Source: Tenacibaculum gallaicum
GTDB taxonomy: Bacteria; Bacteroidota; Bacteroidia; Flavobacteriales; Flavobacteriaceae
Direction of reading: 5' to 3'
Length of the DNA: 64,000 nt
Assembly: GCF_003387615.1 (NCBI RefSeq)
Contig: NZ_QUNS01000004.1
Location: forward strand, 124,001-188,000
Shown here piece after piece: positions 1 to 64,000 of the stretch. Below the pieces are notes generated by a model that searched no databases, was not told the origin of the DNA, and saw only the letters and a program-made list of their open reading frames with translations. Position 1 is the first letter of the stretch. Each line of letters starts with the position of its first letter. The translations under genes and the position numbers were made by a program.

Positions 1-49
1 CTATATTGGTAAGTTCTTTTTTAGCTATTAAGAATACTTGATGTATCAT
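1..49 (-). CDS. ABC-2 type transporter permease, N-terminal fragment
   Basis: Only the first 16 codons lie in the window; the gene continues past position 1. The peptide begins MIHQVFLIAKKELTNI, which matches the amphipathic cytoplasmic start of ABC-2 type permeases (family knowledge). It follows the ABC ATPase by 46 bases on the same strand, the usual ATPase-permease order. The start is the ATG at 49-47; the next ATG upstream (60-58) is followed at once by TAA. Assignment rests on position plus this short N-terminus. Confidence 0.55.
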   Translation of the reverse strand, partial: MIHQVFLIAKKELTNI

Positions 50-95
50 CTTGTTTACATTTTTATTTTTTTAGATTAATGACTTACTACACACT

Positions 96-797
96 CTATT
101 CATGCATGTGTTTTAAGTACTTTTGCTCTAAATCATGAAAAGAAACTTGATTTGATTCCATCTTTTCAACCAAAACCCCTTCTTTCATAATACCAATATG
201 TGTTCCTGTATCTTTAGCTCTAAAAAGATCGTGTGTTGCCATTAAAGTAGCTACTTTTTGTTGCTTCATGTTAAGTAGAAGCTCAGAAAACTCATTGCTT
301 GCTTTAGGGTCTAATCCAGATGTAGGTTCATCTAAAAGCAATACTTTGGCTCCTTTAGCTCTCGCTAAAGCAATCCCTACTTTTTGCCGCATCCCTTTAG
401 AATAACTACGAACTCTTTTCTTAATAAAATCTTTTTGTAAACCTGATTGTATTAATAAGTCTTCTAATGCTTCTTTTTCTATATCCACACCTTGTAGACC
501 GCAGAAAAAGTGAAGATTCTCCAGCCCTGTCATATATTGATACAACTGGAGATTTTCAGGAATATAAGACAACCATTTTTTTGTTTCTTGTGGGTTCTTT
601 GTTACATCTAAATCATTAACAAAAGCGCTACCAGATGTAGGCTCAATAAAATTTAGAAACAAATTAATCGTTGTTGATTTTCCCGCACCATTAGCACCGA
701 GCAAGCAAAAAATATCTCCTGCTTTAATATTTAAATTTAAACTATTCAAGGCGGTAAAATCACCATATTTTTTTGTGAGGTCTTGTGCTTTTAACAT
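96..797 (-). CDS. ABC transporter ATP-binding protein (ABC-2 exporter type)
   Basis: A 233-residue nucleotide-binding subunit of an ABC transporter. Walker A GANGAGKS is at residues 34-41, the signature YSKGMRQ at 132-138, and Walker B LLLDEP at 153-158, followed by the H-loop region MATHD. Length and sequence style fit the single-domain ATPases that pair with ABC-2 permeases, such as NosF of copper handling or drug exporters. It lies 8 bases after the lipoprotein gene and before a permease start, so it belongs to the operon that begins with the small Cys-rich peptide gene. Inferred role: export of the peptide or a linked inner-membrane step; the substrate cannot be read from the sequence. 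Confidence 0.9.
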   Translation of the reverse strand: MLKAQDLTKKYGDFTALNSLNLNIKAGDIFCLLGANGAGKSTTINLFLNFIEPTSGSAFVNDLDVTKNPQETKKWLSYIPENLQLYQYMTGLENLHFFCGLQGVDIEKEALEDLLIQSGLQKDFIKKRVRSYSKGMRQKVGIALARAKGAKVLLLDEPTSGLDPKASNEFSELLLNMKQQKVATLMATHDLFRAKDTGTHIGIMKEGVLVEKMESNQVSFHDLEQKYLKHMHE

Positions 798-805
798 GGT
801 GTATT

Positions 806-2026
806 CTATTTGTTATTAAAATCCTCAATACCTGATATGTACCCCCCTGTAGACGTAAACATTTTACTAGATGTGTTTGAACTGGTGTCAAAACTAAACA
901 CAGCATTTTCATCATTGGTTGCTGTCGTAAATAACAATTTTTGGTCTTTATAAGGAAGAATAATCATACTACGAGATCCATAAGTGGTAGGAAGTCCTGG
1001 TACCGCCCCTAAACTCGATTTTTTTTGAACATTAATCTCAAAATATTTGAATTGGGGTTGACCAGTTTGATACTCATAAAAATCACTTACCTCCTCTACT
1101 CTTGCTGTAAAGCTTCTTCCATTAGGTGTATGATAAATTCCATAACATACATTTCCTGTTACTTCTTGCATATTCATAAAGTAATCTGGGTCAAAAGAAG
1201 TTTCTCCATTAGGTATTCTTAGTAAACCGCTAGGACTAGTTCCACTACTCATTGTAGTTCCTAAACCTTGTACATAAATATCTCCATTAGTCGTTTTAAT
1301 CATTCCAGCATTTGCTGCATGTCCGCCAAACACCATTCCTGTTCTTTTATCCGAAATTATTTTTTCTACCTTTTTCTCCTTTAAATCTATTACCGCTACA
1401 TACGCCCAATCGTTTAATGGAGTAAAATTTTTCTCATAATGTACTCCCATAAACAACTTTCCATCACGTTCAATCATATCTGTATAATACGTACGTGTAG
1501 CTTCAGGAAATTCTTCTTTTATTAATGTTAAAGTTACTTCATCAGTAATGCGCATCGTAGTTGGGTTAAAAACAATAAGCTTTGAAATCCCTCCTGCTAC
1601 TGAAGCATACGCTACCTCCTTACTTTCAAAGTAAAGTGCTGAAAAAGTATTTGCTCCAGGAACAACAATACGTTGATCTTCAACTGTATTTCCTTCTTCA
1701 TTAAATGAATATTTTGCAAGGGTTGCAGGTGCACCAAAAGGCAATGCATACAGCTCTTTATTATAAGAAACTGTTCTTGTATTTCCAGTTAATTCTAACG
1801 CCTTATCATTTCCTATCGTTGAAAACTCTAAATTTGATTCCCCTTGAATATAAGAGGTCTGATTAGGAAACGCTCCACTTACTGTTGTAATCCCAAAATT
1901 AATAGTTACTGGATCGGTTCCGTCAACTGGTGAATTATCATCACTACTACACCCTATGAATGTAAAAACTAATACAAATGTGTAAAGTGATACTAAACTT
2001 ATTTTTTTTAAGAATTGTGTTTTCAT
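806..2026 (-). CDS. DUF4374-like surface lipoprotein beside TonB receptor
   Basis: A 406-residue secreted lipoprotein. The N-terminus has a positive stretch, a hydrophobic core and a lipobox ending ...FIGC (Cys26) followed by SSDDNS, which fits Bacteroidota lipoproteins sent to the outer membrane. The rest has repeated beta-strand and turn segments without enzyme motifs, in the manner of beta-propeller proteins of the DUF4374 type that accompany TonB receptors for siderophores. It lies 23 bases downstream of the TonB receptor gene. Inferred role: surface ligand-binding partner of the receptor. The family call comes from memory of the layout and sequence style and is moderate; no database search was run. 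Confidence 0.6.
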   Translation of the reverse strand: MKTQFLKKISLVSLYTFVLVFTFIGCSSDDNSPVDGTDPVTINFGITTVSGAFPNQTSYIQGESNLEFSTIGNDKALELTGNTRTVSYNKELYALPFGAPATLAKYSFNEEGNTVEDQRIVVPGANTFSALYFESKEVAYASVAGGISKLIVFNPTTMRITDEVTLTLIKEEFPEATRTYYTDMIERDGKLFMGVHYEKNFTPLNDWAYVAVIDLKEKKVEKIISDKRTGMVFGGHAANAGMIKTTNGDIYVQGLGTTMSSGTSPSGLLRIPNGETSFDPDYFMNMQEVTGNVCYGIYHTPNGRSFTARVEEVSDFYEYQTGQPQFKYFEINVQKKSSLGAVPGLPTTYGSRSMIILPYKDQKLLFTTATNDENAVFSFDTSSNTSSKMFTSTGGYISGIEDFNNK

Positions 2027-2049
2027 TTTTTATTTATTAATGTTTATTT

Positions 2050-4440
2050 CTAATTTATAAATGTTCTAAGTGTAATATAAAATGCTCTTCCAGGACGTTG
2101 TACACTAAAGTTGTCGAATACTTTTTCGTTAAATATATTGGTCGCTTCGGCAGTAACCGTCCATCTATTTTCTGGGTGAGAAAGAGTAATCCCTAAATTT
2201 TGAGTAAATTGAGGTGGAATGATGTTTTTTAAATCTTTATTGCCATCTACAGCCCAAAACAGATAAAACTCATTTACGTAGTTTGCAGACCACCATGCTG
2301 AAATATTATTTTTTGTGTGCAAAAAGTTTTCTTTGTGATAGCGTACTTCTGCATTACCAAAAAAATAAGGTTCATTAGGTAGTCTTGCATTAAAATAACG
2401 ATTGTCCACAGCCCCAGTAATGTTTTTCGGTGAACGGTTTCGTAAATCTTGATAAGTAGCATTTGCTTTTATATCAAAAAAATCAACCGGACGATAGCGC
2501 AGCTCCATATCAACCCCAAGCGTACGTGATTTTAATAAATTTTGATATTGAGAATAAAATTGTGAGGTTCGTAACCTAATACGATTATTTCTTCCTCTAT
2601 AAAAAAGATTCGTATCCCAACTAACCTTCTTTGTTTTTAGCTGAAAACCTAAATTAAGATTATGGCTTTGTTCTGGTTCTAAAAACGGATTGGATTTTAT
2701 TAAAGTAAAATTTCCAAAAAGCTCCACTTCATCAGGAAGTCTCGTAGCATACTCGTAAGAAGATTTTACTAAGAAAGATTTTGTAATATGGTAACGAAGC
2801 GATTGCAAAAACCCAAAATTTGATGTTTCTTGCTGGTTAGGAACAAACTCAAGGTTTTTTATTTCATACCCATCCGCACCTAACCAAAAATGTTTTGCTC
2901 CCGTGTAACTCGCTAAACTTTTTGAAAAACGGTGTTCATAAGCAATTCCTAAAACGTTTTTAAAAAGTTGGGTTGGATTCTTAAAAAAATCTTCTCCATA
3001 AAACTCAGCTGCAATTGGATCTTCTCCTACTCTTCTAAACCAAGCTGTAAAAAGATTCAACGTAAACGTTCCTTTTTCCCAGGGGTGATAGTTTAAATTA
3101 ACTCGATTTAAAACATTTTGGGAGGTTAATTTTAAAGAATTTCGTGAGGCAGAAATTTCTCCACCATCTGTCCGTTTACGATATATTTTACCATCCCAAG
3201 TATAGGCATTCAAAGTAGTATCAATAAAATGTCCTCTGGTACGGTTATAAGCACTATACCATTTCATATCCATTTTCTTTAAAATATTCTTTTTTTCATA
3301 TTCTAAAGAAGTCCCAATAGTTGATTCACCATAAGTAGCCTCTCCATAAGGTTGGGCCATAATAGCATTGTGCTGTATATCATCGTCAAGTCCTGAATAA
3401 CGCGCACTAAAAACCAATCGATCTGCATACTTTTTATCCAAAACTCCTACATAAACGTTTAAAAGATGATTAGAATATTTATCATGAAAACGTTTAACTC
3501 TTGCAGGTTCTGGGTTTCCTTGTTCGTTTGGTATTTCAACATCAACCTTATAGCTATTGTCTGAGTGATTAAAAAATGAATTCACCCCAAACATCCATTG
3601 ATTGTTTGAACTCATTAATTGCGCATTTACACTCATTTTATGGCTATTAAACGATCCTGCTGAATAGGAAACATCTAAATAGTCTGAATATAATTTTCTA
3701 GGAATTATATTAACCGCTCCTCCAAGCGCATCTGCTCCTAAATCTACAGGTACTACCCCCTTATAAACTTCAATTTGTTCTATTAAGTTTGAGGGCAATA
3801 CGTTTAACCCTAATCCAGCTCCAAAATATGATAGAGGAATTCCATCTAGAAAAAAAGGTACCGATTTCCCTGTCATCCCATTTACATAGATTTTTGCTTC
3901 GCTACCAAAACCTCCTGTTTGTCGTACATTTACCCCTGAAATTTGTTTTACAATATCACTTGTATTAATGTTTCTCTCTCGAAACTTTTCCATTTGTAAA
4001 ACTGACACGTTAGCTGTACTCTCTTTTAGTCTTTGAACTGATGATTTTCCTTCAAGAGTTACCTCGTTTAGCTGATTTTGCTGAGGTTTTAATTGAATAG
4101 TAAGTTTTATATTCGTTTTTTTACCTGAAACATCTATCGTCTGGTAATTTGTTTTAAAACCTACATAAGATATTTTTAAGCTATATTTTCCTTTCGGAAT
4201 CTTTTTAAATGTAAATTTTCCGTCTTCATTGGTTAGTGTATTTTTATTAAGTTCTTGTATTTGGAGATGAGACTGAAATAAAGGAATCCCTAAATTGTCA
4301 GTTACTACTCCTGAAACTTTTACTGTTTGCGAATACAAAAAACTACTTGTTAATAGGCTAAAAAATAATATGCATATAATTTTTATACTTTCTAATTTTT
4401 CAAAGTATAACATCTCTGATTTAAAATAATTTTTAGTCAT
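2050..4440 (-). CDS. TonB-dependent outer-membrane receptor (carboxypeptidase-regulatory-like domain)
   Basis: A 796-residue receptor. A hydrophobic signal segment ends near SFLYSQ (about residue 38), followed by a CarboxypepD_reg-like beta-sandwich (about 40-125), a plug domain (about 130-245, including GVNVRQTGGFGSEAKIYVNG and GGAVNIIPRK) and a beta-barrel to the terminal aromatic strand FYITLRTFIN. Such receptors import scarce ligands using TonB energy. Its start overlaps the stop of the 304-residue gene by one base (TAATG), implying translational coupling to the putative peptide-modification genes. Inferred ligand: the modified peptide encoded upstream, possibly metal-loaded. The size is a little larger than siderophore receptors and smaller than SusC proteins. 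Confidence 0.93.
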   Translation of the reverse strand: MTKNYFKSEMLYFEKLESIKIICILFFSLLTSSFLYSQTVKVSGVVTDNLGIPLFQSHLQIQELNKNTLTNEDGKFTFKKIPKGKYSLKISYVGFKTNYQTIDVSGKKTNIKLTIQLKPQQNQLNEVTLEGKSSVQRLKESTANVSVLQMEKFRERNINTSDIVKQISGVNVRQTGGFGSEAKIYVNGMTGKSVPFFLDGIPLSYFGAGLGLNVLPSNLIEQIEVYKGVVPVDLGADALGGAVNIIPRKLYSDYLDVSYSAGSFNSHKMSVNAQLMSSNNQWMFGVNSFFNHSDNSYKVDVEIPNEQGNPEPARVKRFHDKYSNHLLNVYVGVLDKKYADRLVFSARYSGLDDDIQHNAIMAQPYGEATYGESTIGTSLEYEKKNILKKMDMKWYSAYNRTRGHFIDTTLNAYTWDGKIYRKRTDGGEISASRNSLKLTSQNVLNRVNLNYHPWEKGTFTLNLFTAWFRRVGEDPIAAEFYGEDFFKNPTQLFKNVLGIAYEHRFSKSLASYTGAKHFWLGADGYEIKNLEFVPNQQETSNFGFLQSLRYHITKSFLVKSSYEYATRLPDEVELFGNFTLIKSNPFLEPEQSHNLNLGFQLKTKKVSWDTNLFYRGRNNRIRLRTSQFYSQYQNLLKSRTLGVDMELRYRPVDFFDIKANATYQDLRNRSPKNITGAVDNRYFNARLPNEPYFFGNAEVRYHKENFLHTKNNISAWWSANYVNEFYLFWAVDGNKDLKNIIPPQFTQNLGITLSHPENRWTVTAEATNIFNEKVFDNFSVQRPGRAFYITLRTFIN

Positions 4441-5354
4441 TATAACCTTACTTGCTTTATCAGTCCTTCCGCTTCCATTTCTTTAAATATCTCTAATTCT
4501 TTTTTTGACAGGCTATTTTTAGTGAGTAATCCATCCGCTTTATCCCATAATTCTTTTGCTTCTGACGTAAGAGAAAAAGCTTCATCTGTATCTTTCTTCA
4601 TGAGATAATTAAGTTCTGGTGATTTACTAACTAATAGTATTTCGTGATTTTTTATTAAATGTATCGGCTTCTCTTCTAATAATGGTACTATTTCTCGTTC
4701 TTCATTGTAGAGTAAAAAAGTATTACCTGTTGAAATTGAAAGTGACTTTGTTTCATTTGGACTCATTTCAAAAGCTTCCATTTCTGTTTTCATACAACCT
4801 TCAGAATTGATAAAGTACCTTACTATTTTTACGGGTGTTTTCTCTTCTGAATGATTGTAAACCATTGCTGTTTTTTCTTCTTTTTTTACATTGATTAGCG
4901 AAACTTTTTCTACCCAAAAATGATCATCTAAGTGAGTTTTAGAGTATTTTATATTTCCATTATTATGCACCTCAGATACAAGAGTATATTTTCCTAAAGG
5001 AGCATTATCGGGTACATTATATGTAAAATAATAATGGCGACCAGCCTGTATGTTTGTAAGAATTTCTACAAGTTTTTCACGTTTACAAGCTCCTTCTAAA
5101 TACGCAGCCAACACTAAAAGCGGGGTGTTTTTGTTTAAATATTTTAATTTTTGTGGTACTACTTCCTTGTTTTCATTTTCTTCTGGAAAAGCAACAACAT
5201 GATTTTCAAAAAGCATTGTTATATTACCATTAGGGTCTTTTACTCCTATTTTTACCAATGGGCATAAATGTTTATCTTTTAAGTGTGCTGTATTAAAATT
5301 CCAATGAATGGTAACAGTGGTACCTTGAATGGTTCTTTTGGGAAAAATGCTCAT
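4440..5354 (-). CDS. Cytoplasmic protein with PqqD-like C-terminal domain (candidate RiPP recognition protein)
   Basis: A 304-residue protein with no signal peptide or membrane segment. Residues 1 to about 230 look beta-rich and match nothing I recognise. Residues about 232-304 resemble the PqqD / RiPP-recognition fold: a strand pair (HLIKNHEILLVSKS), then LTSEAKELWDKADGLLTKN with the hydrophobic-acidic spacing of PqqD helices, then a final helix and EGLIKQVRL. PqqD-like domains bind leader peptides of RiPP precursors. It starts 2 bases after the 160-residue gene and overlaps the TonB receptor gene by 1 base. What is seen is the C-terminal resemblance; binding to the upstream 35-residue peptide is inference. 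An ordinary winged helix is the main alternative. Confidence 0.5.
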   Translation of the reverse strand: MSIFPKRTIQGTTVTIHWNFNTAHLKDKHLCPLVKIGVKDPNGNITMLFENHVVAFPEENENKEVVPQKLKYLNKNTPLLVLAAYLEGACKREKLVEILTNIQAGRHYYFTYNVPDNAPLGKYTLVSEVHNNGNIKYSKTHLDDHFWVEKVSLINVKKEEKTAMVYNHSEEKTPVKIVRYFINSEGCMKTEMEAFEMSPNETKSLSISTGNTFLLYNEEREIVPLLEEKPIHLIKNHEILLVSKSPELNYLMKKDTDEAFSLTSEAKELWDKADGLLTKNSLSKKELEIFKEMEAEGLIKQVRL

Positions 5355-5356
5355 TC

Positions 5357-5839
5357 TTATTTTTTCAATTTTTTAATATTTTCTTTGCTGTATTTTTGAG
5401 GATATACTTTAAACCATTTTACAATGGTTTCTTCTCCAAAATAATCGTAGGTTGTAGATAACAAAAATTCCAGTTTCTTGAGATACTCTTTTTTTGCTTC
5501 ATCTGGTGCAATTCTCATAGCCTCTCCTCTTTCATCTTTTTCTTTTTTAGTTGCAGGAAGATGATGAAAATAAGGAGTGTTTAAATATTCTTTGCTAAAC
5601 TTATGATAAAGAGGTGTAAACAATATAAGATTGTGCCACATTTCATCTATAATTAATAAATCGTCTGGGATGAAAACTCCCGGAATTTGGCTGATATACA
5701 AAAACTTCAAAGTTTCCAACAAAATGTCTTCAGCTTCGGTTTCAGTAACATCATACATATCTAAAAATCTAGATATTACATTTTCGTCACTAAAAGTTAG
5801 GAGCCTGTCTAATTGTTCTTCTGTAACTCTTTCTTCCAT
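5357..5839 (-). CDS. WH...HH-motif protein (GRDP-like), candidate peptide-modifying partner
   Basis: A 160-residue soluble protein without signal peptide. The central block DEMWHNLILFTPLYHKF, followed by YFHHLP about 10 residues later, matches the conserved core of glycine-rich-domain-containing-protein-like (GRDP-like, PF07173-type) proteins, where WHxxI/L...T..Y..F...HH is invariant. The biochemical function of that family is not settled; clustered His residues suggest metal binding. Here it is the first gene after the terminator behind the 35-residue Cys/His peptide and sits 2 bases before the PqqD-like gene. I infer a role in maturing or binding the peptide or its metal, but no catalytic activity can be read off. 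Confidence 0.5.
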   Translation of the reverse strand: MEERVTEEQLDRLLTFSDENVISRFLDMYDVTETEAEDILLETLKFLYISQIPGVFIPDDLLIIDEMWHNLILFTPLYHKFSKEYLNTPYFHHLPATKKEKDERGEAMRIAPDEAKKEYLKKLEFLLSTTYDYFGEETIVKWFKVYPQKYSKENIKKLKK

Positions 5840-5868
5840 ATACTTAACTCTTCTTACTTTTAAAAAAA

Positions 5869-5891
5869 GCGGTAGGATAAATACCTACCGC
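5869..5891 (-). terminator. Intrinsic terminator or attenuator after the small peptide gene
   Basis: A perfect 8-bp GC-rich stem, GCGGTAGG / CCTACCGC with a 7-base loop. On the minus strand it is followed by TTTTTTT. It lies between the stop of the 35-codon gene (5905) and the start of the 160-residue gene (5839). This position would let most transcripts end after the peptide gene, with partial read-through into the downstream genes. Confidence 0.85.
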
Positions 5892-5904
5892 CAAAAATTT
5901 GGGA

Positions 5905-6012
5905 CTATAAAGTGTTAACACAGTGTCCACAATTACTACAATGTGTAGTTCCAGCTGCTTGTTTAGACTTATCAGCTAAAATTTCTGAGATCATTGATTC
6001 TTTGGTTTTCAT
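5905..6012 (-). CDS. Small Cys/His-rich peptide, candidate RiPP precursor
   Basis: A 35-codon reading frame found by eye. ATG is at 6012-6010 and TAG at 5907-5905. The N-terminal 20 residues are polar and helix-prone (MKTKESMISEILADKSKQ...), like a RiPP leader. The C-terminal part reads AGTTHCSNCGHCVNTL, with three Cys in a CxxCxxC pattern and two His. There is no hydrophobic signal peptide. It is followed directly by a strong terminator, as precursor genes often are, and then by genes for a WH-motif protein, a PqqD-like protein and a TonB receptor. Coding is supported by this context and by the leader/core contrast; expression and modification are inference. A free zinc-knuckle microprotein is an alternative. 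Confidence 0.65.
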   Translation of the reverse strand: MKTKESMISEILADKSKQAAGTTHCSNCGHCVNTL

Positions 6013-6571
6013 AATTAAAAATTTTAAAGTTTTGCCTACTCTATTTTATAAGGTTTTCAGCATCCCCTTTGTTGCAACTTCTTTAATATTATGGTACATA
6101 AATCCAATAGAATTCCTAGGCTTTTCAAAATGAGACTTAGTCTTTTGAAAAACTAAAAGATTTCTGTAAAGATTCTTTTGAAATTTAAATTTTAGTAATA
6201 ACCTATGCTCTAGTATATTTATATTTAGGCACTTTTCTCACTTCTTATATTATCTAATGTCTATAACTGTTGTAAAACCCTTAAAACACGAAAGACATTT
6301 AAGTTGCTGTAATATATTCCAGATAAGATAATCCTGCATCTAAATATACTACGAGCCAATCCTTTAAAACAATAAAGAAAATAGGTTATTAAAATAAAAA
6401 CAAAGTAGTGGTAAGAGTTTTTAAGCTTGTATTTTTCCTCTTAAAAAAACTGAAAAGTTACATTCTGTTTCTCTTCTTCATCACAAGCATTATATAAGCC
6501 AATATTCTATAACTGCTTAAATACTTGAATAAAAAACATTAATAAAAAGATTAAATGTGTAAATAAAACTC
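6013..6571. other. Intergenic region upstream of the peptide gene, with inverted repeat
   Basis: About 560 bases with no convincing gene. It should hold the promoter of the minus-strand peptide operon, but I could not fix a clear TAnnTTTG box. An inverted repeat TTTTCAAAA (6122-6130) / TTTTGAAAA (6143-6151), with an inner GACT/AGTC pair, lies about 110 bases upstream of the peptide start and could be an operator. The rest is AT-rich with only short random frames. Confidence 0.4.
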
Positions 6572-6880
6572 TTACACTAAAGAAGGTGGTGGTCTAGAAA
6601 AAAGTTCCCCCGTAGTAATAATTCCTGAAATAATAAAATTATAATCTTTAATTACTTCTCTTAAAACAACATATTCATTGTTTTCTACTGAAAAATCTAA
6701 AGTATCAGGAGTAACTAACGGAGTTAAATCACTTGCAACTGCATGATCACATATCGTACAGTGTGATGTATGGTCTTTATCGTCTGTATGAGATAGCACG
6801 TGTAACCCGCCTACTTTCATTGATAGAAACAGGACAAGAAATAAATATGCAATGCTATTTTTTAAACGATTACTTTCCAT
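6572..6880 (-). CDS. Small HxC..C / PPP-tail protein (metal-associated Bacteroidota family)
   Basis: A 102-residue protein when started at the ATG at 6880, with a hydrophobic N-terminal helix (SIAYLFLVLFLSMKVGGLHV). A His/Cys cluster LSHTDDKDHTSHCTICDHAV follows, and the C-terminus is FSRPPPSLV. This order (helix, H-x-C..C, PP tail) resembles small Bacteroidota proteins that NCBI labels HYC_CC_PP family and the proteobacterial DUF2946 proteins, both often beside copper or zinc genes. The upstream in-frame ATG at 6919 would precede the -7 box at 6888-6895, so the internal start is preferred. It is transcribed in the same direction as the peptide operon. Metal sensing or binding is inferred. 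Confidence 0.6.
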   Translation of the reverse strand: MESNRLKNSIAYLFLVLFLSMKVGGLHVLSHTDDKDHTSHCTICDHAVASDLTPLVTPDTLDFSVENNEYVVLREVIKDYNFIISGIITTGELFSRPPPSLV

Positions 6881-6887
6881 TTGGCAA

Positions 6888-6895
6888 CGAATATA
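6888..6895 (-). promoter_or_regulatory. -7 promoter element for the HxC..C protein
   Basis: TATATTCG on the minus strand, one base from the TAnnTTTG consensus of Bacteroidota. It ends 7 bases before the ATG at 6880, giving a very short leader and excluding the longer reading frame. Confidence 0.5.
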
Positions 6896-7117
6896 ATAAA
6901 TTAAATTATAAAAACACATAAATATTACTTACTACTTAAAACTTTATTACAAACTATTGTCGTTAAGCGAACTATATTTATAGAAATCTTTTTTAGTATA
7001 AAAGCAACATCGTAGCTATAACAATTTAATTTACTGAAAACAACCCCACTATCCTCTCTCTTATTTTTTCGTTAATAAAAAGGATATAAAAACTGTTTTT
7101 TCATACGTTGAATATAG

Positions 7118-7125
7118 TATTTTCG
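7118..7125 (+). promoter_or_regulatory. -7 promoter element for the helicase-like gene
   Basis: TATTTTCG followed by CACCC resembles Bacteroidota -7 boxes (TAnnTTTG). It lies downstream of the first in-frame ATG (7108), so it decides in favour of the start at 7174. Confidence 0.5.
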
Positions 7126-7173
7126 CACCCTTTCTTACAGAAAAAATCATATTTCAAGGGTACGAGAACAACT

Positions 7174-10149
7174 ATGAACGACGAAAAAAACTGGTTACAA
7201 TATTATAAAAACAGCTTATCTGATAGTGAAAACTTAGCTATTGACATTAGTAAAATAAAAAACCTTTTTCATCAAAAATCATCTGATTTAAGCAATGCAC
7301 TTATTAGCTCTAAGCAAGCAAATCAGTTGTTAGATGTTGAAGAACGAAGAATTAATCGACTAAAAGGAATTACTAAAAAAGACAACCCAAAGTGGCATAC
7401 GGTAGAAGAAACTAAAATATTAATTGCTCCTTTTCATTTAGTATATCAAACCGACAATACAAAATTTAAACAACGTCCCATACACCCTTTTTGGATTAGT
7501 GCTATTGTAAATCGTTCAGGACAATTATCGGCTCCAAAAGATGGATTTCCTTTAATTGTTCGTAACTATCTAACTCCTATGGCAGATATTAAGAACGATT
7601 TTATCTTCTCTTCTATCGATATCGTTTTAGAAGCAAAAGAGTTAGCTTCTCCCGATTTTGAAAATAGCGAAGACCCTGTGCCTTGGGATGAATACTGGAA
7701 CTATATTAACGAAGTATTTTCTGCGATAACTTTTAGCAACCTATACCGTTACCAAGTAGAACGCTATACCACACAATATGAACTTACTTATTTTGCTTTA
7801 AGTTCTAAAATTTCTACAGCAAAAAGTATTTTATTTCTGTACGAAAACCTACTTAAAAATACGGATGAACTACCTGTACTTTCTAAAATTATCAACCCAT
7901 ATACTAGAGAGCGACAAGAAGCCATTACCGATAACGGATTTTTAATCTACAATCATTTGCATTTAGGGCAAATGTCAAATAAATTTCCACTTTCTGTTAG
8001 TCAGCGTAAAACATTATTATCCTATTTAGTAGCCGAAGAAAATGCAGTTACCGCTGTAAACGGACCCCCGGGAACTGGAAAAACAACGTTATTGCAAAGT
8101 TTAGTTGCTACCGAATTTGTAAAAGCTGCTATTAACGGTGAAGAAGCTCCAATAATTTTAGCATGCTCTAACAACAACCAAGCAGTAACCAATATTATTG
8201 ATAGTTTTATCAATTCTGAAAGTACTATGGGAGAATTAGCCAACCGTTGGATTCCTGATTTTAACGGATATGCTACCTACCTCCCATCCAGTTCAAAAAG
8301 TGAGAAAAAACTGGGCAATATCAATTATTTAAAAGGAAACTTATTTGGTCATGAAGGAACACTCTGTAATCTAGAAAATGAAAAATACATTTCAGAAGCA
8401 GAATATTACTTTTTAACAAACTACTGTCAATATTTCAATACCCAAACAAATTCACTTGATGATGTGTGTAACCATCTCCAAGAAGAAACTATGGGTATTC
8501 AAACTATTTTAGCAGATGGTGTTGATTTCTCTAGAAACTATATAAATGCTGTAAACTATATTAACAGCATACTTGTACACGAAGAAGATTTTGTTCAAAA
8601 AAGCACGTTTAAAATCTCCAAACTACAGGAATGGAGAACTGTTTTAAACGATTTAAAAACATCGACAAAAGACACTGATTTTATTGATAAAGTAAAACAC
8701 TATTTTATTGATGAAGCTCAGTTTGAATCAAGAAATGCTGAACATATCTTTAAGGCTACAGCAGAAACATTAGTAGACGCTAAAAAAGCTGCTGCATACA
8801 TAAAAGAATGCACAAACAATGTAAATCTGCTACTGCAATCACATTTAAGCCTAAAAAATTGGAAGTACGAAAATAACATCAAAGGATTTCCTTTTGTTTC
8901 AGAAGAACAAATGTGGGCATACGAATATGAAAAAATAAACTCTAACGATGCAACACAGCGTTTCTTTTATGATGAATTAGATATCAATTTACGCCACAAA
9001 GCATTTTTATTAGCAACCCATTATTGGGAAGCTCGCTGGTTACTAGAAACCAGAGAAATGTTAGAAGAGAACACCGAAAAAGGAACAGGAGAATATGCTA
9101 TTAAAGCAAAATGGAAACGAAGAGCCATGCTTACTCCTTGCTTTGTAGCTACCTTTTACACAGCACCAAGTCACTTTTTATACAGTCAATTTCAAGGAGA
9201 AAACGAAAACGGGAAACCTATTTTTGAATATTTACCTTTATTCAACTTTTTAGATTTGTTAATTATTGATGAAGCAGGTCAGGTTACGCCAGAGGTAAGT
9301 ATTCCAATATTTTCATTAACCCAAAAAGCATTTGTAGTAGGTGATTTACAACAAATTGAACCTATTTGGTCTATTCCTAAAAAAATTGATCAAGGAAACT
9401 TAACAAGCCTTGATATTATTGAAAATCAAAATGATGCACATTTAGACGAATTAGGTTTTTTAGCTTCTAGCGGAAGTATTATGAAAATGGCTCAAAATGC
9501 CTGCGAATTTGAAACACCATTACCCGCAAAAAAAGAACAAGGATTAGTTTTATTGGAACACAGACGATGCAATGATGAAATTATTAGTTTTTGTAACGAA
9601 TTGGCGTACGATGGTATTTTAAAACCTATGAAAGGAAAAGCAAGAGAAAATCAGGTATTCCCGTCCATGATGGCATATCATATTGAAGGTGTTAGTGAAC
9701 GCAAATACAACAGTCGTCAAAATACCAGTGAAGTTAAAGCCATTATCTCTTGGCTACAACAAAACAAAGAAACCATTCAAAAAGCATACAATGTAGATAC
9801 TATTGAACCTGTTTTAGGAATCATCACCCCTTTTGCAAGCCAAAAAGGAGAACTATCAAAAGCCTTAACCGATGCGGGTTATAAAGTAAGTGATATAAAA
9901 CTAGGTACGGTACACGCCTTGCAAGGTGCAGAACGAAATATTATCTTATTCAGCTCCGTATATTCTAATGACGATGAAGGAACTCTTTTCTTTGAAAGAG
10001 ACAACAAGCCTAACATGCTAAATGTAGCAGTATCAAGAGCCAAAGAAAGTTTTATTCTTTTTGGAGATACCCGAATATTTGACGAGACCAAAAACACACC
10101 TTCTGGAATCTTAAAAAGACACCTGAATATTTATGAAATGGCAAACTAA
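7174..10149 (+). CDS. Superfamily 1 helicase-like AAA protein (DNA2/UPF1-type motifs)
   Basis: A 991-residue cytoplasmic ATPase from the ATG at 7174. Superfamily-1 motifs appear in order: Walker A GPPGTGKTT (from about residue 297), Ia region ILACSNNNQAV, Walker B IIDEAGQ (about 697), III VVGDLQQIEPI, IV EHRRCNDEI, V LGTVHALQGAERN, and VI NVAVSRAKESF. Between Walker A and B lie about 400 residues, far more than a minimal helicase, with a helical insertion. About 280 residues before Walker A have no motif I know. It probably unwinds or translocates on DNA or RNA; the biological process is unknown. It stands alone, with no nuclease or methylase beside it, so a defence role is possible but unsupported. 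Confidence 0.85.
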   Translation: MNDEKNWLQYYKNSLSDSENLAIDISKIKNLFHQKSSDLSNALISSKQANQLLDVEERRINRLKGITKKDNPKWHTVEETKILIAPFHLVYQTDNTKFKQRPIHPFWISAIVNRSGQLSAPKDGFPLIVRNYLTPMADIKNDFIFSSIDIVLEAKELASPDFENSEDPVPWDEYWNYINEVFSAITFSNLYRYQVERYTTQYELTYFALSSKISTAKSILFLYENLLKNTDELPVLSKIINPYTRERQEAITDNGFLIYNHLHLGQMSNKFPLSVSQRKTLLSYLVAEENAVTAVNGPPGTGKTTLLQSLVATEFVKAAINGEEAPIILACSNNNQAVTNIIDSFINSESTMGELANRWIPDFNGYATYLPSSSKSEKKLGNINYLKGNLFGHEGTLCNLENEKYISEAEYYFLTNYCQYFNTQTNSLDDVCNHLQEETMGIQTILADGVDFSRNYINAVNYINSILVHEEDFVQKSTFKISKLQEWRTVLNDLKTSTKDTDFIDKVKHYFIDEAQFESRNAEHIFKATAETLVDAKKAAAYIKECTNNVNLLLQSHLSLKNWKYENNIKGFPFVSEEQMWAYEYEKINSNDATQRFFYDELDINLRHKAFLLATHYWEARWLLETREMLEENTEKGTGEYAIKAKWKRRAMLTPCFVATFYTAPSHFLYSQFQGENENGKPIFEYLPLFNFLDLLIIDEAGQVTPEVSIPIFSLTQKAFVVGDLQQIEPIWSIPKKIDQGNLTSLDIIENQNDAHLDELGFLASSGSIMKMAQNACEFETPLPAKKEQGLVLLEHRRCNDEIISFCNELAYDGILKPMKGKARENQVFPSMMAYHIEGVSERKYNSRQNTSEVKAIISWLQQNKETIQKAYNVDTIEPVLGIITPFASQKGELSKALTDAGYKVSDIKLGTVHALQGAERNIILFSSVYSNDDEGTLFFERDNKPNMLNVAVSRAKESFILFGDTRIFDETKNTPSGILKRHLNIYEMAN

Positions 10150-10157
10150 TTACGCTC

Positions 10158-10280
10158 TTGTACACCAAAAAAAATTACAACTAAAAAAGTGTACAACTGT
10201 TGTACACTAAAAAAATTGATAAAATAAAAAGTGTACAGTACTTGTACACCAAAAAAGTTAGCAATTAAAAAAGTGTACAA
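10158..10280. repeat. Three-unit 42-bp tandem array of GTGTACA/TGTACAC inverted repeats
   Basis: TTGTACAC occurs at 10158, 10200 and 10242, and GTGTACA(A/G) at 10189, 10231 and 10273, so each series has a period of exactly 42 bp. Adjacent halves form palindromes: GTGTACAACTGTTGTACAC (10189-10207, perfect 9-1-9) and a 7-5-7 version at 10231-10249. The intervening 23-base stretches are A-rich and only loosely alike. The array begins 9 bases after the helicase stop codon. The 42-bp spacing equals about four helical turns, which fits protein binding on one DNA face. Confidence 0.85.
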
Positions 10281-10604
10281 AAAGCACTTAACTAAATATT
10301 AGTTGTATTTATTAACATTTAGAAAAATGTTAGTTTTATATTTTTACTCTTAAAACTAACAAACAACGAAAAAGAGCGATAAATAGATTACTCCTTCCGT
10401 TTTTAACTAATTAATTTTCCATAGCAATTCATACTTATTTATCAGTACATTTTACTTACAGCAAACATATCATTGTTTCACTTATTAAAAAAACACTATA
10501 TGCCGTATTTTATAAAAAGCATCATTAAAATAATGTATATTTGATGTTCTTGCGTATGTATTTTTAGAAAAAGACCTTTCTTTTTTGATTGATTTTATAT
10601 TAAA
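10281..10604 (+). promoter_or_regulatory. Upstream region of the TPR-AraC regulator: hairpin and -7 box
   Basis: No gene is visible here. An inverted repeat GTTAGTTTT (10329-10337) / AAAACTAAC (10352-10360) follows a second pair, AACATTT/AAATGTT (10314-10330), with which it partly overlaps. A perfect TAnnTTTG match, TATATTTG, is at 10536-10543 and predicts a leader of about 55 bases before the ATG at 10605. Confidence 0.5.
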
Positions 10605-12296
10605 ATGACCAGATTTATAACTATAATAATACTTATTACTTTTTTTTTCTCTGTAAAAACTGTATCTCAAACAACGTATTTAGACTCTATAAATCATAAT
10701 AAAATTGATTTCTACAAAAATATTAATAATGATAGCTTATTTTTTTACTGTGATAAATTAGAAAAATCAAACAATATCTGTAAAAAAATAGAAGCTTCTA
10801 CTGGTAGAGCTTATGGCTTTTATAGATTAAAAAAATACAATAAAACAGAAAAAATATCTATTGATGTAATAAAACAAGTAGACTCTTTATTAGAAACAAA
10901 AAATTTAACTTGTCTTATTGACAGGAAAATTGCCGCTCTAAATAGACTTTTTTGGATTAAAAAAAATCAAGAAAAATATGAAGAAGCCTATTCTATCCTT
11001 ATAAAATATGAGTATGAGGTGTTAAACCATCCTATAAAAGATCAAAAATGGATTAGAAATAAACTTGGTCTTGCTCTCAGTAAAGCTGTGATAAAAAACA
11101 AGCTCAACATGCAAGAAAAAGCTAAAAATATATTATTAAATATTATTTCTGAATCCAAAAACCCTATTCTAAAAGATGTTCAAAATAATGACTTTTTTCT
11201 TCAGTGGAAAGCAAACTCATTTAATTGTTTGGGGATTACATATATGTCTATAAACAGTAAGCAACCAAATAAAATTTATTTAGACTCTGCTGATTACTAT
11301 TTTGACAAAGCATATAAAGTTACCCAACTTTTTACCCCTCCTCATAAAGATTCTGAAATTATTTATAATTTTAGAAAGACTGAAGTTTTAATGGCTCGAA
11401 AAGAGTTTTCTAAAGCTATAGATTTAATTAATCGTTATAAAAAAATAAATAATGGATCCCCTTACCTTCATAGAGAATATTTTCAAAAAGCTATCTCTTT
11501 CCATAACTTAAGCAATTCTGATTCTGCTATTTACTATTCAAACAAACTCTTAAAAAAATATAAGAAGTGTGAACCTAGTAAGTTAATTACTCTATATAAC
11601 ATCCTTTCTAACGAATACAATCAGTTAAATAAATTAGATAGTGCTTATAAATATTCTAAGCTTACCTTAGAGCAATATAGCTCAGCAAAAAACACCAAGG
11701 ATAAAACTTTTAATTTATTTTATAATAATAATTTTGAACAAGCTCAGCAACTTAACAATATTATTAAAGAAAGAGAAACTAATAAACAACGAAAACTAAT
11801 TATCTCTTTTATTGTATTGTTATTAACTTTCTTTATTATAACCTTTTACCTTTTAAAAAAAGAAAAAGAAAAGAAAAAGGAACTTATTTTAATAATGAAC
11901 GAAAACAAACCTGTAGAAACAGAAAAGAAAGAATATAACATTGATGAAGTCTTAGAAACTAAAATTCTTAATGAATTTAAAAACACAACTAAAAACTTAG
12001 ACTTTTTAAAACCTAACTTTTCAATTAATTTCATTGCTGAAAAATTAGATACCAACACCACTTATATTTCATTCGTTTTTAATAAACATCACAATGAATC
12101 TTTTAAACAGTACTCTACAAAACTTAAAATTAACTACGTAGTAGAAAAGTTAAAGACGGAAAAAAACTTTAGGAAATATTCTATACAAGCTATTGCGGAA
12201 GAAATAGGTTACACCAATGCTTCTGCTTTTACAAGAGCATTTAAAAAACACATTGGTGTAACCCCTTCTATATTTCTAAAAGATATTGAAAATTAG
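10605..12296 (+). CDS. Membrane-anchored TPR / AraC-type transcriptional regulator
   Basis: A 563-residue protein: signal-like segment (1-22), a long helical region with TPR-like periodicity (about 25-385), one membrane helix (KLIISFIVLLLTFFIITFYLL, about 394-414), a charged linker, then a C-terminal AraC-family double helix-turn-helix (about 465-563, including IAEEIGYTNASAFTRAFKKHIG and TPSIFL). This layout, with periplasmic TPR sensor and cytoplasmic AraC output, is common in Flavobacteriia. The ligand and target genes are unknown; the palindromic array upstream could be an operator for it or for another regulator. Its last 4 bases overlap the convergent YfhO-like gene. Confidence 0.85.
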   Translation: MTRFITIIILITFFFSVKTVSQTTYLDSINHNKIDFYKNINNDSLFFYCDKLEKSNNICKKIEASTGRAYGFYRLKKYNKTEKISIDVIKQVDSLLETKNLTCLIDRKIAALNRLFWIKKNQEKYEEAYSILIKYEYEVLNHPIKDQKWIRNKLGLALSKAVIKNKLNMQEKAKNILLNIISESKNPILKDVQNNDFFLQWKANSFNCLGITYMSINSKQPNKIYLDSADYYFDKAYKVTQLFTPPHKDSEIIYNFRKTEVLMARKEFSKAIDLINRYKKINNGSPYLHREYFQKAISFHNLSNSDSAIYYSNKLLKKYKKCEPSKLITLYNILSNEYNQLNKLDSAYKYSKLTLEQYSSAKNTKDKTFNLFYNNNFEQAQQLNNIIKERETNKQRKLIISFIVLLLTFFIITFYLLKKEKEKKKELILIMNENKPVETEKKEYNIDEVLETKILNEFKNTTKNLDFLKPNFSINFIAEKLDTNTTYISFVFNKHHNESFKQYSTKLKINYVVEKLKTEKNFRKYSIQAIAEEIGYTNASAFTRAFKKHIGVTPSIFLKDIEN

Positions 12297-14698
12297 TTTT
12301 TTCTCTTTTTTATCATAAACCAACCAATAGGCACTATTAGTAATAAAACGTAACAAAACATAGACAGTAAACTTCCTGTTTTTATTACAGTAGGCTCATA
12401 TTTAAAAGTTATGATGTGTTTACCTACAGGAACATTGAGTCCTCTTAATATATAATTTACTCTATAATACGGAACACTCTCTCCATCAATATAAGCTTTC
12501 CATCCATCTTTATAATAGATTTCTGAAAATACAGCAAATTGATTTGAGCTTGTATTTGATTCATACACCAATTCAGTAAGATCTTTCTTTTTTATAGAAA
12601 TAGTAGCTGTTGAATCTTTTTCAAACGCATCAACTCCTACTTTAAATTCCTTTGAGTTTATAACTGCTTCCGTTTTTGTTCTCAGACTATCTAATGCTAT
12701 AATTTCTTCATTTGCAGAATCAACTTCTTTTAAAGAAGTTACAAACCATGCATTTCCATTAGCTTCGGGATTTTCCTGAAACTGCTCATCACTAATAATA
12801 AAGTACTTGGTATTTAACATATTTAGTACTTCCATGTTGTTTTTAGCTATTTGATAATCAAACAACTCTTGATAACGTTTCATTTTGGCTGCATGGTACC
12901 CTCCTATCGAGTTATGGAAATAAGAAGTTCTACCATCTTGCATAGGACTTACGCTAAAATTAGCAACTCGGTAATATCCTTTATCTTTTAAAATTTCTGT
13001 ATCAGCTTTTGTTGCTGTAAATGGCTTTTGCACTCTTCTTGCTGAAGTAAAATCTTCTTTATTAACATAATTGGTATCTATTGATACTAAATCAAAAATT
13101 ATCAAGCCTCCCAATACAATTAACACAGGTACTTGCTTCAGTTTTCCTTTTAAATAAAACCATAACATTCCTGCAACAGCTAAAACAAGAAAAAGAGAGC
13201 GTAAACTATCATTAAACAACATTGATTTTCTATCAGAAATTAAAGCATCAATTATCCCTGGTAACTGCTTTTCAATTCCCATATACTGCGCATCACGTAA
13301 TCCTTCAAAAGCAAACAAACTAGATCCAAACAGTAAGAATAATAAAGAAATACCCCCTACTATATAAAAAGCTTTTTTTACTGCATTTTCTTTTTCTTCG
13401 GAAGAATTTTCTGAAGAGAAAAATTCTTTTAATGCTAGAACTCCTAATAACGGAACACATAATTCTGCAACTACTTGAATAGACGAAACTGCTCTAAACT
13501 TATTATATAACGGAATATAATCAATAAAGAAATCAGTTATTATAGAGAAGTTTTTACCCCAGCTCAATACAATTGAAAAAATAGTAGCAGCAACTAACCA
13601 ATACTTTAATCGTCCTTTTACTAAGAAAACCCCTAAAAAGAATAAGAAGAAAACAATGGCACCAATATAAGCTGGAGCTTCAACAATAGGTTGCTTTCCC
13701 CAATAGGTTAACACTTGACTAGAATAGTCTTTTGCGACACTTCTACCTGCATTTTGTTCTAAAATTTGATAAAAATTTGAATTTTCTCCTAACTCTTCAA
13801 CAGTCCCTCCCCCCATAAAACGAGGAATCATCAAATTAAATGTTTCAGCAATTCCATAACTATACTCAGTTATATAGTTCTTATCTAATCCAGTAGATTT
13901 TTCTTTAGGTGTTCCTTCAGGAGTAATTGTTAACTCCGATTTACCTCTCGTACTATAGTCAGCATATTCTTTCATTGCTAACAATCTTGTTGAGTTAGCA
14001 CCAATACCTATTAACATAGCTGCTACTAAAACTAACGATTGTTTTAAAAATACAGGTAATGTTCTGGTCTTAAAAGCTTCAATAAACTCAACAATAGCCA
14101 AAATCAACAAACAAAATCCTAAATAATAAGTCATTTGCGGATGATTTGAATAAACTTCTAAAGCCATTGCTAAGGCCGTTAGAATAAACCCGAGTAAATA
14201 TCGTTTTCTGAAAATATAAATAACTCCAGCTATAACCATAGGCATGTAACCTATAGCATGTGCTTTCGCATTGTGTCCTGCTCCAAAAATAATTATCAGA
14301 TAGGTAGAAAACCCAAAGGACAAACTTCCCAAAACCGCTAGCTTCCAATCTACTTTTAAAGCTATTAACAGTACAAAAAAACTTAAAAAGTATAAGAAAA
14401 GATAATCTGCAGGTCTAGGTAAAAAACGAATAACCTTATCAATATAACGTACAAAATCATTCGGATAGTAAGCACTTACTTGATATGCCGGCATTCCACT
14501 AAAAGCATTATCTAACCAATAAGGCTCTTCTCCTTTTTCAGCTCTATACTCTTTTACATCTTTTGACATTCCTATAAATTGGGTAATGTCACTTTGTTTA
14601 ATTTGTTTTCCGCTTAAAACCGGATTAAAATACAATACAGATGCTATTGCAAAAACAATAATTGCTATTGCAAACGGTAAAAATTTCTTTAAGTTCAT
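12293..14698 (-). CDS. YfhO-family polytopic membrane protein
   Basis: An 801-residue protein with many membrane helices (first at 8-26, others through about residue 520) and a last helix near the C-terminus (SLLSMFCYVLLLIVPIGWFMI) after a large extracytoplasmic domain. The N-terminal layout, with an SDITQF motif after helix 1 and acidic residues in the first loop, fits the YfhO/GT-C-like family, thought to transfer sugars from lipid carriers to envelope polymers; in Gram-positives YfhO glycosylates lipoteichoic acid. The substrate here is unknown. It follows the DUF4834 gene by 2 bases, and both probably use the promoter at 15009-15016. Confidence 0.85.
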   Translation of the reverse strand: MNLKKFLPFAIAIIVFAIASVLYFNPVLSGKQIKQSDITQFIGMSKDVKEYRAEKGEEPYWLDNAFSGMPAYQVSAYYPNDFVRYIDKVIRFLPRPADYLFLYFLSFFVLLIALKVDWKLAVLGSLSFGFSTYLIIIFGAGHNAKAHAIGYMPMVIAGVIYIFRKRYLLGFILTALAMALEVYSNHPQMTYYLGFCLLILAIVEFIEAFKTRTLPVFLKQSLVLVAAMLIGIGANSTRLLAMKEYADYSTRGKSELTITPEGTPKEKSTGLDKNYITEYSYGIAETFNLMIPRFMGGGTVEELGENSNFYQILEQNAGRSVAKDYSSQVLTYWGKQPIVEAPAYIGAIVFFLFFLGVFLVKGRLKYWLVAATIFSIVLSWGKNFSIITDFFIDYIPLYNKFRAVSSIQVVAELCVPLLGVLALKEFFSSENSSEEKENAVKKAFYIVGGISLLFLLFGSSLFAFEGLRDAQYMGIEKQLPGIIDALISDRKSMLFNDSLRSLFLVLAVAGMLWFYLKGKLKQVPVLIVLGGLIIFDLVSIDTNYVNKEDFTSARRVQKPFTATKADTEILKDKGYYRVANFSVSPMQDGRTSYFHNSIGGYHAAKMKRYQELFDYQIAKNNMEVLNMLNTKYFIISDEQFQENPEANGNAWFVTSLKEVDSANEEIIALDSLRTKTEAVINSKEFKVGVDAFEKDSTATISIKKKDLTELVYESNTSSNQFAVFSEIYYKDGWKAYIDGESVPYYRVNYILRGLNVPVGKHIITFKYEPTVIKTGSLLSMFCYVLLLIVPIGWFMIKKRKN

Positions 14699-14700
14699 GG

Positions 14701-14982
14701 TTAGTCTATTTCTTCATAGTCAACGTACTCGCCAACAGAATTATTACTTTCTTTCGAATTATTTGGCTTTTTATCAATAACAGTTTTCCCCACTTCAACA
14801 TCAGATGCTTGTTGTTGGTTTCTATGCTGTTGTTCAGCTTTCTTTTGTACTTTGTCTACTGCTTTTTTTATTAGGTATGGTGCAAAAAGTTTCGCTAAAA
14901 ACTTTATAACGTAATAAACTAACAGAATAATTAATATGGTCTTTAAAAAATTCACAGGTCCAGCTTCATTTAAATATGTCAT
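14701..14982 (-). CDS. DUF4834 family small membrane protein
   Basis: A 93-residue protein with one membrane helix (about 12-34, FLKTILIILLVYYVIKFLAKLF), a basic helix (KKAVDKVQKKAEQQ) and a polar acidic tail ending DYEEID. The length and order match the DUF4834 family of Bacteroidota, whose function is not known. It is the first gene of a two-gene unit with the YfhO-like gene. Nothing in it points to an enzyme. Confidence 0.8.
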   Translation of the reverse strand: MTYLNEAGPVNFLKTILIILLVYYVIKFLAKLFAPYLIKKAVDKVQKKAEQQHRNQQQASDVEVGKTVIDKKPNNSKESNNSVGEYVDYEEID

Positions 14983-15008
14983 CTTTTTCTTAAAATAAAA
15001 AAATCAAT

Positions 15009-15016
15009 CAAAAATA
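15009..15016 (-). promoter_or_regulatory. -7 promoter element for DUF4834-YfhO operon
   Basis: TATTTTTG on the minus strand, a perfect TAnnTTTG match. It lies 26 bases upstream of the ATG at 14982. Confidence 0.6.
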
Positions 15017-15123
15017 ACAATTTGAAGCAAAAGGAAGCGTTAAGAGTTTACAAAACTTATATTATATAGGTAATTGTATTTTTACGTATGTTTGTACAAC
15101 CCAAAAATTTGGATTTATTATAT

Positions 15124-16467
15124 ATGATTAAGAAACTTCTTATCCTTTTTGTTTTTTGTTCTATTTTAACTGCTAACGCGCAGTATACACCTGTTATAAA
15201 TTCAAATAGACCAGGTTTTTCTGAGAGTCCATACAGTGTTGGTTCGGGTGTTTATCAGTTTGAAACAAGCCTGTTTTATAGAAAAATGAATGCTACGCCA
15301 ACTTTTAGCAATCCAGAAGCTTTAGGTTTAAACCTGTTTTTTAGAACTAGTTTTTTTTCTGAAAAACTAGAGTTTAATGTAAACACTTCTTTACAAAGAG
15401 ATAAAATAGCTTTTAAAAATATTTTTGAATCATCATATAATAAAACAGGATTGAGTCAATTCAGTTTAGGTGCAAAATACATGATTTATGCTCCTAAATA
15501 TGATGATAAAAGTAAAGAAATAAGAAGCTGGAAAGCTAGACACTCTTTTGACTGGAAGCGATGGATACCACACATTGGTATTTCAGCAGGTATGAATGTT
15601 GGAAGTTTTTTAACTGATTATCACGAAAGAGGTGGTTTTAGCCCTAAAGTCGGTATTTTACTTCAAAATGAATTTTCAGACAAATTAAATGTTATCACCA
15701 ACCTTCATTACGATTATATTGGAACTGATTTTTCTCAATTTTCTTATATAGTAACGGGTACTTATAACTTTAATGATTATTGGTCTGGTTTTGCTGAAAT
15801 ACAAGGCATTTTTGAAGAATATGAGAAGAAAACTAATATAGGTGCTGGTGCCGCTTACCTCTTTAGTGAAAACCTACAATTTAATGCTTCTTTACGTGCT
15901 AACTTACAACAAGATGAAATTGGTGTGTATAGTTCTTTAGGAGTATCATACAGACTTAATAGACATAAAGACGATTTTGTTGAAATAGATGAATTTGGAA
16001 ACAAGATTGAAGAAGAAAAACCTGTAAAATACGACGAGAATAGAAACTTCTTTGGTCGAATGTTTAGTAAAGTAGGTAATTTATTTTCTAAAAAGGAAAA
16101 GAGAAAAGATGATTTAGATACTGAACCTAGCAATAGCAAACTTTTGAATGAAAAACCTAAGAGAGAACGTCAAGGATCTTTGGTTGACATGATTATTAAA
16201 GAAGATAAAAAACAAAAGAAGAAAACAGCCAAAGAAGAAAGAAAGGCTGCCAAAAAAGCTAAAAAGAACGCCGAAAAAGAAGCTAAACGTAAAGAAAAAG
16301 AACGCTTAAAGCTTGAAAAGAAGATTAAAAAAGAGGAAGAAAAAGAAGCCAAGCGTAAAGAAAAAGAACGCTTAAAACTTGAAAAAGAGATAAAAAAGTT
16401 AGAAGAAGAAATCAAGAAAGAAGAGCAACAAGAGAAAGAAAAGGAAAAAGAAAAAGAGGATAACTAA
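15124..16467 (+). CDS. Outer-membrane beta-barrel protein with Lys/Glu-rich C-terminal tail
   Basis: A 447-residue protein from the ATG at 15124; an upstream in-frame ATG (15088) lies right after a -7-like TATTTTTA (15077-15084) and gives no proper signal peptide. The signal peptide MIKKLLILFVFCSILTANAQ is clear. Residues about 25-280 alternate beta-strands and turns, and NSNRPGFSESPYSVGSGVYQ is typical of the transporter / phenol-degradation MetA-like barrel family (PF13557-like). From about 300 onward the protein becomes very rich in Lys and Glu, with two copies of a 22-residue EAKRKEKERLKLEK unit, predicting a long charged coil. Cargo is unknown. Confidence 0.7.
   Translation: MIKKLLILFVFCSILTANAQYTPVINSNRPGFSESPYSVGSGVYQFETSLFYRKMNATPTFSNPEALGLNLFFRTSFFSEKLEFNVNTSLQRDKIAFKNIFESSYNKTGLSQFSLGAKYMIYAPKYDDKSKEIRSWKARHSFDWKRWIPHIGISAGMNVGSFLTDYHERGGFSPKVGILLQNEFSDKLNVITNLHYDYIGTDFSQFSYIVTGTYNFNDYWSGFAEIQGIFEEYEKKTNIGAGAAYLFSENLQFNASLRANLQQDEIGVYSSLGVSYRLNRHKDDFVEIDEFGNKIEEEKPVKYDENRNFFGRMFSKVGNLFSKKEKRKDDLDTEPSNSKLLNEKPKRERQGSLVDMIIKEDKKQKKKTAKEERKAAKKAKKNAEKEAKRKEKERLKLEKKIKKEEEKEAKRKEKERLKLEKEIKKLEEEIKKEEQQEKEKEKEKEDN
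16279..16410 (+). repeat. Two-copy 66-bp in-frame tandem repeat in the barrel-protein tail
   Basis: Copies at 16279-16344 and 16345-16410 both begin with GAAGC and encode EAKRKEKERLKLEK followed by a variable Lys/Glu stretch. The near-identity at DNA level suggests recent in-frame duplication. Confidence 0.8.
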
Positions 16468-16473
16468 AAGGCT

Positions 16474-16481
16474 TAAATTTG
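16474..16481 (+). promoter_or_regulatory. -7 promoter element directly before the GNAT gene
   Basis: TAAATTTG matches TAnnTTTG and ends only 4 bases before the ATG at 16486, so the transcript would be leaderless or nearly so. Confidence 0.5.
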
Positions 16482-16485
16482 CAAA

Positions 16486-17604
16486 ATGATTCAAATTAAA
16501 GAAATAACTACCAAAAAGGAAATGAAACAATTTGTTAAGTTTCCTTTTTCTCTTTATAAAAATAACAAGTACTGGATTCCTCCTATTATTAAGGATGAAA
16601 TTGAAAGTTTTGACAAAAATAAAAATCCAGTTTTTGAGTATGCCAATGCTCGCTTTTTCTTAGCCTTAAAAGACAATGAAATAGTTGGTAGAGTTGTAGC
16701 TATTATCAATTCTTACGAAATAGAGAAACAACACATAAAAAAAATACGCTTTGGTTGGTTTGATGTTATTGACGATATAGAGGTTTCTAAGGCTTTATTA
16801 AATAAAGTTGCAGAAATAGGGCGTAAAAATAACTTAGAGTACGTAGAGGGACCCGTTGGTTTTAATAATTTGGATAAAACTGGAGTCCTTATTGAGGGGT
16901 TTGATTACGTTGGTACTATGATTACTTGGTACAATCATCCATACTATGCTAAACACTTAGAGCAATTAGGCTTTCAAAAAGAGAAAGAATACATTGAAAG
17001 CATATTCTCTTTTAGTAATGTTGATATTAAAAAATATGGAAAAGCAAGCAATATTATTCAAAGAAGATATAATTTAACTCCTTTGAACTTTACGTCTACA
17101 GATAAGATTATGCCTTATGTTGATGAAATGTTTGACTTGTTTAGTAAGGCTTACTCAAAACTATCAACCTATGTACCTATTTCAAATGCTCAAATAGCTT
17201 ATTTTAAAAAGAAATATATAAACTTTATAAATCCTGAATATATAAAGTTTGTTGTTGATGAAAACCACAAACTAGTAGCCTTTGCTATTGTAATGCCTTC
17301 TTTTTCTGAAGCTTTACAAAAAGCAAAAGGAAAACTTTTCCCTTTTGGAATTTTTCACTTATTAAATGCTAGAAAGAACTCAAAAGATGTTACTTTTTAT
17401 TTAATTGGCATTGATCCTGAATACCAAAACAAAGGAGTAACAGCTATTATTTTTGAACAATTTCACACTATATTTTCAGCTAGAGGAATTCAAAATTGTA
17501 TTAGAACACCAGAACTTGAAGAAAACCAAGCAATTCATCAGATTTGGAAAGATTTTGATCCTAAAATTCACAAAAGAAGAAGAACATACAAACTCGGTTT
17601 ATAA
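16486..17604 (+). CDS. GNAT-fold N-acetyltransferase-like protein
   Basis: A 372-residue cytoplasmic protein common in Bacteroidota and often mislabelled GTP cyclohydrolase in databases. It has two GNAT-like halves: the N-terminal one includes ARFFLALKDNEIVGRVVAI, and the C-terminal one ends with VTFYLIGIDPEYQNKGVTAI, the acetyl-CoA-binding beta4-alpha3 region. No substrate is evident. Its stop overlaps the rsmE start by one base (TAATG), so the two are co-translated. A -7 box lies 4 bases upstream of the start. Confidence 0.7.
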   Translation: MIQIKEITTKKEMKQFVKFPFSLYKNNKYWIPPIIKDEIESFDKNKNPVFEYANARFFLALKDNEIVGRVVAIINSYEIEKQHIKKIRFGWFDVIDDIEVSKALLNKVAEIGRKNNLEYVEGPVGFNNLDKTGVLIEGFDYVGTMITWYNHPYYAKHLEQLGFQKEKEYIESIFSFSNVDIKKYGKASNIIQRRYNLTPLNFTSTDKIMPYVDEMFDLFSKAYSKLSTYVPISNAQIAYFKKKYINFINPEYIKFVVDENHKLVAFAIVMPSFSEALQKAKGKLFPFGIFHLLNARKNSKDVTFYLIGIDPEYQNKGVTAIIFEQFHTIFSARGIQNCIRTPELEENQAIHQIWKDFDPKIHKRRRTYKLGL

Positions 17605-18314
17605 TGCAACTTTTTTATAATTCAGATTTACTAACTACTTCAAAAGAAATTACTTTCAATAAAGATGAGAGTCGTCATATAATTCGTGTTTTACGAAAAA
17701 AAGAAGGAGATATTTTACATATTACCAACGGAAATGGAACCCTTTTTTTTGCTGAAATAATTATAGGAAACGATAAAAAATGTATTGCCAAAATTATTAG
17801 ATATGAAGAAAAACATCGTACAAGAGATTATTATTTACATGTAGCTATAGCCCCTACCAAAAACAATGATCGTTTAGAATGGTTTTTAGAAAAAGCTACA
17901 GAAATAGGTGTTGATGAAGTAACACCTATTATTTGTGAAAATTCCGAAAGAAAAGTTGTTAAAATTGATCGTTTACAGAGGATTGTACAATCTGCTATGA
18001 AGCAATCATTACAATTTACATTACCTAAACTAAACGACCCTATACGTTTTTCTGACTTTATAAATAATGATTTTTCAGAAGAGGTTTACATTGCCCATTG
18101 TGAAGAACACACAGAAAAAAAGTTTTTAAAAAACATTGCCTCTCCAAAATCTAGATACACAATTCTCATTGGTCCCGAAGGAGATTTTTCACTCGATGAA
18201 ATTCAACAGTCTTTAAACAAAAAATTCATTCCTATTTCTTTAGGTGCAAACAGGCTCAGAACTGAAACAGCTGGCTTACATGTAGTACAGAGTATTGCCT
18301 ATTTACATCAGTAA
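17604..18314 (+). CDS. rsmE: 16S rRNA (uracil-1498-N3)-methyltransferase RsmE
   Basis: A 236-residue SPOUT-class methyltransferase that methylates U1498 of 16S rRNA using S-adenosylmethionine. The N-terminal PUA-like part contains ESRHIIRVLRKKEGD. The C-terminal knot has the diagnostic LIGPEGDFSLDEI and LGANRLRTETAGLHVVQ, which form the cofactor pocket. Length matches the family. It is coupled to the preceding GNAT gene by a one-base overlap. Confidence 0.95.
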   Translation: MQLFYNSDLLTTSKEITFNKDESRHIIRVLRKKEGDILHITNGNGTLFFAEIIIGNDKKCIAKIIRYEEKHRTRDYYLHVAIAPTKNNDRLEWFLEKATEIGVDEVTPIICENSERKVVKIDRLQRIVQSAMKQSLQFTLPKLNDPIRFSDFINNDFSEEVYIAHCEEHTEKKFLKNIASPKSRYTILIGPEGDFSLDEIQQSLNKKFIPISLGANRLRTETAGLHVVQSIAYLHQ

Positions 18315-18356
18315 TTCATTTTTTGTATATTTAGCTACTCTTAAAGGTTTTTTATT

Positions 18357-19532
18357 TTGACTACAGCAGATTTTTTTAATCTCTTTTTGTTAATTAGTGC
18401 CATTCATGGTTTCGCTTTTAGTATTATACTTTTCTGTTCAAAAAATGGACGAGAAAAAAGTATGATATATTTAAACCTTTTAATATTAGCTATCTCATTA
18501 AACAACATACAATCTTGGGCTTTAGAAAGAGAATTATTTCAACATAAGTTTGCTCTAGACTATGTACAAGTGCCTTGGCACTTTTTAGCGATGCCCTTTT
18601 TATATATGTTTTTAATTCATTATTTAAATATTGCTAAGAGATCCTATAAAATATTAAAAATAATTATTCCACTTTTCTTAATTCTAGTTACAAGTCAAAT
18701 TAGTTTTGTTCTTTATTATAGTGATTCAGCTTCTAGAGAATATTTAAATTTTATTTACGAACGATATACTTCTATAGAAGAAATCTTCAGTTTAGCAACT
18801 TCATTAAGTATTTTTATTTACTCTTTTTACATTTTATATAAAAAAGAAAAACTGTTTCCTAAAATTCTATCATTTGATAATCTTAGATGGATTTATACGT
18901 TCTTCATACTAACTTCAGTTGGATACGCTCTTTGGATTTTAGCTTTAATCATTAAAGTAAGAATGAACTTTACTGGTTTTTTATTTTCTTACTACCCTTT
19001 AAGAGTTTATACCACTATCTTAATTTATTGGTTAGGTTACCAAGGGTTAAAACAAATTCGTGTATTAAAAGAACGTGAAAGAATTAGAGAATCTCTTCTA
19101 ATTGATTTAAATGGTGACTTTAGTGTAGCTACAATTAACTTAAATACCGAGAAAAACTTCTCTGAAAATCAAGTTGAAAAGCAAAAAGAACAATTTGTAG
19201 AAATAGATAGATTCATTAGATCTAAAAAGAAATATTTATTAAATAAATATACACTACAGGACTTATCGAAAGACACAGAACTAAGCTCTAGTACACTTTC
19301 TCTTATTATAAATAGTATTGCTAGAAAATCTTTTACTGATTATTTAAACGAAATGAGAATTGATTTAGCTAAAACTCTTTTGTTAGATCCAGATTATACT
19401 AATTATACAATAACTTCTATAGGCTTAGAGTCTGGTTTTAATTCTAAATCTACATTCTATACCGTTTTCAAAAAACATACTGGGCACACACCAGTTGAAT
19501 TTAAAAGCTTATCATTAGCTGTTTTAAATTAA
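18357..19532 (+). CDS. AraC-family regulator with N-terminal membrane domain
   Basis: A 391-residue protein with about seven membrane helices in residues 1-230 (for example DFFNLFLLISAIHGFAFSII) and a C-terminal AraC helix-turn-helix (about 285-391, with TITSIGLESGFNSKSTFYTVFKKHTG and TPVEF). The start is taken as TTG at 18357, preceded by AAAGG and by a -7-like TATATTTA (18326-18333); the first in-frame ATG would remove a whole helix. The type is typical of Flavobacteriia one-component membrane regulators. Ligand and targets are unknown. Confidence 0.8.
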   Translation: MTTADFFNLFLLISAIHGFAFSIILFCSKNGREKSMIYLNLLILAISLNNIQSWALERELFQHKFALDYVQVPWHFLAMPFLYMFLIHYLNIAKRSYKILKIIIPLFLILVTSQISFVLYYSDSASREYLNFIYERYTSIEEIFSLATSLSIFIYSFYILYKKEKLFPKILSFDNLRWIYTFFILTSVGYALWILALIIKVRMNFTGFLFSYYPLRVYTTILIYWLGYQGLKQIRVLKERERIRESLLIDLNGDFSVATINLNTEKNFSENQVEKQKEQFVEIDRFIRSKKKYLLNKYTLQDLSKDTELSSSTLSLIINSIARKSFTDYLNEMRIDLAKTLLLDPDYTNYTITSIGLESGFNSKSTFYTVFKKHTGHTPVEFKSLSLAVLN

Positions 19533-19559
19533 AATTTACTTTCATTTTATAAAAAGACA

Positions 19560-19592
19560 GTTCGAAAACGTCCAAAATGGATGTTTTCGAAC
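19560..19592. repeat. Long hairpin after the AraC gene
   Basis: GTTCGAAAAC (19560-19569) pairs with GTTTTCGAAC (19583-19592), with inner TCC/GGA pairing. There is no T-run on the plus side; on the minus side CTGTCTTTTT follows. It may end the AraC transcript poorly or act as an RNA-processing hairpin. Confidence 0.6.
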
Positions 19593-19613
19593 CCCTATTT
19601 CCTTATTCCAAAG

Positions 19614-19621
19614 TATATTTA
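19614..19621 (+). promoter_or_regulatory. -7-like element for candidate ncRNA 1
   Basis: TATATTTA is one base from TAnnTTTG and lies upstream of a run of three hairpins, the last an intrinsic terminator. Confidence 0.35.
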
Positions 19622-19627
19622 CTTGTT

Positions 19628-19776
19628 GAAATTAAAAAATTAATAATTGAAAATAGTTGAAGGGGTTTTCAATTGATAATTAAGATTTCTAAAAAATTAT
19701 TGAGAGTACTTATTCTCAATACGAAAAAGGAAAAGCTATAGCTATAAAAACACCAATATTAATATTGGTGTTTTTT
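19628..19776 (+). ncRNA. Candidate structured small RNA 1
   Basis: About 150 bases between a -7-like box and a terminator, without a credible open frame. Three successive stems are visible: AATTGAAAA (19645-19653) / TTTTCAATT (19666-19674) with GAAGGGG at the 3' side of the loop; ATTGAGA (19699-19705) / TCTCAAT (19714-19720); and the terminator CACCAATATT/AATATTGGTG with a T-run. The boundaries are estimated. It is not a tRNA, and I do not recognise it as 6S RNA or tmRNA. Confidence 0.45.
19746..19776 (+). terminator. Intrinsic terminator ending candidate ncRNA 1
   Basis: Perfect palindrome AAAAACACCAATATT / AATATTGGTGTTTTT with a plus-strand T-run. It can also act on the minus strand. Confidence 0.85.
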
Positions 19777-19820
19777 ACTTTTCATAAACCTAACACAACC
19801 TATATACAATTTTTACTAAC

Positions 19821-20006
19821 TATGCTTTTTACAAAAAGTTGGTTTTAAAACACCTTTTTGGATGTAATTGAACTGGGTATATAAAAGCATACAATACATT
19901 TATCACATAAATAAAAATGCTTTTCTAAAAAATTGGGGAATTTTCGGAATAAAAGCTTAATTTATTTTTTAGGGGAAAAAACACCAACAAGTTTGTTGGT
20001 GTTTTT
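19821..20006 (+). ncRNA. Candidate structured small RNA 2 or leader RNA
   Basis: A long-range stem TATGCTTTT (19821-19829) / AAAAGCATA (19883-19891) encloses CAAAAAG (19832-19838) / CTTTTTG (19854-19860). A second domain has GCTTTT (19919-19924) / AAAAGC (19951-19956) around AAAATT-GGGG-AATTTT (19929-19944). It ends in a terminator whose stem resembles that of candidate 1. The 13-mer TTTCTAAAAAATT is shared with candidate 1 (19686 and 19922). It may be a separate small RNA or a leader of the DUF4159 gene, which starts 43 bases on. Confidence 0.4.
19976..20006 (+). terminator. Intrinsic terminator 44 bases before the DUF4159 gene
   Basis: AAAAAACACCAACAA / TTGTTGGTGTTTTTT with a 2-base loop and a T-run. 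Coming just before a start codon, it is either the end of a small RNA or an attenuator. Confidence 0.85.
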
Positions 20007-20049
20007 TATTATTGTTTTTACTATATTGCTTTTAAATTTAAGTTAATTA

Positions 20050-20691
20050 ATGAAGAACCTCACCCTGTTTTTTTTCTTTCTACTAAATCTCAATACTTTT
20101 TCTCAAGAAATAGCAATTATACAATATAAAGGTGGTGGTGATTGGTATGCTAATCCTACTGCATTGCCAAACCTTGTAAAATTCACTAACCTAAACACAA
20201 AAACACTAATTGATAAAGACATACAAAGCATCACCCTTGACGACGAAACTATCCTTAATTATCCAATAGTTTTTATCACTGGGCACGGTAATATTTTATT
20301 CACAAATAATGAGCTCTCAACGCTAAAAAATTATCTTATTTCCGGAGGTTTTTTACACATATCTGACAACTATGGTCTTGACAAATACATACGAAGAGAA
20401 CTAAAAAAAGTTTTCCCTGAACTACAACTTCAAGAAATACCAAACAACCACCCTATTTATCATCAAACTTTTTCCTTTCCTAAAGGATTACCAAAAATTC
20501 ATGAACACGATAAAAAACCACCTCAGGGCTTTGGTTTATTTTACGAAGGAAGACTCTTAGTTTTTTATGATTATGAAAGTGATTTAAGTGATGGATGGGA
20601 AGATATGGCTGTACATAATAACCCTAAAGAAACTAGACTAAAAGCGCTACAAATGGGAGCTAATATAATAGAGTATGCTTTTAAACATTAA
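20050..20691 (+). CDS. DUF4159 domain secreted protein
   Basis: A 213-residue protein with signal peptide (MKNLTLFFFFLLNLNTFSQ). After it come IQYKGGGDWYANPTALPNL, FITGHGNILFTNNEL, a GGFLHISDNYGLDKYIRRE segment and KPPQGFGLFYEGRLLVFYDYESDLSDGWE, the conserved blocks of DUF4159. The fold resembles glutamine-amidotransferase-like domains, but the nucleophile is not evident. In Bacteroidota it often neighbours genes for MoxR/BatA-type complexes; here it overlaps the bile-acid symporter-like gene by 17 bases. Function unknown. Confidence 0.8.
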   Translation: MKNLTLFFFFLLNLNTFSQEIAIIQYKGGGDWYANPTALPNLVKFTNLNTKTLIDKDIQSITLDDETILNYPIVFITGHGNILFTNNELSTLKNYLISGGFLHISDNYGLDKYIRRELKKVFPELQLQEIPNNHPIYHQTFSFPKGLPKIHEHDKKPPQGFGLFYEGRLLVFYDYESDLSDGWEDMAVHNNPKETRLKALQMGANIIEYAFKH

Positions 20692-21586
20692 CACTTTACA
20701 AATTGACAGTATCAAAATTAATTTTGATACTGAGGCTTTATGGATGCTTAACGTTGCCCTTGCTATAATTATGTTTGGCATTGCTTTAGATATTAAAATA
20801 AATGACTTTAAAAGGCTTATTAACAAACCTAAAATATTATTTATAGGACTTTTATCTCAGTTTATTTTGCTTCCTTTTTTAACCTTTATTCTTATTAACA
20901 TCATTAACCCTTACCCTAGTTTTGCTTTAGGCATGATGATGATTGCTGCTTGTCCAGGAGGAAATGTTTCTAACTTTTTTAGTAAAATGGCAAAAGGTAA
21001 TGCTGCGCTATCGGTAAGTTTAACAGCTTTTTCAACTCTAATTTGTTTAATTATGACTCCTTTAAATTTGCAATTATGGGGAAGTTTATATGAACCCACA
21101 AACGAAATTCTTAAAAGTGTTTCTTTAAACCCTTTTGAACTTTTTAAACTGGTACTTCTCATTTTAGGTATTCCAATAGTACTAGGAATGTTCGTAAATC
21201 ACTATCATCATGAAATGGCTAAAAAAATAAATAAACTCTTACGTCCATTTTCTATTTTATTTTTTCTTTTATTAATTGTAATAGCCCTGTATGATAATGC
21301 CGATGTTTTTAAAAACTACATACATTTAGTATTGTTTCTCGTAATATTTCATAACATTTATGCGTTTGCAATAGGTTATATAACAGCTAAATCTTTTAAA
21401 TTAAATAAAAAAGACTGTAAAACCATTTCTATGGAAACAGGAATCCAAAACGGTGGCTTAGGATTACTTCTTATTTTTAGCTTTTTTGACGGTTTAGGAG
21501 GAATGGCTCTTCTTGCAGCATTTTGGGGCGTCTGGGATATTTTTTCAGGTATGATGTTAGCTACTTATTGGGGAAGAAATAAATAA
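20675..21586 (+). CDS. Bile acid:sodium symporter family transporter
   Basis: A 303-residue membrane protein with about nine or ten helices. The conserved block AACPGGNVSNFFSKMAKGN and the later ETGIQNGGLGLLLIF are the two discontinuous-helix sodium-site motifs of the SBF/ASBT family. It probably moves an organic anion with Na+; the substrate is unknown, and bile acid is only the family name. The start chosen overlaps the DUF4159 gene by 17 bases; a later Met (residue 24) is possible and would remove the overlap. Confidence 0.88.
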   Translation: MLLNINTLQIDSIKINFDTEALWMLNVALAIIMFGIALDIKINDFKRLINKPKILFIGLLSQFILLPFLTFILINIINPYPSFALGMMMIAACPGGNVSNFFSKMAKGNAALSVSLTAFSTLICLIMTPLNLQLWGSLYEPTNEILKSVSLNPFELFKLVLLILGIPIVLGMFVNHYHHEMAKKINKLLRPFSILFFLLLIVIALYDNADVFKNYIHLVLFLVIFHNIYAFAIGYITAKSFKLNKKDCKTISMETGIQNGGLGLLLIFSFFDGLGGMALLAAFWGVWDIFSGMMLATYWGRNK

Positions 21587-21589
21587 TAA

Positions 21590-22636
21590 ATGAAAACACT
21601 GATATACTACTTTTTTAAACTTTTTGTAAAAACCGGCTTATTCTTTTATTCTAAAAAAATAATAGTTGTTGGATCTGAACATATACCCAAAAAAGAAGCT
21701 GTAATTTTCACTGCTAATCACCCTAACGGATTGATTGATCCTTTACTTATAGCCACTCATATAAAAAGAAGAACAAACTTTTTAGTACGTGCAGCAGTAT
21801 TTAACAATGTTATTATAGCTAAGTTTTTTAATTTACTTGGAATGATGCCTATTTACCGTATTAGAGACGGTGTACAACAACTTAGTAAAAATGAAGAAAT
21901 TTTTAACAAATGTCAGTTACTTTTAAAAAACAATAAAACCTTACTAATCTTTCCTGAAGGAACTCATAAAAAAGACAGAGCTATTAGACCTTTGAGTAAA
22001 GGATTTACAAGAATTATTTTTAAAACTTTAGATAGTTTCCCTGACACTAAAATTAATATTGTTCCTGTAGGAATTACATATCAAAATCTATCTAACTATC
22101 CTTCAAAAACTGCTATACATTTCGGCTTGCCTATTCTTGCCAACGATTATTATAATGAACAAAATATAAATCAATCAGTAAAGGATATAAAAGAACTTGT
22201 TTCAAATCAATTAGAAAACTTGAGTGTTCATATAGAACAAAATGACGATTACAAAACTACTTTATCTAACTTAAATAATGCTCAAGTTGATTTTACCAAA
22301 GTCAATCAAATAAACGCTCATATAAGAAGTAAAAAAATACTTACACAAAAAAAACGTAGTATTAACTACGCTCTTCCTTTCTTATTATTAATTATTTTAA
22401 ATAGTTTAGTTCCGTATTTAATTTGGAAGCTTTTAAGTAAAAAAGTGGATGAAATAGAGTTTATTGATACTTTTAGATTCGGTGTAAATGCTATTTTATT
22501 TCCTTTCTTTTATTGTGTACAAAGCTGGGCAATAGGTATATTTTTTGGTTGGAAATTAGCTTTAGTATATTTATTAACTTCTCTTTTTCTTATTCTATTA
22601 TATACTAAACTATCACCTACTCCACCATCAAAATAG
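21590..22636 (+). CDS. PlsC-type 1-acylglycerol-phosphate acyltransferase
   Basis: A 348-residue membrane-associated acyltransferase. Motif NHPNGLIDP (about residues 44-52) is the catalytic NHx4D, and FPEGTHKKDR is the acyl-acceptor-binding block. Two or three membrane helices lie at the C-terminus (about 261-280 and 300-342), an extension beyond the basic PlsC domain seen in Bacteroidota paralogues. It follows the symporter gene by 3 bases and overlaps the convergent GH3 gene by 20 bases. Role inferred: phospholipid or related lipid acylation. Confidence 0.88.
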   Translation: MKTLIYYFFKLFVKTGLFFYSKKIIVVGSEHIPKKEAVIFTANHPNGLIDPLLIATHIKRRTNFLVRAAVFNNVIIAKFFNLLGMMPIYRIRDGVQQLSKNEEIFNKCQLLLKNNKTLLIFPEGTHKKDRAIRPLSKGFTRIIFKTLDSFPDTKINIVPVGITYQNLSNYPSKTAIHFGLPILANDYYNEQNINQSVKDIKELVSNQLENLSVHIEQNDDYKTTLSNLNNAQVDFTKVNQINAHIRSKKILTQKKRSINYALPFLLLIILNSLVPYLIWKLLSKKVDEIEFIDTFRFGVNAILFPFFYCVQSWAIGIFFGWKLALVYLLTSLFLILLYTKLSPTPPSK

Positions 22637-25541
22637 CATCTTGAATATCTTGCTGAATTTTGGTACGTATGTTACTTTTTACTAAACCATAGTTTCTCAT
22701 TGTTGGATAAATCCTGTTTGATAAAAAGACATACACAACACCTGTTGCTGGGTCTGCCCAAGTATAAGTTCCTGTAAAGCCACTATGTCCAAAACTTACG
22801 TCTGATACACAACCACAAGTAGCCTTCACTTTAGGGTTTAATTGTGGTTTATCAAAACCTAATCCTCTTCGTACTCTTTTATTTTCATAATAGCGTTTAT
22901 TAAACTTATGTACTGTTTCAGGCTCTAAATACTTATTTCCTCCATAAGAACCATCTTGTAAAAACATTTGCATAATTTTAGCTACATCATTTGCGTTTGC
23001 AAATAAACCTGCATGTCCACCTACTCCTCCAAGCATTGCTGCTCCCATATCATGAACATAACCATGAACTAACTGATGCCTGTAATAATTATCTCTTTCT
23101 GTAGGAACAATTTCATCTTTTGTAAATTTATTCAAAGGCAAATAAGTCATCCTATTTGCCCCAATAGATTGATAAAATTGTTCATCTACTAGCTTATTTA
23201 AAGGTCTTTTATATTTACTCTCTATAATTTCTTTAAAAATATAGTACCCTAAATCACTATACTTATAACCTACTCTTTTTCGTTGCTCTGAATCAACTAT
23301 TTGTTTATAAATTGAATCTTTATACTCCTTAGCTAGATATAAGTTGTTAGCAACTTTTATACTAAACTTTGGTGTACGTTTTTTTCTATAAAACTGTGTA
23401 GAGTTTTTCCTTGTTATACTATCTTTCGTATGTAAATAAAACGGAATCCAAGCTCGTAAACGCCCATAATGGGATAGTAATTCTTTTAATAGTAAAGTAT
23501 CTTTATTCGACTTACTATATCTTGGTAACACATCTCCTAAATTTGAAAATAAGCTAATTTTTCTCTCTTCTTCAGCTTTCATTATCATAGGTAACGAGGC
23601 CAAAATTTTAGTTAAAGAAGCTAAATCGTAAATATCTGAATTCTTAACAGGATTTTTTTTTACTAAGGTATGATAGCCAAAACTTTTATTGTAGATTACT
23701 TTTCCATCTTTGGCTACTAAGATTTGCCCTCCAGGAGCCATCTTCTCTTGTAAAATCGTATCAATTCTTTTATCAATAATTGAAAGTTTTTCTGATGAAA
23801 CTCCTGCTTCTTCAGGGATTGTATATTGCAACACATCTAAACCGTCTACAAATAGTCCATCACCAACTTTAAATTCATTTTTTATAGATACTGGTAACTT
23901 CCCTTTTAAGTCAAAAGCACCAAAAAGAGCCTGTGCAGAAAGCTCTTGAGCTAACTTACTATTTTGATACGATATTACTAGTCCTTCAATGTTAGCAAAC
24001 GAAGCTACTTGAAGTAAACTATATGGACTAGCAAAAACATCTAAAATGACTTTATTATTTCTAGCTATTTCTTGCAACCATACAAGGTCTTTATTAGAAA
24101 ACTTGTAACTTTTCCATGGGTTCTTATTCGACTTATGAAATCCTACAACTACAAGGTTATACTTTTCCAGCTTCTTTGTTAGCACACTTAAATGTTTATC
24201 AGAAACCTTATCTACTTTCGTATAATTTGTTAGCATTTCATAAAAGTCTGACCCATTATCATTTCCTAAAGAAACATAAGCCACTTTTTTTTCTTTAAGA
24301 TTTTTAATTGGTAAAATAGCTTCTTGATTTTTTAAAATCGTGATAGAGTTCTTTATCAATTTACGGTGTAAAACCTCATCATAAGGACTATTTATATCTT
24401 TAGAAACATTTTCTGTTTCAATAGGTTTGTACTTATTTAACCCAACTAAATATTTTGCTTTTAAAATCTTTTTTACCGAATTATTTATACGTGCTTCCGG
24501 CAATTTTCCTTCTACAATTGCTCTTTTTATCAAACTTATTGACCCTGGCACATCTTGAGGAATTAATAATATATCATTCCCCGCTAAAATTGCTGCCAAA
24601 TCTATTTCTGCAGGTGTTGAATAGTTTGCTGCTCCTTTCATATTCAAACCATCCGTAACAACCAACCCTTTAAAACCTAACTTATTTTGCAACAAATTAG
24701 TTACTACATTTTTTGATAATGATGATGGTAATTTTGGATTGGTTTCCAAAGCTGGTATGCTTAAATGTGCTGTCATAACACTGCCTACCCCTGCTTCAAA
24801 TATTTTTTTAAATGGGTATAACTCTATCGAGTCTAATCGTTGTTCACCAAAATTAATTGTTGGTAATGTGTGATGGGAATCTGCTTCGGTATCTCCGTGT
24901 CCTGGAAAGTGTTTTGCGTTTGCTAATACACCTGCTCCTTGCATTCCTTTAGTAAATGCTATCGCTTTTTCAGCAACATTTTCTTTACTTTCTCCGAAAG
25001 AGCGATTTCCTATGATAGGGTTCTTTGGATTAGTATTTACATCTACTACTGGAGCAAAATTCATATGAATTCCTACACGTTTACAGTGTTCTCCTATTCT
25101 TTTACCTACTTCTTCTAGTAGAACTGTATCTTGAATAGCACCTAAAGTCATGTTCCATGGAAAACGGTACGTATTTTTTAAACGCATATCCAAGCCCCAT
25201 TCACCATCAAAACCAACCATTAAAGGTACCTTTGCTAATTCTTGATACTTATTATTTAAAACTACTTGTTTATCGGGTGTTCCTTGCATAAAAATAATGT
25301 TCCCTACATGATACTTCGTTACCATATTTGAAATAAAATTTTCGTGCTTTATATCTTTATTTGAATATGCTTGTATCATAAACAACTGTCCTATTTTTTC
25401 ATCAATAGACATGTTTTTCATAATACTATCTACCCACACATTTTGCGCTATAGAATCTTTAGCCAACAAAGGATCTACTTGTTGGGCTTGAATTATTTGT
25501 ACAAAAACAAACGTTAATAACGTAACTATTTTTCCCTTCAT
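22617..25541 (-). CDS. Glycoside hydrolase family 3 / beta-lactamase-fold fusion protein
   Basis: A 974-residue secreted protein with signal peptide (to about residue 20, QIIQAQ). Residues about 30-360 are a GH3 N-terminal barrel of the NagZ type: KHFPGHGDTEADSHHTLP carries the His/Asp dyad and VVTDGLNMKG the nucleophile Asp. A GH3 C-terminal-like domain follows to about 580. Residues about 600-970 are a class C beta-lactamase / serine hydrolase fold with SLTK (SxxK), YSDLGY and a terminal HSGFTGT. The likely substrate is peptidoglycan or glycans carrying N-acetylhexosamine. This double-domain architecture is known in Bacteroidota. Confidence 0.9.
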   Translation of the reverse strand: MKGKIVTLLTFVFVQIIQAQQVDPLLAKDSIAQNVWVDSIMKNMSIDEKIGQLFMIQAYSNKDIKHENFISNMVTKYHVGNIIFMQGTPDKQVVLNNKYQELAKVPLMVGFDGEWGLDMRLKNTYRFPWNMTLGAIQDTVLLEEVGKRIGEHCKRVGIHMNFAPVVDVNTNPKNPIIGNRSFGESKENVAEKAIAFTKGMQGAGVLANAKHFPGHGDTEADSHHTLPTINFGEQRLDSIELYPFKKIFEAGVGSVMTAHLSIPALETNPKLPSSLSKNVVTNLLQNKLGFKGLVVTDGLNMKGAANYSTPAEIDLAAILAGNDILLIPQDVPGSISLIKRAIVEGKLPEARINNSVKKILKAKYLVGLNKYKPIETENVSKDINSPYDEVLHRKLIKNSITILKNQEAILPIKNLKEKKVAYVSLGNDNGSDFYEMLTNYTKVDKVSDKHLSVLTKKLEKYNLVVVGFHKSNKNPWKSYKFSNKDLVWLQEIARNNKVILDVFASPYSLLQVASFANIEGLVISYQNSKLAQELSAQALFGAFDLKGKLPVSIKNEFKVGDGLFVDGLDVLQYTIPEEAGVSSEKLSIIDKRIDTILQEKMAPGGQILVAKDGKVIYNKSFGYHTLVKKNPVKNSDIYDLASLTKILASLPMIMKAEEERKISLFSNLGDVLPRYSKSNKDTLLLKELLSHYGRLRAWIPFYLHTKDSITRKNSTQFYRKKRTPKFSIKVANNLYLAKEYKDSIYKQIVDSEQRKRVGYKYSDLGYYIFKEIIESKYKRPLNKLVDEQFYQSIGANRMTYLPLNKFTKDEIVPTERDNYYRHQLVHGYVHDMGAAMLGGVGGHAGLFANANDVAKIMQMFLQDGSYGGNKYLEPETVHKFNKRYYENKRVRRGLGFDKPQLNPKVKATCGCVSDVSFGHSGFTGTYTWADPATGVVYVFLSNRIYPTMRNYGLVKSNIRTKIQQDIQDAILMVE

Positions 25542-25614
25542 ATATCTTACTTCTTTATAAACTTTACAGTTTTTTGTAAAGTTTTAATATTTTCTTTTTT
25601 TATAAAATCAATAG

Positions 25615-26100
25615 TTATACCAAAAATCGTGCATGCCAACTCTGATTTGCTGGTACTTCCCATTTTGTTTCAAAATCTTCTTTAGTGTTCACCATATTGT
25701 TAAAAACGACTGTTTCTGCAGTTATTTTTTGTTCTTTAGCAAAGTTTTGGAACTCTGGAAGTTTAACAATATTAATGTTATCTCCATCTTTAAAAGAAAC
25801 ATTCATTTTATTCATTAAATCTAGCTCTAGCTCTTTTTCTAATTCCTGTACAAAACGCACAGAAGCATCAATTGAACAACCTGAGACATCGTTGAAGTTC
25901 TCATCTACTGCTAATACTAAAAACTGATTATATTTAATAGTAAATGATCCTTTTAAATCATCTCCATGACGTGTCCAATTGTCAATAAAAAGTAGTGCTT
26001 TTGCACTGATAAATTCTATTTCTTCTTGTGTAAACTCTCTATCTGACTGATACACCCAAATTCTTGCATTTTGGGGTAGTTTTTTATATTCTGTGAACAT
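25615..26100 (-). CDS. Conserved Bacteroidota protein, often mislabelled ABC transporter ATPase
   Basis: A 161-residue soluble protein from the ATG at 26100. Conserved features include NARIWVYQSDREFTQEE, NWTRHGDDLKGSF and FLVLAVDENFNDVSGCSIDASVRF. Related entries are often called ABC transporter ATPase, but no Walker A, signature or Walker B is present, so that name is not supported. The upstream Met at 26142 gives an untypical N-terminus. No function can be assigned; the compact alpha/beta pattern suggests a small cytoplasmic housekeeping protein. Confidence 0.7.
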   Translation of the reverse strand: MFTEYKKLPQNARIWVYQSDREFTQEEIEFISAKALLFIDNWTRHGDDLKGSFTIKYNQFLVLAVDENFNDVSGCSIDASVRFVQELEKELELDLMNKMNVSFKDGDNINIVKLPEFQNFAKEQKITAETVVFNNMVNTKEDFETKWEVPANQSWHARFLV

Positions 26101-26174
26101 TTTTATTGTATTTGTTTTCGTACTATCTAAATTAAAAAACAACTGAGATAATTACTAAAAATAAATGTTAAAGA

Positions 26175-27002
26175 TTACCTTAAATTAAACTTCTGTTGTA
26201 AGGCTTGTAACTTTTCTTCATCGGTCATCGTATTTTTGGGTGCCGACATTCGTTCTTTTATTTTTTTTAATACCTTTTTTGTGTACAACGGAAAATCGGC
26301 ATTTTGAATCCAAGCATTATACCCTGGGTTTTCTTTAAATACCTCTTCAACTGTTCTTCCTTTATACTTTCCAAAAGAAAAGATTTCTTGATCTTTATCA
26401 TTAAATAAGATAAACCCTGCAAAATCTGCTCTTTTTCCATGAGTTGAAAATTCACTCAATGCTTCTACTGAGTTTTCTAAATCTTCATATTTTTCAACCT
26501 GTGCTAATAAGATTTCATAGGTTGCATTCGTATCCGCTTCAGCACCATGCGCTCCTACTAACTCTTTTCCACAGTAAAATTGATATCCTGCACTTAATGT
26601 TCGTTGCTCTTTTTTATGAAAAATAGTTTGTACGTCTACCGCTTTACGATCATTCATGTTAAAATCAATTCCTGCTCGTAATAACTCTTCTGCTAATAAA
26701 GGAATATCAAATCGGTTTGAATTAAACCCAGCTAAATCGGCATCTCCAATTAGTTCATTTATTTGTTGTGCTAACTCTTTAAAGGTTGGCTCAGTAACTA
26801 CCTTTTCATTAGTAATTCCATGAATTTCTGAAGATTCTTTTGGTATTTCTATTTCTGGATTTACCAACCATGTTTTACTTTCTTTATTTCCATTAGGAAA
26901 CACTTTTAAGATAGATATCTCAACTACTCTATCTTTAGCTATGTTTATTCCTGTGGTTTCTAAATCAAAAAATACGATTGGTTTTGTTAAGTTTAGTTTC
27001 AT
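26175..27002 (-). CDS. DEDDh 3'-5' exonuclease with C-terminal DUF3820
   Basis: A 275-residue protein. Exo I is FFDLETTGI (about 11-19), Exo II is NSNRFDIPLL and Exo III is GAHGAEADTNATYEI, with His and Asp of the DEDDh class, as in the DNA polymerase III epsilon subunit. From about residue 195, FGKYKGRTVEEVFKENPGY and WIQN match the DUF3820 fold. The order exonuclease plus DUF3820 is common in Flavobacteriia. It is expected to trim DNA or RNA 3' ends; the exact substrate is unknown. It sits 74 bases upstream of the gene at 25615. Confidence 0.88.
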   Translation of the reverse strand: MKLNLTKPIVFFDLETTGINIAKDRVVEISILKVFPNGNKESKTWLVNPEIEIPKESSEIHGITNEKVVTEPTFKELAQQINELIGDADLAGFNSNRFDIPLLAEELLRAGIDFNMNDRKAVDVQTIFHKKEQRTLSAGYQFYCGKELVGAHGAEADTNATYEILLAQVEKYEDLENSVEALSEFSTHGKRADFAGFILFNDKDQEIFSFGKYKGRTVEEVFKENPGYNAWIQNADFPLYTKKVLKKIKERMSAPKNTMTDEEKLQALQQKFNLR

Positions 27003-27089
27003 GTATATTGTTTCATATAGTTTGAAAGTTTCTAATATTTAATAAGCTGGTGTCTCTTCAAAACTTTCCAACTTTACACTTTCTAACTC

Positions 27090-27944
27090 TTATTCGTTAT
27101 TTAATTCTTTTTTAAATTCATCTATTTGTTCTAACACTTTCTGTGGTAATGTAGGCTCTTTAAAATTATATTTTTCTAATTCTTCTTCTAAAATTTTCGC
27201 TACAATATAACGTGCTGTTGGTTTATCATCAGCAGGAATGGCATACCAAGGAGCATAATCTGTTGACGTTTTCTGTAACATATCTTCGTAACATTTTTGG
27301 TATTTATTCCACAGCTTTCGTTCTTCAAGATCTCCAGCAGAAAACTTCCAGTTTTTTTCTGGGATGTTTAATCTTCGTAATAACCTATTTTTTTGCTCTT
27401 CTTTGGATACATTTAAAAAGAACTTTAAGATAATAGTTCCGTTTTCCGATATATGTTTCTCAAACTGATTAATACGCTCCATTCTACCTTGATAAAAAGC
27501 ATCGTTTAAATCATCAAGACTATTTACTGTGGGAATATTTTCGGCAAATATATATTCTGGATGTACTCTTGTAACTAAAACATTTTCGTAATGAGTTCTA
27601 TTAAAAACACCTATTTTTCCTTTGGCTGGTAACGCTACATAATGGCGCCATAAAAAATCATGTTTTAGCTCTAAATCTGTTGGTACTTTAAAACTATGTA
27701 CCACTACTCCACGTGCGTTTACATCTTTAAAAACTTCGCGAATTAAACTATCTTTACCTGCTGTATCCATTCCTTGTAAACATAGTAAAACACTATACTT
27801 ACCTTCTGCATACATTGTGTCTTGTAAATCGCTAATCTTTTTTCTTGCTTTTTTTAGTTTTTTCTTAGCATTATCAACAACTTCTTGGGTAGAAAACTCT
27901 TTTAACTCCCTTTTTTCAGAAAATTTATAAGTATTTGTGTTCAT
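27090..27944 (-). CDS. Polyphosphate kinase 2 family protein (PPK2)
   Basis: A 284-residue phosphotransferase. Walker A is LQGMDTAGKD (about 56-65), the lid region is RTHYENVLVTRVHPE, and KFFLNVSKEEQKNRLLRR and KFSAGDLEERKLW are typical of PPK2. The family uses polyphosphate to phosphorylate nucleoside mono- or diphosphates, or the reverse; the subclass cannot be set by eye. A perfect -7 box precedes it at 27970-27977. Confidence 0.92.
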   Translation of the reverse strand: MNTNTYKFSEKRELKEFSTQEVVDNAKKKLKKARKKISDLQDTMYAEGKYSVLLCLQGMDTAGKDSLIREVFKDVNARGVVVHSFKVPTDLELKHDFLWRHYVALPAKGKIGVFNRTHYENVLVTRVHPEYIFAENIPTVNSLDDLNDAFYQGRMERINQFEKHISENGTIILKFFLNVSKEEQKNRLLRRLNIPEKNWKFSAGDLEERKLWNKYQKCYEDMLQKTSTDYAPWYAIPADDKPTARYIVAKILEEELEKYNFKEPTLPQKVLEQIDEFKKELNNE

Positions 27945-27969
27945 CCGCTTTTTTTATAGCATAAAAGTA

Positions 27970-27977
27970 CAAAAATA
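27970..27977 (-). promoter_or_regulatory. -7 promoter element for PPK2 gene
   Basis: TATTTTTG on the minus strand, a perfect TAnnTTTG match, 25 bases upstream of the ATG at 27944. Confidence 0.6.
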
Positions 27978-28083
27978 TAGACTTCTTCTATTGATTTTTT
28001 CTTGGTTATTATCAATTATTACAATTAAAGCTGAAATATTTTTTTATTTATTTTTTTGAGCTTTACTTCCAAATAAACAACAG

Positions 28084-28599
28084 ATGAATAAAACAATTAT
28101 TATACAAGCTAGTTCTAAAAGTACAGGAAACACTAATAAAGTGATTAACTACCTCAACAACAATGAATCTTTTGATTTTGTTGACTTAAAAACAAAAAAA
28201 ATTGGTGTGTTTGAATATGATTTTAGTAATGCTGATGATGATTTTATTCCTCTAATGGAAGAAATTATTAACAAGTATGATACACTGGTCTTTGCTACTC
28301 CTGTATATTGGTACTCAATGAGTGCTACTTTGAAAACATTTTTTGATAGGCTGTCAGACTTATTACATTACAAAAAAGATTTAGGAAGACAATTACGTGG
28401 TAAGAACATGGCTATGATTAGTAATTCTGGTGCTAACGATCTTAGAAATGGTTTTGAAATGCCCTTTATTGAAAGCGCTAAGTATTTAGGCATGAACTAT
28501 ATTGGCAGTACTCATGCTTGGTTTACTGAGGATGAAAACGATATACACCCAGAAGCAAAACTAAAAATTGACGAGTTTAAAAATTTATTTAATGCCTAA
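28084..28599 (+). CDS. Flavodoxin-fold NAD(P)H-dependent oxidoreductase
   Basis: A 171-residue protein of the flavodoxin / FMN-reductase superfamily. The N-terminus IIIQASSKSTGNTNKV is the phosphate-binding loop for FMN, and FATPVYWYSMSATLKTFFDRL is the conserved middle motif. It probably reduces quinones or similar compounds. It lies 81 bases upstream of the monooxygenase-like and AraC genes; all may respond to reactive electrophiles, though the middle gene has its own -7 box. Confidence 0.88.
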   Translation: MNKTIIIQASSKSTGNTNKVINYLNNNESFDFVDLKTKKIGVFEYDFSNADDDFIPLMEEIINKYDTLVFATPVYWYSMSATLKTFFDRLSDLLHYKKDLGRQLRGKNMAMISNSGANDLRNGFEMPFIESAKYLGMNYIGSTHAWFTEDENDIHPEAKLKIDEFKNLFNA

Positions 28600-28675
28600 A
28601 TGTTTTTAAGTTTGCTTTAACTCTTTACCTTGTAAAAGTGTCGTTTTTTTACAATTTATAAAAAACTCTTAGTAC

Positions 28676-28683
28676 TACTTTTG
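28676..28683 (+). promoter_or_regulatory. -7 promoter element for the monooxygenase-like gene
   Basis: TACTTTTG fits TAnnTTTG. It overlaps the first codon of the longest frame (28681) and so supports the later ATG at 28708. Confidence 0.55.
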
Positions 28684-28707
28684 CAGTATAATTTTTATTT
28701 TTTTTAT

Positions 28708-28986
28708 ATGCAAAAAGTAATAGTAGCTCAGATAGCCATCAAAAAAAGAAAAGAAAGCAAATTTTTAGAATTGGCTGAAGAAATGGTAAAAATAAGTAAC
28801 TCTGAAATAGGGTGCATAACTTATCGATTACACAAAGATTTGTTTAATGATAATAATTATTTATTTTATGAAGAGTATGTTAATAGTAGTGCCGTAGATG
28901 TACATAACAACTCTTCACATTTTCATAAGTTTATAAAAGATATTACACCTTTAATCACTAAGCCCCCTATTATAAACGTATATTAA
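28708..28986 (+). CDS. Antibiotic-biosynthesis-monooxygenase-fold protein (quinol monooxygenase-like)
   Basis: A 92-residue protein from the ATG at 28708. It has the small ABM ferredoxin-like pattern: IVAQIAIKKRKESKFLELAEEM, GCITYRLHKD, LFYEEYVNSSAVDVHNNSSHF and a final KFIKDITPLI helix. Close relatives act on quinols or heme without cofactors. It precedes the AraC regulator by 5 bases and is probably co-transcribed with it. The substrate is unknown. Confidence 0.8.
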   Translation: MQKVIVAQIAIKKRKESKFLELAEEMVKISNSEIGCITYRLHKDLFNDNNYLFYEEYVNSSAVDVHNNSSHFHKFIKDITPLITKPPIINVY

Positions 28987-28991
28987 TGTAA

Positions 28992-29786
28992 ATGAATAAA
29001 AAACACTATAAACCATCAAGATACCTATCTCCTTATATTGATAGGTATTTTGTTTGCTGTCAAACCAAAAGTCTTCCTCTTATTCTACCTGGCACAGGCT
29101 TAGAATTGCTCTTTCATATAGGCAATCCATTATCTATAGCTAACAAAAAGTTAGATTCTGCTCATATTATTTGCCCAAGAGAAAAGTTAATTTTTGATTC
29201 TTCAAATACTATAAATTACATTTCAGTACGTTTTCACAGTGGTGGTTTTAGGCACTTTACTTCAATTCCGCATACACATATTGTTAACCAATATTTATCT
29301 GTAGAAGAAATATGGGGAAAAGAAGGAGAAGAACTTTCAGAAGTCCTTTTTTCATTACCTAGTATAGAAGAAAGAATTAAAGCAATAGATTTCTTTCTAT
29401 GCAACCAATTAAAAAAGCAACAATCAACAGATATAATTGATTGGGATTTAGTTATTAAAACTTTGTATAAAAACTTTAATTCAATACCTCTTCATAAATT
29501 AGCCTCTCATTGTAACTTAAGTTATCGTCAGTTTGAACGGGTTTTTAAACAAAAGTTTGGAGTTTCCCCAAAAAAATTTCAACGAATTACTAGGCTGCAA
29601 AAAACAGCAAAAGAAGTACTATTAACTAAAAATAAACATTATTTATGTACAGCTTTAGATAATGGTTATTATGATCAGAGTCATTTTATACGAGAATTTC
29701 AAAGTTTCACAAGCCTTAAACCTTCTGAGTACTTTGTTTCCAAAAACTTTGAAAATCATTTTTTCTATAAACCTTTAGAAGACTAA
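28992..29786 (+). CDS. AraC-family transcriptional regulator
   Basis: A 264-residue soluble regulator. The N-terminal part (YLSPYIDRYFVCCQ..., ISVRFHSGGF) resembles the DUF6597-type sensing domain, and residues about 160-255 are an AraC double helix-turn-helix (LHKLASHCNLSYRQFERVFKQKFGV, ALDNGYYDQSHFIREFQ, LKPSEYF). It follows the ABM gene by 5 bases and probably controls the neighbouring redox genes. It ends directly against the convergent LytTR gene. Confidence 0.9.
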   Translation: MNKKHYKPSRYLSPYIDRYFVCCQTKSLPLILPGTGLELLFHIGNPLSIANKKLDSAHIICPREKLIFDSSNTINYISVRFHSGGFRHFTSIPHTHIVNQYLSVEEIWGKEGEELSEVLFSLPSIEERIKAIDFFLCNQLKKQQSTDIIDWDLVIKTLYKNFNSIPLHKLASHCNLSYRQFERVFKQKFGVSPKKFQRITRLQKTAKEVLLTKNKHYLCTALDNGYYDQSHFIREFQSFTSLKPSEYFVSKNFENHFFYKPLED

Positions 29787-30542
29787 CTAATCAATCCAAT
29801 TCTTAAACTCTTTTACTCGTTCTCTACTTACAATTATTTCAGTATCATCGTAAGATTGTAATTTAAGTTGTAAGCGTGAGTTGGTGTAAGACACAATATC
29901 TTTTATGGCTTTTATATGCACTATAAAAGTTCTATTTACTCTAAAAAAATGCTCTGGATCTAACTCCTCTTGCCAATATTCTAAAGAGTTATCTATTAAA
30001 TAATTTCTGTTAGAAGATGTGTGAATATAGGTTGCTTTATTTTCTGAATAAAAACATTCGATATCTTCAGTATTAATTATTTTTAAATGTTGTCCTACTT
30101 TTATAGTAAATCGTTTTTTATATTTTCTATCTACAGGGTTAATTAGTAATTTACGAATATCATTAATATTTACTTGTATATTACTCTGTAAAGGCTGATG
30201 TTCTTTAAATTTATCTACTGCTATTTTTAATTCATCTTCGTCTATTGGTTTTAACAAATAATCAATTGAATTTAATTTGAATGCTTTTAATGCATATTCG
30301 TCATAAGCAGTCGTAAAAATAATAGCCGATTTTACTGTTACTTCTTCAAAAATTTCGAATGATAACCCGTCAGAAAGCTGAATATCTAAAAATATTAAAT
30401 CTGGATGTGTATTATTTTGAAACCAATTAATAGATTCTTCTACCGAATGTAACATTCGCTGAACTTCTAAACCTAACTCAGCTAACATTCTACTTAACCT
30501 TCTTGCAGCTGGCTTTTCATCTTCAATAATTATAACATTCAT
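29787..30542 (-). CDS. LytTR-family response regulator
   Basis: A 251-residue regulator. The receiver domain has acidic residues E7/D8, phospho-acceptor D53 (LIFLDIQLSDG), and K98 (LLKPIDEDE). The C-terminal LytTR DNA-binding domain spans about 145-251 (HLKIINTEDIECFYSENKAT, FFRVNRTFIV). It is the last gene of the operon that begins with the histidine kinase at 33128 and is its likely partner. It probably controls its own operon or envelope genes; no target site could be identified. Confidence 0.95.
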   Translation of the reverse strand: MNVIIIEDEKPAARRLSRMLAELGLEVQRMLHSVEESINWFQNNTHPDLIFLDIQLSDGLSFEIFEEVTVKSAIIFTTAYDEYALKAFKLNSIDYLLKPIDEDELKIAVDKFKEHQPLQSNIQVNINDIRKLLINPVDRKYKKRFTIKVGQHLKIINTEDIECFYSENKATYIHTSSNRNYLIDNSLEYWQEELDPEHFFRVNRTFIVHIKAIKDIVSYTNSRLQLKLQSYDDTEIIVSRERVKEFKNWID

Positions 30543-30562
30543 AGTTTGGTTTTAGTAATTAA

Positions 30563-30871
30563 TCATTTATTCATGTATTCTTTAATTTTTCGTTCTTCCC
30601 ATTTCTTTGAAAAAAACTTTTCCTTTGCAAAAACACTAAATCCGTGTAAAAATACGATAACTCCCCACCAAAAAAACAAATTATAATTATGGAGATCTAA
30701 AAAGGCTTCCATTACTGATTCATCTCTATAAACAATATCTTTATATATTCTTCTTCCAATAAAAACTAAATTTATCAGTATATAAACCACTAAATGCTTG
30801 TAGAACTTTTTAATTTCATCCACTCTTTTCTGAGCTCTTATGTATTGTTCTTCTTTATTAAAAGTTTCCAT
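30563..30871 (-). CDS. 2TM domain protein (copy 4 of the stand-alone set)
   Basis: A 102-residue protein with the 2TM layout: charged helix (EEQYIRAQKRVDEIKKFYKH), membrane helix 1 (LVVYILINLVFIG), a loop, membrane helix 2 (LFFWWGVIVFLHGFSVF) and the end block KKWEERKIKEYMNK. This copy is the most diverged in the loop, where IYKDIVYRDESVMEAFLDLHN replaces the short INL segment. It overlaps the preceding 2TM gene by 14 bases. Function unknown; a role with the kinase is inferred from the operon. Confidence 0.85.
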   Translation of the reverse strand: METFNKEEQYIRAQKRVDEIKKFYKHLVVYILINLVFIGRRIYKDIVYRDESVMEAFLDLHNYNLFFWWGVIVFLHGFSVFAKEKFFSKKWEERKIKEYMNK

Positions 30872-31196
30872 TTTCTTTCTTTTTTAATTCATCTAAGTAC
30901 TCTTGTATTTTACGTTGCTCCCACTCCTTATTAAAAAATGTATTGGTTCCAAATACTCCTAACCAGTGGAAAAATATTCCAATCCCCCAAAAAAGCCAAG
31001 TGGCATACACTCCAAAGTTACTCACTGCTTTTCTAAAAGTTAATTTATCTTCATTCATCAAGCCTATAATAACCACTACTGAAATAAAGATGTTTACAAC
31101 AATATAAGATGCTAAATGCCAATAAAACCCTTTTATTTTTTCTACTCTTTTTTTGGCTAGTAAGTATTTATGCTCTTCTGTATAATCTCTTTTCAT
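30858..31196 (-). CDS. 2TM domain protein (copy 3)
   Basis: A 112-residue protein: EEHKYLLAKKRVEKIKGFYWHL helix, membrane helix 1 (ASYIVVNIFISVVVIIGLM), a charged loop, membrane helix 2 (WLFWGIGIFFHWLGVFG) and KEWEQRKIQEYLDELKKK. It follows copy 2 by one base and overlaps copy 4 by 14 bases, so the set is tightly coupled. Function unknown. Confidence 0.87.
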   Translation of the reverse strand: MKRDYTEEHKYLLAKKRVEKIKGFYWHLASYIVVNIFISVVVIIGLMNEDKLTFRKAVSNFGVYATWLFWGIGIFFHWLGVFGTNTFFNKEWEQRKIQEYLDELKKKENGNF

Positions 31197-31197
31197 A

Positions 31198-31485
31198 TTA
31201 GTCTTTTTTATTTAGGTATTCGTTTATCTTCTTCTCCTCCCAACCTTTTCCAAAACCTAATACATCTACACCAAAAACTAACATCCAATGAATAAATGTA
31301 ACTAATACGATACCTATTACAGGGAACCAAAACCAATGATAATAAGGTGAAAACTTTAAGTTTACTACTACAATAATGATTATTGAAACTATATTCACCA
31401 AAACATGAGCATAAAATCCTTTTACTTGTTTCACCTTCTTTTTGGCTTCCAAATATCTTTTTTCTTCTGTAAAATTATTTTCCAT
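31198..31485 (-). CDS. 2TM domain protein (copy 2)
   Basis: A 95-residue protein: EEKRYLEAKKKVKQVKGFYAH, membrane helix 1 (VLVNIVSIIIIVVVNLKF), the signature WFWFPVIGIV at helix 2 with IHWMLVFGVDVLGFGKGWEEKKINEYL. It matches copy 1 closely, suggesting recent duplication. It overlaps copy 1 by 11 bases. Confidence 0.88.
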   Translation of the reverse strand: MENNFTEEKRYLEAKKKVKQVKGFYAHVLVNIVSIIIIVVVNLKFSPYYHWFWFPVIGIVLVTFIHWMLVFGVDVLGFGKGWEEKKINEYLNKKD

Positions 31486-31771
31486 GATGGTTTTTTTCTA
31501 AAAATTCTTTAATCTTTCGTTCTTCCCAATCTTTTCCAAAACCTATTTTTTCAGTACCAAAAACATTGAACCAATGAAAAAATAAACTTACAGACATTCC
31601 TATGATCGGATACCAAAACCAATGAGCATTTGGGACAAATCTTAAATTGATAAAAACTATAACAGGTATAATTAATAAAGTTACTAAAAGATGAATATAT
31701 AATCCTTTTATTTGTCCTACTTTCTTTTTAGCTTTAATATATTTATGTTCTAATGAATAATCTTTTTCCAT
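31475..31771 (-). CDS. 2TM domain protein (copy 1)
   Basis: A 98-residue protein from the ATG at 31771, one base after the kinase stop; an earlier in-frame ATG at 31795 lies inside the kinase gene and adds an untypical MMIKTTNK. It has LEHKYIKAKKKVGQIKGLYIH, membrane helix 1 (LLVTLLIIPVIVFINLRF), WFWYPIIGMS, and the end block GFGKDWEERKIKEFLEKN. The shared spacing with the C-terminus of the kinase shows one family. Confidence 0.87.
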   Translation of the reverse strand: MEKDYSLEHKYIKAKKKVGQIKGLYIHLLVTLLIIPVIVFINLRFVPNAHWFWYPIIGMSVSLFFHWFNVFGTEKIGFGKDWEERKIKEFLEKNHHGK

Positions 31772-31772
31772 T

Positions 31773-33128
31773 TTATTTGTAGTTTTTATCATCATCCATT
31801 AATTCTTTAATTTTACGCTCTTCCCAGTTTTTACCTAAAAACAAATTATAATTGTTTACTTCTAAGTAATGAAAAACAACTCCTATTCCCCAACCAATCA
31901 TCGGAAACCAAAACCATTGAAACCCCGAATATGTTTTAAGGTTTATAAATATTAAAAAAGGAATTACTAAACAGTACGATATTAAATTTTGATAAAATTC
32001 TTTTAATTTTTCTACCCTTTCTACTGCTTTTACGTAATTACTATTTTCTAAACTCTTTGTGTTCATAATATTATTGTTTATTGATTTTAACAGTGGTAAA
32101 CACACCGTAAATGTTTTGTTGTTATTAATTATTTGAACGTTTTTATCGGTTATTAAACCATAGCGATCTGCTATGTTTCTTATTCCTACTTTTGTGCTTT
32201 TTCCTATAGCTTCTTTTGGATTAATGTTATTTTGAACTTTTAAAAATCCTTCTTCTTCAAAAATATTTATTTCTAAAGGTTTGGTTGACGAAACTACGTT
32301 GTGTTTCACTGCATTTTCTAATAATAATTGAAGTGATAATGGTACTATTTTTAAATCTGGATTACTTACTTCTTCCGGAATATTAAATTGTACAGCTTCT
32401 TCAAAACGCATTTGCAATAATTCCATATACGTCTTAGCAAATTGTAACTCCTCTTGAATAGGCACTAACTCTTTATTTCGCTGTTCTAACACATACCTAT
32501 ATACTTTAGATAGTTTTGTTGTAAACCTTTCAGCTTGCTTTGGGTTTTCACTAATTAAAGAGGTTAACACATTTAAACTATTAAACAAAAAATGTGGATC
32601 TATCTGACTTTTTAAAGTTTCAAACTTTGCAGTTTCTGTTTTGGCTACTATTTCATGTTGTGTAGTTTCTTGTTTTACAGAAGCTTTCCAGTTAACCATA
32701 AAGTCTTTCGCGTGAAAAAATACAGCAATGGCCAATGAAAGTATAATTGCAAATAAATGCATCCATAAAAACTGCCCTTTAAAAAAATTACCTATATTAT
32801 TATTAAAAATAACAAAGTATTGTATATAATGAATTAGTAATACAGCTACTACTGTATAACTAATTGTTGCTATAATCCCTGCCCAAACTCTTTGGTTGGT
32901 TTGTAAAACCCAGTTCCATTTTTTACTTAAATAATCATTAATAACTCCATTACCTAACCCTAAAACAAAAGAATACATTGCAGAAAACAAAAACACTAAA
33001 CCTGCCTCTTTTAAAGTAAATGCCTTGTTTATTAAGGTAAAAACTATTCCAAAAATAATAGTGAGTTTTGTACAAATCCAAATATCATTTTTAAAGTTTT
33101 TAAGTTTGTTTTTTGATGGTATTTTCAT
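31773..33128 (-). CDS. Histidine kinase (His_kinase/LytS type) fused to a 2TM domain
   Basis: A 451-residue inner-membrane kinase. Four membrane helices lie in residues 1 to about 140. The His_kinase block has phospho-acceptor H179 in SQIDPHFLFNSLNVL, an N-box LLLENAVKHNV and a GIRNIADRYG G-box, ending at about 348 (TFTVCLPLLK). Residues 355-451 begin with an internal Met and form a full 2TM domain, with WFWFPMIGWG and KNWEERKIKELM. It partners with the LytTR regulator at the far end of the operon. The junction looks like a read-through of two originally separate genes (see findings). Confidence 0.92.
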   Translation of the reverse strand: MKIPSKNKLKNFKNDIWICTKLTIIFGIVFTLINKAFTLKEAGLVFLFSAMYSFVLGLGNGVINDYLSKKWNWVLQTNQRVWAGIIATISYTVVAVLLIHYIQYFVIFNNNIGNFFKGQFLWMHLFAIILSLAIAVFFHAKDFMVNWKASVKQETTQHEIVAKTETAKFETLKSQIDPHFLFNSLNVLTSLISENPKQAERFTTKLSKVYRYVLEQRNKELVPIQEELQFAKTYMELLQMRFEEAVQFNIPEEVSNPDLKIVPLSLQLLLENAVKHNVVSSTKPLEINIFEEEGFLKVQNNINPKEAIGKSTKVGIRNIADRYGLITDKNVQIINNNKTFTVCLPLLKSINNNIMNTKSLENSNYVKAVERVEKLKEFYQNLISYCLVIPFLIFINLKTYSGFQWFWFPMIGWGIGVVFHYLEVNNYNLFLGKNWEERKIKELMDDDKNYK

Positions 33129-33152
33129 GTATTTACTTTTATTTATTCTTGG

Positions 33153-33554
33153 CTATAATTTTATATCGAAAGATACATTTTTATCTTTAACTAAGAATTT
33201 AGCAGCTTTATATTGTGGAGGGTCAAAACGCAATAAATTATTATTTGATGCTCCATAATCTTCTAAAGGCATTCCATTAGGTTCAAAATCCATTCTATTG
33301 TTACTATTTTTATTATGAAAACAAATAATAGCATACTCTCCATCTGGTATTTTTTCAAAAACCACAGTACTTTTTCCCTTTATTATTACCGATTCTTTCA
33401 CTTGTAATGGCTCTTTTGTATATAAAGCAAATTTTATTTTTCCTTTGTCAGAAGTAGTATTTACAACTGTGACTGAAATTGTTTTGTTTTAAGCTGAAAC
33501 TGTTTCAATTGTAAATAAAACTGCTATAATAAAAATGTGTATTAAAAATTTCAT
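33153..33554 (-). pseudogene. DUF2141 secreted protein gene, interrupted by one nonsense codon
   Basis: The frame from ATG at 33554 encodes a signal peptide (MKFLIHIFIIAVLFTIETVSA), then TAA at 33491-33489, then an unbroken DUF2141 domain (NKTISVTVVNTTSDKGKIKF..., EKIPDGEYAIICFHNKNSNN, MPLEDYGASNN, and a PP near the end). The stop falls where Gln of a signal cleavage site (SAQ) is expected, so a single C-to-T change (CAA to TAA) explains it. The total of 133 codons fits the family. Internal initiation (GTG at 33401) would give a protein without signal peptide. It precedes the kinase gene by 24 bases. Confidence 0.8.
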
Positions 33555-33663
33555 TGTATTTATTTTTATGGTTAATTATAATACAAATATTCACTGAAAA
33601 CGCTATTTCTAAAATAATAACAAACTGAATTGTATTATTTTTAGGATGAATTGTAACAATTTG

Positions 33664-33671
33664 TATTTTTG
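33664..33671 (+). promoter_or_regulatory. -7 promoter element for the ECF sigma gene
   Basis: TATTTTTG, a perfect TAnnTTTG match, 34 bases before the GTG start at 33706. Confidence 0.6.
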
Positions 33672-33705
33672 AGCTACTTATAACATATCAACTCTACTAA
33701 ACTTA

Positions 33706-34200
33706 GTGAAAAAAGAATTAGAAAATAAATTTTTAACTGATTTCGAAGCCAATCAAAACATTGTGCATAAGGTATGTAGGATTTACACTACTAACCAAAA
33801 TGCACATAACGATTTGTTTCAAGAAATCACCATTCAGTTATGGAAAAACTATAGTAAATTTAGAGGAGATGCAAAGTTTAGCACTTGGATGTATCGAGTA
33901 GCATTGAATACTGCTATTTCTTTATATAGGAAGTCTACAAGAAGTATAAAAACACAAGATTTTACAGATTATTCTTTTAAAATTAAAGCAGAAGAATATG
34001 ATGATACTGAAGAAGTACAATTAAAAGCTTTGTATGGTGCAATTCGTAAATTAAATGATATTGATAAGGCTCTTATTTTTTTATACTTAGAAGACAAACC
34101 CTATAAAGAAATCTCTGAAACTTTAGGTATAAGTGAAGTAAATGCTCGTGTGAAAATGAACAGAGCTAAAGATAAATTAAAAAAAGTATTAAACCCATAA
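33706..34200 (+). CDS. ECF-type RNA polymerase sigma factor
   Basis: A 164-residue sigma-70 family protein. Region 2 includes AHNDLFQEITIQLWKNYSKFRGDAKFSTWMYRVALNTA and region 4 includes LEDKPYKEISETLGISEVNARVKMNRAKDKLKK. The start is a GTG; no ATG gives region 2 in full. It is followed after 6 bases by a membrane protein, the usual sigma/anti-sigma arrangement, which suggests control by a membrane signal. Confidence 0.93.
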   Translation: MKKELENKFLTDFEANQNIVHKVCRIYTTNQNAHNDLFQEITIQLWKNYSKFRGDAKFSTWMYRVALNTAISLYRKSTRSIKTQDFTDYSFKIKAEEYDDTEEVQLKALYGAIRKLNDIDKALIFLYLEDKPYKEISETLGISEVNARVKMNRAKDKLKKVLNP

Positions 34201-34206
34201 TTATAA

Positions 34207-34815
34207 ATGGATTTAGATAAATATAAAAAAGCTTGGGGTAATCAACCTGAAGAAACAAACAAAATTTCTAAGGTTGATATCTATAGAATGGCACATTCCA
34301 AGTCATCATCAATAGTAAAATGGATTTTTATTATTGGACTTCTAGAGTTCATTTTTTTAAATTCTCTATATTTTGTTTTTGATATGGAAGAGGCCTATAC
34401 AGAATACAAAAAACTAGGATTGTATAACTTTATGATTTATTCACAATTTGTTCTTTATCCTATACTATTTTATTTTTTAATTATGTTTTATTTAAACTAT
34501 AAAAGTATATCTGTTGTCGACTCTACTAAAACTTTAATGAATAAAATTATTAAAACAAGAAAAACTGTAAAGTACTACGTTTTGTTTAACTTGTTATATA
34601 TATTTATTTTTGGGGTTATTGTTGCCATTGCAGCTCTAAAAACCCATCCAGAATTTGATTCAAAACAAATCTTTATTTCTATAGTTGTTACTATAATAAC
34701 ATTAATAATTATGCTTATAATTTTATGGTGTTTCTACCAATTACTATACGGAATTTTGTTACGAAAACTTAACAAAAACTACAAAGAATTAGCTAAACTT
34801 GAAGAGTTAAACTAA
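34207..34815 (+). CDS. Membrane protein, probable anti-sigma partner
   Basis: A 202-residue protein with a cytoplasmic N-terminus (MDLDKYKKAWGNQPEETNKIS) and four membrane helices (about 37-56, 75-97, 120-141, 154-178). The KAWGNQ opening is seen in Bacteroidota proteins that follow ECF sigma genes. No zinc anti-sigma motif (HxxxCxxC) is present, so an anti-sigma role rests on position only. Related sequences are sometimes called beta-carotene monooxygenase without evidence. Confidence 0.65.
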   Translation: MDLDKYKKAWGNQPEETNKISKVDIYRMAHSKSSSIVKWIFIIGLLEFIFLNSLYFVFDMEEAYTEYKKLGLYNFMIYSQFVLYPILFYFLIMFYLNYKSISVVDSTKTLMNKIIKTRKTVKYYVLFNLLYIFIFGVIVAIAALKTHPEFDSKQIFISIVVTIITLIIMLIILWCFYQLLYGILLRKLNKNYKELAKLEELN

Positions 34816-34898
34816 AAAAGCTACTATATATTTTTATAAACTTCTCTTAACATTTTATGGTGACTATTCATTATATTAGCTGAGTTAACTATTTACTT

Positions 34899-35381
34899 AT
34901 GAGAAGATTATTTTTTTTTAGCTTTTTTATTTATTCTACTATAGCTTTTACTCAAGAAGATTATTTTTGGGAAAATGTTCGTTTTGGCGGGGATGTTAGC
35001 TTTGGTTTTGGTTCAAATAATACAACTCTTGCTATATCTCCAGCTGCTGTTTATGACTTTAATGAATCTTTTTCTATAGGTGTAGGAATTGGTTATGCAT
35101 ACAATAAAAATGATGGTTTAAGTTCTAATATTATTACACCCAAAGTAATTACATTATTTAGACCTATTAGAGAAATTGAGTTTTCTGCCGATTTACAACA
35201 AATGTATGTTAATACAAGCGTTAACGGCACCTCAAAAAGGTATAACTATCCTGCTTTAAATATTGGAGCTTCTTATAGAATAGGTGTTGTTTCTTTAGGT
35301 GTACAATACGATGTTTTATATGAAGAAAGCAAAAGTGTATATGCTTCTGCTTTCTCTCCTATTGTAAGGGTTTTCTTTTAA
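34899..35381 (+). CDS. Small outer-membrane beta-barrel protein
   Basis: A 160-residue secreted protein with signal peptide ([19 protein letters not shown]). About eight alternating strands follow, including [19 protein letters not shown] and [15 protein letters not shown], and the terminal aromatic strand is SPIVRVFF. Database relatives are often called alpha-ketoglutarate decarboxylase, with no support. It lies 83 bases after the membrane protein gene and may be a separate unit. It overlaps the convergent threonine aldolase gene by 4 bases. Confidence 0.75.
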
Positions 35382-36400
35382 GAATAGTTATTTAATTCTT
35401 CTAATAAAATATTTAGCATTTCATTCGTAAAGTCTAAATGTGTTACGATGCGAATTTTACCTTCTCCCATAGAAATTAGTAAAATCCTTTTATCAGCCAT
35501 TTTTCTTATAAAATCATCTGGATTTATAGAATCATTTACATAAAAAATAACAATATTCGTTTCAATAGGTTCCACTTTAGTCACATACCAACATTTTTCT
35601 AAAACTTCTCCTATCTCTTTTGCTTTTTGATGATCTGTTGCTAAACGCTCTACTTGACTGTCCAAAGCATAAATTCCTGCTGCTGCTAAAAACCCAGCTT
35701 GTCTCATTCCACCACCGAATAACTTACGTACACGTAACGCTTTTTCTATATGTGCTTTACTCCCCACTAATACTGAACCTACAGGAGCCCCCAATCCTTT
35801 CGATAAACAGATAGAAATCGTATCAAATAATTCTCCATACTGTTTTGGAATTTCATTTTTAGCTACTAAAGCATTAAATAAACGTGCTCCATCAAGATGA
35901 TAAGCTAAATCATTTGTTTTAGCTACTTTTTGAATCTTTTCTAATTCCTCAAAATCCCAACAAGCACCTCCACCTTTATTCGTGGTATTTTCAACACAAA
36001 CCAATCTACTATATGGAGTGTGAATATCATTTCGTCCTCCAACTAAACTCTCTAATTGTTCTGCAGTAAACATACCTCTATTACCTTCAATTAAACAAGA
36101 GGTTACTCCTGCATTAAAAGCAGCTCCACCTCCCTCATAGTTATATACATGCGCCCATTTATCACAAAACATTCTATCACCAGGTTGTGTGTGGATTTTT
36201 ATCGCAGTTTGATTTGCCATGGTTCCCGAAGGAAAAAACAACGCATCTTCCATCCCAAACATAGCTGCTACTTTTTCTTGCAATAAATTTACCGTCGGAT
36301 CTGCTTTAAAAACATCATCACCTACTTTAGCACTCATCATTGCCTCCAACATTCCTTGAGTTGGCTTTGTTACGGTATCACTTATTAAGTTTATTTCCAT
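35378..36400 (-). CDS. ltaE: Low-specificity L-threonine aldolase
   Basis: A 340-residue PLP enzyme of fold type I that splits threonine or allo-threonine to glycine and acetaldehyde. The N-terminus IDLxSDTVT-like motif appears as [16 protein letters not shown], then [24 protein letters not shown] with the PLP-binding Asp, and [18 protein letters not shown] with the Schiff-base Lys. Length is normal. It is divergent from prfB, 36 bases apart. Confidence 0.93.
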
Positions 36401-36423
36401 TTCTAACTACGATTTATAAAATG

Positions 36424-36431
36424 TATTTTTG
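36424..36431 (+). promoter_or_regulatory. -7 promoter element for prfB
   Basis: TATTTTTG is a perfect TAnnTTTG match ending 5 bases before the ATG, implying a leaderless or nearly leaderless prfB transcript. Confidence 0.6.
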
Positions 36432-36436
36432 CATTT

Positions 36437-37531
36437 ATGATTACACACGAACAGCTTAAAAATATCGCTGAACGAATTGGCAAGTTAAAAGGATATTTAG
36501 AAATTGACAAGAAGTTAATTGAAATTTCTAATGAAGAAGAAAAAACAGCAAACCCTGACTTTTGGAACAATCCTAAAGAGGCTGAAACTGTTATGAAATC
36601 ACTTCGTTTTAAAAAGAAATGGGTAGAAGATTATAATACTGTTGTAGCAATGAGCGACGATTTAGTAGTCTTATACGATTTTTATAAAGAAGGTGATATT
36701 GAGGATGGCGAAGTTGAAGAACAATTTGAAAAAACAGCTACTTTTTTAGAAGATATTGAGTTTAAAAACATGCTGTCTGAAGAAGGTGACAGTTTAAGTG
36801 CTACCATACAAATAACCGCAGGTGCTGGAGGAACAGAAAGTTGTGATTGGGCAGAAATGCTTACTCGTATGTATACCATGTGGGCAGAAAAACAAGGATA
36901 TAAAATAAAAACCTTGAACTATCAAGAAGGTGATGTTGCTGGTATAAAAACGATTACTTTAGAGTTTGATGGTGATTATGCCTTTGGATGGTTAAAAGGA
37001 GAAAATGGTGTACATCGTTTAGTACGTATCTCTCCTTTTGACAGTAATGCAAAACGTCATACCTCATTTGCTTCTGTATACGTGTATCCTGTTGCTGATG
37101 ATTCTATTGAAATTGAAGTAAATCCTGCTGATATTGAAATTACTACAGCTCGTTCTAGTGGTGCTGGAGGACAAAATGTAAATAAGGTTGAAACTAAGGT
37201 TCAATTATTACATAAGCCAACCGGGATTCAAATTCAATGTTCAAACTCACGTTCTCAGCACGATAACAGAGCTACAGCAATGCAAATGTTAAAATCGCAG
37301 TTATACGAAATTGAATTACAAAAACGACTAGCTGCTCGTGAAGAAATAGAAGCTAATAAAATGAAAAATGAATGGGGAAGCCAAATTCGAAACTATGTAA
37401 TGCATCCATATAAATTAGTAAAAGATGTTCGTACAGCTCATGAAACAGGAAATGTAGATGCTGTTATGGATGGGAACATTAATCCGTTTTTAAAGGCTTA
37501 TTTAATGATGATGGGGCAAAAAGAAGACTAG
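36437..37531 (+). CDS. prfB: Peptide chain release factor 2
   Basis: A 364-residue release factor that ends translation at UGA and UAA. The RF2 discriminator SPF ([15 protein letters not shown]) and the catalytic GGQ loop ([17 protein letters not shown]) are both visible. The frame is continuous: around KGYLEIDKK, where many bacteria have an in-frame UGA and a programmed +1 shift, the codons read GGA TAT TTA GAA ATT GAC AAG with no stop. So autoregulation by frameshift is absent here. Confidence 0.97.
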
Positions 37532-37600
37532 GAATTAGGAACATTTGTTTTTTCAATTTACAAACAAATAAAGCTTTAAACTTTGTAAACTAACAATAAA

Positions 37601-37942
37601 ATGATAAAAATATACCATAATCCACGTTGTTCTAAATCGAGACAAGGTTTAGAAATTTTAGAAAACTCTGGAAAGGAATTTGAAATTGTAAAATATTTAG
37701 ACAACACTCCTTCCGAAAAAGAATTAAAAGAAGTTATTCGTTTATTAAATATTTCTCCAATCGATTTAATTCGTAAAAATGAAAAAATTTGGAAAGATGA
37801 ATATAAAGGAAAAGAACTATCAGATGCTGAAGTCATTAAAGCAATGATTGAAAATCCTAAGTTGATAGAACGCCCTATTGTTATTAACGGTGATAAAGCT
37901 GTTGTTGGACGACCGCCGGAAACTATCAAAGAAGTTATATAA
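37601..37942 (+). CDS. ArsC/Spx-family arsenate reductase-like protein
   Basis: A 113-residue thioredoxin-fold protein. The N-terminus IYHNPRCSKSRQGLEIL has the single active-site Cys of glutaredoxin-dependent arsenate reductases, and the C-terminal NPKLIERPIVI holds the conserved Arg-Pro. No arsenic genes are nearby, so the YffB-like subgroup of unknown substrate is equally possible. A terminator follows directly. Confidence 0.88.
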   Translation: MIKIYHNPRCSKSRQGLEILENSGKEFEIVKYLDNTPSEKELKEVIRLLNISPIDLIRKNEKIWKDEYKGKELSDAEVIKAMIENPKLIERPIVINGDKAVVGRPPETIKEVI

Positions 37943-37949
37943 ACCATTC

Positions 37950-37978
37950 AAAAACTCTCAATAATTTGGGAGTTTTTT
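37950..37978 (+). terminator. Intrinsic terminator after the ArsC-like gene
   Basis: AAACTCTCA / TGGGAGTTT (one G-T pair) with a short loop and a T7 run. Confidence 0.8.
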
Positions 37979-38062
37979 TATTTTAACACACTTTTTATAA
38001 CTAATTTTTTAGTTTATCAATAATTCAATGTAAATTGCTTTCCAAATTAAAATTCATATACT

Positions 38063-40891
38063 ATGAAAAAAACGTTATTAGGACTATCCCTGGCCTTCTT
38101 TATATCTACAGGGTATAGCCAAGCTTTAAAAGATGCACAACAAAAGCTATCAAAAAAAGGAAAAGTAAGTGCTATGAAAATCCCAACCGACCCTTCGGTT
38201 AAGATAGGAAAACTATCAAATGGGATGACCTACTACATCAAACAAAACCCAAAACCTGCCAACAAAGTAGAACTACGATTAGTTGTAAACGCAGGTTCTA
38301 TTTTAGAAGATGATGATCAATTAGGGTTAGCTCACTTCATGGAACACATGAATTTTAACGGTACCAAAAACTTTAAAAAGAACGAATTGGTAGATTACTT
38401 ACAATCTATTGGAGTAAAGTTTGGTGCACACTTGAATGCTTATACTGGTTTTGATGAAACTGTATACATCTTACCTATTCCTAGTGATGATAAAGAAAAA
38501 CTTGAAAAAGGTTTTCAAATTCTTGAAGATTGGGCACACGGTGCACTTTTAGAAGGAAAAGATATTGATGAAGAACGCGGTGTTGTTTTAGAGGAATACC
38601 GTTCTCGTAGAGGAGCTGATAGCCGTATGTTAGAAAAATATTTACCTAAGGTAATGCATGGTTCTAAATATGCCGAAAGACTGCCTATTGGTACTAAAGA
38701 AAATTTAGAAAACTTTAAACATGAAAGTATTCGTCGTTTTCATAAAGATTGGTATCGTCCAGATTTAATGGCTGTAGTAGCTGTAGGTGATGTTAGTGTT
38801 GATGTTTTAGAAAAAAAAATCAAATCACACTTTAATAAAATACCTGCTGCTAAAAATCCTCGTAAAAGAGAGGTTGCTCCACTGAAAAATCACAAAGAAA
38901 CTTTTATCGCAATAGAAGCTGATAAAGAAGCTCCTTTTTCTAGTGTACAATTAATGTATAAAGATTATGGTAAAGCTACACCAGATGTTACCACTACTGA
39001 TTATAGAAATTCAATTGTTAAATCGTTATTTGCTCAGATGATTAACAATCGTTTAGATGAATTACGTAACAGTGAAAAACCACCTTTTGTATACGGTTAT
39101 AGTTACCATGGTGGGACTTGGGCTCGCGGAAAAGAAGCGTACCAATCAAGAGCTGGTGTAAGTGCCGACGGACAATTAAAAGGTTTACAAGCTTTATTAG
39201 ATGAAAGCGAGCGCGTTAAAAGATACGGCTTCCAACAAGGTGAATTAGACCGAGCAAAAATGAATGTTTCTGCTCGAATGGAAAAAGCTTTTAAAGACAA
39301 AGACAAAAGAGAGTCTAGAAGAATTGTAGGTGAATACGTAAACAACTTCTTAGAACAAGAGCCTATTCCTAGTATTGACTGGGAGTACAAAGCGCACCAA
39401 GTGTTATTACCTTCAGTAAAACTAGAAGAAATAAATAAACTTATTGAAAGCTATTTACATGATGATAATCGTGTAGTTGTTATCACAGGACCTAAAAAAG
39501 TAGTTACTGAACAAGAGATTATCAATGCTTTAAACGATGTTAAAACAAAAAAATTAAAACCTTATGAAGACAAAGCTGTTGCTGCTTCATTAATAACAAA
39601 ACAACCAACATCTGGATCTATAGTAAACGTTACTGAAAATAAAAACTTAGGCACAAAAACCATGACCTTAAGTAACGGAGCAAAAGTTACCTATAAGAAA
39701 ACCGATTTTAAAAATGATGAAGTACTATTTGAAGCATATAGCTTTGGAGGAACTTCTTTATACTCTGATGAAGAATTAAAAGCTACTTCTTTTGCTAACA
39801 GAGGTCTTTCAGAAGCTGGAATTAATGGTTTTTCTAAAACAGATTTATCTAAAATGATGTCAGGTAAAATTGTACGTGTCACTCCATATATTTCTAGGTT
39901 AAGTGAAGGTTTTAGTGGTTCAGCAACTCCTAAAGACTTAGAAGAACTGTTCCAAATGGTACATTTATACTTTACCTCTTTAAATAAAGATGAAAAAGCT
40001 TTTAATTCGTATGTAAACAAACAAAAAAGCTTCTTAGGAAACTTATTAGCTAGTCCTAATTTCTTCTTCCAAAAAGAAATGAGTGAGTTTATTTACGGAA
40101 AAGATCCCCGTTATACTGGTTTTCCTTCTCCTGAAAAATATGAGAATGCTGATTATAATTTAGCCTATAAAAAGTATCAAGAACGTTTTGCTGATGCTGG
40201 TGATTTTAACTTCTATTTTGTAGGTAATGTTGATGAAAAGAAACTTGCTGAGTACGCAACTAAATATATTGCAGGGTTACCAGGGAAAAATTCTAATGAA
40301 ACATATAAAGTATCAGATTTTAGACCTTTATATGGCTCACATTCTAAAACAGTTAGTAAAGGGACAGACCCTAAAAGTAATGTTCGCATTACCTATCAAG
40401 GAAAAGCTACATATAATAAAAAAGATGCTTTAGCTTTTAAAATACTAGGTGAAGTAGTTGGAATTAAATTAACTGAAAAACTACGTGAACAAGAAGGAGG
40501 CGTGTATTCTTCAAGAACTCGTGGAAACATATCAAAAATGCCCTACGGGTGGTATAACTTTACAATTTCATACCCTTGTGCACCTGAAAATGTTGAAAAA
40601 TTAAAAGACATCTCTATTTCAGAAGTTACTTCTGTTGTTAAAAATGGACCAACTGAAGAAGACTTGATGAAGGCTCAAAAGGGAATGATTGCTGACTACA
40701 AAGAAGATCTTAAAAAGAATCGTTTTTGGTTAAGAACCATTAAAAATGTAGACTATCAAAACAATGATGTTTCTGATGTAACTTCTTTTGAAGACAGAGT
40801 TAATTCTTTAACTAAGAAAGATATTCAAAAAGTAGCTAAGAAATATTTAACTGACGGATATATCTTAGGTGTTTTAAATCCTGAAAAATAA
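38063..40891 (+). CDS. M16 family zinc metallopeptidase (pitrilysin-like)
   Basis: A 942-residue protein with signal peptide (MKKTLLGLSLAFFISTGYSQ). The N-terminal M16 half has the inverted zinc motif HFMEH at 91-95 and the downstream Glu in DEERGVVLEEYRSRRG. The second half (about 520-940) is the catalytically silent partner, with the family's C-terminal R/Y region (KLREQEGGVYSSRT). It is expected to degrade peptides in the periplasm or at the surface. A terminator follows at 40914. Confidence 0.93.
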   Translation: MKKTLLGLSLAFFISTGYSQALKDAQQKLSKKGKVSAMKIPTDPSVKIGKLSNGMTYYIKQNPKPANKVELRLVVNAGSILEDDDQLGLAHFMEHMNFNGTKNFKKNELVDYLQSIGVKFGAHLNAYTGFDETVYILPIPSDDKEKLEKGFQILEDWAHGALLEGKDIDEERGVVLEEYRSRRGADSRMLEKYLPKVMHGSKYAERLPIGTKENLENFKHESIRRFHKDWYRPDLMAVVAVGDVSVDVLEKKIKSHFNKIPAAKNPRKREVAPLKNHKETFIAIEADKEAPFSSVQLMYKDYGKATPDVTTTDYRNSIVKSLFAQMINNRLDELRNSEKPPFVYGYSYHGGTWARGKEAYQSRAGVSADGQLKGLQALLDESERVKRYGFQQGELDRAKMNVSARMEKAFKDKDKRESRRIVGEYVNNFLEQEPIPSIDWEYKAHQVLLPSVKLEEINKLIESYLHDDNRVVVITGPKKVVTEQEIINALNDVKTKKLKPYEDKAVAASLITKQPTSGSIVNVTENKNLGTKTMTLSNGAKVTYKKTDFKNDEVLFEAYSFGGTSLYSDEELKATSFANRGLSEAGINGFSKTDLSKMMSGKIVRVTPYISRLSEGFSGSATPKDLEELFQMVHLYFTSLNKDEKAFNSYVNKQKSFLGNLLASPNFFFQKEMSEFIYGKDPRYTGFPSPEKYENADYNLAYKKYQERFADAGDFNFYFVGNVDEKKLAEYATKYIAGLPGKNSNETYKVSDFRPLYGSHSKTVSKGTDPKSNVRITYQGKATYNKKDALAFKILGEVVGIKLTEKLREQEGGVYSSRTRGNISKMPYGWYNFTISYPCAPENVEKLKDISISEVTSVVKNGPTEEDLMKAQKGMIADYKEDLKKNRFWLRTIKNVDYQNNDVSDVTSFEDRVNSLTKKDIQKVAKKYLTDGYILGVLNPEK

Positions 40892-40913
40892 TTTTAAAGA
40901 AATTATAACTAGT

Positions 40914-40949
40914 AAAAGCTCTCAAGAAATTGGGAGCTTTTATTTTTTC
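40914..40949 (+). terminator. Intrinsic terminator after the M16 gene
   Basis: AAAAGCTCTCAA / TTGGGAGCTTTT (one G-T pair), then TATTTTTT. The T-run overlaps the 3' end of the convergent glycosyltransferase gene. Confidence 0.8.
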
Positions 40950-41893
40950 AGAAATCTAGAATCCATGAAACCGAGCCCGTAACCATAAAATTGAGTAATG
41001 GTCGTAACCATACTCAACAAAGCTACTTGCAAGTTTTTATTTTGTAATAGAGAATCTAAAAAGATCCCCGTAAAATAAGCTCCGTAAAAAGCTAACAACT
41101 GCCAATACCCAAAGAATACTGCTATAGTCGCAAAATCAATTCCAATAATAAATAAACTCGGAAACCAATAAGTTAACTTTGCTGTTTCAGGGTACTTTTT
41201 ATTTAAAATAGGTCTTGCTGTTCCAAAAGCAAACGTTTGTTTAAAAAACTGTTTAATGGTACTTCTGCGTTTATGGTATACAAAAGCCTTTTCTATTAAT
41301 TGTGTTTCAAAACCTTTCTCCCATAGGCGAAAGGTTAAATCGATGTCTTCTCCCGCTTTCATCTTAGAAAAGCCATTTGTTTTTTCAAAAGCAATTTTAG
41401 ACAAACCAAGGTTAAAGCTTCGAGGTTGGAATTTTCCTACAGCTTTTTTCTTTCCTCTAATACCTCCAGTGGTTAGCACCGAAGTCATTGAATAATTAAT
41501 AGCTTTTTGTAATGCTGTAAAACTGGGGTGTGCTGCATCTGGACCACCAAAAGCATCCGTATAATTTTCTTCTAATGCTTTTTTTACTTCTGAAAAATAT
41601 TGTGATGGAACAACAACATCAGAATCTAGAATAATAAAATAGTTTCCTGAGGCTCTCTGCATTCCATAGTTACGGCTTGCTCCTGCCCCACTATTATCTT
41701 TATAAAAGTACTTTATATTAAGTTGAGAAGTATATTTTTTTATTATTTCCTCAGATGATTTTTCTGAACCATCTTCAATAATAAGTGTTTCAAAATCGCT
41801 CTGGAAATCTTGTTTTGTTAAGCTTTTTAACAACTCATCAATTTCTTGCGGTCGGTTGTAAACAGGTATTATTATTGAAAACTGTATATCCAC
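40940..41893 (-). CDS. Glycosyltransferase family 2
   Basis: A 317-residue GT-A enzyme. Residues 1-110 show FSIIIPVYNRPQEIDELLKSL, SGAGASRNYGMQRASG and the metal-binding FIILDSDVVVP. GEDIDLTFRLWEKG is the acceptor-side ED motif. Two or three membrane segments lie near the C-terminus (about 240-285). It probably elongates a cell-surface glycan. It overlaps the DUF3050 gene by one base. Confidence 0.9.
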   Translation of the reverse strand: MDIQFSIIIPVYNRPQEIDELLKSLTKQDFQSDFETLIIEDGSEKSSEEIIKKYTSQLNIKYFYKDNSGAGASRNYGMQRASGNYFIILDSDVVVPSQYFSEVKKALEENYTDAFGGPDAAHPSFTALQKAINYSMTSVLTTGGIRGKKKAVGKFQPRSFNLGLSKIAFEKTNGFSKMKAGEDIDLTFRLWEKGFETQLIEKAFVYHKRRSTIKQFFKQTFAFGTARPILNKKYPETAKLTYWFPSLFIIGIDFATIAVFFGYWQLLAFYGAYFTGIFLDSLLQNKNLQVALLSMVTTITQFYGYGLGFMDSRFLKK

Positions 41894-42672
41894 TACACTA
41901 AAGCTGCTTGATTAATTTGTTTAGCTATACCATCCCAGAGTTGTATTCTTTTTTGCAAAGATTCTTTAGCATAATATAATGCGTCATTCCATTTTTGTTC
42001 ATCATTTCCACATAACTCTTCTATCATTTGTAATGATAAAGGTCCGTGCTCATCACCATCTAACTCAATGTGTCTGTTCAAATAATACGTGAGTTTACTG
42101 TAAGAACTCCCTTTTTTCTCTTCCGTATTTTTTACAATTTCTAAAAACATATCTGGTATTACATCTTCTCTACCAAAGGTAAAACTAGATGCTATAATAT
42201 ATGATTGTCCTGTTTTAATTACTTCAAAAGAAAAGTTTACAAAATCTTTTACTTCTTCAATTATTGAACAATTTTGCATTGCTTCCTCAATTGGTTTTCC
42301 GTCAATAACTCCCGAAATAAAACTTGAAATTTCATCGATACTTGCACCTGCTTGACGCATCGCATCAATATACATTTCAAAGTGACTTTTTGGTTCTCCT
42401 AATTCATTAACATCGGTTTCCTCACCTAATACAATTTCATTGATAAAACGTGCCGTTTTGGTATTTACAGCAGGTAACCAAGGTAAACTCACACAAGTAA
42501 GTTCTCGTTGCAACGCTTTTAATAATGACATAAAATCCCACACAGCAAATACATGTGATTCCATAAAAATTTTTACATCGTTAATATGCTTTAACGAACT
42601 GTATAACTCGTGTTCTTTTAGTTGCTTTCTTAACGGAGCTAGCTCCTTTTCTATGTGTAAAATGTTGCTCAT
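41893..42672 (-). CDS. DUF3050 family protein (heme-oxygenase-like fold)
   Basis: A 259-residue helical soluble protein. [29 protein letters not shown] and the later [19 protein letters not shown] carry His and Glu residues in the pattern of heme-oxygenase-like / TENA-fold proteins, and match the DUF3050 family. The helices could bind iron. It is translationally coupled to the GT2 gene. Function unknown. Confidence 0.82.
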
Positions 42673-42688
42673 TTGTAACTATCAATAA

Positions 42689-42716
42689 AAAAAGCAAATC
42701 TAACGATTTGCTTTTT
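42689..42716 (-). terminator. Intrinsic terminator of fabI overlapping the next promoter
   Basis: AAAAAGCAAATC / GATTTGCTTTTT with a 4-base loop, followed on the minus strand by further T residues. A -7 box (TAGATTTG, 42695-42702) for the DUF3050 gene lies inside the same stem. Confidence 0.8.
42695..42702 (-). promoter_or_regulatory. -7 promoter element for the DUF3050-GT2 operon
   Basis: TAGATTTG on the minus strand matches TAnnTTTG, 22 bases upstream of the ATG at 42672. It is embedded in the fabI terminator. Confidence 0.5.
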
Positions 42717-42742
42717 ATCTATATTCTATTTCTATAAAGATC

Positions 42743-43555
42743 TTATTCTTCAGTAAACCTTTCCATTACAGCATCACTTACTCCCATATTAGAGAAACCT
42801 CCATCGTGGAATAAGTTTTGTAAGGTTACTTTCTTTGTTAAATCTGAGAATAATGAAATCGTATAGTCTGCACACTCTAACGCTGTAGCGTTTCCTAATG
42901 GAGACATTTTTTCAGCATACGAAATAAATCCGTCAAACCCTTTTACTCCTTGACCTGCAGTCGTTGGTGTTGGTGATTGAGAAATTGTATTTACACGTAC
43001 TTTGTGATCTCTTCCAAAGAAATAACCAAAACTACGTGCGATGCTTTCTAAATACGCTTTGTTATCAGCCATATCATTGTAATCTGGGAATACACGTTGT
43101 GCTGCCATATACGTTAATGCAACAACACTCCCCCATTCGTTCATGGCTTGTTTGTTATATAAAATATTCATTACTTTATGAAAAGATACTGCAGAAACAT
43201 CCCATCCTTTCGTTGTGAAATCGTATTTAGAATCTGTATAATGACGTCCTTTACGTACATTAACTGACATACCAATTGAGTGTAAAACAAAATCGATTTT
43301 ACCTCCTAAAATTTCCATAGACTTTTCAACCAAATTGTTTAAGTCATCCATAGAAGTCGCGTCAGCTGGAATAATTTCTGACCCTGTTTTTGCTGCTAAA
43401 TCTTTAATACCTCCCATACGCATTGCAATAGGTGCATTAGTTAACACAAATTCTGCTCCTTCTTCGTGAGCACGTTCAGCAACTTTCCATGCAATAGAAT
43501 TCTCATCTAATGCTCCAAAAATAATTCCTTTTTTTCCTTTTAATAAATTATACAT
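42743..43555 (-). CDS. fabI: Enoyl-[acyl-carrier-protein] reductase FabI
   Basis: A 270-residue short-chain dehydrogenase for the last step of fatty-acid elongation. It has GKKGIIFGALDENSIAW, a FabI-type glycine loop, HSIGMS, and catalytic Y-x6-K in PDYNDMADNKAYLES. The motif TISQSPTPTTAGQGVKGFDGF fits the substrate-loop region of the FabI subfamily in Bacteroidota. A perfect -7 box is at 43595-43602. Confidence 0.92.
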   Translation of the reverse strand: MYNLLKGKKGIIFGALDENSIAWKVAERAHEEGAEFVLTNAPIAMRMGGIKDLAAKTGSEIIPADATSMDDLNNLVEKSMEILGGKIDFVLHSIGMSVNVRKGRHYTDSKYDFTTKGWDVSAVSFHKVMNILYNKQAMNEWGSVVALTYMAAQRVFPDYNDMADNKAYLESIARSFGYFFGRDHKVRVNTISQSPTPTTAGQGVKGFDGFISYAEKMSPLGNATALECADYTISLFSDLTKKVTLQNLFHDGGFSNMGVSDAVMERFTEE

Positions 43556-43594
43556 ATTTAAAATATTTTAGTCTATCGTTGTTTGTTTTAAAAG

Positions 43595-43602
43595 CAAATA
43601 TA
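43595..43602 (-). promoter_or_regulatory. -7 promoter element for fabI
   Basis: TATATTTG on the minus strand, perfect match, 39 bases before the ATG. Confidence 0.6.
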
Positions 43603-43605
43603 CTC

Positions 43606-45258
43606 TTAATTTAATAATTCTTTTGCATGAGTTAAAGCACTTTCAGAAACATCTTTTCCACTTAACATTTCTGCTATTTCTCTAATGCGTTCGTCGTCTG
43701 ACAGTAACTTTAAGTTAGAGGTTGTTACTCCTTTTTCTTCGCCTTTAAACACTTTATAATGCTGTACTCCTTTTGAAGCTATTTGAGGTAAATGCGTAAT
43801 GGTTATTACCTGCATATGAGCACTCATATCTTGCATTATTTTTGCAATTTTATTAGATACTTCTCCTGAAACACCTGTGTCAATTTCGTCAAAAATAATC
43901 GTTGGTAATTGTATGTTTTCTGATAATATTTTTTTGATAGATAACATGATTCGAGATAATTCACCTCCAGAAGCAACCTTCTTTAACTCTCCAAAATTGC
44001 CTCCTTTATTTGCTGAGAACAAAAACTGTAAGTTGTCTTTTCCGTTTGACAAGTATTCTTCAGAAGATAACAATTCAATAGCAAAACGAGCATTTGGCAT
44101 TCCTAACTCTGATAAAAGGTATTCTAATTCTTTTTTCAACTTCGGAATCACTTTGTTTCTCGATGTAGTAATCATTTTTGCTACGTCATCTAACTTCTTA
44201 GCCACCTCTTTAATTTCTGCTTCTTTTTGAGCCACGACTCCCCCTGCATCTTCAACTTGTGCTACTTTTTCTGCTAACTCTTCATGAATTTTCTGTAATT
44301 CTGTTATACTTGATACAGAGTGTTTCTTTTGAAGATTATAAATTAGTTGTAACCTATCATTCAACTCTTCTATTTCATTCGGATTGAACTCTACTTCATC
44401 ATTTGCACTTTCTAATTCAGAAACAATATCGTCTAACTCTATTTTTATACTTGTTACACGATTTGATAACTCTTCATACTGCTTTGAATACGAGCTAATT
44501 TTTTGTAGTTTACTTTCTAATGAATTTAATAGATTTTGAAGCCCTATTTCTTCATTTATTGAAACTCCTAAAGCCTCTGATAAGTTTAGCTTTATTTCTT
44601 CAATATTATTTAATTTATCTAGTTTTTCTTCTAAAACTTCTTGCTCTCCTTCTTCTAAGTTAGCTTCTTCAAATTCATTAAACAAGTGCAAATTATATTC
44701 GTACTGTTCTTTTGATTTTTCAGTTTCTTCTTGGAGTATTTTTAACTCTTTCCGTAAGTTATTATATGTACGTAAACCCCTCTTGTAAGAGGCTATTTTT
44801 GCTTGATTTTTTGCTAAGACATCAATAACAGAAAATTGAAAAGATACATCTGACAATTGCAACGTTTGGTGTTGTGAATGAATATCAATCAACTTCGTTT
44901 TTAAAGCGTTTAATACCGATAACGTAACTGGTGTATCGTTTACAAAAGCACGTGACTTTCCGGAAGGTAAAATTTCTCTTCGGATGATGGTGTTTTTTTC
45001 GTAATCAACATCCAACTCTTCAAACAGCTCCTGTAAAGCATATCCTTCAACAGAAAATTGAGCTTCAATAATACACTTTTTTTCAGTGTCTTTTAAAGAA
45101 GACAAATCGGCACGATTCCCCATTACTAGTCCCAATGCTCCTAATAAAATGGATTTTCCAGCTCCAGTTTCACCAGTGATAATAGATAAACCGTTTGTAA
45201 AATCAATCGTTAACTGATTGATTAATGCGTAATTATGTATAGATAAATGTGTAAGCAA
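43606..45258 (-). CDS. recN: DNA repair protein RecN
   Basis: A 550-residue SMC-like ATPase for double-strand-break repair. Walker A is GETGAGKSILLGAL near residue 30; two coiled-coil arms span about 150-370; the signature is ASGGELSRIMLSIK and Walker B IIFDEIDTGVSGE. The start and length match the family. A -7-like TACTTTTA lies at 45279-45286. Confidence 0.97.
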   Translation of the reverse strand: MLTHLSIHNYALINQLTIDFTNGLSIITGETGAGKSILLGALGLVMGNRADLSSLKDTEKKCIIEAQFSVEGYALQELFEELDVDYEKNTIIRREILPSGKSRAFVNDTPVTLSVLNALKTKLIDIHSQHQTLQLSDVSFQFSVIDVLAKNQAKIASYKRGLRTYNNLRKELKILQEETEKSKEQYEYNLHLFNEFEEANLEEGEQEVLEEKLDKLNNIEEIKLNLSEALGVSINEEIGLQNLLNSLESKLQKISSYSKQYEELSNRVTSIKIELDDIVSELESANDEVEFNPNEIEELNDRLQLIYNLQKKHSVSSITELQKIHEELAEKVAQVEDAGGVVAQKEAEIKEVAKKLDDVAKMITTSRNKVIPKLKKELEYLLSELGMPNARFAIELLSSEEYLSNGKDNLQFLFSANKGGNFGELKKVASGGELSRIMLSIKKILSENIQLPTIIFDEIDTGVSGEVSNKIAKIMQDMSAHMQVITITHLPQIASKGVQHYKVFKGEEKGVTTSNLKLLSDDERIREIAEMLSGKDVSESALTHAKELLN

Positions 45259-45387
45259 ATTCTATTCTTTAGAGTGAATAAAAGTAAGGATTTTGAATGA
45301 ATTAAGTCAAACCAAAACAAAGGAAGTCTATCGATTTTTCAACAGCTTATAAACGTTACATTTAAGACCTTTATAACAAATCTTATT

Positions 45388-46278
45388 TTACTGAAGATTC
45401 TTCCATTTGTCTTTATAAGTAGGAGCAATTTTATTTAAAACCGTTATCATTTGCGATTCACTTCTTGAAGGAGTTCCATCGGAAAACACATTCACTATTT
45501 CATCTCCTTTTGCATCTAAGAAAACACGGATCATATAATTACCAATAGTAATATTGTGTAACTTATCTAAACCTAAAACACTTTTTTCAATTGCTTCTTT
45601 AGCCGAATTCTTGTTATCTGCAAAATTATCGAAACCGTTACGGTGATAATTGTAATAAATACTACGTAAAGCACTAAACTTTGAAGACAACAAATTATCT
45701 ATCAAAGCAAAACGATTTTGTTTTCCTACTTGGTTTTGCCAACCAGATTCTCCATTAGATTGCGCTAACAACATAATATTTTCTGCTTGTTTCAAATAGC
45801 TTTCTCCTCCTTTTAAAGCAAAAGTATCTGCGTCAACGCCTAAAATTGTATATACATAAAAAGTAATTGTTGAAATTAAGTTCGACTCGTAAACTGTTGG
45901 GTTATAAATTAACGGATCAAACTCATTGTAACGAAAGTTAAAGTTCGTATCGTTAATATTTAAAACTGGTGTTGCATAAGTTGAGTTATATACAGGTCTT
46001 GTTGATTGCACTTGTAAGCTTGCTGAAAAATTACTCCCGTTTTGCTCGTTTATAATAATATTAAATGCACAATTAATTCGTTCTTGTTGCTTAAAGTTTC
46101 TATTCGTCCATTGTTTATCATTAATAAACTCCGTTAGTGCTTTTTGTAACGTTTGGTAAACTTGCTTATTACTACTCTGTATTTTATCTGAATTGATAAT
46201 TACAGTAGCGTTCAGCTCTTGCGAATAAGAAGAAAAAGTAACTGAAAGAAGAAAAACTATAAAGAAAAACTTACGCAT
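45388..46278 (-). CDS. DUF4835 / PorD-like protein
   Basis: A 296-residue secreted protein with signal peptide (MRKFFFIVFLLSVTFSSYSQ). ELNATVIINSDKIQSSNKQVY, FNFRYNEFDPLIYNPTVYESNL and GVDADTFALKGGESYL are the conserved blocks of DUF4835, which has been linked to the type IX secretion system (PorD). It overlaps coaBC by 8 bases, in the order bamD-omega-coaBC-DUF4835 typical of Flavobacteriia. Confidence 0.88.
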   Translation of the reverse strand: MRKFFFIVFLLSVTFSSYSQELNATVIINSDKIQSSNKQVYQTLQKALTEFINDKQWTNRNFKQQERINCAFNIIINEQNGSNFSASLQVQSTRPVYNSTYATPVLNINDTNFNFRYNEFDPLIYNPTVYESNLISTITFYVYTILGVDADTFALKGGESYLKQAENIMLLAQSNGESGWQNQVGKQNRFALIDNLLSSKFSALRSIYYNYHRNGFDNFADNKNSAKEAIEKSVLGLDKLHNITIGNYMIRVFLDAKGDEIVNVFSDGTPSRSESQMITVLNKIAPTYKDKWKNLQ

Positions 46279-47482
46279 TTAATTTTTGTATTATTTCGTT
46301 AACGATATCTTTTGACACTGCTTTTTTCGATTTTAAATCGAATGATTTCTCATTAAAATAAGTATCAATAATTGTAATTTTATTGGTATCGGTCGCAAAA
46401 CCAGCACCTTTATCACGTAACGAATTTAATACAATAAAATCTAAATTTTTGCGTGTAAGCTTACTTTTTGCGTTTTGTACCTCATCGTTCGTTTCTAGGG
46501 CAAACCCAACTAACAACTGATTTTTCTTAATTTCTCCTAGAGATTTTAAAATATCTTTAGTAGGTTCTAACTCAATACTTAACGCTGCTTCTTTCTTTTT
46601 TATTTTTTGAGTAGCTACATTTTTTGGTCGATAGTCTGAAACTGCTGCCGATAATACAGCTATATCTACCTCAGCAAAGTACTTATGACAGGCTTCATAC
46701 ATATCTTGCGCTGATTTTACATCTATTCTATTAATAAATGAATGATTTACTTGCTGATGTGATGGACCTGCTACTAAAAACACCTCAGCTCCTAAATTAG
46801 CTGCCGTTTTGGCTATTTCAAACCCCATTTTACCAGAAGAATGATTTCCAATAAAACGTACTGGATCTATTGCTTCATAGGTTGGTCCTGCAGTAATTAG
46901 CATCTTTTTCCCACGAAGTGGTAATTTAGATACAATGTCTTTTTCTATAAAATCTACAATATTTTCTGGTTCAGCCATGCGGCCTTCACCAATCAAACCA
47001 CTTGCTAATTCACCAGAAGTAGCAGGAATTAAGATATTACCAAAACTTTGTAAGCTTTCTAAACTGTTTTTTGTTGACGGATGTTGATACATGTCTAAAT
47101 CCATCGCAGGTGCAAAATATACTGGACATTTAGCTGACAAATAGGTTGCTAATAATAAGTTATCGCAGGTACCACTGGTCATTTTAGACAAGGTATTTGC
47201 TGTAGCTGGAGCAATTATCATTATATCTGCCCACAAACCTAAATCTACATGATTATTCCATAATTCATTTTCATCTTCTTTATCATAAAAAGTAGAATGA
47301 ACTGGATTTTTTGATAAGGTGGAAAGTGTAAGAGGTGTTATAAAATCTTTAGACGCAGGAGTCATAATTACTTTGACTTCTGCGCCTGATTTTATAAATA
47401 AGCGAACTAAGTTCGCTGTTTTGTATGCCGCTATACCGGCGGTAACACCAAGTAAAACTTTTTTACCGCTTAGTACAGACAT
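46271..47482 (-). CDS. coaBC: Bifunctional phosphopantothenoylcysteine decarboxylase/synthase CoaBC
   Basis: A 403-residue enzyme making 4'-phosphopantetheine for coenzyme A. The CoaC flavoprotein half contains GVTAGIAAYKTANLVRL, the catalytic His in NNHVDLGLWAD, the APAMD motif and the substrate-clamp Cys in SAKCPVYF. The CoaB half starts near residue 187 with ITAGPTYEAIDPVRFIGNH and SSGKMG. Normal length. Confidence 0.96.
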   Translation of the reverse strand: MSVLSGKKVLLGVTAGIAAYKTANLVRLFIKSGAEVKVIMTPASKDFITPLTLSTLSKNPVHSTFYDKEDENELWNNHVDLGLWADIMIIAPATANTLSKMTSGTCDNLLLATYLSAKCPVYFAPAMDLDMYQHPSTKNSLESLQSFGNILIPATSGELASGLIGEGRMAEPENIVDFIEKDIVSKLPLRGKKMLITAGPTYEAIDPVRFIGNHSSGKMGFEIAKTAANLGAEVFLVAGPSHQQVNHSFINRIDVKSAQDMYEACHKYFAEVDIAVLSAAVSDYRPKNVATQKIKKKEAALSIELEPTKDILKSLGEIKKNQLLVGFALETNDEVQNAKSKLTRKNLDFIVLNSLRDKGAGFATDTNKITIIDTYFNEKSFDLKSKKAVSKDIVNEIIQKLNA

Positions 47483-47483
47483 A

Positions 47484-47804
47484 TTATTTTGTCTCTGGAG
47501 TTCTATAATATACCTTGCCTTCTAACCACTCTTCTACAGCAATAGCGTGTGGTTTAGGTAAACGCTCATAAAATTTAGAAACTTCGATTTGCTCTTTGTT
47601 TTCAAAAACTTCTTCTAAACTATCGTTATAAGTAGCAAACTCATCTAACTTATCAACTAATTCCTTTTTTAAATCAGAATTAACTTGTGTAGCTCTCTTT
47701 GCTATGATAGAAATAGCTTCATAAATATTATGCGTTGGAGCCTCAATAGCTTCTTTGTTATAAGTTATAGTACTTAACGGCGCTTTCGTTTCTTTATAAT
47801 CCAT
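47484..47804 (-). CDS. rpoZ: DNA-directed RNA polymerase omega subunit
   Basis: A 106-residue protein with the Bacteroidota omega pattern: APTHNIYEAISIIAKRATQVNSDLKKEL, then an acidic linker and RLPKPHAIAVEEWLEGKVYYR. The subunit helps assemble RNA polymerase. It sits one base before coaBC and 3 bases after bamD, the conserved order in this phylum. Confidence 0.9.
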   Translation of the reverse strand: MDYKETKAPLSTITYNKEAIEAPTHNIYEAISIIAKRATQVNSDLKKELVDKLDEFATYNDSLEEVFENKEQIEVSKFYERLPKPHAIAVEEWLEGKVYYRTPETK

Positions 47805-47807
47805 TTT

Positions 47808-48620
47808 TTAACTTTTAGCTAATTGTTCTTGTTCTTTGTTTAATGCTGCTAGCATTTCATTAGATTCTTCCATGAATTTTGATTCTGGAAAATTCCTTTT
47901 TAGTTTTTCGTATGCTTTGATAGCATCTTTAATCCTTTCTGCTTTTCTTCTCTGTCTACTTTTAACAGCTAAATCATGAGCTGCTTTTAAACGATAGTAT
48001 AATGCTTCTTCTTTATACTTCGTTCCTAAATAATCTTCTAATAAGTTATCAAAGGCAACGATTGCCGCTTTGTAATTTCTAGGGTCATATTCTGCAGTTC
48101 TATAATATGTTTTTGCTATTTCAAAAGATTTCTTTTCAAGTTTAGCTCTTAACTCAGCATGATACTTGTTAGCTTCTTCTAATTTATTTGAATCAGGGTA
48201 GCTATCTATAAATTTTTGAAAGGCTTCTAATGCTTTGTTTGTATCGGTTGGATCTAAACTAAAGCCTGGAGCTGCTTTGTAATAACTTAACGCTGATAAA
48301 AAAGCGGCTTCTTCTCTCTTTGAACTTTTAGGATAGTTTCCCGTAAATCTATTAAAGTAATATCCTGCTAACCCGTAATTTTTCTCATTAAAGTTAGATT
48401 GAGAAACCATAAATTGAATACGCTCCATTTGAGGTTTACCTCTGTATGAAGGTGTTATTTTTTCAAACAAACGTAAGGCTTTACTGTACTTTTGAGCTTC
48501 GTACATTTTTACAGCCATTTTGTATTGGTCTTCTACAGTTCCTTTATTCAATACTTTTTGATACTCTCCGCATGAAGAAAGTACTAAAAGCATTACAGCA
48601 ATATACGCTAGATTTTTCAT
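47808..48620 (-). CDS. bamD: Outer-membrane assembly lipoprotein BamD
   Basis: A 270-residue lipoprotein from the second ATG (48620): signal with lipobox VLSSC, then five TPR-like repeats (AVKMYEAQKYSKALRLFEKI, AGYYFNRFTGNYPKSSKREEAAF, ALEAFQKFIDSYPDSNKLEEA and others). BamD scaffolds the BAM complex. The first ATG (48629) lies 4 bases after a -7 box TAATTTTG (48634-48641), so only the second start leaves a transcript leader; the first remains possible. Confidence 0.94.
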   Translation of the reverse strand: MKNLAYIAVMLLVLSSCGEYQKVLNKGTVEDQYKMAVKMYEAQKYSKALRLFEKITPSYRGKPQMERIQFMVSQSNFNEKNYGLAGYYFNRFTGNYPKSSKREEAAFLSALSYYKAAPGFSLDPTDTNKALEAFQKFIDSYPDSNKLEEANKYHAELRAKLEKKSFEIAKTYYRTAEYDPRNYKAAIVAFDNLLEDYLGTKYKEEALYYRLKAAHDLAVKSRQRRKAERIKDAIKAYEKLKRNFPESKFMEESNEMLAALNKEQEQLAKS

Positions 48621-48633
48621 TTTTTGCATCTGG

Positions 48634-48641
48634 CAAAATTA
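48634..48641 (-). promoter_or_regulatory. -7 promoter element for the bamD operon
   Basis: TAATTTTG on the minus strand matches TAnnTTTG. It lies upstream of bamD-rpoZ-coaBC-DUF4835. Confidence 0.6.
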
Positions 48642-48682
48642 ATAATTATTAATATAATAGAAAACAATAAACTATTAAAATA

Positions 48683-48711
48683 AAAGTTCACCTTAAAAAG
48701 GTGAACTTTTA
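48683..48711 (-). terminator. Intrinsic terminator after the six-cysteine peptide gene
   Basis: Perfect 11-bp stem AAAAGTTCACC / GGTGAACTTTT with a 7-base loop and T-rich sequence beyond. It isolates the peptide gene from bamD. Confidence 0.85.
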
Positions 48712-48741
48712 ACACTTATTTAATACAAGTTTTAGTTTTTA

Positions 48742-48957
48742 TTAATGTGAACATTCTTTCCAGTAACAATCACCACTACCAACGCTCTTACAATAACTTC
48801 CAAATTGAGGACATTGTGAATCTGAAGAACAGTTAGATTCTGGACACAATACACCATCACCACCATCTGTAGGGTAACTTAATCCACCTATTATATCTTT
48901 TTGATAGCTTTTTGTTAAAAGAGTAACTCCTTCTAAATTTAAAATTTCTTTTTTCAT
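48742..48957 (-). CDS. Double-glycine-leader peptide with six cysteines (bacteriocin-like)
   Basis: A 71-residue peptide. Residues 1-25 (…LNLEGVTLLTKSYQKDIIGG) form a Bacteroidota double-glycine leader, normally cleaved by a peptidase-containing ABC exporter. The 46-residue core begins LSYPTDGGDG and has six Cys at 38, 43, 49, 56, 64 and 69, with CPQFGSYC in the middle, suggesting three disulfides. No modification enzyme or exporter is beside it; it is a solitary gene with its own terminator. A class of orphan GG-leader peptides is common in Flavobacteriia; activity is unknown. Confidence 0.8.
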   Translation of the reverse strand: MKKEILNLEGVTLLTKSYQKDIIGGLSYPTDGGDGVLCPESNCSSDSQCPQFGSYCKSVGSGDCYWKECSH

Positions 48958-49046
48958 TTATAAAATATTTTGATAATTAAACTAGTACGCTAATGTAGTA
49001 AAAAAATAACTTTATAAATAAGAAAAAACTTAAATGTTTGTTAATC

Positions 49047-49562
49047 TTATTCCTGTGTTCCAGAAGCAGATTGAGCTACTATTTGCTTTACATCATTATC
49101 AAATAAATATAAACCTCCTTTATCATCTCCAATTAGGTTAATTTTATCTAAAATGTTACGAGCCAATGCTTCTTCTTCTATTTGCTCAGATACATACCAC
49201 TGTAAAAAATTATGGGTTGCATAATCCTTTTCTTGTAGTGTAATATGTACTAAATCGTTTATTGATTTAGATACCATTACCTCATGATCAAACAATGTTT
49301 GGAACATATCTTTAAAAGACCCAAACTTTGCTGGCGGTTCTTTTAAGTCAGAAACACGTGCATGTCCACCACGTTCGTTTACGAATTTCACTAACTTTAA
49401 CATGTGCATACGCTCTTCATCAGAATGGGCATACATAAATTGTGCTACTCCTTCAAACCCTTGAACTTCTGCCCAACATGCCATTGCTAAATATACTTGT
49501 GATGACTCTGCTTCTACTCTTATTTGATCGTTTAATGATTGCTCTATTACTTTTGATAACAT
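49047..49562 (-). CDS. Ferritin (bacterial non-heme)
   Basis: A 171-residue four-helix-bundle iron store. Ferroxidase residues are visible in RVEAESSQVYLAMACWAE, HSDEERMHMLKLVKF and SEQIEEEALARNIL. Length fits FtnA-type ferritins with a short C-terminal tail. It is preceded by a short upstream region shared with the dapA terminator. Iron control is likely, but no Fur box was found by eye. Confidence 0.93.
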   Translation of the reverse strand: MLSKVIEQSLNDQIRVEAESSQVYLAMACWAEVQGFEGVAQFMYAHSDEERMHMLKLVKFVNERGGHARVSDLKEPPAKFGSFKDMFQTLFDHEVMVSKSINDLVHITLQEKDYATHNFLQWYVSEQIEEEALARNILDKINLIGDDKGGLYLFDNDVKQIVAQSASGTQE

Positions 49563-49602
49563 ATTTTTCTTTTTAAAAAATTACTCTTTGTACAAAGATG
49601 CT

Positions 49603-49637
49603 AAAAAAAGACTACAATAACGAAATTGTAGCCTTTT
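49603..49637 (-). terminator. Intrinsic terminator after dapA
   Basis: CTACAAT / ATTGTAG extended by AAAAGG and a T7 run on the minus strand, 27 bases after the dapA stop. It lies just upstream of the ferritin gene. Confidence 0.8.
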
Positions 49638-49663
49638 GCATTCTTTATTTTTGTTTAGACAGC

Positions 49664-50539
49664 TTATAGATTATCTATAAAGTCTGATATTTTCGTTTGT
49701 AATTCTTCTGATGCTTTTACCAACGGTAAGCGTACCTCATCTAAACAGATACCTAGTTTTTGTAATACAGCTTTAATTCCTGCTGGGTTATTTTCTTCAA
49801 AAATAAGATCTACTACATCCATAAGCTTATAGTGAAGTGCGTAAGCTTCTTTTGCTTTTCCTTCTAATCCTAATTGAATCATTTTTGAAAACTCTTTTGG
49901 TAATGCTTGTCCTATTACAGAAATAACTCCTGCTCCACCTGCTAAAGCCACTCCAACAGCCAAATCATCATCGCCAGAAATTACTAAAAAATCTTCAGGT
50001 TTCTCTTTTAACAACTCATAGTATTGTTGTTGGTTATTTCCTGCTTCTTTTACTCCAACAATGTTTTCAAAATCTCTCGCCAATCGTAACGTAGTTGCTG
50101 GTTCCATATTTTTTGCTGTTCTACCAGGAACATTATACATAATAATTGGCTTAGGACTTGCTAGAGAAATTGCTTTGTAGTGTTGATAGAATCCTTCTTG
50201 TGTTGGTTTGCTATAATAAGGAGCAACGGATAAAATTCCGTCTATTTCAGATAAATCTAAAGATTGTAGTTCTTCAACAACAGTTTGTGTGTTATTACTT
50301 CCAACTCCTAAAACTAACGGTAAGCGTCCTTTATTTTCTGTAGCAATTACTTTTATTATTTCTATTTTTTCTTCTTTAGTAATGGTAGCATTTTCTCCAG
50401 TAGTTCCATTTATTACTAAATAGTTTGTACCGTTTTCAATATTATAATTTACTAACTTTTTAAGTGCTTCAAAATCTACACTTAAATCTTCATTGAAAGG
50501 AGTTACTAAAGCTACCCCAGTTCCTACAAACTTTTGCAT
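49664..50539 (-). CDS. dapA: 4-hydroxy-tetrahydrodipicolinate synthase
   Basis: A 291-residue TIM-barrel aldolase that condenses pyruvate with aspartate semialdehyde in the lysine/diaminopimelate pathway. It has [11 protein letters not shown] (carboxylate-binding), the Tyr of YNVPGRTA and the Schiff-base Lys in GVKEAGN. It overlaps the DUF6913 gene by one base. The dapF gene of the same pathway lies about 10 kb away. Confidence 0.96.
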
Positions 50540-51051
50540 TATATTTTATTTAAAATCGTTAGGTATTTTTTTAATTCTTTATTTAAAACCGCTTCGTTAA
50601 AACTATCATCAGACACTACTATATCGTACAATCTATCATCAATTTCTGCAAAACTAGCTTTAATATCTGCTTCCGATAACAAAGTTACCACATTCGTTAA
50701 TAAGTTTGGTGTTTTTGTATAGTTTATGAGCAGGTCATATTTGTTTTTAACGAAATTTTTTAAATTGTCAGATTTTAAACTCCCTTTAAAGCCTAAATCT
50801 TTTTCAGTAAAAAACTGAGGAGAAGGTTCATATTTTTTTGAGTACTCTTTGTAAACTAGTACTCTTATATCTGTTTTTTCAAAAGGAAAAATGTTTGTTA
50901 AGTTGGCTATTACTACATTTACTAAAGCTTCATTGTCTAGCAATATTGCTACACTTTTAACTTTGGCTTCTTTATGTAAAGTATTTACTTTTTTTACAAC
51001 TAGTTTGTCGTATGTTTTCTGAATAGATTTTTTCTTTAGGGTACTTATCAT
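50539..51051 (-). CDS. DUF6913 family protein
   Basis: A 170-residue basic soluble protein beginning [21 protein letters not shown], with a mixed alpha/beta core ([44 protein letters not shown]). It matches the Bacteroidota DUF6913 family that precedes dapA. It has no enzyme motif. The one-base overlap with dapA implies coupled translation. Confidence 0.78.
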
Positions 51052-51080
51052 CTGTAAAAATTACGAATAGCTAATGTATG

Positions 51081-52154
51081 TTATTTCTCTTCAATTTCTA
51101 GTAATAAAAACTGATTTAACTGCTTTCCATACAATTGAAAATTATCATCAGCAGCTAAGATTAACGATTTGTTTCCGTTTGCTAATTTTGGTCCAAAAGT
51201 AATCGCTTCAATATTATCGATAATTCCATCAGTTAATTGATTTTTAACAGTACTAAAATCTAACAACAGTTCTTTTTTTAACGGTATATATTCTTCATTT
51301 TTTAAAGACTGAATTCCCAATGTGTTTGTTGAAGCTTTATCAATAGTTGCTTTAAATATTCTAACTACATTTCCATGGCTACCATATCCACTTTGATATG
51401 CTCTTTCAATTATAAAAAAGTTATTTTTTTGATATTCTAAAATAGCGGTCGTTCCGTTCAGGTTTATGTTTCCTTTAGCTGGTTTATCAATCTTCTCTAA
51501 TTGATAGGCGAACTGTTTCGTTGCTTTTTTTGATTCGTTATCATAATAGGTAATTCTGATAGGAGATTGTGTTTCACTAAATGTTGGCTCTTCTCCATCC
51601 ATTGCTAAAGGAGCTTCCATTGCTACCCAAAAACCTTTTCCATCAAAACTTTTCGAAGAGCCTTCAAAAATTCCGTTATGTTTTGGTTTTGCTTCTGATG
51701 TTGCTTTGAAATAACTAGGTATTTCTACCTCTTGTTTAAAGTTTCCTTTTATGTCTATTTCAAATATACTTGGGTCTTTTTTATATTGAATAGAACCTTC
51801 ACTCGTTAAATTAATTGTTCCATTATCAACAAAAATAGATTCTAAATCTAATACATGGTTTTTAGTAAACTGACTGATAGTATCGACTATGATAACATCT
51901 TCAAAGGTTACCGATTGTATCGAATCATTTTTAACAGTGATACCTCCTACTAAAATTCTTGGATTCGTAGCATCATCAACTACCATATAGTAGTTGTTAT
52001 TGTAATAATCAATTCCAGAGATTCCACCGATAACAGTGTTATTAATAACTAAAGAATCTTTCACCAAATATTCATCTAAAAACTTAAGTGTTGTTTTTTG
52101 CTTTTTACAAGCTAATAAACCAAAAACGGATAGGGCTAGTACTATTTTTTTCAT
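51081..52154 (-). CDS. Esterase-like-activity-of-phytase family lipoprotein
   Basis: A 357-residue lipoprotein (lipobox FGLLACKK, Cys16). It resembles the PF13449 beta-propeller family: GGISGIDYYNNNYYMVVDDATNPRI, VLDLESIFVDNG, KHNGIFEGSS and the C-terminal DNIEAITFGPKLANGNKSLILAADDNF. Such domains may hydrolyse phosphate esters or bind ligands; the activity here is not shown. It is upstream of the DUF6913-dapA pair, 29 bases away. Confidence 0.82.
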   Translation of the reverse strand: MKKIVLALSVFGLLACKKQKTTLKFLDEYLVKDSLVINNTVIGGISGIDYYNNNYYMVVDDATNPRILVGGITVKNDSIQSVTFEDVIIVDTISQFTKNHVLDLESIFVDNGTINLTSEGSIQYKKDPSIFEIDIKGNFKQEVEIPSYFKATSEAKPKHNGIFEGSSKSFDGKGFWVAMEAPLAMDGEEPTFSETQSPIRITYYDNESKKATKQFAYQLEKIDKPAKGNINLNGTTAILEYQKNNFFIIERAYQSGYGSHGNVVRIFKATIDKASTNTLGIQSLKNEEYIPLKKELLLDFSTVKNQLTDGIIDNIEAITFGPKLANGNKSLILAADDNFQLYGKQLNQFLLLEIEEK

Positions 52155-52315
52155 GTGTTCTTTTTTATTAACTTTTAGTAGTCACATGTAACCTTGATAT
52201 ATATAAAATATAAAGAATATTTTAAACATGTAGGTTTCATACCTGCAAAAGTATTGCTTTTAGTTTATGTAAGCATTAAAAAATGCAACGTCTAATTCAA
52301 TAGATTTAGTTAATT

Positions 52316-52705
52316 ATGAAAAAATATATTCTTTTAATTTTAAAACTGATAGCAGCTATTATAATGCTTCAAACGTTATTTTTTAAATTTACTGGAGCCC
52401 AGGAAAGTATTGATTTATTCACTAAAATAGCTGGAGATAATGAAACTTACATGCGAATAGGCACTGGTGTTTTTGAATTAATTGCTTCTATACTTTTATT
52501 TATCCCTAAAAGAATCTGGTTGGGTGCTTTGTTAATTATAGGTTTAATGGCAGGAGCAATTATGAGTCATTTAACCATTTTAGGCATCGAACATAATGGA
52601 GATGGTGGCACTTTGTTTATAAGCGCAACCGTAACTTTTATCTCAGGAATAATTTTATTGATTTTCTATAGAAAAAACATCCCGATAGTTGGAGACAAAC
52701 TATAA
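52316..52705 (+). CDS. DoxX-like membrane protein
   Basis: A 129-residue protein with four membrane helices (about 5-22, 45-63, 69-90, 98-119) and the motif FFKFTGAQESIDLF after helix 1, as in DoxX-type quinol-oxidase-related proteins. Function in the cell is unknown. A terminator follows. Confidence 0.85.
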   Translation: MKKYILLILKLIAAIIMLQTLFFKFTGAQESIDLFTKIAGDNETYMRIGTGVFELIASILLFIPKRIWLGALLIIGLMAGAIMSHLTILGIEHNGDGGTLFISATVTFISGIILLIFYRKNIPIVGDKL

Positions 52706-52718
52706 CTTTACAATACAG

Positions 52719-52749
52719 AAAAGGACAGCTTTAGAACTGTCCTTTTTTT
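52719..52749 (+). terminator. Intrinsic terminator between convergent DoxX and GyrI-like genes
   Basis: AAAAGGACAG / CTGTCCTTTT with an 8-base loop and T-run on the plus strand; it can also work for the minus-strand gene ending at 52752. Confidence 0.85.
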
Positions 52750-52751
52750 GA

Positions 52752-53210
52752 TTAATTTACTCCTATAAATATTTCTACTTCAGCATTTGTTGAATCCGAT
52801 GCTTTTGCTCCATATACTTCATAATCGGAAGTATAAGCTCTGTTAATATCCTCTTCCCAAATCTCTAGCCATTTATCATAAACCACACCCTCAGTTAAAT
52901 TACCTTGTGCTACATACTTCTTATAGTCTGGAGCTTCTATTCTCTTATACGTCATACCTTCTGGAACAGTAGCTATATCTTTTACTTTACAACCAATGAT
53001 TGTTGTATATGGCTTGGTATGGTCTGATTCATAATCCGTGTACACAGCATAGATTTCATTGGAAGATTTATTCGGGATTTGTTCGGCTATGTTTTCAGAC
53101 ATAAATCGTTGCCATAAAGCAGGGATATCTTTTGCTGCTTGCTGATTCTCGTTAGTAGTTCTTACTGAAACTCCTACTACGTAAAACGTTTTTTTTTGTT
53201 CTGTACTCAT
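52752..53210 (-). CDS. GyrI-like small-molecule-binding protein
   Basis: A 152-residue protein from the ATG at 53210 (MSTEQKKTFYVVGVSVRTT). The conserved ALWQRFMSENIAEQIPNK, YAVYTDYESDHTKPYTTIIGC and YEVYGAKA blocks match GyrI-like / AraC effector-binding domains. The longer frame from 53234 is ruled out because the -7 box TACTTTTG (53232-53239) covers it. The gene is next to a WYL regulator. Probable role: binding toxic or effector molecules. Confidence 0.85.
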   Translation of the reverse strand: MSTEQKKTFYVVGVSVRTTNENQQAAKDIPALWQRFMSENIAEQIPNKSSNEIYAVYTDYESDHTKPYTTIIGCKVKDIATVPEGMTYKRIEAPDYKKYVAQGNLTEGVVYDKWLEIWEEDINRAYTSDYEVYGAKASDSTNAEVEIFIGVN

Positions 53211-53231
53211 CTTTTGTTTTTTAATTTTCAA

Positions 53232-53239
53232 CAAAAGTA
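53232..53239 (-). promoter_or_regulatory. -7 promoter element for the GyrI-like gene
   Basis: TACTTTTG on the minus strand, 21 bases before the chosen start, between the WYL gene and this gene. Confidence 0.6.
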
Positions 53240-53258
53240 AAACCCCACTATGTCAACC

Positions 53259-53966
53259 CTATGTCAGGGGTACACCATACTTTTCTTGACATATTTTAAA
53301 ATATTCTTCCAAGGTTATTTCATGAGGAGTGAATACATCATTTAAAACCCTCATATTCTGAATACAATCTAACCTAAATACCCGAAATTCATTTCTCAAT
53401 TGGCAATACGCTATTAACAACCAGTTTTCGTTGGTGCTATATAAAGCAAAAGGTTCTACTGTTCTCTTTGTAAAGTTGTTTTCAAGTGATAAATAATCTA
53501 ACTCTAGTAAATGAAAATTTGTAATTGCTGACTGAATTTGAATTAAGTAATTACTTGATTGTTCTTTTTCTGTATTTGCTCTAAAAACAATTCTCTGGGA
53601 AAGTAAATCTACCTTATCTTTTTGCGAATATCTTAAGACTGCTTTAATCTTAGTTATAGCTTCTCTGTAGTTTTCAACTAATGAAGTATCTTTGTTTTTC
53701 AAAATCAACTGCTCTGCTGTTATCAGTGCATTGGCTTCTTCTTCAGAAAACATGATTGGCGGCAACTGATATCCTTCCTGTAAAAAGTACCCTTTTCCTT
53801 CTTCAGTAACCACAGGAACTCCTGAACTTTCAAGCGTTCTAATATCTCTGTAAATTGTACGAACACTTACTTGAAACTTTTTTGCCAATTCAGTAGCCGT
53901 AACCAATCTTTTTGACTGCAGTAATGTTACAATTTGAGTTAACCTTGTTAACCTCGGTTTTTCCAT
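53259..53966 (-). CDS. WYL-domain transcriptional regulator (YafY type)
   Basis: A 235-residue regulator with an N-terminal HTH_11 winged helix (TELAKKFQVSVRTIYRDIRTLESSGVPV, about 22-50) and a WYL-like effector domain (ITNFHLLELDYLSLENNFTKRTVEPFALYSTNENWLLIAYCQ). It probably controls the adjacent GyrI-like gene. It follows the lysoplasmalogenase gene by 7 bases. Confidence 0.92.
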   Translation of the reverse strand: MEKPRLTRLTQIVTLLQSKRLVTATELAKKFQVSVRTIYRDIRTLESSGVPVVTEEGKGYFLQEGYQLPPIMFSEEEANALITAEQLILKNKDTSLVENYREAITKIKAVLRYSQKDKVDLLSQRIVFRANTEKEQSSNYLIQIQSAITNFHLLELDYLSLENNFTKRTVEPFALYSTNENWLLIAYCQLRNEFRVFRLDCIQNMRVLNDVFTPHEITLEEYFKICQEKYGVPLT

Positions 53967-53973
53967 TAGAAAT

Positions 53974-54630
53974 TTACTTTTCTTTAGCTATGACTGCCTT
54001 AACAATTAAATATTGAGAAACGACATACAATATAATTATAGCAATATTAAATAATGGTTTTGGCATATAAAAGTTATTTAGCGCTATAAGGCTATCAGAA
54101 GCGATAAACAATATAGCTCCTAACAACAACCAAGTATTTGCTGTTGTTTTTTGCTGACGATAATTTAGTAATGCAGCCGTACCAAAAATTGAAATAGCGA
54201 CTCCATATACAATTACAGGAAGTAACATATCTCCTAAATTATTATAAATTAAACCTAACAATCCAACAAATAACAATATAAAAGGAATGGATGATGTTAG
54301 TGTTTTTATCGCTGAATCTTTATACAAGAAATTGGTAGTTATTTTTATATAAACAACATGAGCAACCAAGAATGAGGCTAAACCAAACACAAAAAAATTT
54401 GTTTTATCTAATAGAAAAACATCTCCCCAAAATGAGAAAAACAACGCTGATAACAACCAAAAACTAGGCTTTTTTACCGATGCTAAATACACCACTGCTA
54501 GTGTTGTCATTAGTAGGGGTTTAAAAATCATTTCTACGGTTTTGTTTTGTACAATTACTGCATACACATCAGCAATAGCAACCAATAAAAATATAATGGA
54601 TGCTAAGGTTACTTTAGTTTGTTTGGTCAT
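53974..54630 (-). CDS. Lysoplasmalogenase / YhhN family membrane protein
   Basis: A 218-residue protein with about eight membrane helices. The conserved FWGDVFLLDK and LLGAILFIASDSLIALNNF carry the Asp residues of the YhhN/TMEM86 family, which cleaves the vinyl-ether bond of lysoplasmalogens in animals. Whether bacteria of this group have plasmalogens is uncertain, so the substrate is open. Confidence 0.88.
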   Translation of the reverse strand: MTKQTKVTLASIIFLLVAIADVYAVIVQNKTVEMIFKPLLMTTLAVVYLASVKKPSFWLLSALFFSFWGDVFLLDKTNFFVFGLASFLVAHVVYIKITTNFLYKDSAIKTLTSSIPFILLFVGLLGLIYNNLGDMLLPVIVYGVAISIFGTAALLNYRQQKTTANTWLLLGAILFIASDSLIALNNFYMPKPLFNIAIIILYVVSQYLIVKAVIAKEK

Positions 54631-54702
54631 ATTTTTCTTTTTTAATTTATAAAGATTACTTCACCACACTAGCAATGACACAATTCTCCCTACTGCTTAA
54701 AG

Positions 54703-57268
<2,566 letters not shown>

Positions 57269-57351
57269 TTAATCTTATTTTTTGACGCTAATTTAAGGAA
57301 AAGATTTATGAGTAGTATATGTAAAATATAGTGTCTATTAAAAATAAAAAA

Positions 57352-57375
57352 ACCGAGGCAATCCCTTACCTCGGT
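57352..57375 (-). terminator. Intrinsic terminator after the lipocalin-like gene
   Basis: ACCGAGG / CCTCGGT with a 10-base loop; on the minus strand T7 follows. Confidence 0.8.
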
Positions 57376-57403
57376 CGTTAAAAAACAAACTATGTATGAT
57401 AGT

Positions 57404-57766
57404 TTATTTTTTTAACCACATAGTATAGATGGTTTCTTTATTTCTTGCTGAAACTAGTAGTATTGTTTCGCTAATTTTTTCAATTTTTAAATTTTCTTCA
57501 AAACTTTTGTCATCAAACTCTAGCTCATTTGTGTCTGCAATTAACTTCCAAGTGCCACTATCTTCTTTATTGCTCATCATTATCTGATACCTTCCATCAG
57601 GACTCAATTCTAGCCAGTTTTTATCATCTGAAAACTCAAATTTTTCATTTCCAATCTTCATTGAATCTACAAACCATTTACCAGAAACTAGTGTTTTTAA
57701 TTCTTGGGAATAACTTAGTGAAGTAGCACCAAGTATTAGAAATAGTAATACAATTACTTTTTTCAT
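57404..57766 (-). CDS. Lipocalin-like small secreted protein
   Basis: A 120-residue protein with signal peptide (MKKVIVLLFLILGATSLSYSQ). The motif VSGKWFVDSMKIG and a run of beta-strands (YQIMMSNKEDSGTWKLI, KETIYTMWLKK) fit Bacteroidota lipocalin-like proteins. The ligand is unknown. It has its own -7 box and terminator. Confidence 0.7.
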   Translation of the reverse strand: MKKVIVLLFLILGATSLSYSQELKTLVSGKWFVDSMKIGNEKFEFSDDKNWLELSPDGRYQIMMSNKEDSGTWKLIADTNELEFDDKSFEENLKIEKISETILLVSARNKETIYTMWLKK

Positions 57767-57798
57767 TGAGGGGAAATTTTTAAGGGGTTACTCTTCCT

Positions 57799-57806
57799 CA
57801 AATATA
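57799..57806 (-). promoter_or_regulatory. -7 promoter element for the lipocalin-like gene
   Basis: TATATTTG on the minus strand, perfect match, 32 bases before the ATG at 57766. Confidence 0.6.
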
Positions 57807-57814
57807 CTAAAAAA

Positions 57815-57838
57815 GCCGAAGCAAATCAATGCTTCGGC
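57815..57838 (-). terminator. Intrinsic terminator after gap
   Basis: GCCGAAGC / GCTTCGGC with an 8-base loop and minus-strand T6, 24 bases after the gap stop. Confidence 0.85.
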
Positions 57839-57862
57839 CATTTTATCTGTTTTTAACCTATT

Positions 57863-59305
57863 TTAATAATAAGTATAACGACGTACTTTAGCAATATGTT
57901 TTGCTAAACGCATTACTTGATGTGAGTAACCGTACTCATTATCATACCATACGTAAATCACAATGGTATCTCCATCTGCAATTGTAGCCTTACTATCAAA
58001 AATAGACGGTGCTGTTGTTCCTACAATATCAGAAGACACTAATTCATTACTTAATGAATATTGAATTTGCTCTACTAAATCTCCTTCTAACGCATATTGC
58101 TTCATGATAGCATTTACAGATTCAACTGTCGCTGGAGTTTTTAATTGTAAGTTTAAGATAGCTAAAGATCCGTTTGGTACTGGTACACGAATAGCGCTTG
58201 ATGTTAATTTACCTGCTAACGCTGGTAATGCCTTTGCTACTGCCTTTCCTGCTCCAGTTTCAGTAATTACCATGTTTAAAGCTGCAGCTCTACCTCTACG
58301 GTATTTTTTATGCATGTTATCAACCAAGTTTTGGTCGTTTGTATATGCATGAATTGTTTCTAAGTGTCCTTTTTTAATCCCGAAATTATCCTCTAACACA
58401 CTTAATACTGGTGTAATAGCATTCGTAGTACATGAAGCTGCTGAGAAAACATCAACATTATCAGGATTGTTTTCTCCATGGTTTACTCCATGTACAATGT
58501 TAGGTACACCTGCTCCTGGAGCTGTTAACAACACTTTACTTGCTCCTTTTCCTTTTAAATGACGGTTTAATGCTTCTTCGTCTCTAAAAGCACCAGTGTT
58601 ATCTATAATTAACGCATCGTTAATTCCGTATTGTGTATAGTCAATATCTTCAGGTTGTGCTGCAGAAATCATATATACAGTTGTACCATTAATGATTAAT
58701 GCATTGTTATCAGCATCTACTTGAACTGTTCCTAAGAAATCTCCATGAACTGAATCTACACTTAATAAAGAAGCTCTTTTTTCTAGTACTGTTTGATCTA
58801 TTTTACCACGAGTAACTACCGCTCTTAATCGTAATTGAGAACCTTTACCCATTTTACTACTCAACTCACGAGCTAATAAACGCCCAATACGTCCAAAACC
58901 GTACAAGACTACATCCTTTGGTTGAATATTTTCTGCTTCAGTTGCATCTTTTAATTGCTCTTTTACAAAAACTACTTTATCTGCTGATGCATCATCTTGT
59001 AAGTGAAATTCATACGCTAACTTACCAATATCTAATTTTGATGGTGGTAAATCGATTGATTGAATTGCTTTAGCTATTTCTAAAGCATCTTCTATTGTTA
59101 TTGGCTTTGCTACAAACTCTTTAGCATAATCAATTAAGTTTAAAACCTCACTAGCTCTTTTATCTACTAATGGATTTCTAAATAATACTAACTCGATAGA
59201 TTTATCGTACCATAAATCGTTAACGATGTTAATAAACTCAACCGTAGCTCTTCGAACTTGCGCTTGATTTACTACTTCTTTTTCGTAATTTGTTATTGTT
59301 GACAT
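57863..59305 (-). CDS. gap: Glyceraldehyde-3-phosphate dehydrogenase, long form
   Basis: A 480-residue GAPDH. Residues 1 to about 125 are an N-terminal helical extension of unknown role (KEVVNQAQVRRATVEFINIV...). From about 126 the normal enzyme begins (VVLYGFGRIGRLLARELSSK), with catalytic Cys in SAASCTTNAITPV and WYDNEYGYSHQVMRL at the end. This longer type is found in many Flavobacteriia. It makes 1,3-bisphosphoglycerate or runs the reverse reaction. A -7 box is at 59339-59346. Confidence 0.95.
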   Translation of the reverse strand: MSTITNYEKEVVNQAQVRRATVEFINIVNDLWYDKSIELVLFRNPLVDKRASEVLNLIDYAKEFVAKPITIEDALEIAKAIQSIDLPPSKLDIGKLAYEFHLQDDASADKVVFVKEQLKDATEAENIQPKDVVLYGFGRIGRLLARELSSKMGKGSQLRLRAVVTRGKIDQTVLEKRASLLSVDSVHGDFLGTVQVDADNNALIINGTTVYMISAAQPEDIDYTQYGINDALIIDNTGAFRDEEALNRHLKGKGASKVLLTAPGAGVPNIVHGVNHGENNPDNVDVFSAASCTTNAITPVLSVLEDNFGIKKGHLETIHAYTNDQNLVDNMHKKYRRGRAAALNMVITETGAGKAVAKALPALAGKLTSSAIRVPVPNGSLAILNLQLKTPATVESVNAIMKQYALEGDLVEQIQYSLSNELVSSDIVGTTAPSIFDSKATIADGDTIVIYVWYDNEYGYSHQVMRLAKHIAKVRRYTYY

Positions 59306-59338
59306 AGTTGTGTGTTAACTAAAATTAAAAAATTTGTG

Positions 59339-59346
59339 CAAAAATA
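59339..59346 (-). promoter_or_regulatory. -7 promoter element for gap
   Basis: TATTTTTG on the minus strand, perfect match, 33 bases before the ATG. Confidence 0.6.
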
Positions 59347-59383
59347 GGTATTTCTTCTTTATTTTTTATTGGTTTTATAAAAG

Positions 59384-59420
59384 AAAAAGCCTTGTTAAAA
59401 CGATTTTAACAAGGCTTTTT
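59384..59420 (-). terminator. Intrinsic terminator after the Do-type protease gene
   Basis: A 17-bp perfect stem, AAAAAGCCTTGTTAAAA / TTTTAACAAGGCTTTTT, with a 3-base loop and T-rich minus-strand sequence. Confidence 0.9.
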
Positions 59421-59468
59421 CTTTAAAGTATATTATTTATTCTTCTATAAACTTTTTAATACTAGGTA

Positions 59469-60857
59469 TTAATACCTAAACCTTTCAATTTGACCCGATG
59501 GACTAATCATTTCTAATAAAAGCCTTTTACCACTACCATATGAACGATCTAACATACTAACAGCTTCTTTTGCATTACTTACTTTCTTTCCGTTAATTTT
59601 AGTCAAAATATATCCTTTCCCTACCTCAAACTGTTTGAATGCCATATTCTGAGTACTCTTTATCTTTGCTCCTCCATCTAATTTAAACTTTTTTCTATCT
59701 TCTTTTGTAAGGTCTTCAAACTCGGTTTCTAAAACTCTACTTACAGGCAACTTTATAAGTTTAGTTAACTTAACTACTTTAGTTAATTCTTCACCATCTC
59801 TATTAATTGTTACATTTACATATTCTCCAGGTCTTTTTGCTGTTAACTGTCCTTTTAAATCTGAAAACTTAGAAATCTTCACATTGTTTACATTCGTAAT
59901 AACATCTCCTTCTTTTAACCCAGCTTTTTTAGCACCTCCTTCTTCTAAAACTGCTCCTATTCTTACTCCTTCAATGTCTTTTGTTTCTGGATCTATACTA
60001 ATTCCTAAAACAGCTTCTTGTACTGCTCCAAACTCTAACAAATCATCTACTATTTTTTTAGCAATGTTTGAAGGTACTGCAAACGAATACCCAATAAAAG
60101 AACCAGTTCTTGATGAAATAGCTGTATTAATTCCTATTAACTCTCCTCGCGTGTTTACCAAAGCTCCACCACTATTTCCAGGGTTCACTGCAGCATCTGT
60201 CTGAATAAATGAATCTATATTAGTATTTCCATCTAAGTCACGTCCTTTTGCACTTACAATACCTGCAGTGACAGTAGATGTTAAATTGTATGGGTTTCCT
60301 ACTGCCAGCACCCATTCTCCTACTTTTATATTATCAGAGTTTCCAAAAGGCAAATTTGGCAAATCAAAATCAGCCTCTACTTTTAACAATGCGATATCGT
60401 TACTTTTATCTGCTCCAATTAAAGTAGCTTTTAATTTCTTTTGATTATTCAACGTAATTTCAATATCATTTGCCCCGTCTATTACATGATTATTTGTTAC
60501 AATATATCCATCAGGAGAAATAATAACACCGCTACCTGTTCCTACTTGCTCAAATTTTCTTGTACCGCTACCTCTACCATAAAACAGCTCCGCTAACGGG
60601 TTTTGCTGTGTTCTTATCGATGTATTTTTAACGTGTACAACTGCATGTACTGTTTTATCAGCTGCCTCTGTAAAGTCCGTTGGCGTTGATGTTGAGTTTA
60701 TTACTGTTGGCGTATAACTTGCCTTTACTGTTTGCAGTGTTGGTTCTACTGCTTTCTCTACAAAAACTTGCGGTTCTTCTATTATTGTCTTATATCCTGC
60801 AAGTGCTATTGCGCCTCCTAATATCGCAATTCCTAAAGTTCCAATAATTTTCTTCAT
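59469..60857 (-). CDS. Do-family periplasmic serine protease (HtrA/DegP-like)
   Basis: A 462-residue protease with an N-terminal membrane/signal segment (IIGTLGIAILGGAIALAGY). The trypsin-like domain has His in VTNNHVID, Asp in SNDIALLKV and Ser in NPGNSGGAL. Two PDZ regions follow: the first is about 280-375 (GAKKAGLKEGDVITNVNN) and the second is shorter. It degrades or refolds misfolded envelope proteins. A perfect -7 box lies at 60880-60887. Confidence 0.95.
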   Translation of the reverse strand: MKKIIGTLGIAILGGAIALAGYKTIIEEPQVFVEKAVEPTLQTVKASYTPTVINSTSTPTDFTEAADKTVHAVVHVKNTSIRTQQNPLAELFYGRGSGTRKFEQVGTGSGVIISPDGYIVTNNHVIDGANDIEITLNNQKKLKATLIGADKSNDIALLKVEADFDLPNLPFGNSDNIKVGEWVLAVGNPYNLTSTVTAGIVSAKGRDLDGNTNIDSFIQTDAAVNPGNSGGALVNTRGELIGINTAISSRTGSFIGYSFAVPSNIAKKIVDDLLEFGAVQEAVLGISIDPETKDIEGVRIGAVLEEGGAKKAGLKEGDVITNVNNVKISKFSDLKGQLTAKRPGEYVNVTINRDGEELTKVVKLTKLIKLPVSRVLETEFEDLTKEDRKKFKLDGGAKIKSTQNMAFKQFEVGKGYILTKINGKKVSNAKEAVSMLDRSYGSGKRLLLEMISPSGQIERFRY

Positions 60858-60879
60858 ATGCTTACAAAATTTTATACTT

Positions 60880-60887
60880 CAAATATA
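60880..60887 (-). promoter_or_regulatory. -7 promoter element for the Do-type protease gene
   Basis: TATATTTG on the minus strand, 22 bases before the ATG at 60857. Confidence 0.6.
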
Positions 60888-60976
60888 CTATTTTAACATT
60901 TCAAGCAAATATGTTTAACTTCTATTTAACTGATTTTAACCGCTATTTAACAATCTTCTTTCCTTGATAAAATATG

Positions 60977-60984
60977 TATCTTTG
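60977..60984 (+). promoter_or_regulatory. -7 promoter element for dapF
   Basis: TATCTTTG, perfect match. It lies after the first in-frame ATG (60964) and 9 bases before the ATG at 60994, deciding the start. Confidence 0.6.
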
Positions 60985-60993
60985 TCCATTAAT

Positions 60994-61770
60994 ATGGATT
61001 TAGAATTTCACAAATATCAAGGAACAGGCAACGATTTTATCATGATTGATAATCGTTCAAAAACCTTTCCAAAAAACAAAACTGACATAATTGCAAAATT
61101 ATGTGATAGACACTTTGGTATTGGGGCTGATGGTCTTATTTTACTTGAAGAAGACGCTACTACCGATTTTAAAATGGTGTATTACAACTCAGACGGAAAC
61201 GAAAGTACGATGTGTGGTAATGGTGGACGTTGCATAGTAGCCTTTGCGCATAAACTTGAGCTTTTCGAAATCGAAACCACCTTTATTGCTATTGACGGAT
61301 TACATCATGCTTCTATTTCTAACAATCTTGTTTCTTTACAAATGATTGATGTTAATAAGGTGAAAATTTATGATGAGTACGTTTTTACTGATACGGGATC
61401 ACCTCATCATGTACAACTAGTGAGTAACCTTACTGATTATGATGTGTTTTCAAACGGAAAGAAAATTCGAAACAAGATTTATGGTACCGAAGGTAGCAAT
61501 GTTAATTTTGTAGAACAAATCACAAACAACACCTTTAAAGTACGTACTTACGAACGTGGTGTTGAAGATGAGACGTTAGCTTGTGGTACAGGAGTTACTG
61601 CTGTTGCCATAGCTATGCATGCAACTAAAAAAACAGACAGTTCGTCTATAACTTTACCTGTTGAAGGTGGAGAGTTAGAAGTTTCTTTTGAAGAACAAAA
61701 CGGAACCTATTCTAATATATTTCTAAAAGGACCTGCTACATTTGTATTTGAAGGTAAAATAAACATTTAG
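60994..61770 (+). CDS. dapF: Diaminopimelate epimerase
   Basis: A 258-residue enzyme from the ATG at 60994 that converts LL- to meso-diaminopimelate for lysine and peptidoglycan. FHKYQGTGNDFIMID opens the protein. The two catalytic Cys are in MCGNGGRC and LACGTGVTA. The stop overlaps the following GTG start by one base (TAGTG). With GNAT and mltG it forms a small operon. Confidence 0.96.
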   Translation: MDLEFHKYQGTGNDFIMIDNRSKTFPKNKTDIIAKLCDRHFGIGADGLILLEEDATTDFKMVYYNSDGNESTMCGNGGRCIVAFAHKLELFEIETTFIAIDGLHHASISNNLVSLQMIDVNKVKIYDEYVFTDTGSPHHVQLVSNLTDYDVFSNGKKIRNKIYGTEGSNVNFVEQITNNTFKVRTYERGVEDETLACGTGVTAVAIAMHATKKTDSSSITLPVEGGELEVSFEEQNGTYSNIFLKGPATFVFEGKINI

Positions 61771-62294
61771 TGCATACGTTAACTGGAACATATATTAAGT
61801 TAAGAGCTTTAGAACCTGAAGATTTAGAATTTTTATTTCAAATTGAAAACAATGAATCTTTTTGGGAAGTGAGTCATACACAAGCCCCATTTTCTAAATT
61901 TTTATTAAAACAATATTTAGAAAATGCGCATTTAGATATTTTTGAAGCAAAACAATTACGTTTAATTATTGAAGAAAAAGCTACAAATGAATCTATTGGT
62001 ATGATAGATTTGTTCAATTTTAACCCGCAACATAAAAGAGCTGGCATCGGAATTTTAATCCACCCTGATTTTCAACAGAAAGGATTTGCTTCAGAAGCGC
62101 TTCAATTATTAATTAAATATTGTTTTACGCATTTGCATTTACATCAATTATATGCAAACATTACTGATGACAACATCAACAGTTTACACCTTTTTGAAAA
62201 ACAAAACTTTAAACAAATTGGGGTTAAGAAAGATTGGATATTTCATAACGGAACATATAAAAACGAACTATTATTTCAATTAATCAATGAATAA
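61770..62294 (+). CDS. GNAT-family acetyltransferase (RimJ/RimL-like)
   Basis: A 174-residue acetyltransferase starting with GTG coupled to dapF. YIKLRALEPEDLEFLFQIEN is the typical opening, and IHPDFQQKGFASEALQLLIKY is the acetyl-CoA-binding loop. It probably acetylates an amine such as a ribosomal N-terminus or amino sugar; the target is not evident. It overlaps mltG by 8 bases. Confidence 0.9.
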   Translation: MHTLTGTYIKLRALEPEDLEFLFQIENNESFWEVSHTQAPFSKFLLKQYLENAHLDIFEAKQLRLIIEEKATNESIGMIDLFNFNPQHKRAGIGILIHPDFQQKGFASEALQLLIKYCFTHLHLHQLYANITDDNINSLHLFEKQNFKQIGVKKDWIFHNGTYKNELLFQLINE

Positions 62295-63315
62295 GAAAAT
62301 TATTTTAGGAAGTATTACTGCCATTTTTTTAATTGGTGGAATTATTGGTTTTAACTACTATCAAAAAATATTTGGTAAAGCTGTTACTAAAAACGGTGCT
62401 ATATATATAGGTTCTAATGCTTCTTTTGTAGACGTAAAAAAACAACTTTCTGAATTTGTTAAACATCCTGAAAATTTTGTTTGGGTTGCAGAAAAGAAAA
62501 AATTCACAAAACCTAAAGGTGGAAAATACCTATTAAAAAAAGGTATGAACATGAATGATGTTGTAAACCTTTTAAGAAGTGGAAATCAAACACCAATTAC
62601 TTTATCTTTCAACAATCAAGACACCTTAGAAAAATTAGCAGGAAGGATTGCTGAACAAATCGAAGCAGATTCTATTACTCTTTTACAAGCTATGAAAGAT
62701 CCTTCTTTTTTAGCAACTAATAATCTTACTGAAAAATCAGCTTTAGGAATATACATCCCGAATAGTTATGAGTTCTACTGGAATACTTCTCCAGAAAAAT
62801 TCCGTGACAAAATGTTACATGAATACAATCGTTTTTGGACTTCTGCAAGATTAGAAAAGGCTAAAAAACTAAATCTTTCAAAAGAAGAAGTAATTACTCT
62901 AGCTTCTATCGTTCAAAAAGAAACAGCTAAAAAAGTAGAACGTCCTATTGTTGCAGGTTTATACCTTAATAGATTAAAAGGTAATTGGCCTTTACAAGCT
63001 GACCCTACAGTTATATACGCTATTAAAGAAGTTAAAGGACAAGATTTTGTTGTAAAAAGAGTTTTAAACAAAGATTTAGTAATAAACTCTCCTTATAATA
63101 CTTATAAAAACACAGGACTCCCTCCTACTTTGATTGCAATGCCTGATATTTCCTCTATTGATGCTGTTTTAAACCATCAAAAACACAATTATTACTACAT
63201 GTGTGCAAGTGTTGATAAAATTGGTTTTCATGAATTTGCTAACTCTTTAGCACAGCATAATCGAAATGCAGTGAAATATCAACAATGGATGAATCAACAA
63301 GGAATTAAAAGATAA
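62287..63315 (+). CDS. mltG: Endolytic murein transglycosylase MltG
   Basis: A 342-residue inner-membrane enzyme with one N-terminal helix (IILGSITAIFLIGGIIGFNYY). The YceG/MltG domain has the catalytic Glu in SIVQKETAKKVERPIVAG, then LYLNRLKGNWPLQADPTVIYA and SPYNTYKNTGLPPTLI. It cuts nascent peptidoglycan strands. It is last in the dapF operon, so cell-wall precursor synthesis and trimming share a transcript. Confidence 0.95.
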   Translation: MNKKIILGSITAIFLIGGIIGFNYYQKIFGKAVTKNGAIYIGSNASFVDVKKQLSEFVKHPENFVWVAEKKKFTKPKGGKYLLKKGMNMNDVVNLLRSGNQTPITLSFNNQDTLEKLAGRIAEQIEADSITLLQAMKDPSFLATNNLTEKSALGIYIPNSYEFYWNTSPEKFRDKMLHEYNRFWTSARLEKAKKLNLSKEEVITLASIVQKETAKKVERPIVAGLYLNRLKGNWPLQADPTVIYAIKEVKGQDFVVKRVLNKDLVINSPYNTYKNTGLPPTLIAMPDISSIDAVLNHQKHNYYYMCASVDKIGFHEFANSLAQHNRNAVKYQQWMNQQGIKR

Positions 63316-63321
63316 TCTCTT

Positions 63322-63840
63322 TTATTCTTCATAAAAGTGTTTATAGGGTTTACCCGATATTATTTTTAGAACATCTTCTTCTAAAGATTCTACAGGAAAT
63401 TCTACAAATCTACCTAACTCTTTATTTTTTTTATAAAAAATAAAAGTAGGTACCCTGAAAATATCATAACCTTTTTCTATACCTTTTGCTTTTTTCTTGT
63501 GATTTACTGCTATTATTTCTATATTTTCCTCTGAAAAACTCGCTTGTTTTAACATTTTCAAAAATAAAGGGATTTCACGTTTACTATCTCCGCACCACAA
63601 CCCTATAAATGCTTTTATTTTTACATCCTTGAGGTTTTTTTCAAATATTGAAATTAAAGTGTCTTCTATTTCATATGCTTCATAACGAGATTTAAACCAG
63701 GTGTCATTATTTTTTTCTAACAAATCATCTTGGGTAATTACCCCCGTGAATTCCCCACCTTCTTCTATTTTAACAGCCCTTTTATTAGAAGAGCAAGAGA
63801 AAAACAGAGAGAATAAGATTATATATATTTTTCTTCTCAT
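63322..63840 (-). CDS. Thioredoxin-fold lipoprotein lacking a CxxC site
   Basis: A 172-residue lipoprotein (lipobox LFFSCSS, Cys16). KAFIGLWCGDSKREIPLFLKML occupies the thioredoxin active-site position, but only one Cys is there (WCGDS), and VPTFIFYKKNKELGRFVE carries the cis-Pro. It therefore cannot do normal dithiol exchange. Such proteins occur in Bacteroidota, function unknown. It lies 6 bases upstream of the receptor fragment's stop, on the same strand. Confidence 0.82.
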   Translation of the reverse strand: MRRKIYIILFSLFFSCSSNKRAVKIEEGGEFTGVITQDDLLEKNNDTWFKSRYEAYEIEDTLISIFEKNLKDVKIKAFIGLWCGDSKREIPLFLKMLKQASFSEENIEIIAVNHKKKAKGIEKGYDIFRVPTFIFYKKNKELGRFVEFPVESLEEDVLKIISGKPYKHFYEE

Positions 63841-63846
63841 TTTATA

Positions 63847-64000
63847 CTAAATTTTGTAAACAATTTTAAATACTATGGTTCTTGGAAAAACCAACTCTGT
63901 ACGCTCACTGAATAATATATCTGAAAGACTCGAGGTTACACGTTCTTTATTATCTAACAAGTTATTTGCTTTTATTTCAAAACCCCAAGGACTATCTTCT
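63847..64000 (-). CDS. TonB-dependent receptor / outer-membrane barrel, C-terminal fragment
   Basis: The last 50 codons of a gene entering from beyond the window; stop TAG is at 63849-63847. The peptide contains SPWGFEIKANNLLDNKERV and ends FPRTIVFKIVYKI, the penultimate and last strands of TonB-dependent receptors or outer-membrane beta-barrel proteins with a terminal hydrophobic strand. It is followed by the thioredoxin-fold lipoprotein. The exact family cannot be fixed from this piece. Confidence 0.7.
   Translation of the reverse strand, partial: EDSPWGFEIKANNLLDNKERVTSSLSDILFSERTELVFPRTIVFKIVYKI

Follow-up and report, generated by a model that had tools for sequence, protein, structure and literature searches.

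What does a 35-codon gene with a Cys/His-rich end do in front of a set of uptake genes in Tenacibaculum gallaicum, and is it a gene at all? The window, a stretch of 64,000 nucleotides (contig NZ_QUNS01000004.1, positions 124,001 to 188,000), holds the following features, listed in the direction of the minus strand.

6572..6919, minus strand: 115-aa protein with HCTICDH, an upstream gene and possible regulon member, found in part of the relatives
6071..6078, no strand: GTTGCAAC, apparent remnant of the Zur-type palindrome GCAACANTGTTGC of relatives, from its position and comparison with those relatives
6033..6070, minus strand: DUF805b RNA (RF02914), 5′ leader of the peptide (Rfam 45.5 bits, gathering score 35.6)
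5905..6012, minus strand: predicted precursor peptide gene, 35 codons, leader plus core THCSNCGHCVNTL (ORF, conservation, pN/pS)
5868..5892, minus strand: intrinsic terminator between the peptide and WH genes (1 found versus 0.1 expected in shuffles)
5357..5839, minus strand: WH protein, 160 aa, putative RiPP maturation or leader-handling protein (alignment, model, relatives in RiPP clusters)
4440..5354, minus strand: 304-aa partner protein (alignment, model)
2050..4440, minus strand: TonB-dependent receptor (Pfam Plug, TonB_dep_Rec, CarbopepD_reg_2)
806..2026, minus strand: DUF4374 lipoprotein-like protein, XusB type (Pfam PF14298, 39.4 bits, cut-off 25)
96..797, minus strand: ABC ATPase (Pfam)
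Adjoining the window on its left (locus L007, from 7550 down to 3313): two DUF3526/ABC-2 permeases (476 aa and 473 aa), followed by a MATE gene

We favor, with a probability of about 0.58, a ribosomally made zincophore system in which the WH and 304-aa proteins are putative maturation proteins. A sequence-only reading of this DNA had set the peptide, terminator, WH protein, 304-aa protein, receptor, lipoprotein and ABC ATPase in a row, and all are found in place on the minus strand; the permease that it placed in the same tight order exists, as the ABC-2 pair, but beyond the window's left edge.

The 35-codon gene (translation MKTKESMISEILADKSKQAAGTTHCSNCGHCVNTL) is real and more than a chance ORF. 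The conservation beside the WH and 304-aa genes that this reading had set as its test is found: every one of the 37 genomes examined with the cluster (the window, four congeners and 32 named Bacteroidota, found via the WH or 304-aa protein) has a homolog just 5′ of the WH gene, one copy being cut by a contig edge. Environmental hosts of the cluster include Reichenbachiella agariperforans and Fulvivirga kasyanovii. The 32 named loci are a lower bound, since loci were scanned for an exact match to either of two short peptide patterns. Among 164 congeneric genomes, the peptide profile matches seven at E < 1e-20, the same seven that carry a WH protein of at least 75% identity (7/166 genomes), and gene order is unchanged in all seven; two more contain short peptide fragments only (E 0.005–0.008). 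Searched alone, the peptide occurs among these 164 congeners only at the WH/304-aa cluster.

A short ORF with a Cys/His-rich end that is followed by a terminator and then by an operon could also be a regulatory leader peptide, that is, an attenuator with no product of its own. We consider this very improbable. The gene is under purifying selection, with amino-acid conservation over its whole length and a raw pN/pS, near-identical genomes included, of 0.28 (19 sequences) or 0.23 (18 sequences). Two genomes have the peptide in tandem, with a DUF805b RNA for every copy, and this RNA scores above the gathering threshold before all 10 peptide copies in seven loci; a literature search on DUF805 found no paper on it. 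The middle Cys is Gly or Ser in three species (L090, L092, L097), and the leader resembles those of other RiPP precursors.

These replacements also bear on the CxxCxxC motif, which is not supported as the essential one; what is invariant is HC-x4-HC, set in a core of ~13 residues (THCxxxxHCxxTL) and present in all cluster peptides. Since the 41 peptides compared (with L031 and L073, the same genome, counted twice) were all found with a pattern demanding HC-x4-HC, its constancy rests on every locus having such a peptide. Of the 33 distinct zinc-cluster peptides, 30 have the leader motif K-E-x-L-I-x-x-I-L, and seven other leaders picked by eye all lack it; the motif had been derived from the same few sequences on which it was tested. 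Gly-Gly precedes the core in 18 of the 33 distinct peptides. Outside the window's clade it does so in 21 of 26 genomes, counted by eye; elsewhere AGT, SGS, SGM, SSS and others take its place. Identity with the TIGR04165 Cys-rich peptide was rejected (18.2 bits versus a cut-off of 60).

Is the peptide the precursor of a RiPP, as had been proposed? Its leader and core, the Gly-Gly of most relatives outside the window's clade and the occurrence of WH relatives in RiPP clusters agree with this reading, which is well supported at the level of sequence because WH relatives elsewhere follow precursors whose leader motif resembles that of the peptide. Full-length WH relatives lie directly 3′ of Gly-Gly precursors with TIGR04192 and TIGR04193 maturases in L033 and L034 (all four matches above cut-off), with a C39 transporter also in the L033 grasp-with-spasm cluster, and directly 3′ of a Cys-rich Gly-Gly precursor in L183. 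The leader motif is present in 4/4 precursors of these three genomes (three distinct leaders), which form the whole sample of such contexts. Profile searches with WH matched 3 of 395 genomes of the phylum and 10 of 397 of the family, and L183 was the only further full-length member that they yielded. A literature search on grasp-with-spasm found no paper.

Within the zinc-cluster family, DEMWH and HH are invariant in the alignment, and the WH model is all-helical (AlphaFold2 pLDDT 88.9). Compared with solved structures, the best Foldseek E was 4.0 and VIA-align Z was at most 3.2, a lack of match that does not equate to a new fold. WH has no Pfam match, the GRDP-like PF07173 included; in a distant 467-aa paralog, PF07173 scores 18.7 bits, below the cut-off of 22.7. 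Where the neighbours of more distant WH-like proteins (~133–184 and ~460 aa) were inspected, no precursor was recognised, and these proteins were left aside as generic. The full-length relatives of WH are found beside RiPP precursors with leaders of much the same kind, and by analogy WH most likely handles the leader, through recognition or through leader-dependent modification or cleavage.

The 304-aa partner is modelled (pLDDT 82.1) as a β-sandwich (residues 1–150) with a small C-terminal α/β part, and the comparison with RbmA (VIA-align Z 11.4, rmsd 2.0, 97 aligned) and MG2 domains effectively covered residues 1–150 only. The PqqD-like end that had been ascribed to this protein was not recovered: Pfam and a PDB profile search gave no PqqD match in the C terminus, nor did hhalign, with a probability of 0.4 percent against SPASM-maturase N-termini. 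The modelled topology of the C-terminal part could nevertheless be a reduced PqqD-like form. The WH and/or 304-aa genes are interrupted in L096 and L097. In accord with the absence claimed earlier, inspection of the conserved genes by eye, and with Pfam for part of them, recognised no radical SAM, LanB/LanM, YcaO or MNIO enzyme, and the cluster has neither a processing protease nor a known modifying enzyme among its conserved genes.

If the product is a metallophore, which metal does it bind? Outside the window's clade, 23 of 26 relatives have the palindrome GCAACANTGTTGC 5′ of the peptide, with at most two mismatches. In the last 120 bases of 36 leaders, it occurs exactly in 16, with at most one mismatch in 22 and with at most two in 23, versus 0.0, 1.4 and 18.4 sites at 0, 1 and 2 mismatches in shuffled whole loci. 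L088, whose peptide runs off its contig, is not among the 36, nor are L027 and L031, which duplicate the genomes of L069 and L073, respectively. The box is absent within two mismatches from the window's clade (10/36 leaders) and from L075, L093 and L097, and the window strain and its clade retain only half of it, GTTGCAAC in the window.

There are 28 exact sites in nine genomes and none in the reversed control. Ten are in peptide leaders, and 10 of the other 18 lie beside Fur-family, COG0523, MerC, HisI, reductase-COG0523-ThrRS or TonB genes; for the remaining eight, three of which fall inside reading frames, no zinc link is evident. In L199, a contiguous series of MATE, methyltransferase and Fur-family (zur-like) genes, a box and a ZigA-like gene adjoins the cluster. 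The regulator beside the boxes belongs to the FUR family by Pfam; its best NCBIfam Zur score is 34.5 bits versus a cut-off of 167, and in L176 Fur/PerR models outscore the Zur model. For the window strain, a search for GCAACANTGTTGC at two mismatches is uninformative (103 sites versus 73 in the reversed control), and the site nearest to its own Fur-family gene has three mismatches. Both the window strain and its nearest relative have a two-mismatch palindrome 97 nt 5′ of the 115-aa gene; the eight other clade loci checked have none within three mismatches upstream of this gene.

For phyla other than this one, PMC2770081 predicts that Zur controls COG0523, HisI, ThrRS and QueD paralogs; a search of that paper and of PMC6103462 found no Zur box of Bacteroidota and no word containing "bacteroid". 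The box in relatives looks like a Zur switch of the zinc-starvation response, and the peptide cluster there appears to belong to a Zur-type regulon, the Zur identity resting on neighbouring genes and weak model scores. Zinc is most likely the metal, because the palindrome recurs beside zinc-starvation genes and, in L199, zur- and zigA-like genes adjoin the cluster; because most relatives carry this apparent switch, the cluster may be a ribosomal zinc scavenger. Copper had been proposed alongside zinc, and the same peptide metallophore might carry it instead, as two His-Cys pairs fit Cu(I) too and methanobactin is a ribosomal copper precedent. We regard this as improbable, since the common palindrome sits with zinc-starvation genes (COG0523/ZigA-like, HisI, ThrRS and Fur-family).

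The metallophore context that had been proposed is supported by the TonB receptor and XusB-type lipoprotein. Adjoining DUF4374 and receptor genes are a conserved pairing in relatives, and XusB (DUF4374) binds siderophores on its TonB partner, according to PMC13142918. It is also conceivable that the matured peptide is a buffer or chaperone for zinc or another metal kept in the cell envelope, and that the receptor imports another ligand. This fits a short His/Cys peptide whose export we infer, and receptors that, at ~33–77% identity to that of the window outside its nearest relative, are far more divergent than the core peptide. In 30 of the 32 named loci, however, the receptor gene is on the same strand as the peptide and within 2.5 kb of the 304-aa gene (the exceptions are L099 and L096, the latter with no receptor nearby). 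In addition, a MATE gene travels with the cluster, directly after the 304-aa gene in L097 and L099, and NCBIfam has MATE exporters of methanobactin and tryglysin, although the cluster MATE scores far below their cut-offs. Retention in the envelope is thus unlikely, though the least so of the alternatives.

The peptide could also be a zinc-controlled bacteriocin or a similar antagonistic peptide, with the ABC-2 genes providing self-immunity. One ABC-2 permease has weak matches to MutG/MutE lantibiotic immunity permeases (21.3 and 18.6 bits, far below cut-off), and WH relatives occur in clusters that could produce such peptides. A short core with little variation and many metal ligands, a receptor and DUF4374 lipoprotein that are uptake genes, and boxes in a zinc-regulon context make this reading quite unlikely, if slightly less so than copper.

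How would a ribosomal zincophore system work? Gene conservation, the leader/core architecture, the RiPP kinship of WH and regulon membership in relatives are directly supported by sequence comparison, and we infer the biochemical steps of modification, export, zinc binding and re-import. Zinc starvation would cause a Zur-type repressor to free the promoter, and the short precursor, with its K-E-x-L-I-x-x-I-L leader and core, would be produced in large amount via its own 5′ element and terminator. The WH and 304-aa proteins would mature it, and the product would exit by the MATE and/or ABC-2 transporter and chelate Zn(II) through two His-Cys pairs. The DUF4374 lipoprotein would catch the loaded product, and the TonB receptor would return it to the cell.

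A further possibility, which we hold tentatively and at slightly less than even odds, is that new RiPP machinery, a helical WH protein with an Ig/MG2-like partner, makes an HC-x4-HC zinc chelator that is exported and re-imported. In that case, WH would be a new leader-handling or modifying family common to graspetide-type clusters, and this would be the first ribosomal zincophore family. To our knowledge, the small-molecule zincophores known are opines or non-ribosomal products, and a search of titles and abstracts found no ribosomal zincophore of Bacteroidota. If the proposal is true, a gene-encoded zincophore could be recognised straight from sequence in genomes and metagenomes, the WH family would gain a role, and a class of DUF4374/TonB pairs would gain a candidate natural ligand.

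Among known systems, Xus of Bacteroides resembles the cluster in that a TonB receptor (XusA) adjoins a DUF4374 protein (XusB), as described in PMC13142918. Xus pirates the iron siderophores of other organisms and includes a PepSY protein, XusC, whereas the cluster has a self-encoded peptide, MATE and ABC genes and, in relatives, zinc-type regulation; no PepSY protein was recognised by eye among the ORFs listed around the loci. In the grasp-with-spasm clusters of L033 and L034, too, a WH-family protein comes immediately after a Gly-Gly precursor, whose leader reads KExLIxEL, but in the zinc cluster no ATP-grasp or SPASM maturase (TIGR04192/TIGR04193) was recognised. Methanobactin is ribosomal, exported by a MATE protein and imported by a TonB receptor, and the Cys peptides made by MNIO enzymes (bufferins, chryseobasin type) are likewise ribosomal and Cys-bearing, and metal-related or RiPPs. 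The cluster differs from both in its HC-x4-HC core, in its zinc-type regulation and in having no recognised MNIO (DUF692). Finally, the opine zincophores, such as staphylopine and pseudopaline, are small zinc scavengers under Zur that have dedicated export and re-uptake, and they are made from amino acids by dedicated enzymes. Zinc scavenging, export and re-uptake would be alike in the system proposed here, but its product would instead be a gene-encoded peptide.

The 35-codon peptide frame (positions 5905-6012, minus strand) is a genuine gene. When 166 congeneric genomes were searched with the 160-residue product of the next gene downstream, the WH protein, 20 gave a match, seven of them at 75% identity or more. 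In all seven the genes run in the same order: 115-aa gene, peptide, WH gene, 304-aa gene, receptor, DUF4374 gene and ABC ATPase. A peptide profile, run separately against 164 of these congeners, matched strongly only in the same seven, with short fragments (E 0.005-0.008) in two additional congeners; one genome carries two tandem peptide genes and another three. A species collection scanned with the alignment of the 304-aa protein yielded 32 named loci within Bacteroidota (Tenacibaculum, Flavivirga, Algibacter, Aquimarina, Allomuricauda, Fulvivirga, Reichenbachiella, Marinoscillum, Terrimonas, Mucilaginibacter, Hymenobacter, Flavobacterium and others; one MAG labelled Thalassovita is probably misnamed), and an HC-x4-HC peptide lies ahead of the WH gene in all 32, that of L088 being cut by a contig edge. 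The features named in the sequence-only reading are all present, and conservation of the peptide beside its neighbors, which that reading named as support, is seen in 7/7 congeners and 32/32 named loci. The cluster genomes number 37: the named loci, minus L069 and L073, which duplicate two congeners, plus the seven congeners. Distribution across the order is sparse, with the 304-aa protein in 2 of 395 genomes, the window strain's included. The WH gene is interrupted in L096 and L097 and the 304-aa gene in L096, through either decay or assembly error; the peptide frame is still open.

Raw pN/pS for the two length classes of the peptide is 0.28 and 0.23. Its charged first half forms a leader, with [KR][EKQ]x[LMIT][ILV]xx[IL][LIVM] in 30 of 33 distinct peptides. 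By an eye count, Gly-Gly closes the leader in 21 of the 26 genomes that lie outside the window's clade; in Tenacibaculum the ending is AGT, SGS or SGM. The core follows [TSMAV]HCxxxxHCxx[TSG][LF]. A CxxCxxC core had been proposed; HC-x4-HC is constant, while the middle Cys is replaced in three loci, the central residues being SNCG in nearly all peptides and SKCG in L099, but SGGG in Reichenbachiella (L090), SGST in Hymenobacter (L097) and GGGG in an uncultured Cyclobacteriaceae (L092). Two His and two Cys are the residues required for tetrahedral coordination of Zn(II), and HC-x4-HC would offer a putative site of this kind. The peptide is very probably a RiPP-type precursor.

Relatives carry one or two copies of the palindrome GCAACANTGTTGC upstream of the peptide; paired copies lie ~37-39 bases apart, the second directly before an RNA element. 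Of 36 leaders, 16 carry it exactly in the 120 bases that precede the start codon, 22 with at most one mismatch and 23 with at most two, and single-base shuffles of 35 whole loci gave 0.0, 1.4 and 18.4 sites at zero, one and two mismatches. The 13 leaders in which no box was found within two mismatches are those of L075, L093, L097 and the ten of the Tenacibaculum-Flavivirga-Algibacter clade, which retains GTTGCAAC. The exact palindrome occurs at 28 sites in nine genomes (reversed control, 0) and is absent from one genome searched. Ten sites are in peptide leaders, and 10 of the other 18 are beside zinc starvation or uptake genes.

Exact palindromes outside peptide leaders, by locus
Beside COG0523: L161 (with Fur), L162 (with HisI), L164, L167 (with MerC), L168
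Beside Fur: L176 (adjoining MerC), L178 (adjoining a reductase-COG0523-ThrRS run)
Beside a homologous reductase (by eye): L166
Beside TonB receptors: L169, L172
Inside reading frames: L165, L170, L173
Without a clear zinc link: L163, L175, L177
Beside subtilase genes: L171 (Pfam), L174 (by eye)

The last two are Aquimarina genomes in which the palindrome precedes a secreted-looking subtilase gene, possibly encoding a zinc-controlled protease. Against the ZigA model, the COG0523 protein of L161 reaches 563.9 bits (cut-off 600). In Agaribacillus (L199, overlapping L081), an unbroken run of MATE, methyltransferase and Fur-family genes, a box and a ZigA-like gene adjoins the cluster. Fur-family genes also lie within L096, L097 and L099, and within L070 and L071 at 33% identity; L099 has COG0523, ThrRS, PTPS (QueD-like) and MerC genes on the peptide's upstream side. 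The box is shared with zinc-starvation genes; in other phyla, COG0523, HisI, ThrRS and QueD paralogs are predicted to be under Zur (PMC2770081), and some promoters are described as carrying two Zur boxes (PMC6103462). Most likely, then, the palindrome is a Zur box and the cluster belongs to the zinc-starvation response. We consider a zinc regulon highly probable for the family. The window strain keeps only the half box, and the one site near its own Fur-family gene, behind which a TonB receptor gene lies (by eye), has three mismatches; for this strain, zinc control would rest on kinship and is likely rather than firm.

The RNA element, RF02914 (DUF805b), precedes all ten peptide copies in seven loci above the gathering score, and a looser pattern matches 34 of 36 leaders (none in L086 and L091). 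Since the RNA is repeated before each tandem gene and GTTGCAAC stands only before the first, the RNA probably works cistron by cistron once transcription has begun. Six sites pass the cut-off in the 3.42-Mb window strain genome, each with its end 16-26 bases ahead of an ATG; the genes behind them include one for a precursor with an adjacent ATP-grasp gene (by eye), and others encode proteins of different kinds. At G000:C1:168584 (L051), the RNA precedes a 63-aa TKGG precursor and an ATP-grasp-like protein (by eye), a graspetide-type cluster beside which no WH gene was seen. At G000:C6:82941 (L055), a match of 35.3 bits, just under the cut-off, precedes two tandem peptides with Gly-Gly leaders and Cys-bearing cores. 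Across the genus, 122 of 166 genomes have the RNA at E up to 1e-6, 102 above the cut-off (loci examined: L049-L057, L101-L129). At the best 29 listed loci, the ATG lies mostly 19-28 bases past the motif, and among the genes are RiPP-like precursors and, by eye, secreted-looking, lectin- or toxin-like proteins; perhaps abundant exported products in general carry the RNA as a 5′ element.

Two full-length WH relatives (34 and 30% identity) are encoded between a Gly-Gly precursor and grasp-with-spasm maturases (TIGR04192, 336 and 342 bits, cut-off 230; TIGR04193, 320 and 306 bits, cut-off 175), one cluster including a C39 peptidase transporter; a third (41%) lies downstream of a Cys-rich Gly-Gly precursor in L183. 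These settings place the WH protein with RiPPs. Their precursors carry KENLISELM, KENLIDELM and KEKLISELV, and the motif is absent from seven further leaders, chosen by eye among genes preceded by DUF805b. The motif was derived from this same small set of sequences, which makes a leader motif common to WH-associated precursors a lead, not a test. DEMWH and HH are invariant in the zinc-cluster family, DEMWH and the second His in the wider one. The WH model is all helical (pLDDT 88.9), and structure comparisons found no solved relative. Leader handling is its inferred role, and catalysis is conceivable. The modelled 304-aa protein begins with a beta-sandwich resembling RbmA and MG2 domains. Its small C-terminal part had been called PqqD-like; no comparison (Pfam, PDB profile search, hhalign) links it to PqqD.

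The window strain's closest named relative at the cluster is Tenacibaculum sp. 1_MG-2023 (304-aa protein, 97%). Past the window, the operon continues into two ABC-2/DUF3526 permeases and a MATE protein, with which a small methyltransferase gene is convergent. A class I methyltransferase, possibly a tailoring enzyme, adjoins the MATE gene in eight loci (L007, which is the window strain's region reaching beyond the window, L069-L073, L099 and L199), a count to be read knowing that the majority of other loci stop short of that position. Small proteins with an H-C-T-x-C-D-H motif and an SRPPP end also occur, and the palindrome stands upstream of similar-looking ones (by eye) in L093, L164 and L172; they are possibly an unnamed zinc-regulon family.

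L007 2659-3288: class I methyltransferase beside MATE
L099 12301-12903: class I methyltransferase beside MATE
L199 5014-5628: class I methyltransferase beside MATE
Window 6572-6919: H-C-T-x-C-D-H protein
L007 2172-2480: H-C-T-x-C-D-H protein, preceding another TonB receptor gene

In most loci that extend far enough, the MATE gene accompanies the cluster, and in L097 and L099 it comes directly behind the gene of the 304-aa protein; its product scores far under the NCBIfam cut-offs for MATE exporters of other RiPPs. In 30 of the 32 named loci, a receptor gene on the same strand sits no more than 2.5 kb from the 304-aa gene; that of L099 is farther away on the opposite strand, and L096 has none in the locus. 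We put the probability that the peptide is a secreted and re-imported zincophore at roughly 0.58; the MATE protein and the ABC-2 transporter are both candidate exporters. In Bacteroides, DUF4374 proteins (XusB) are described as binding siderophores atop their TonB partner (PMC13142918).
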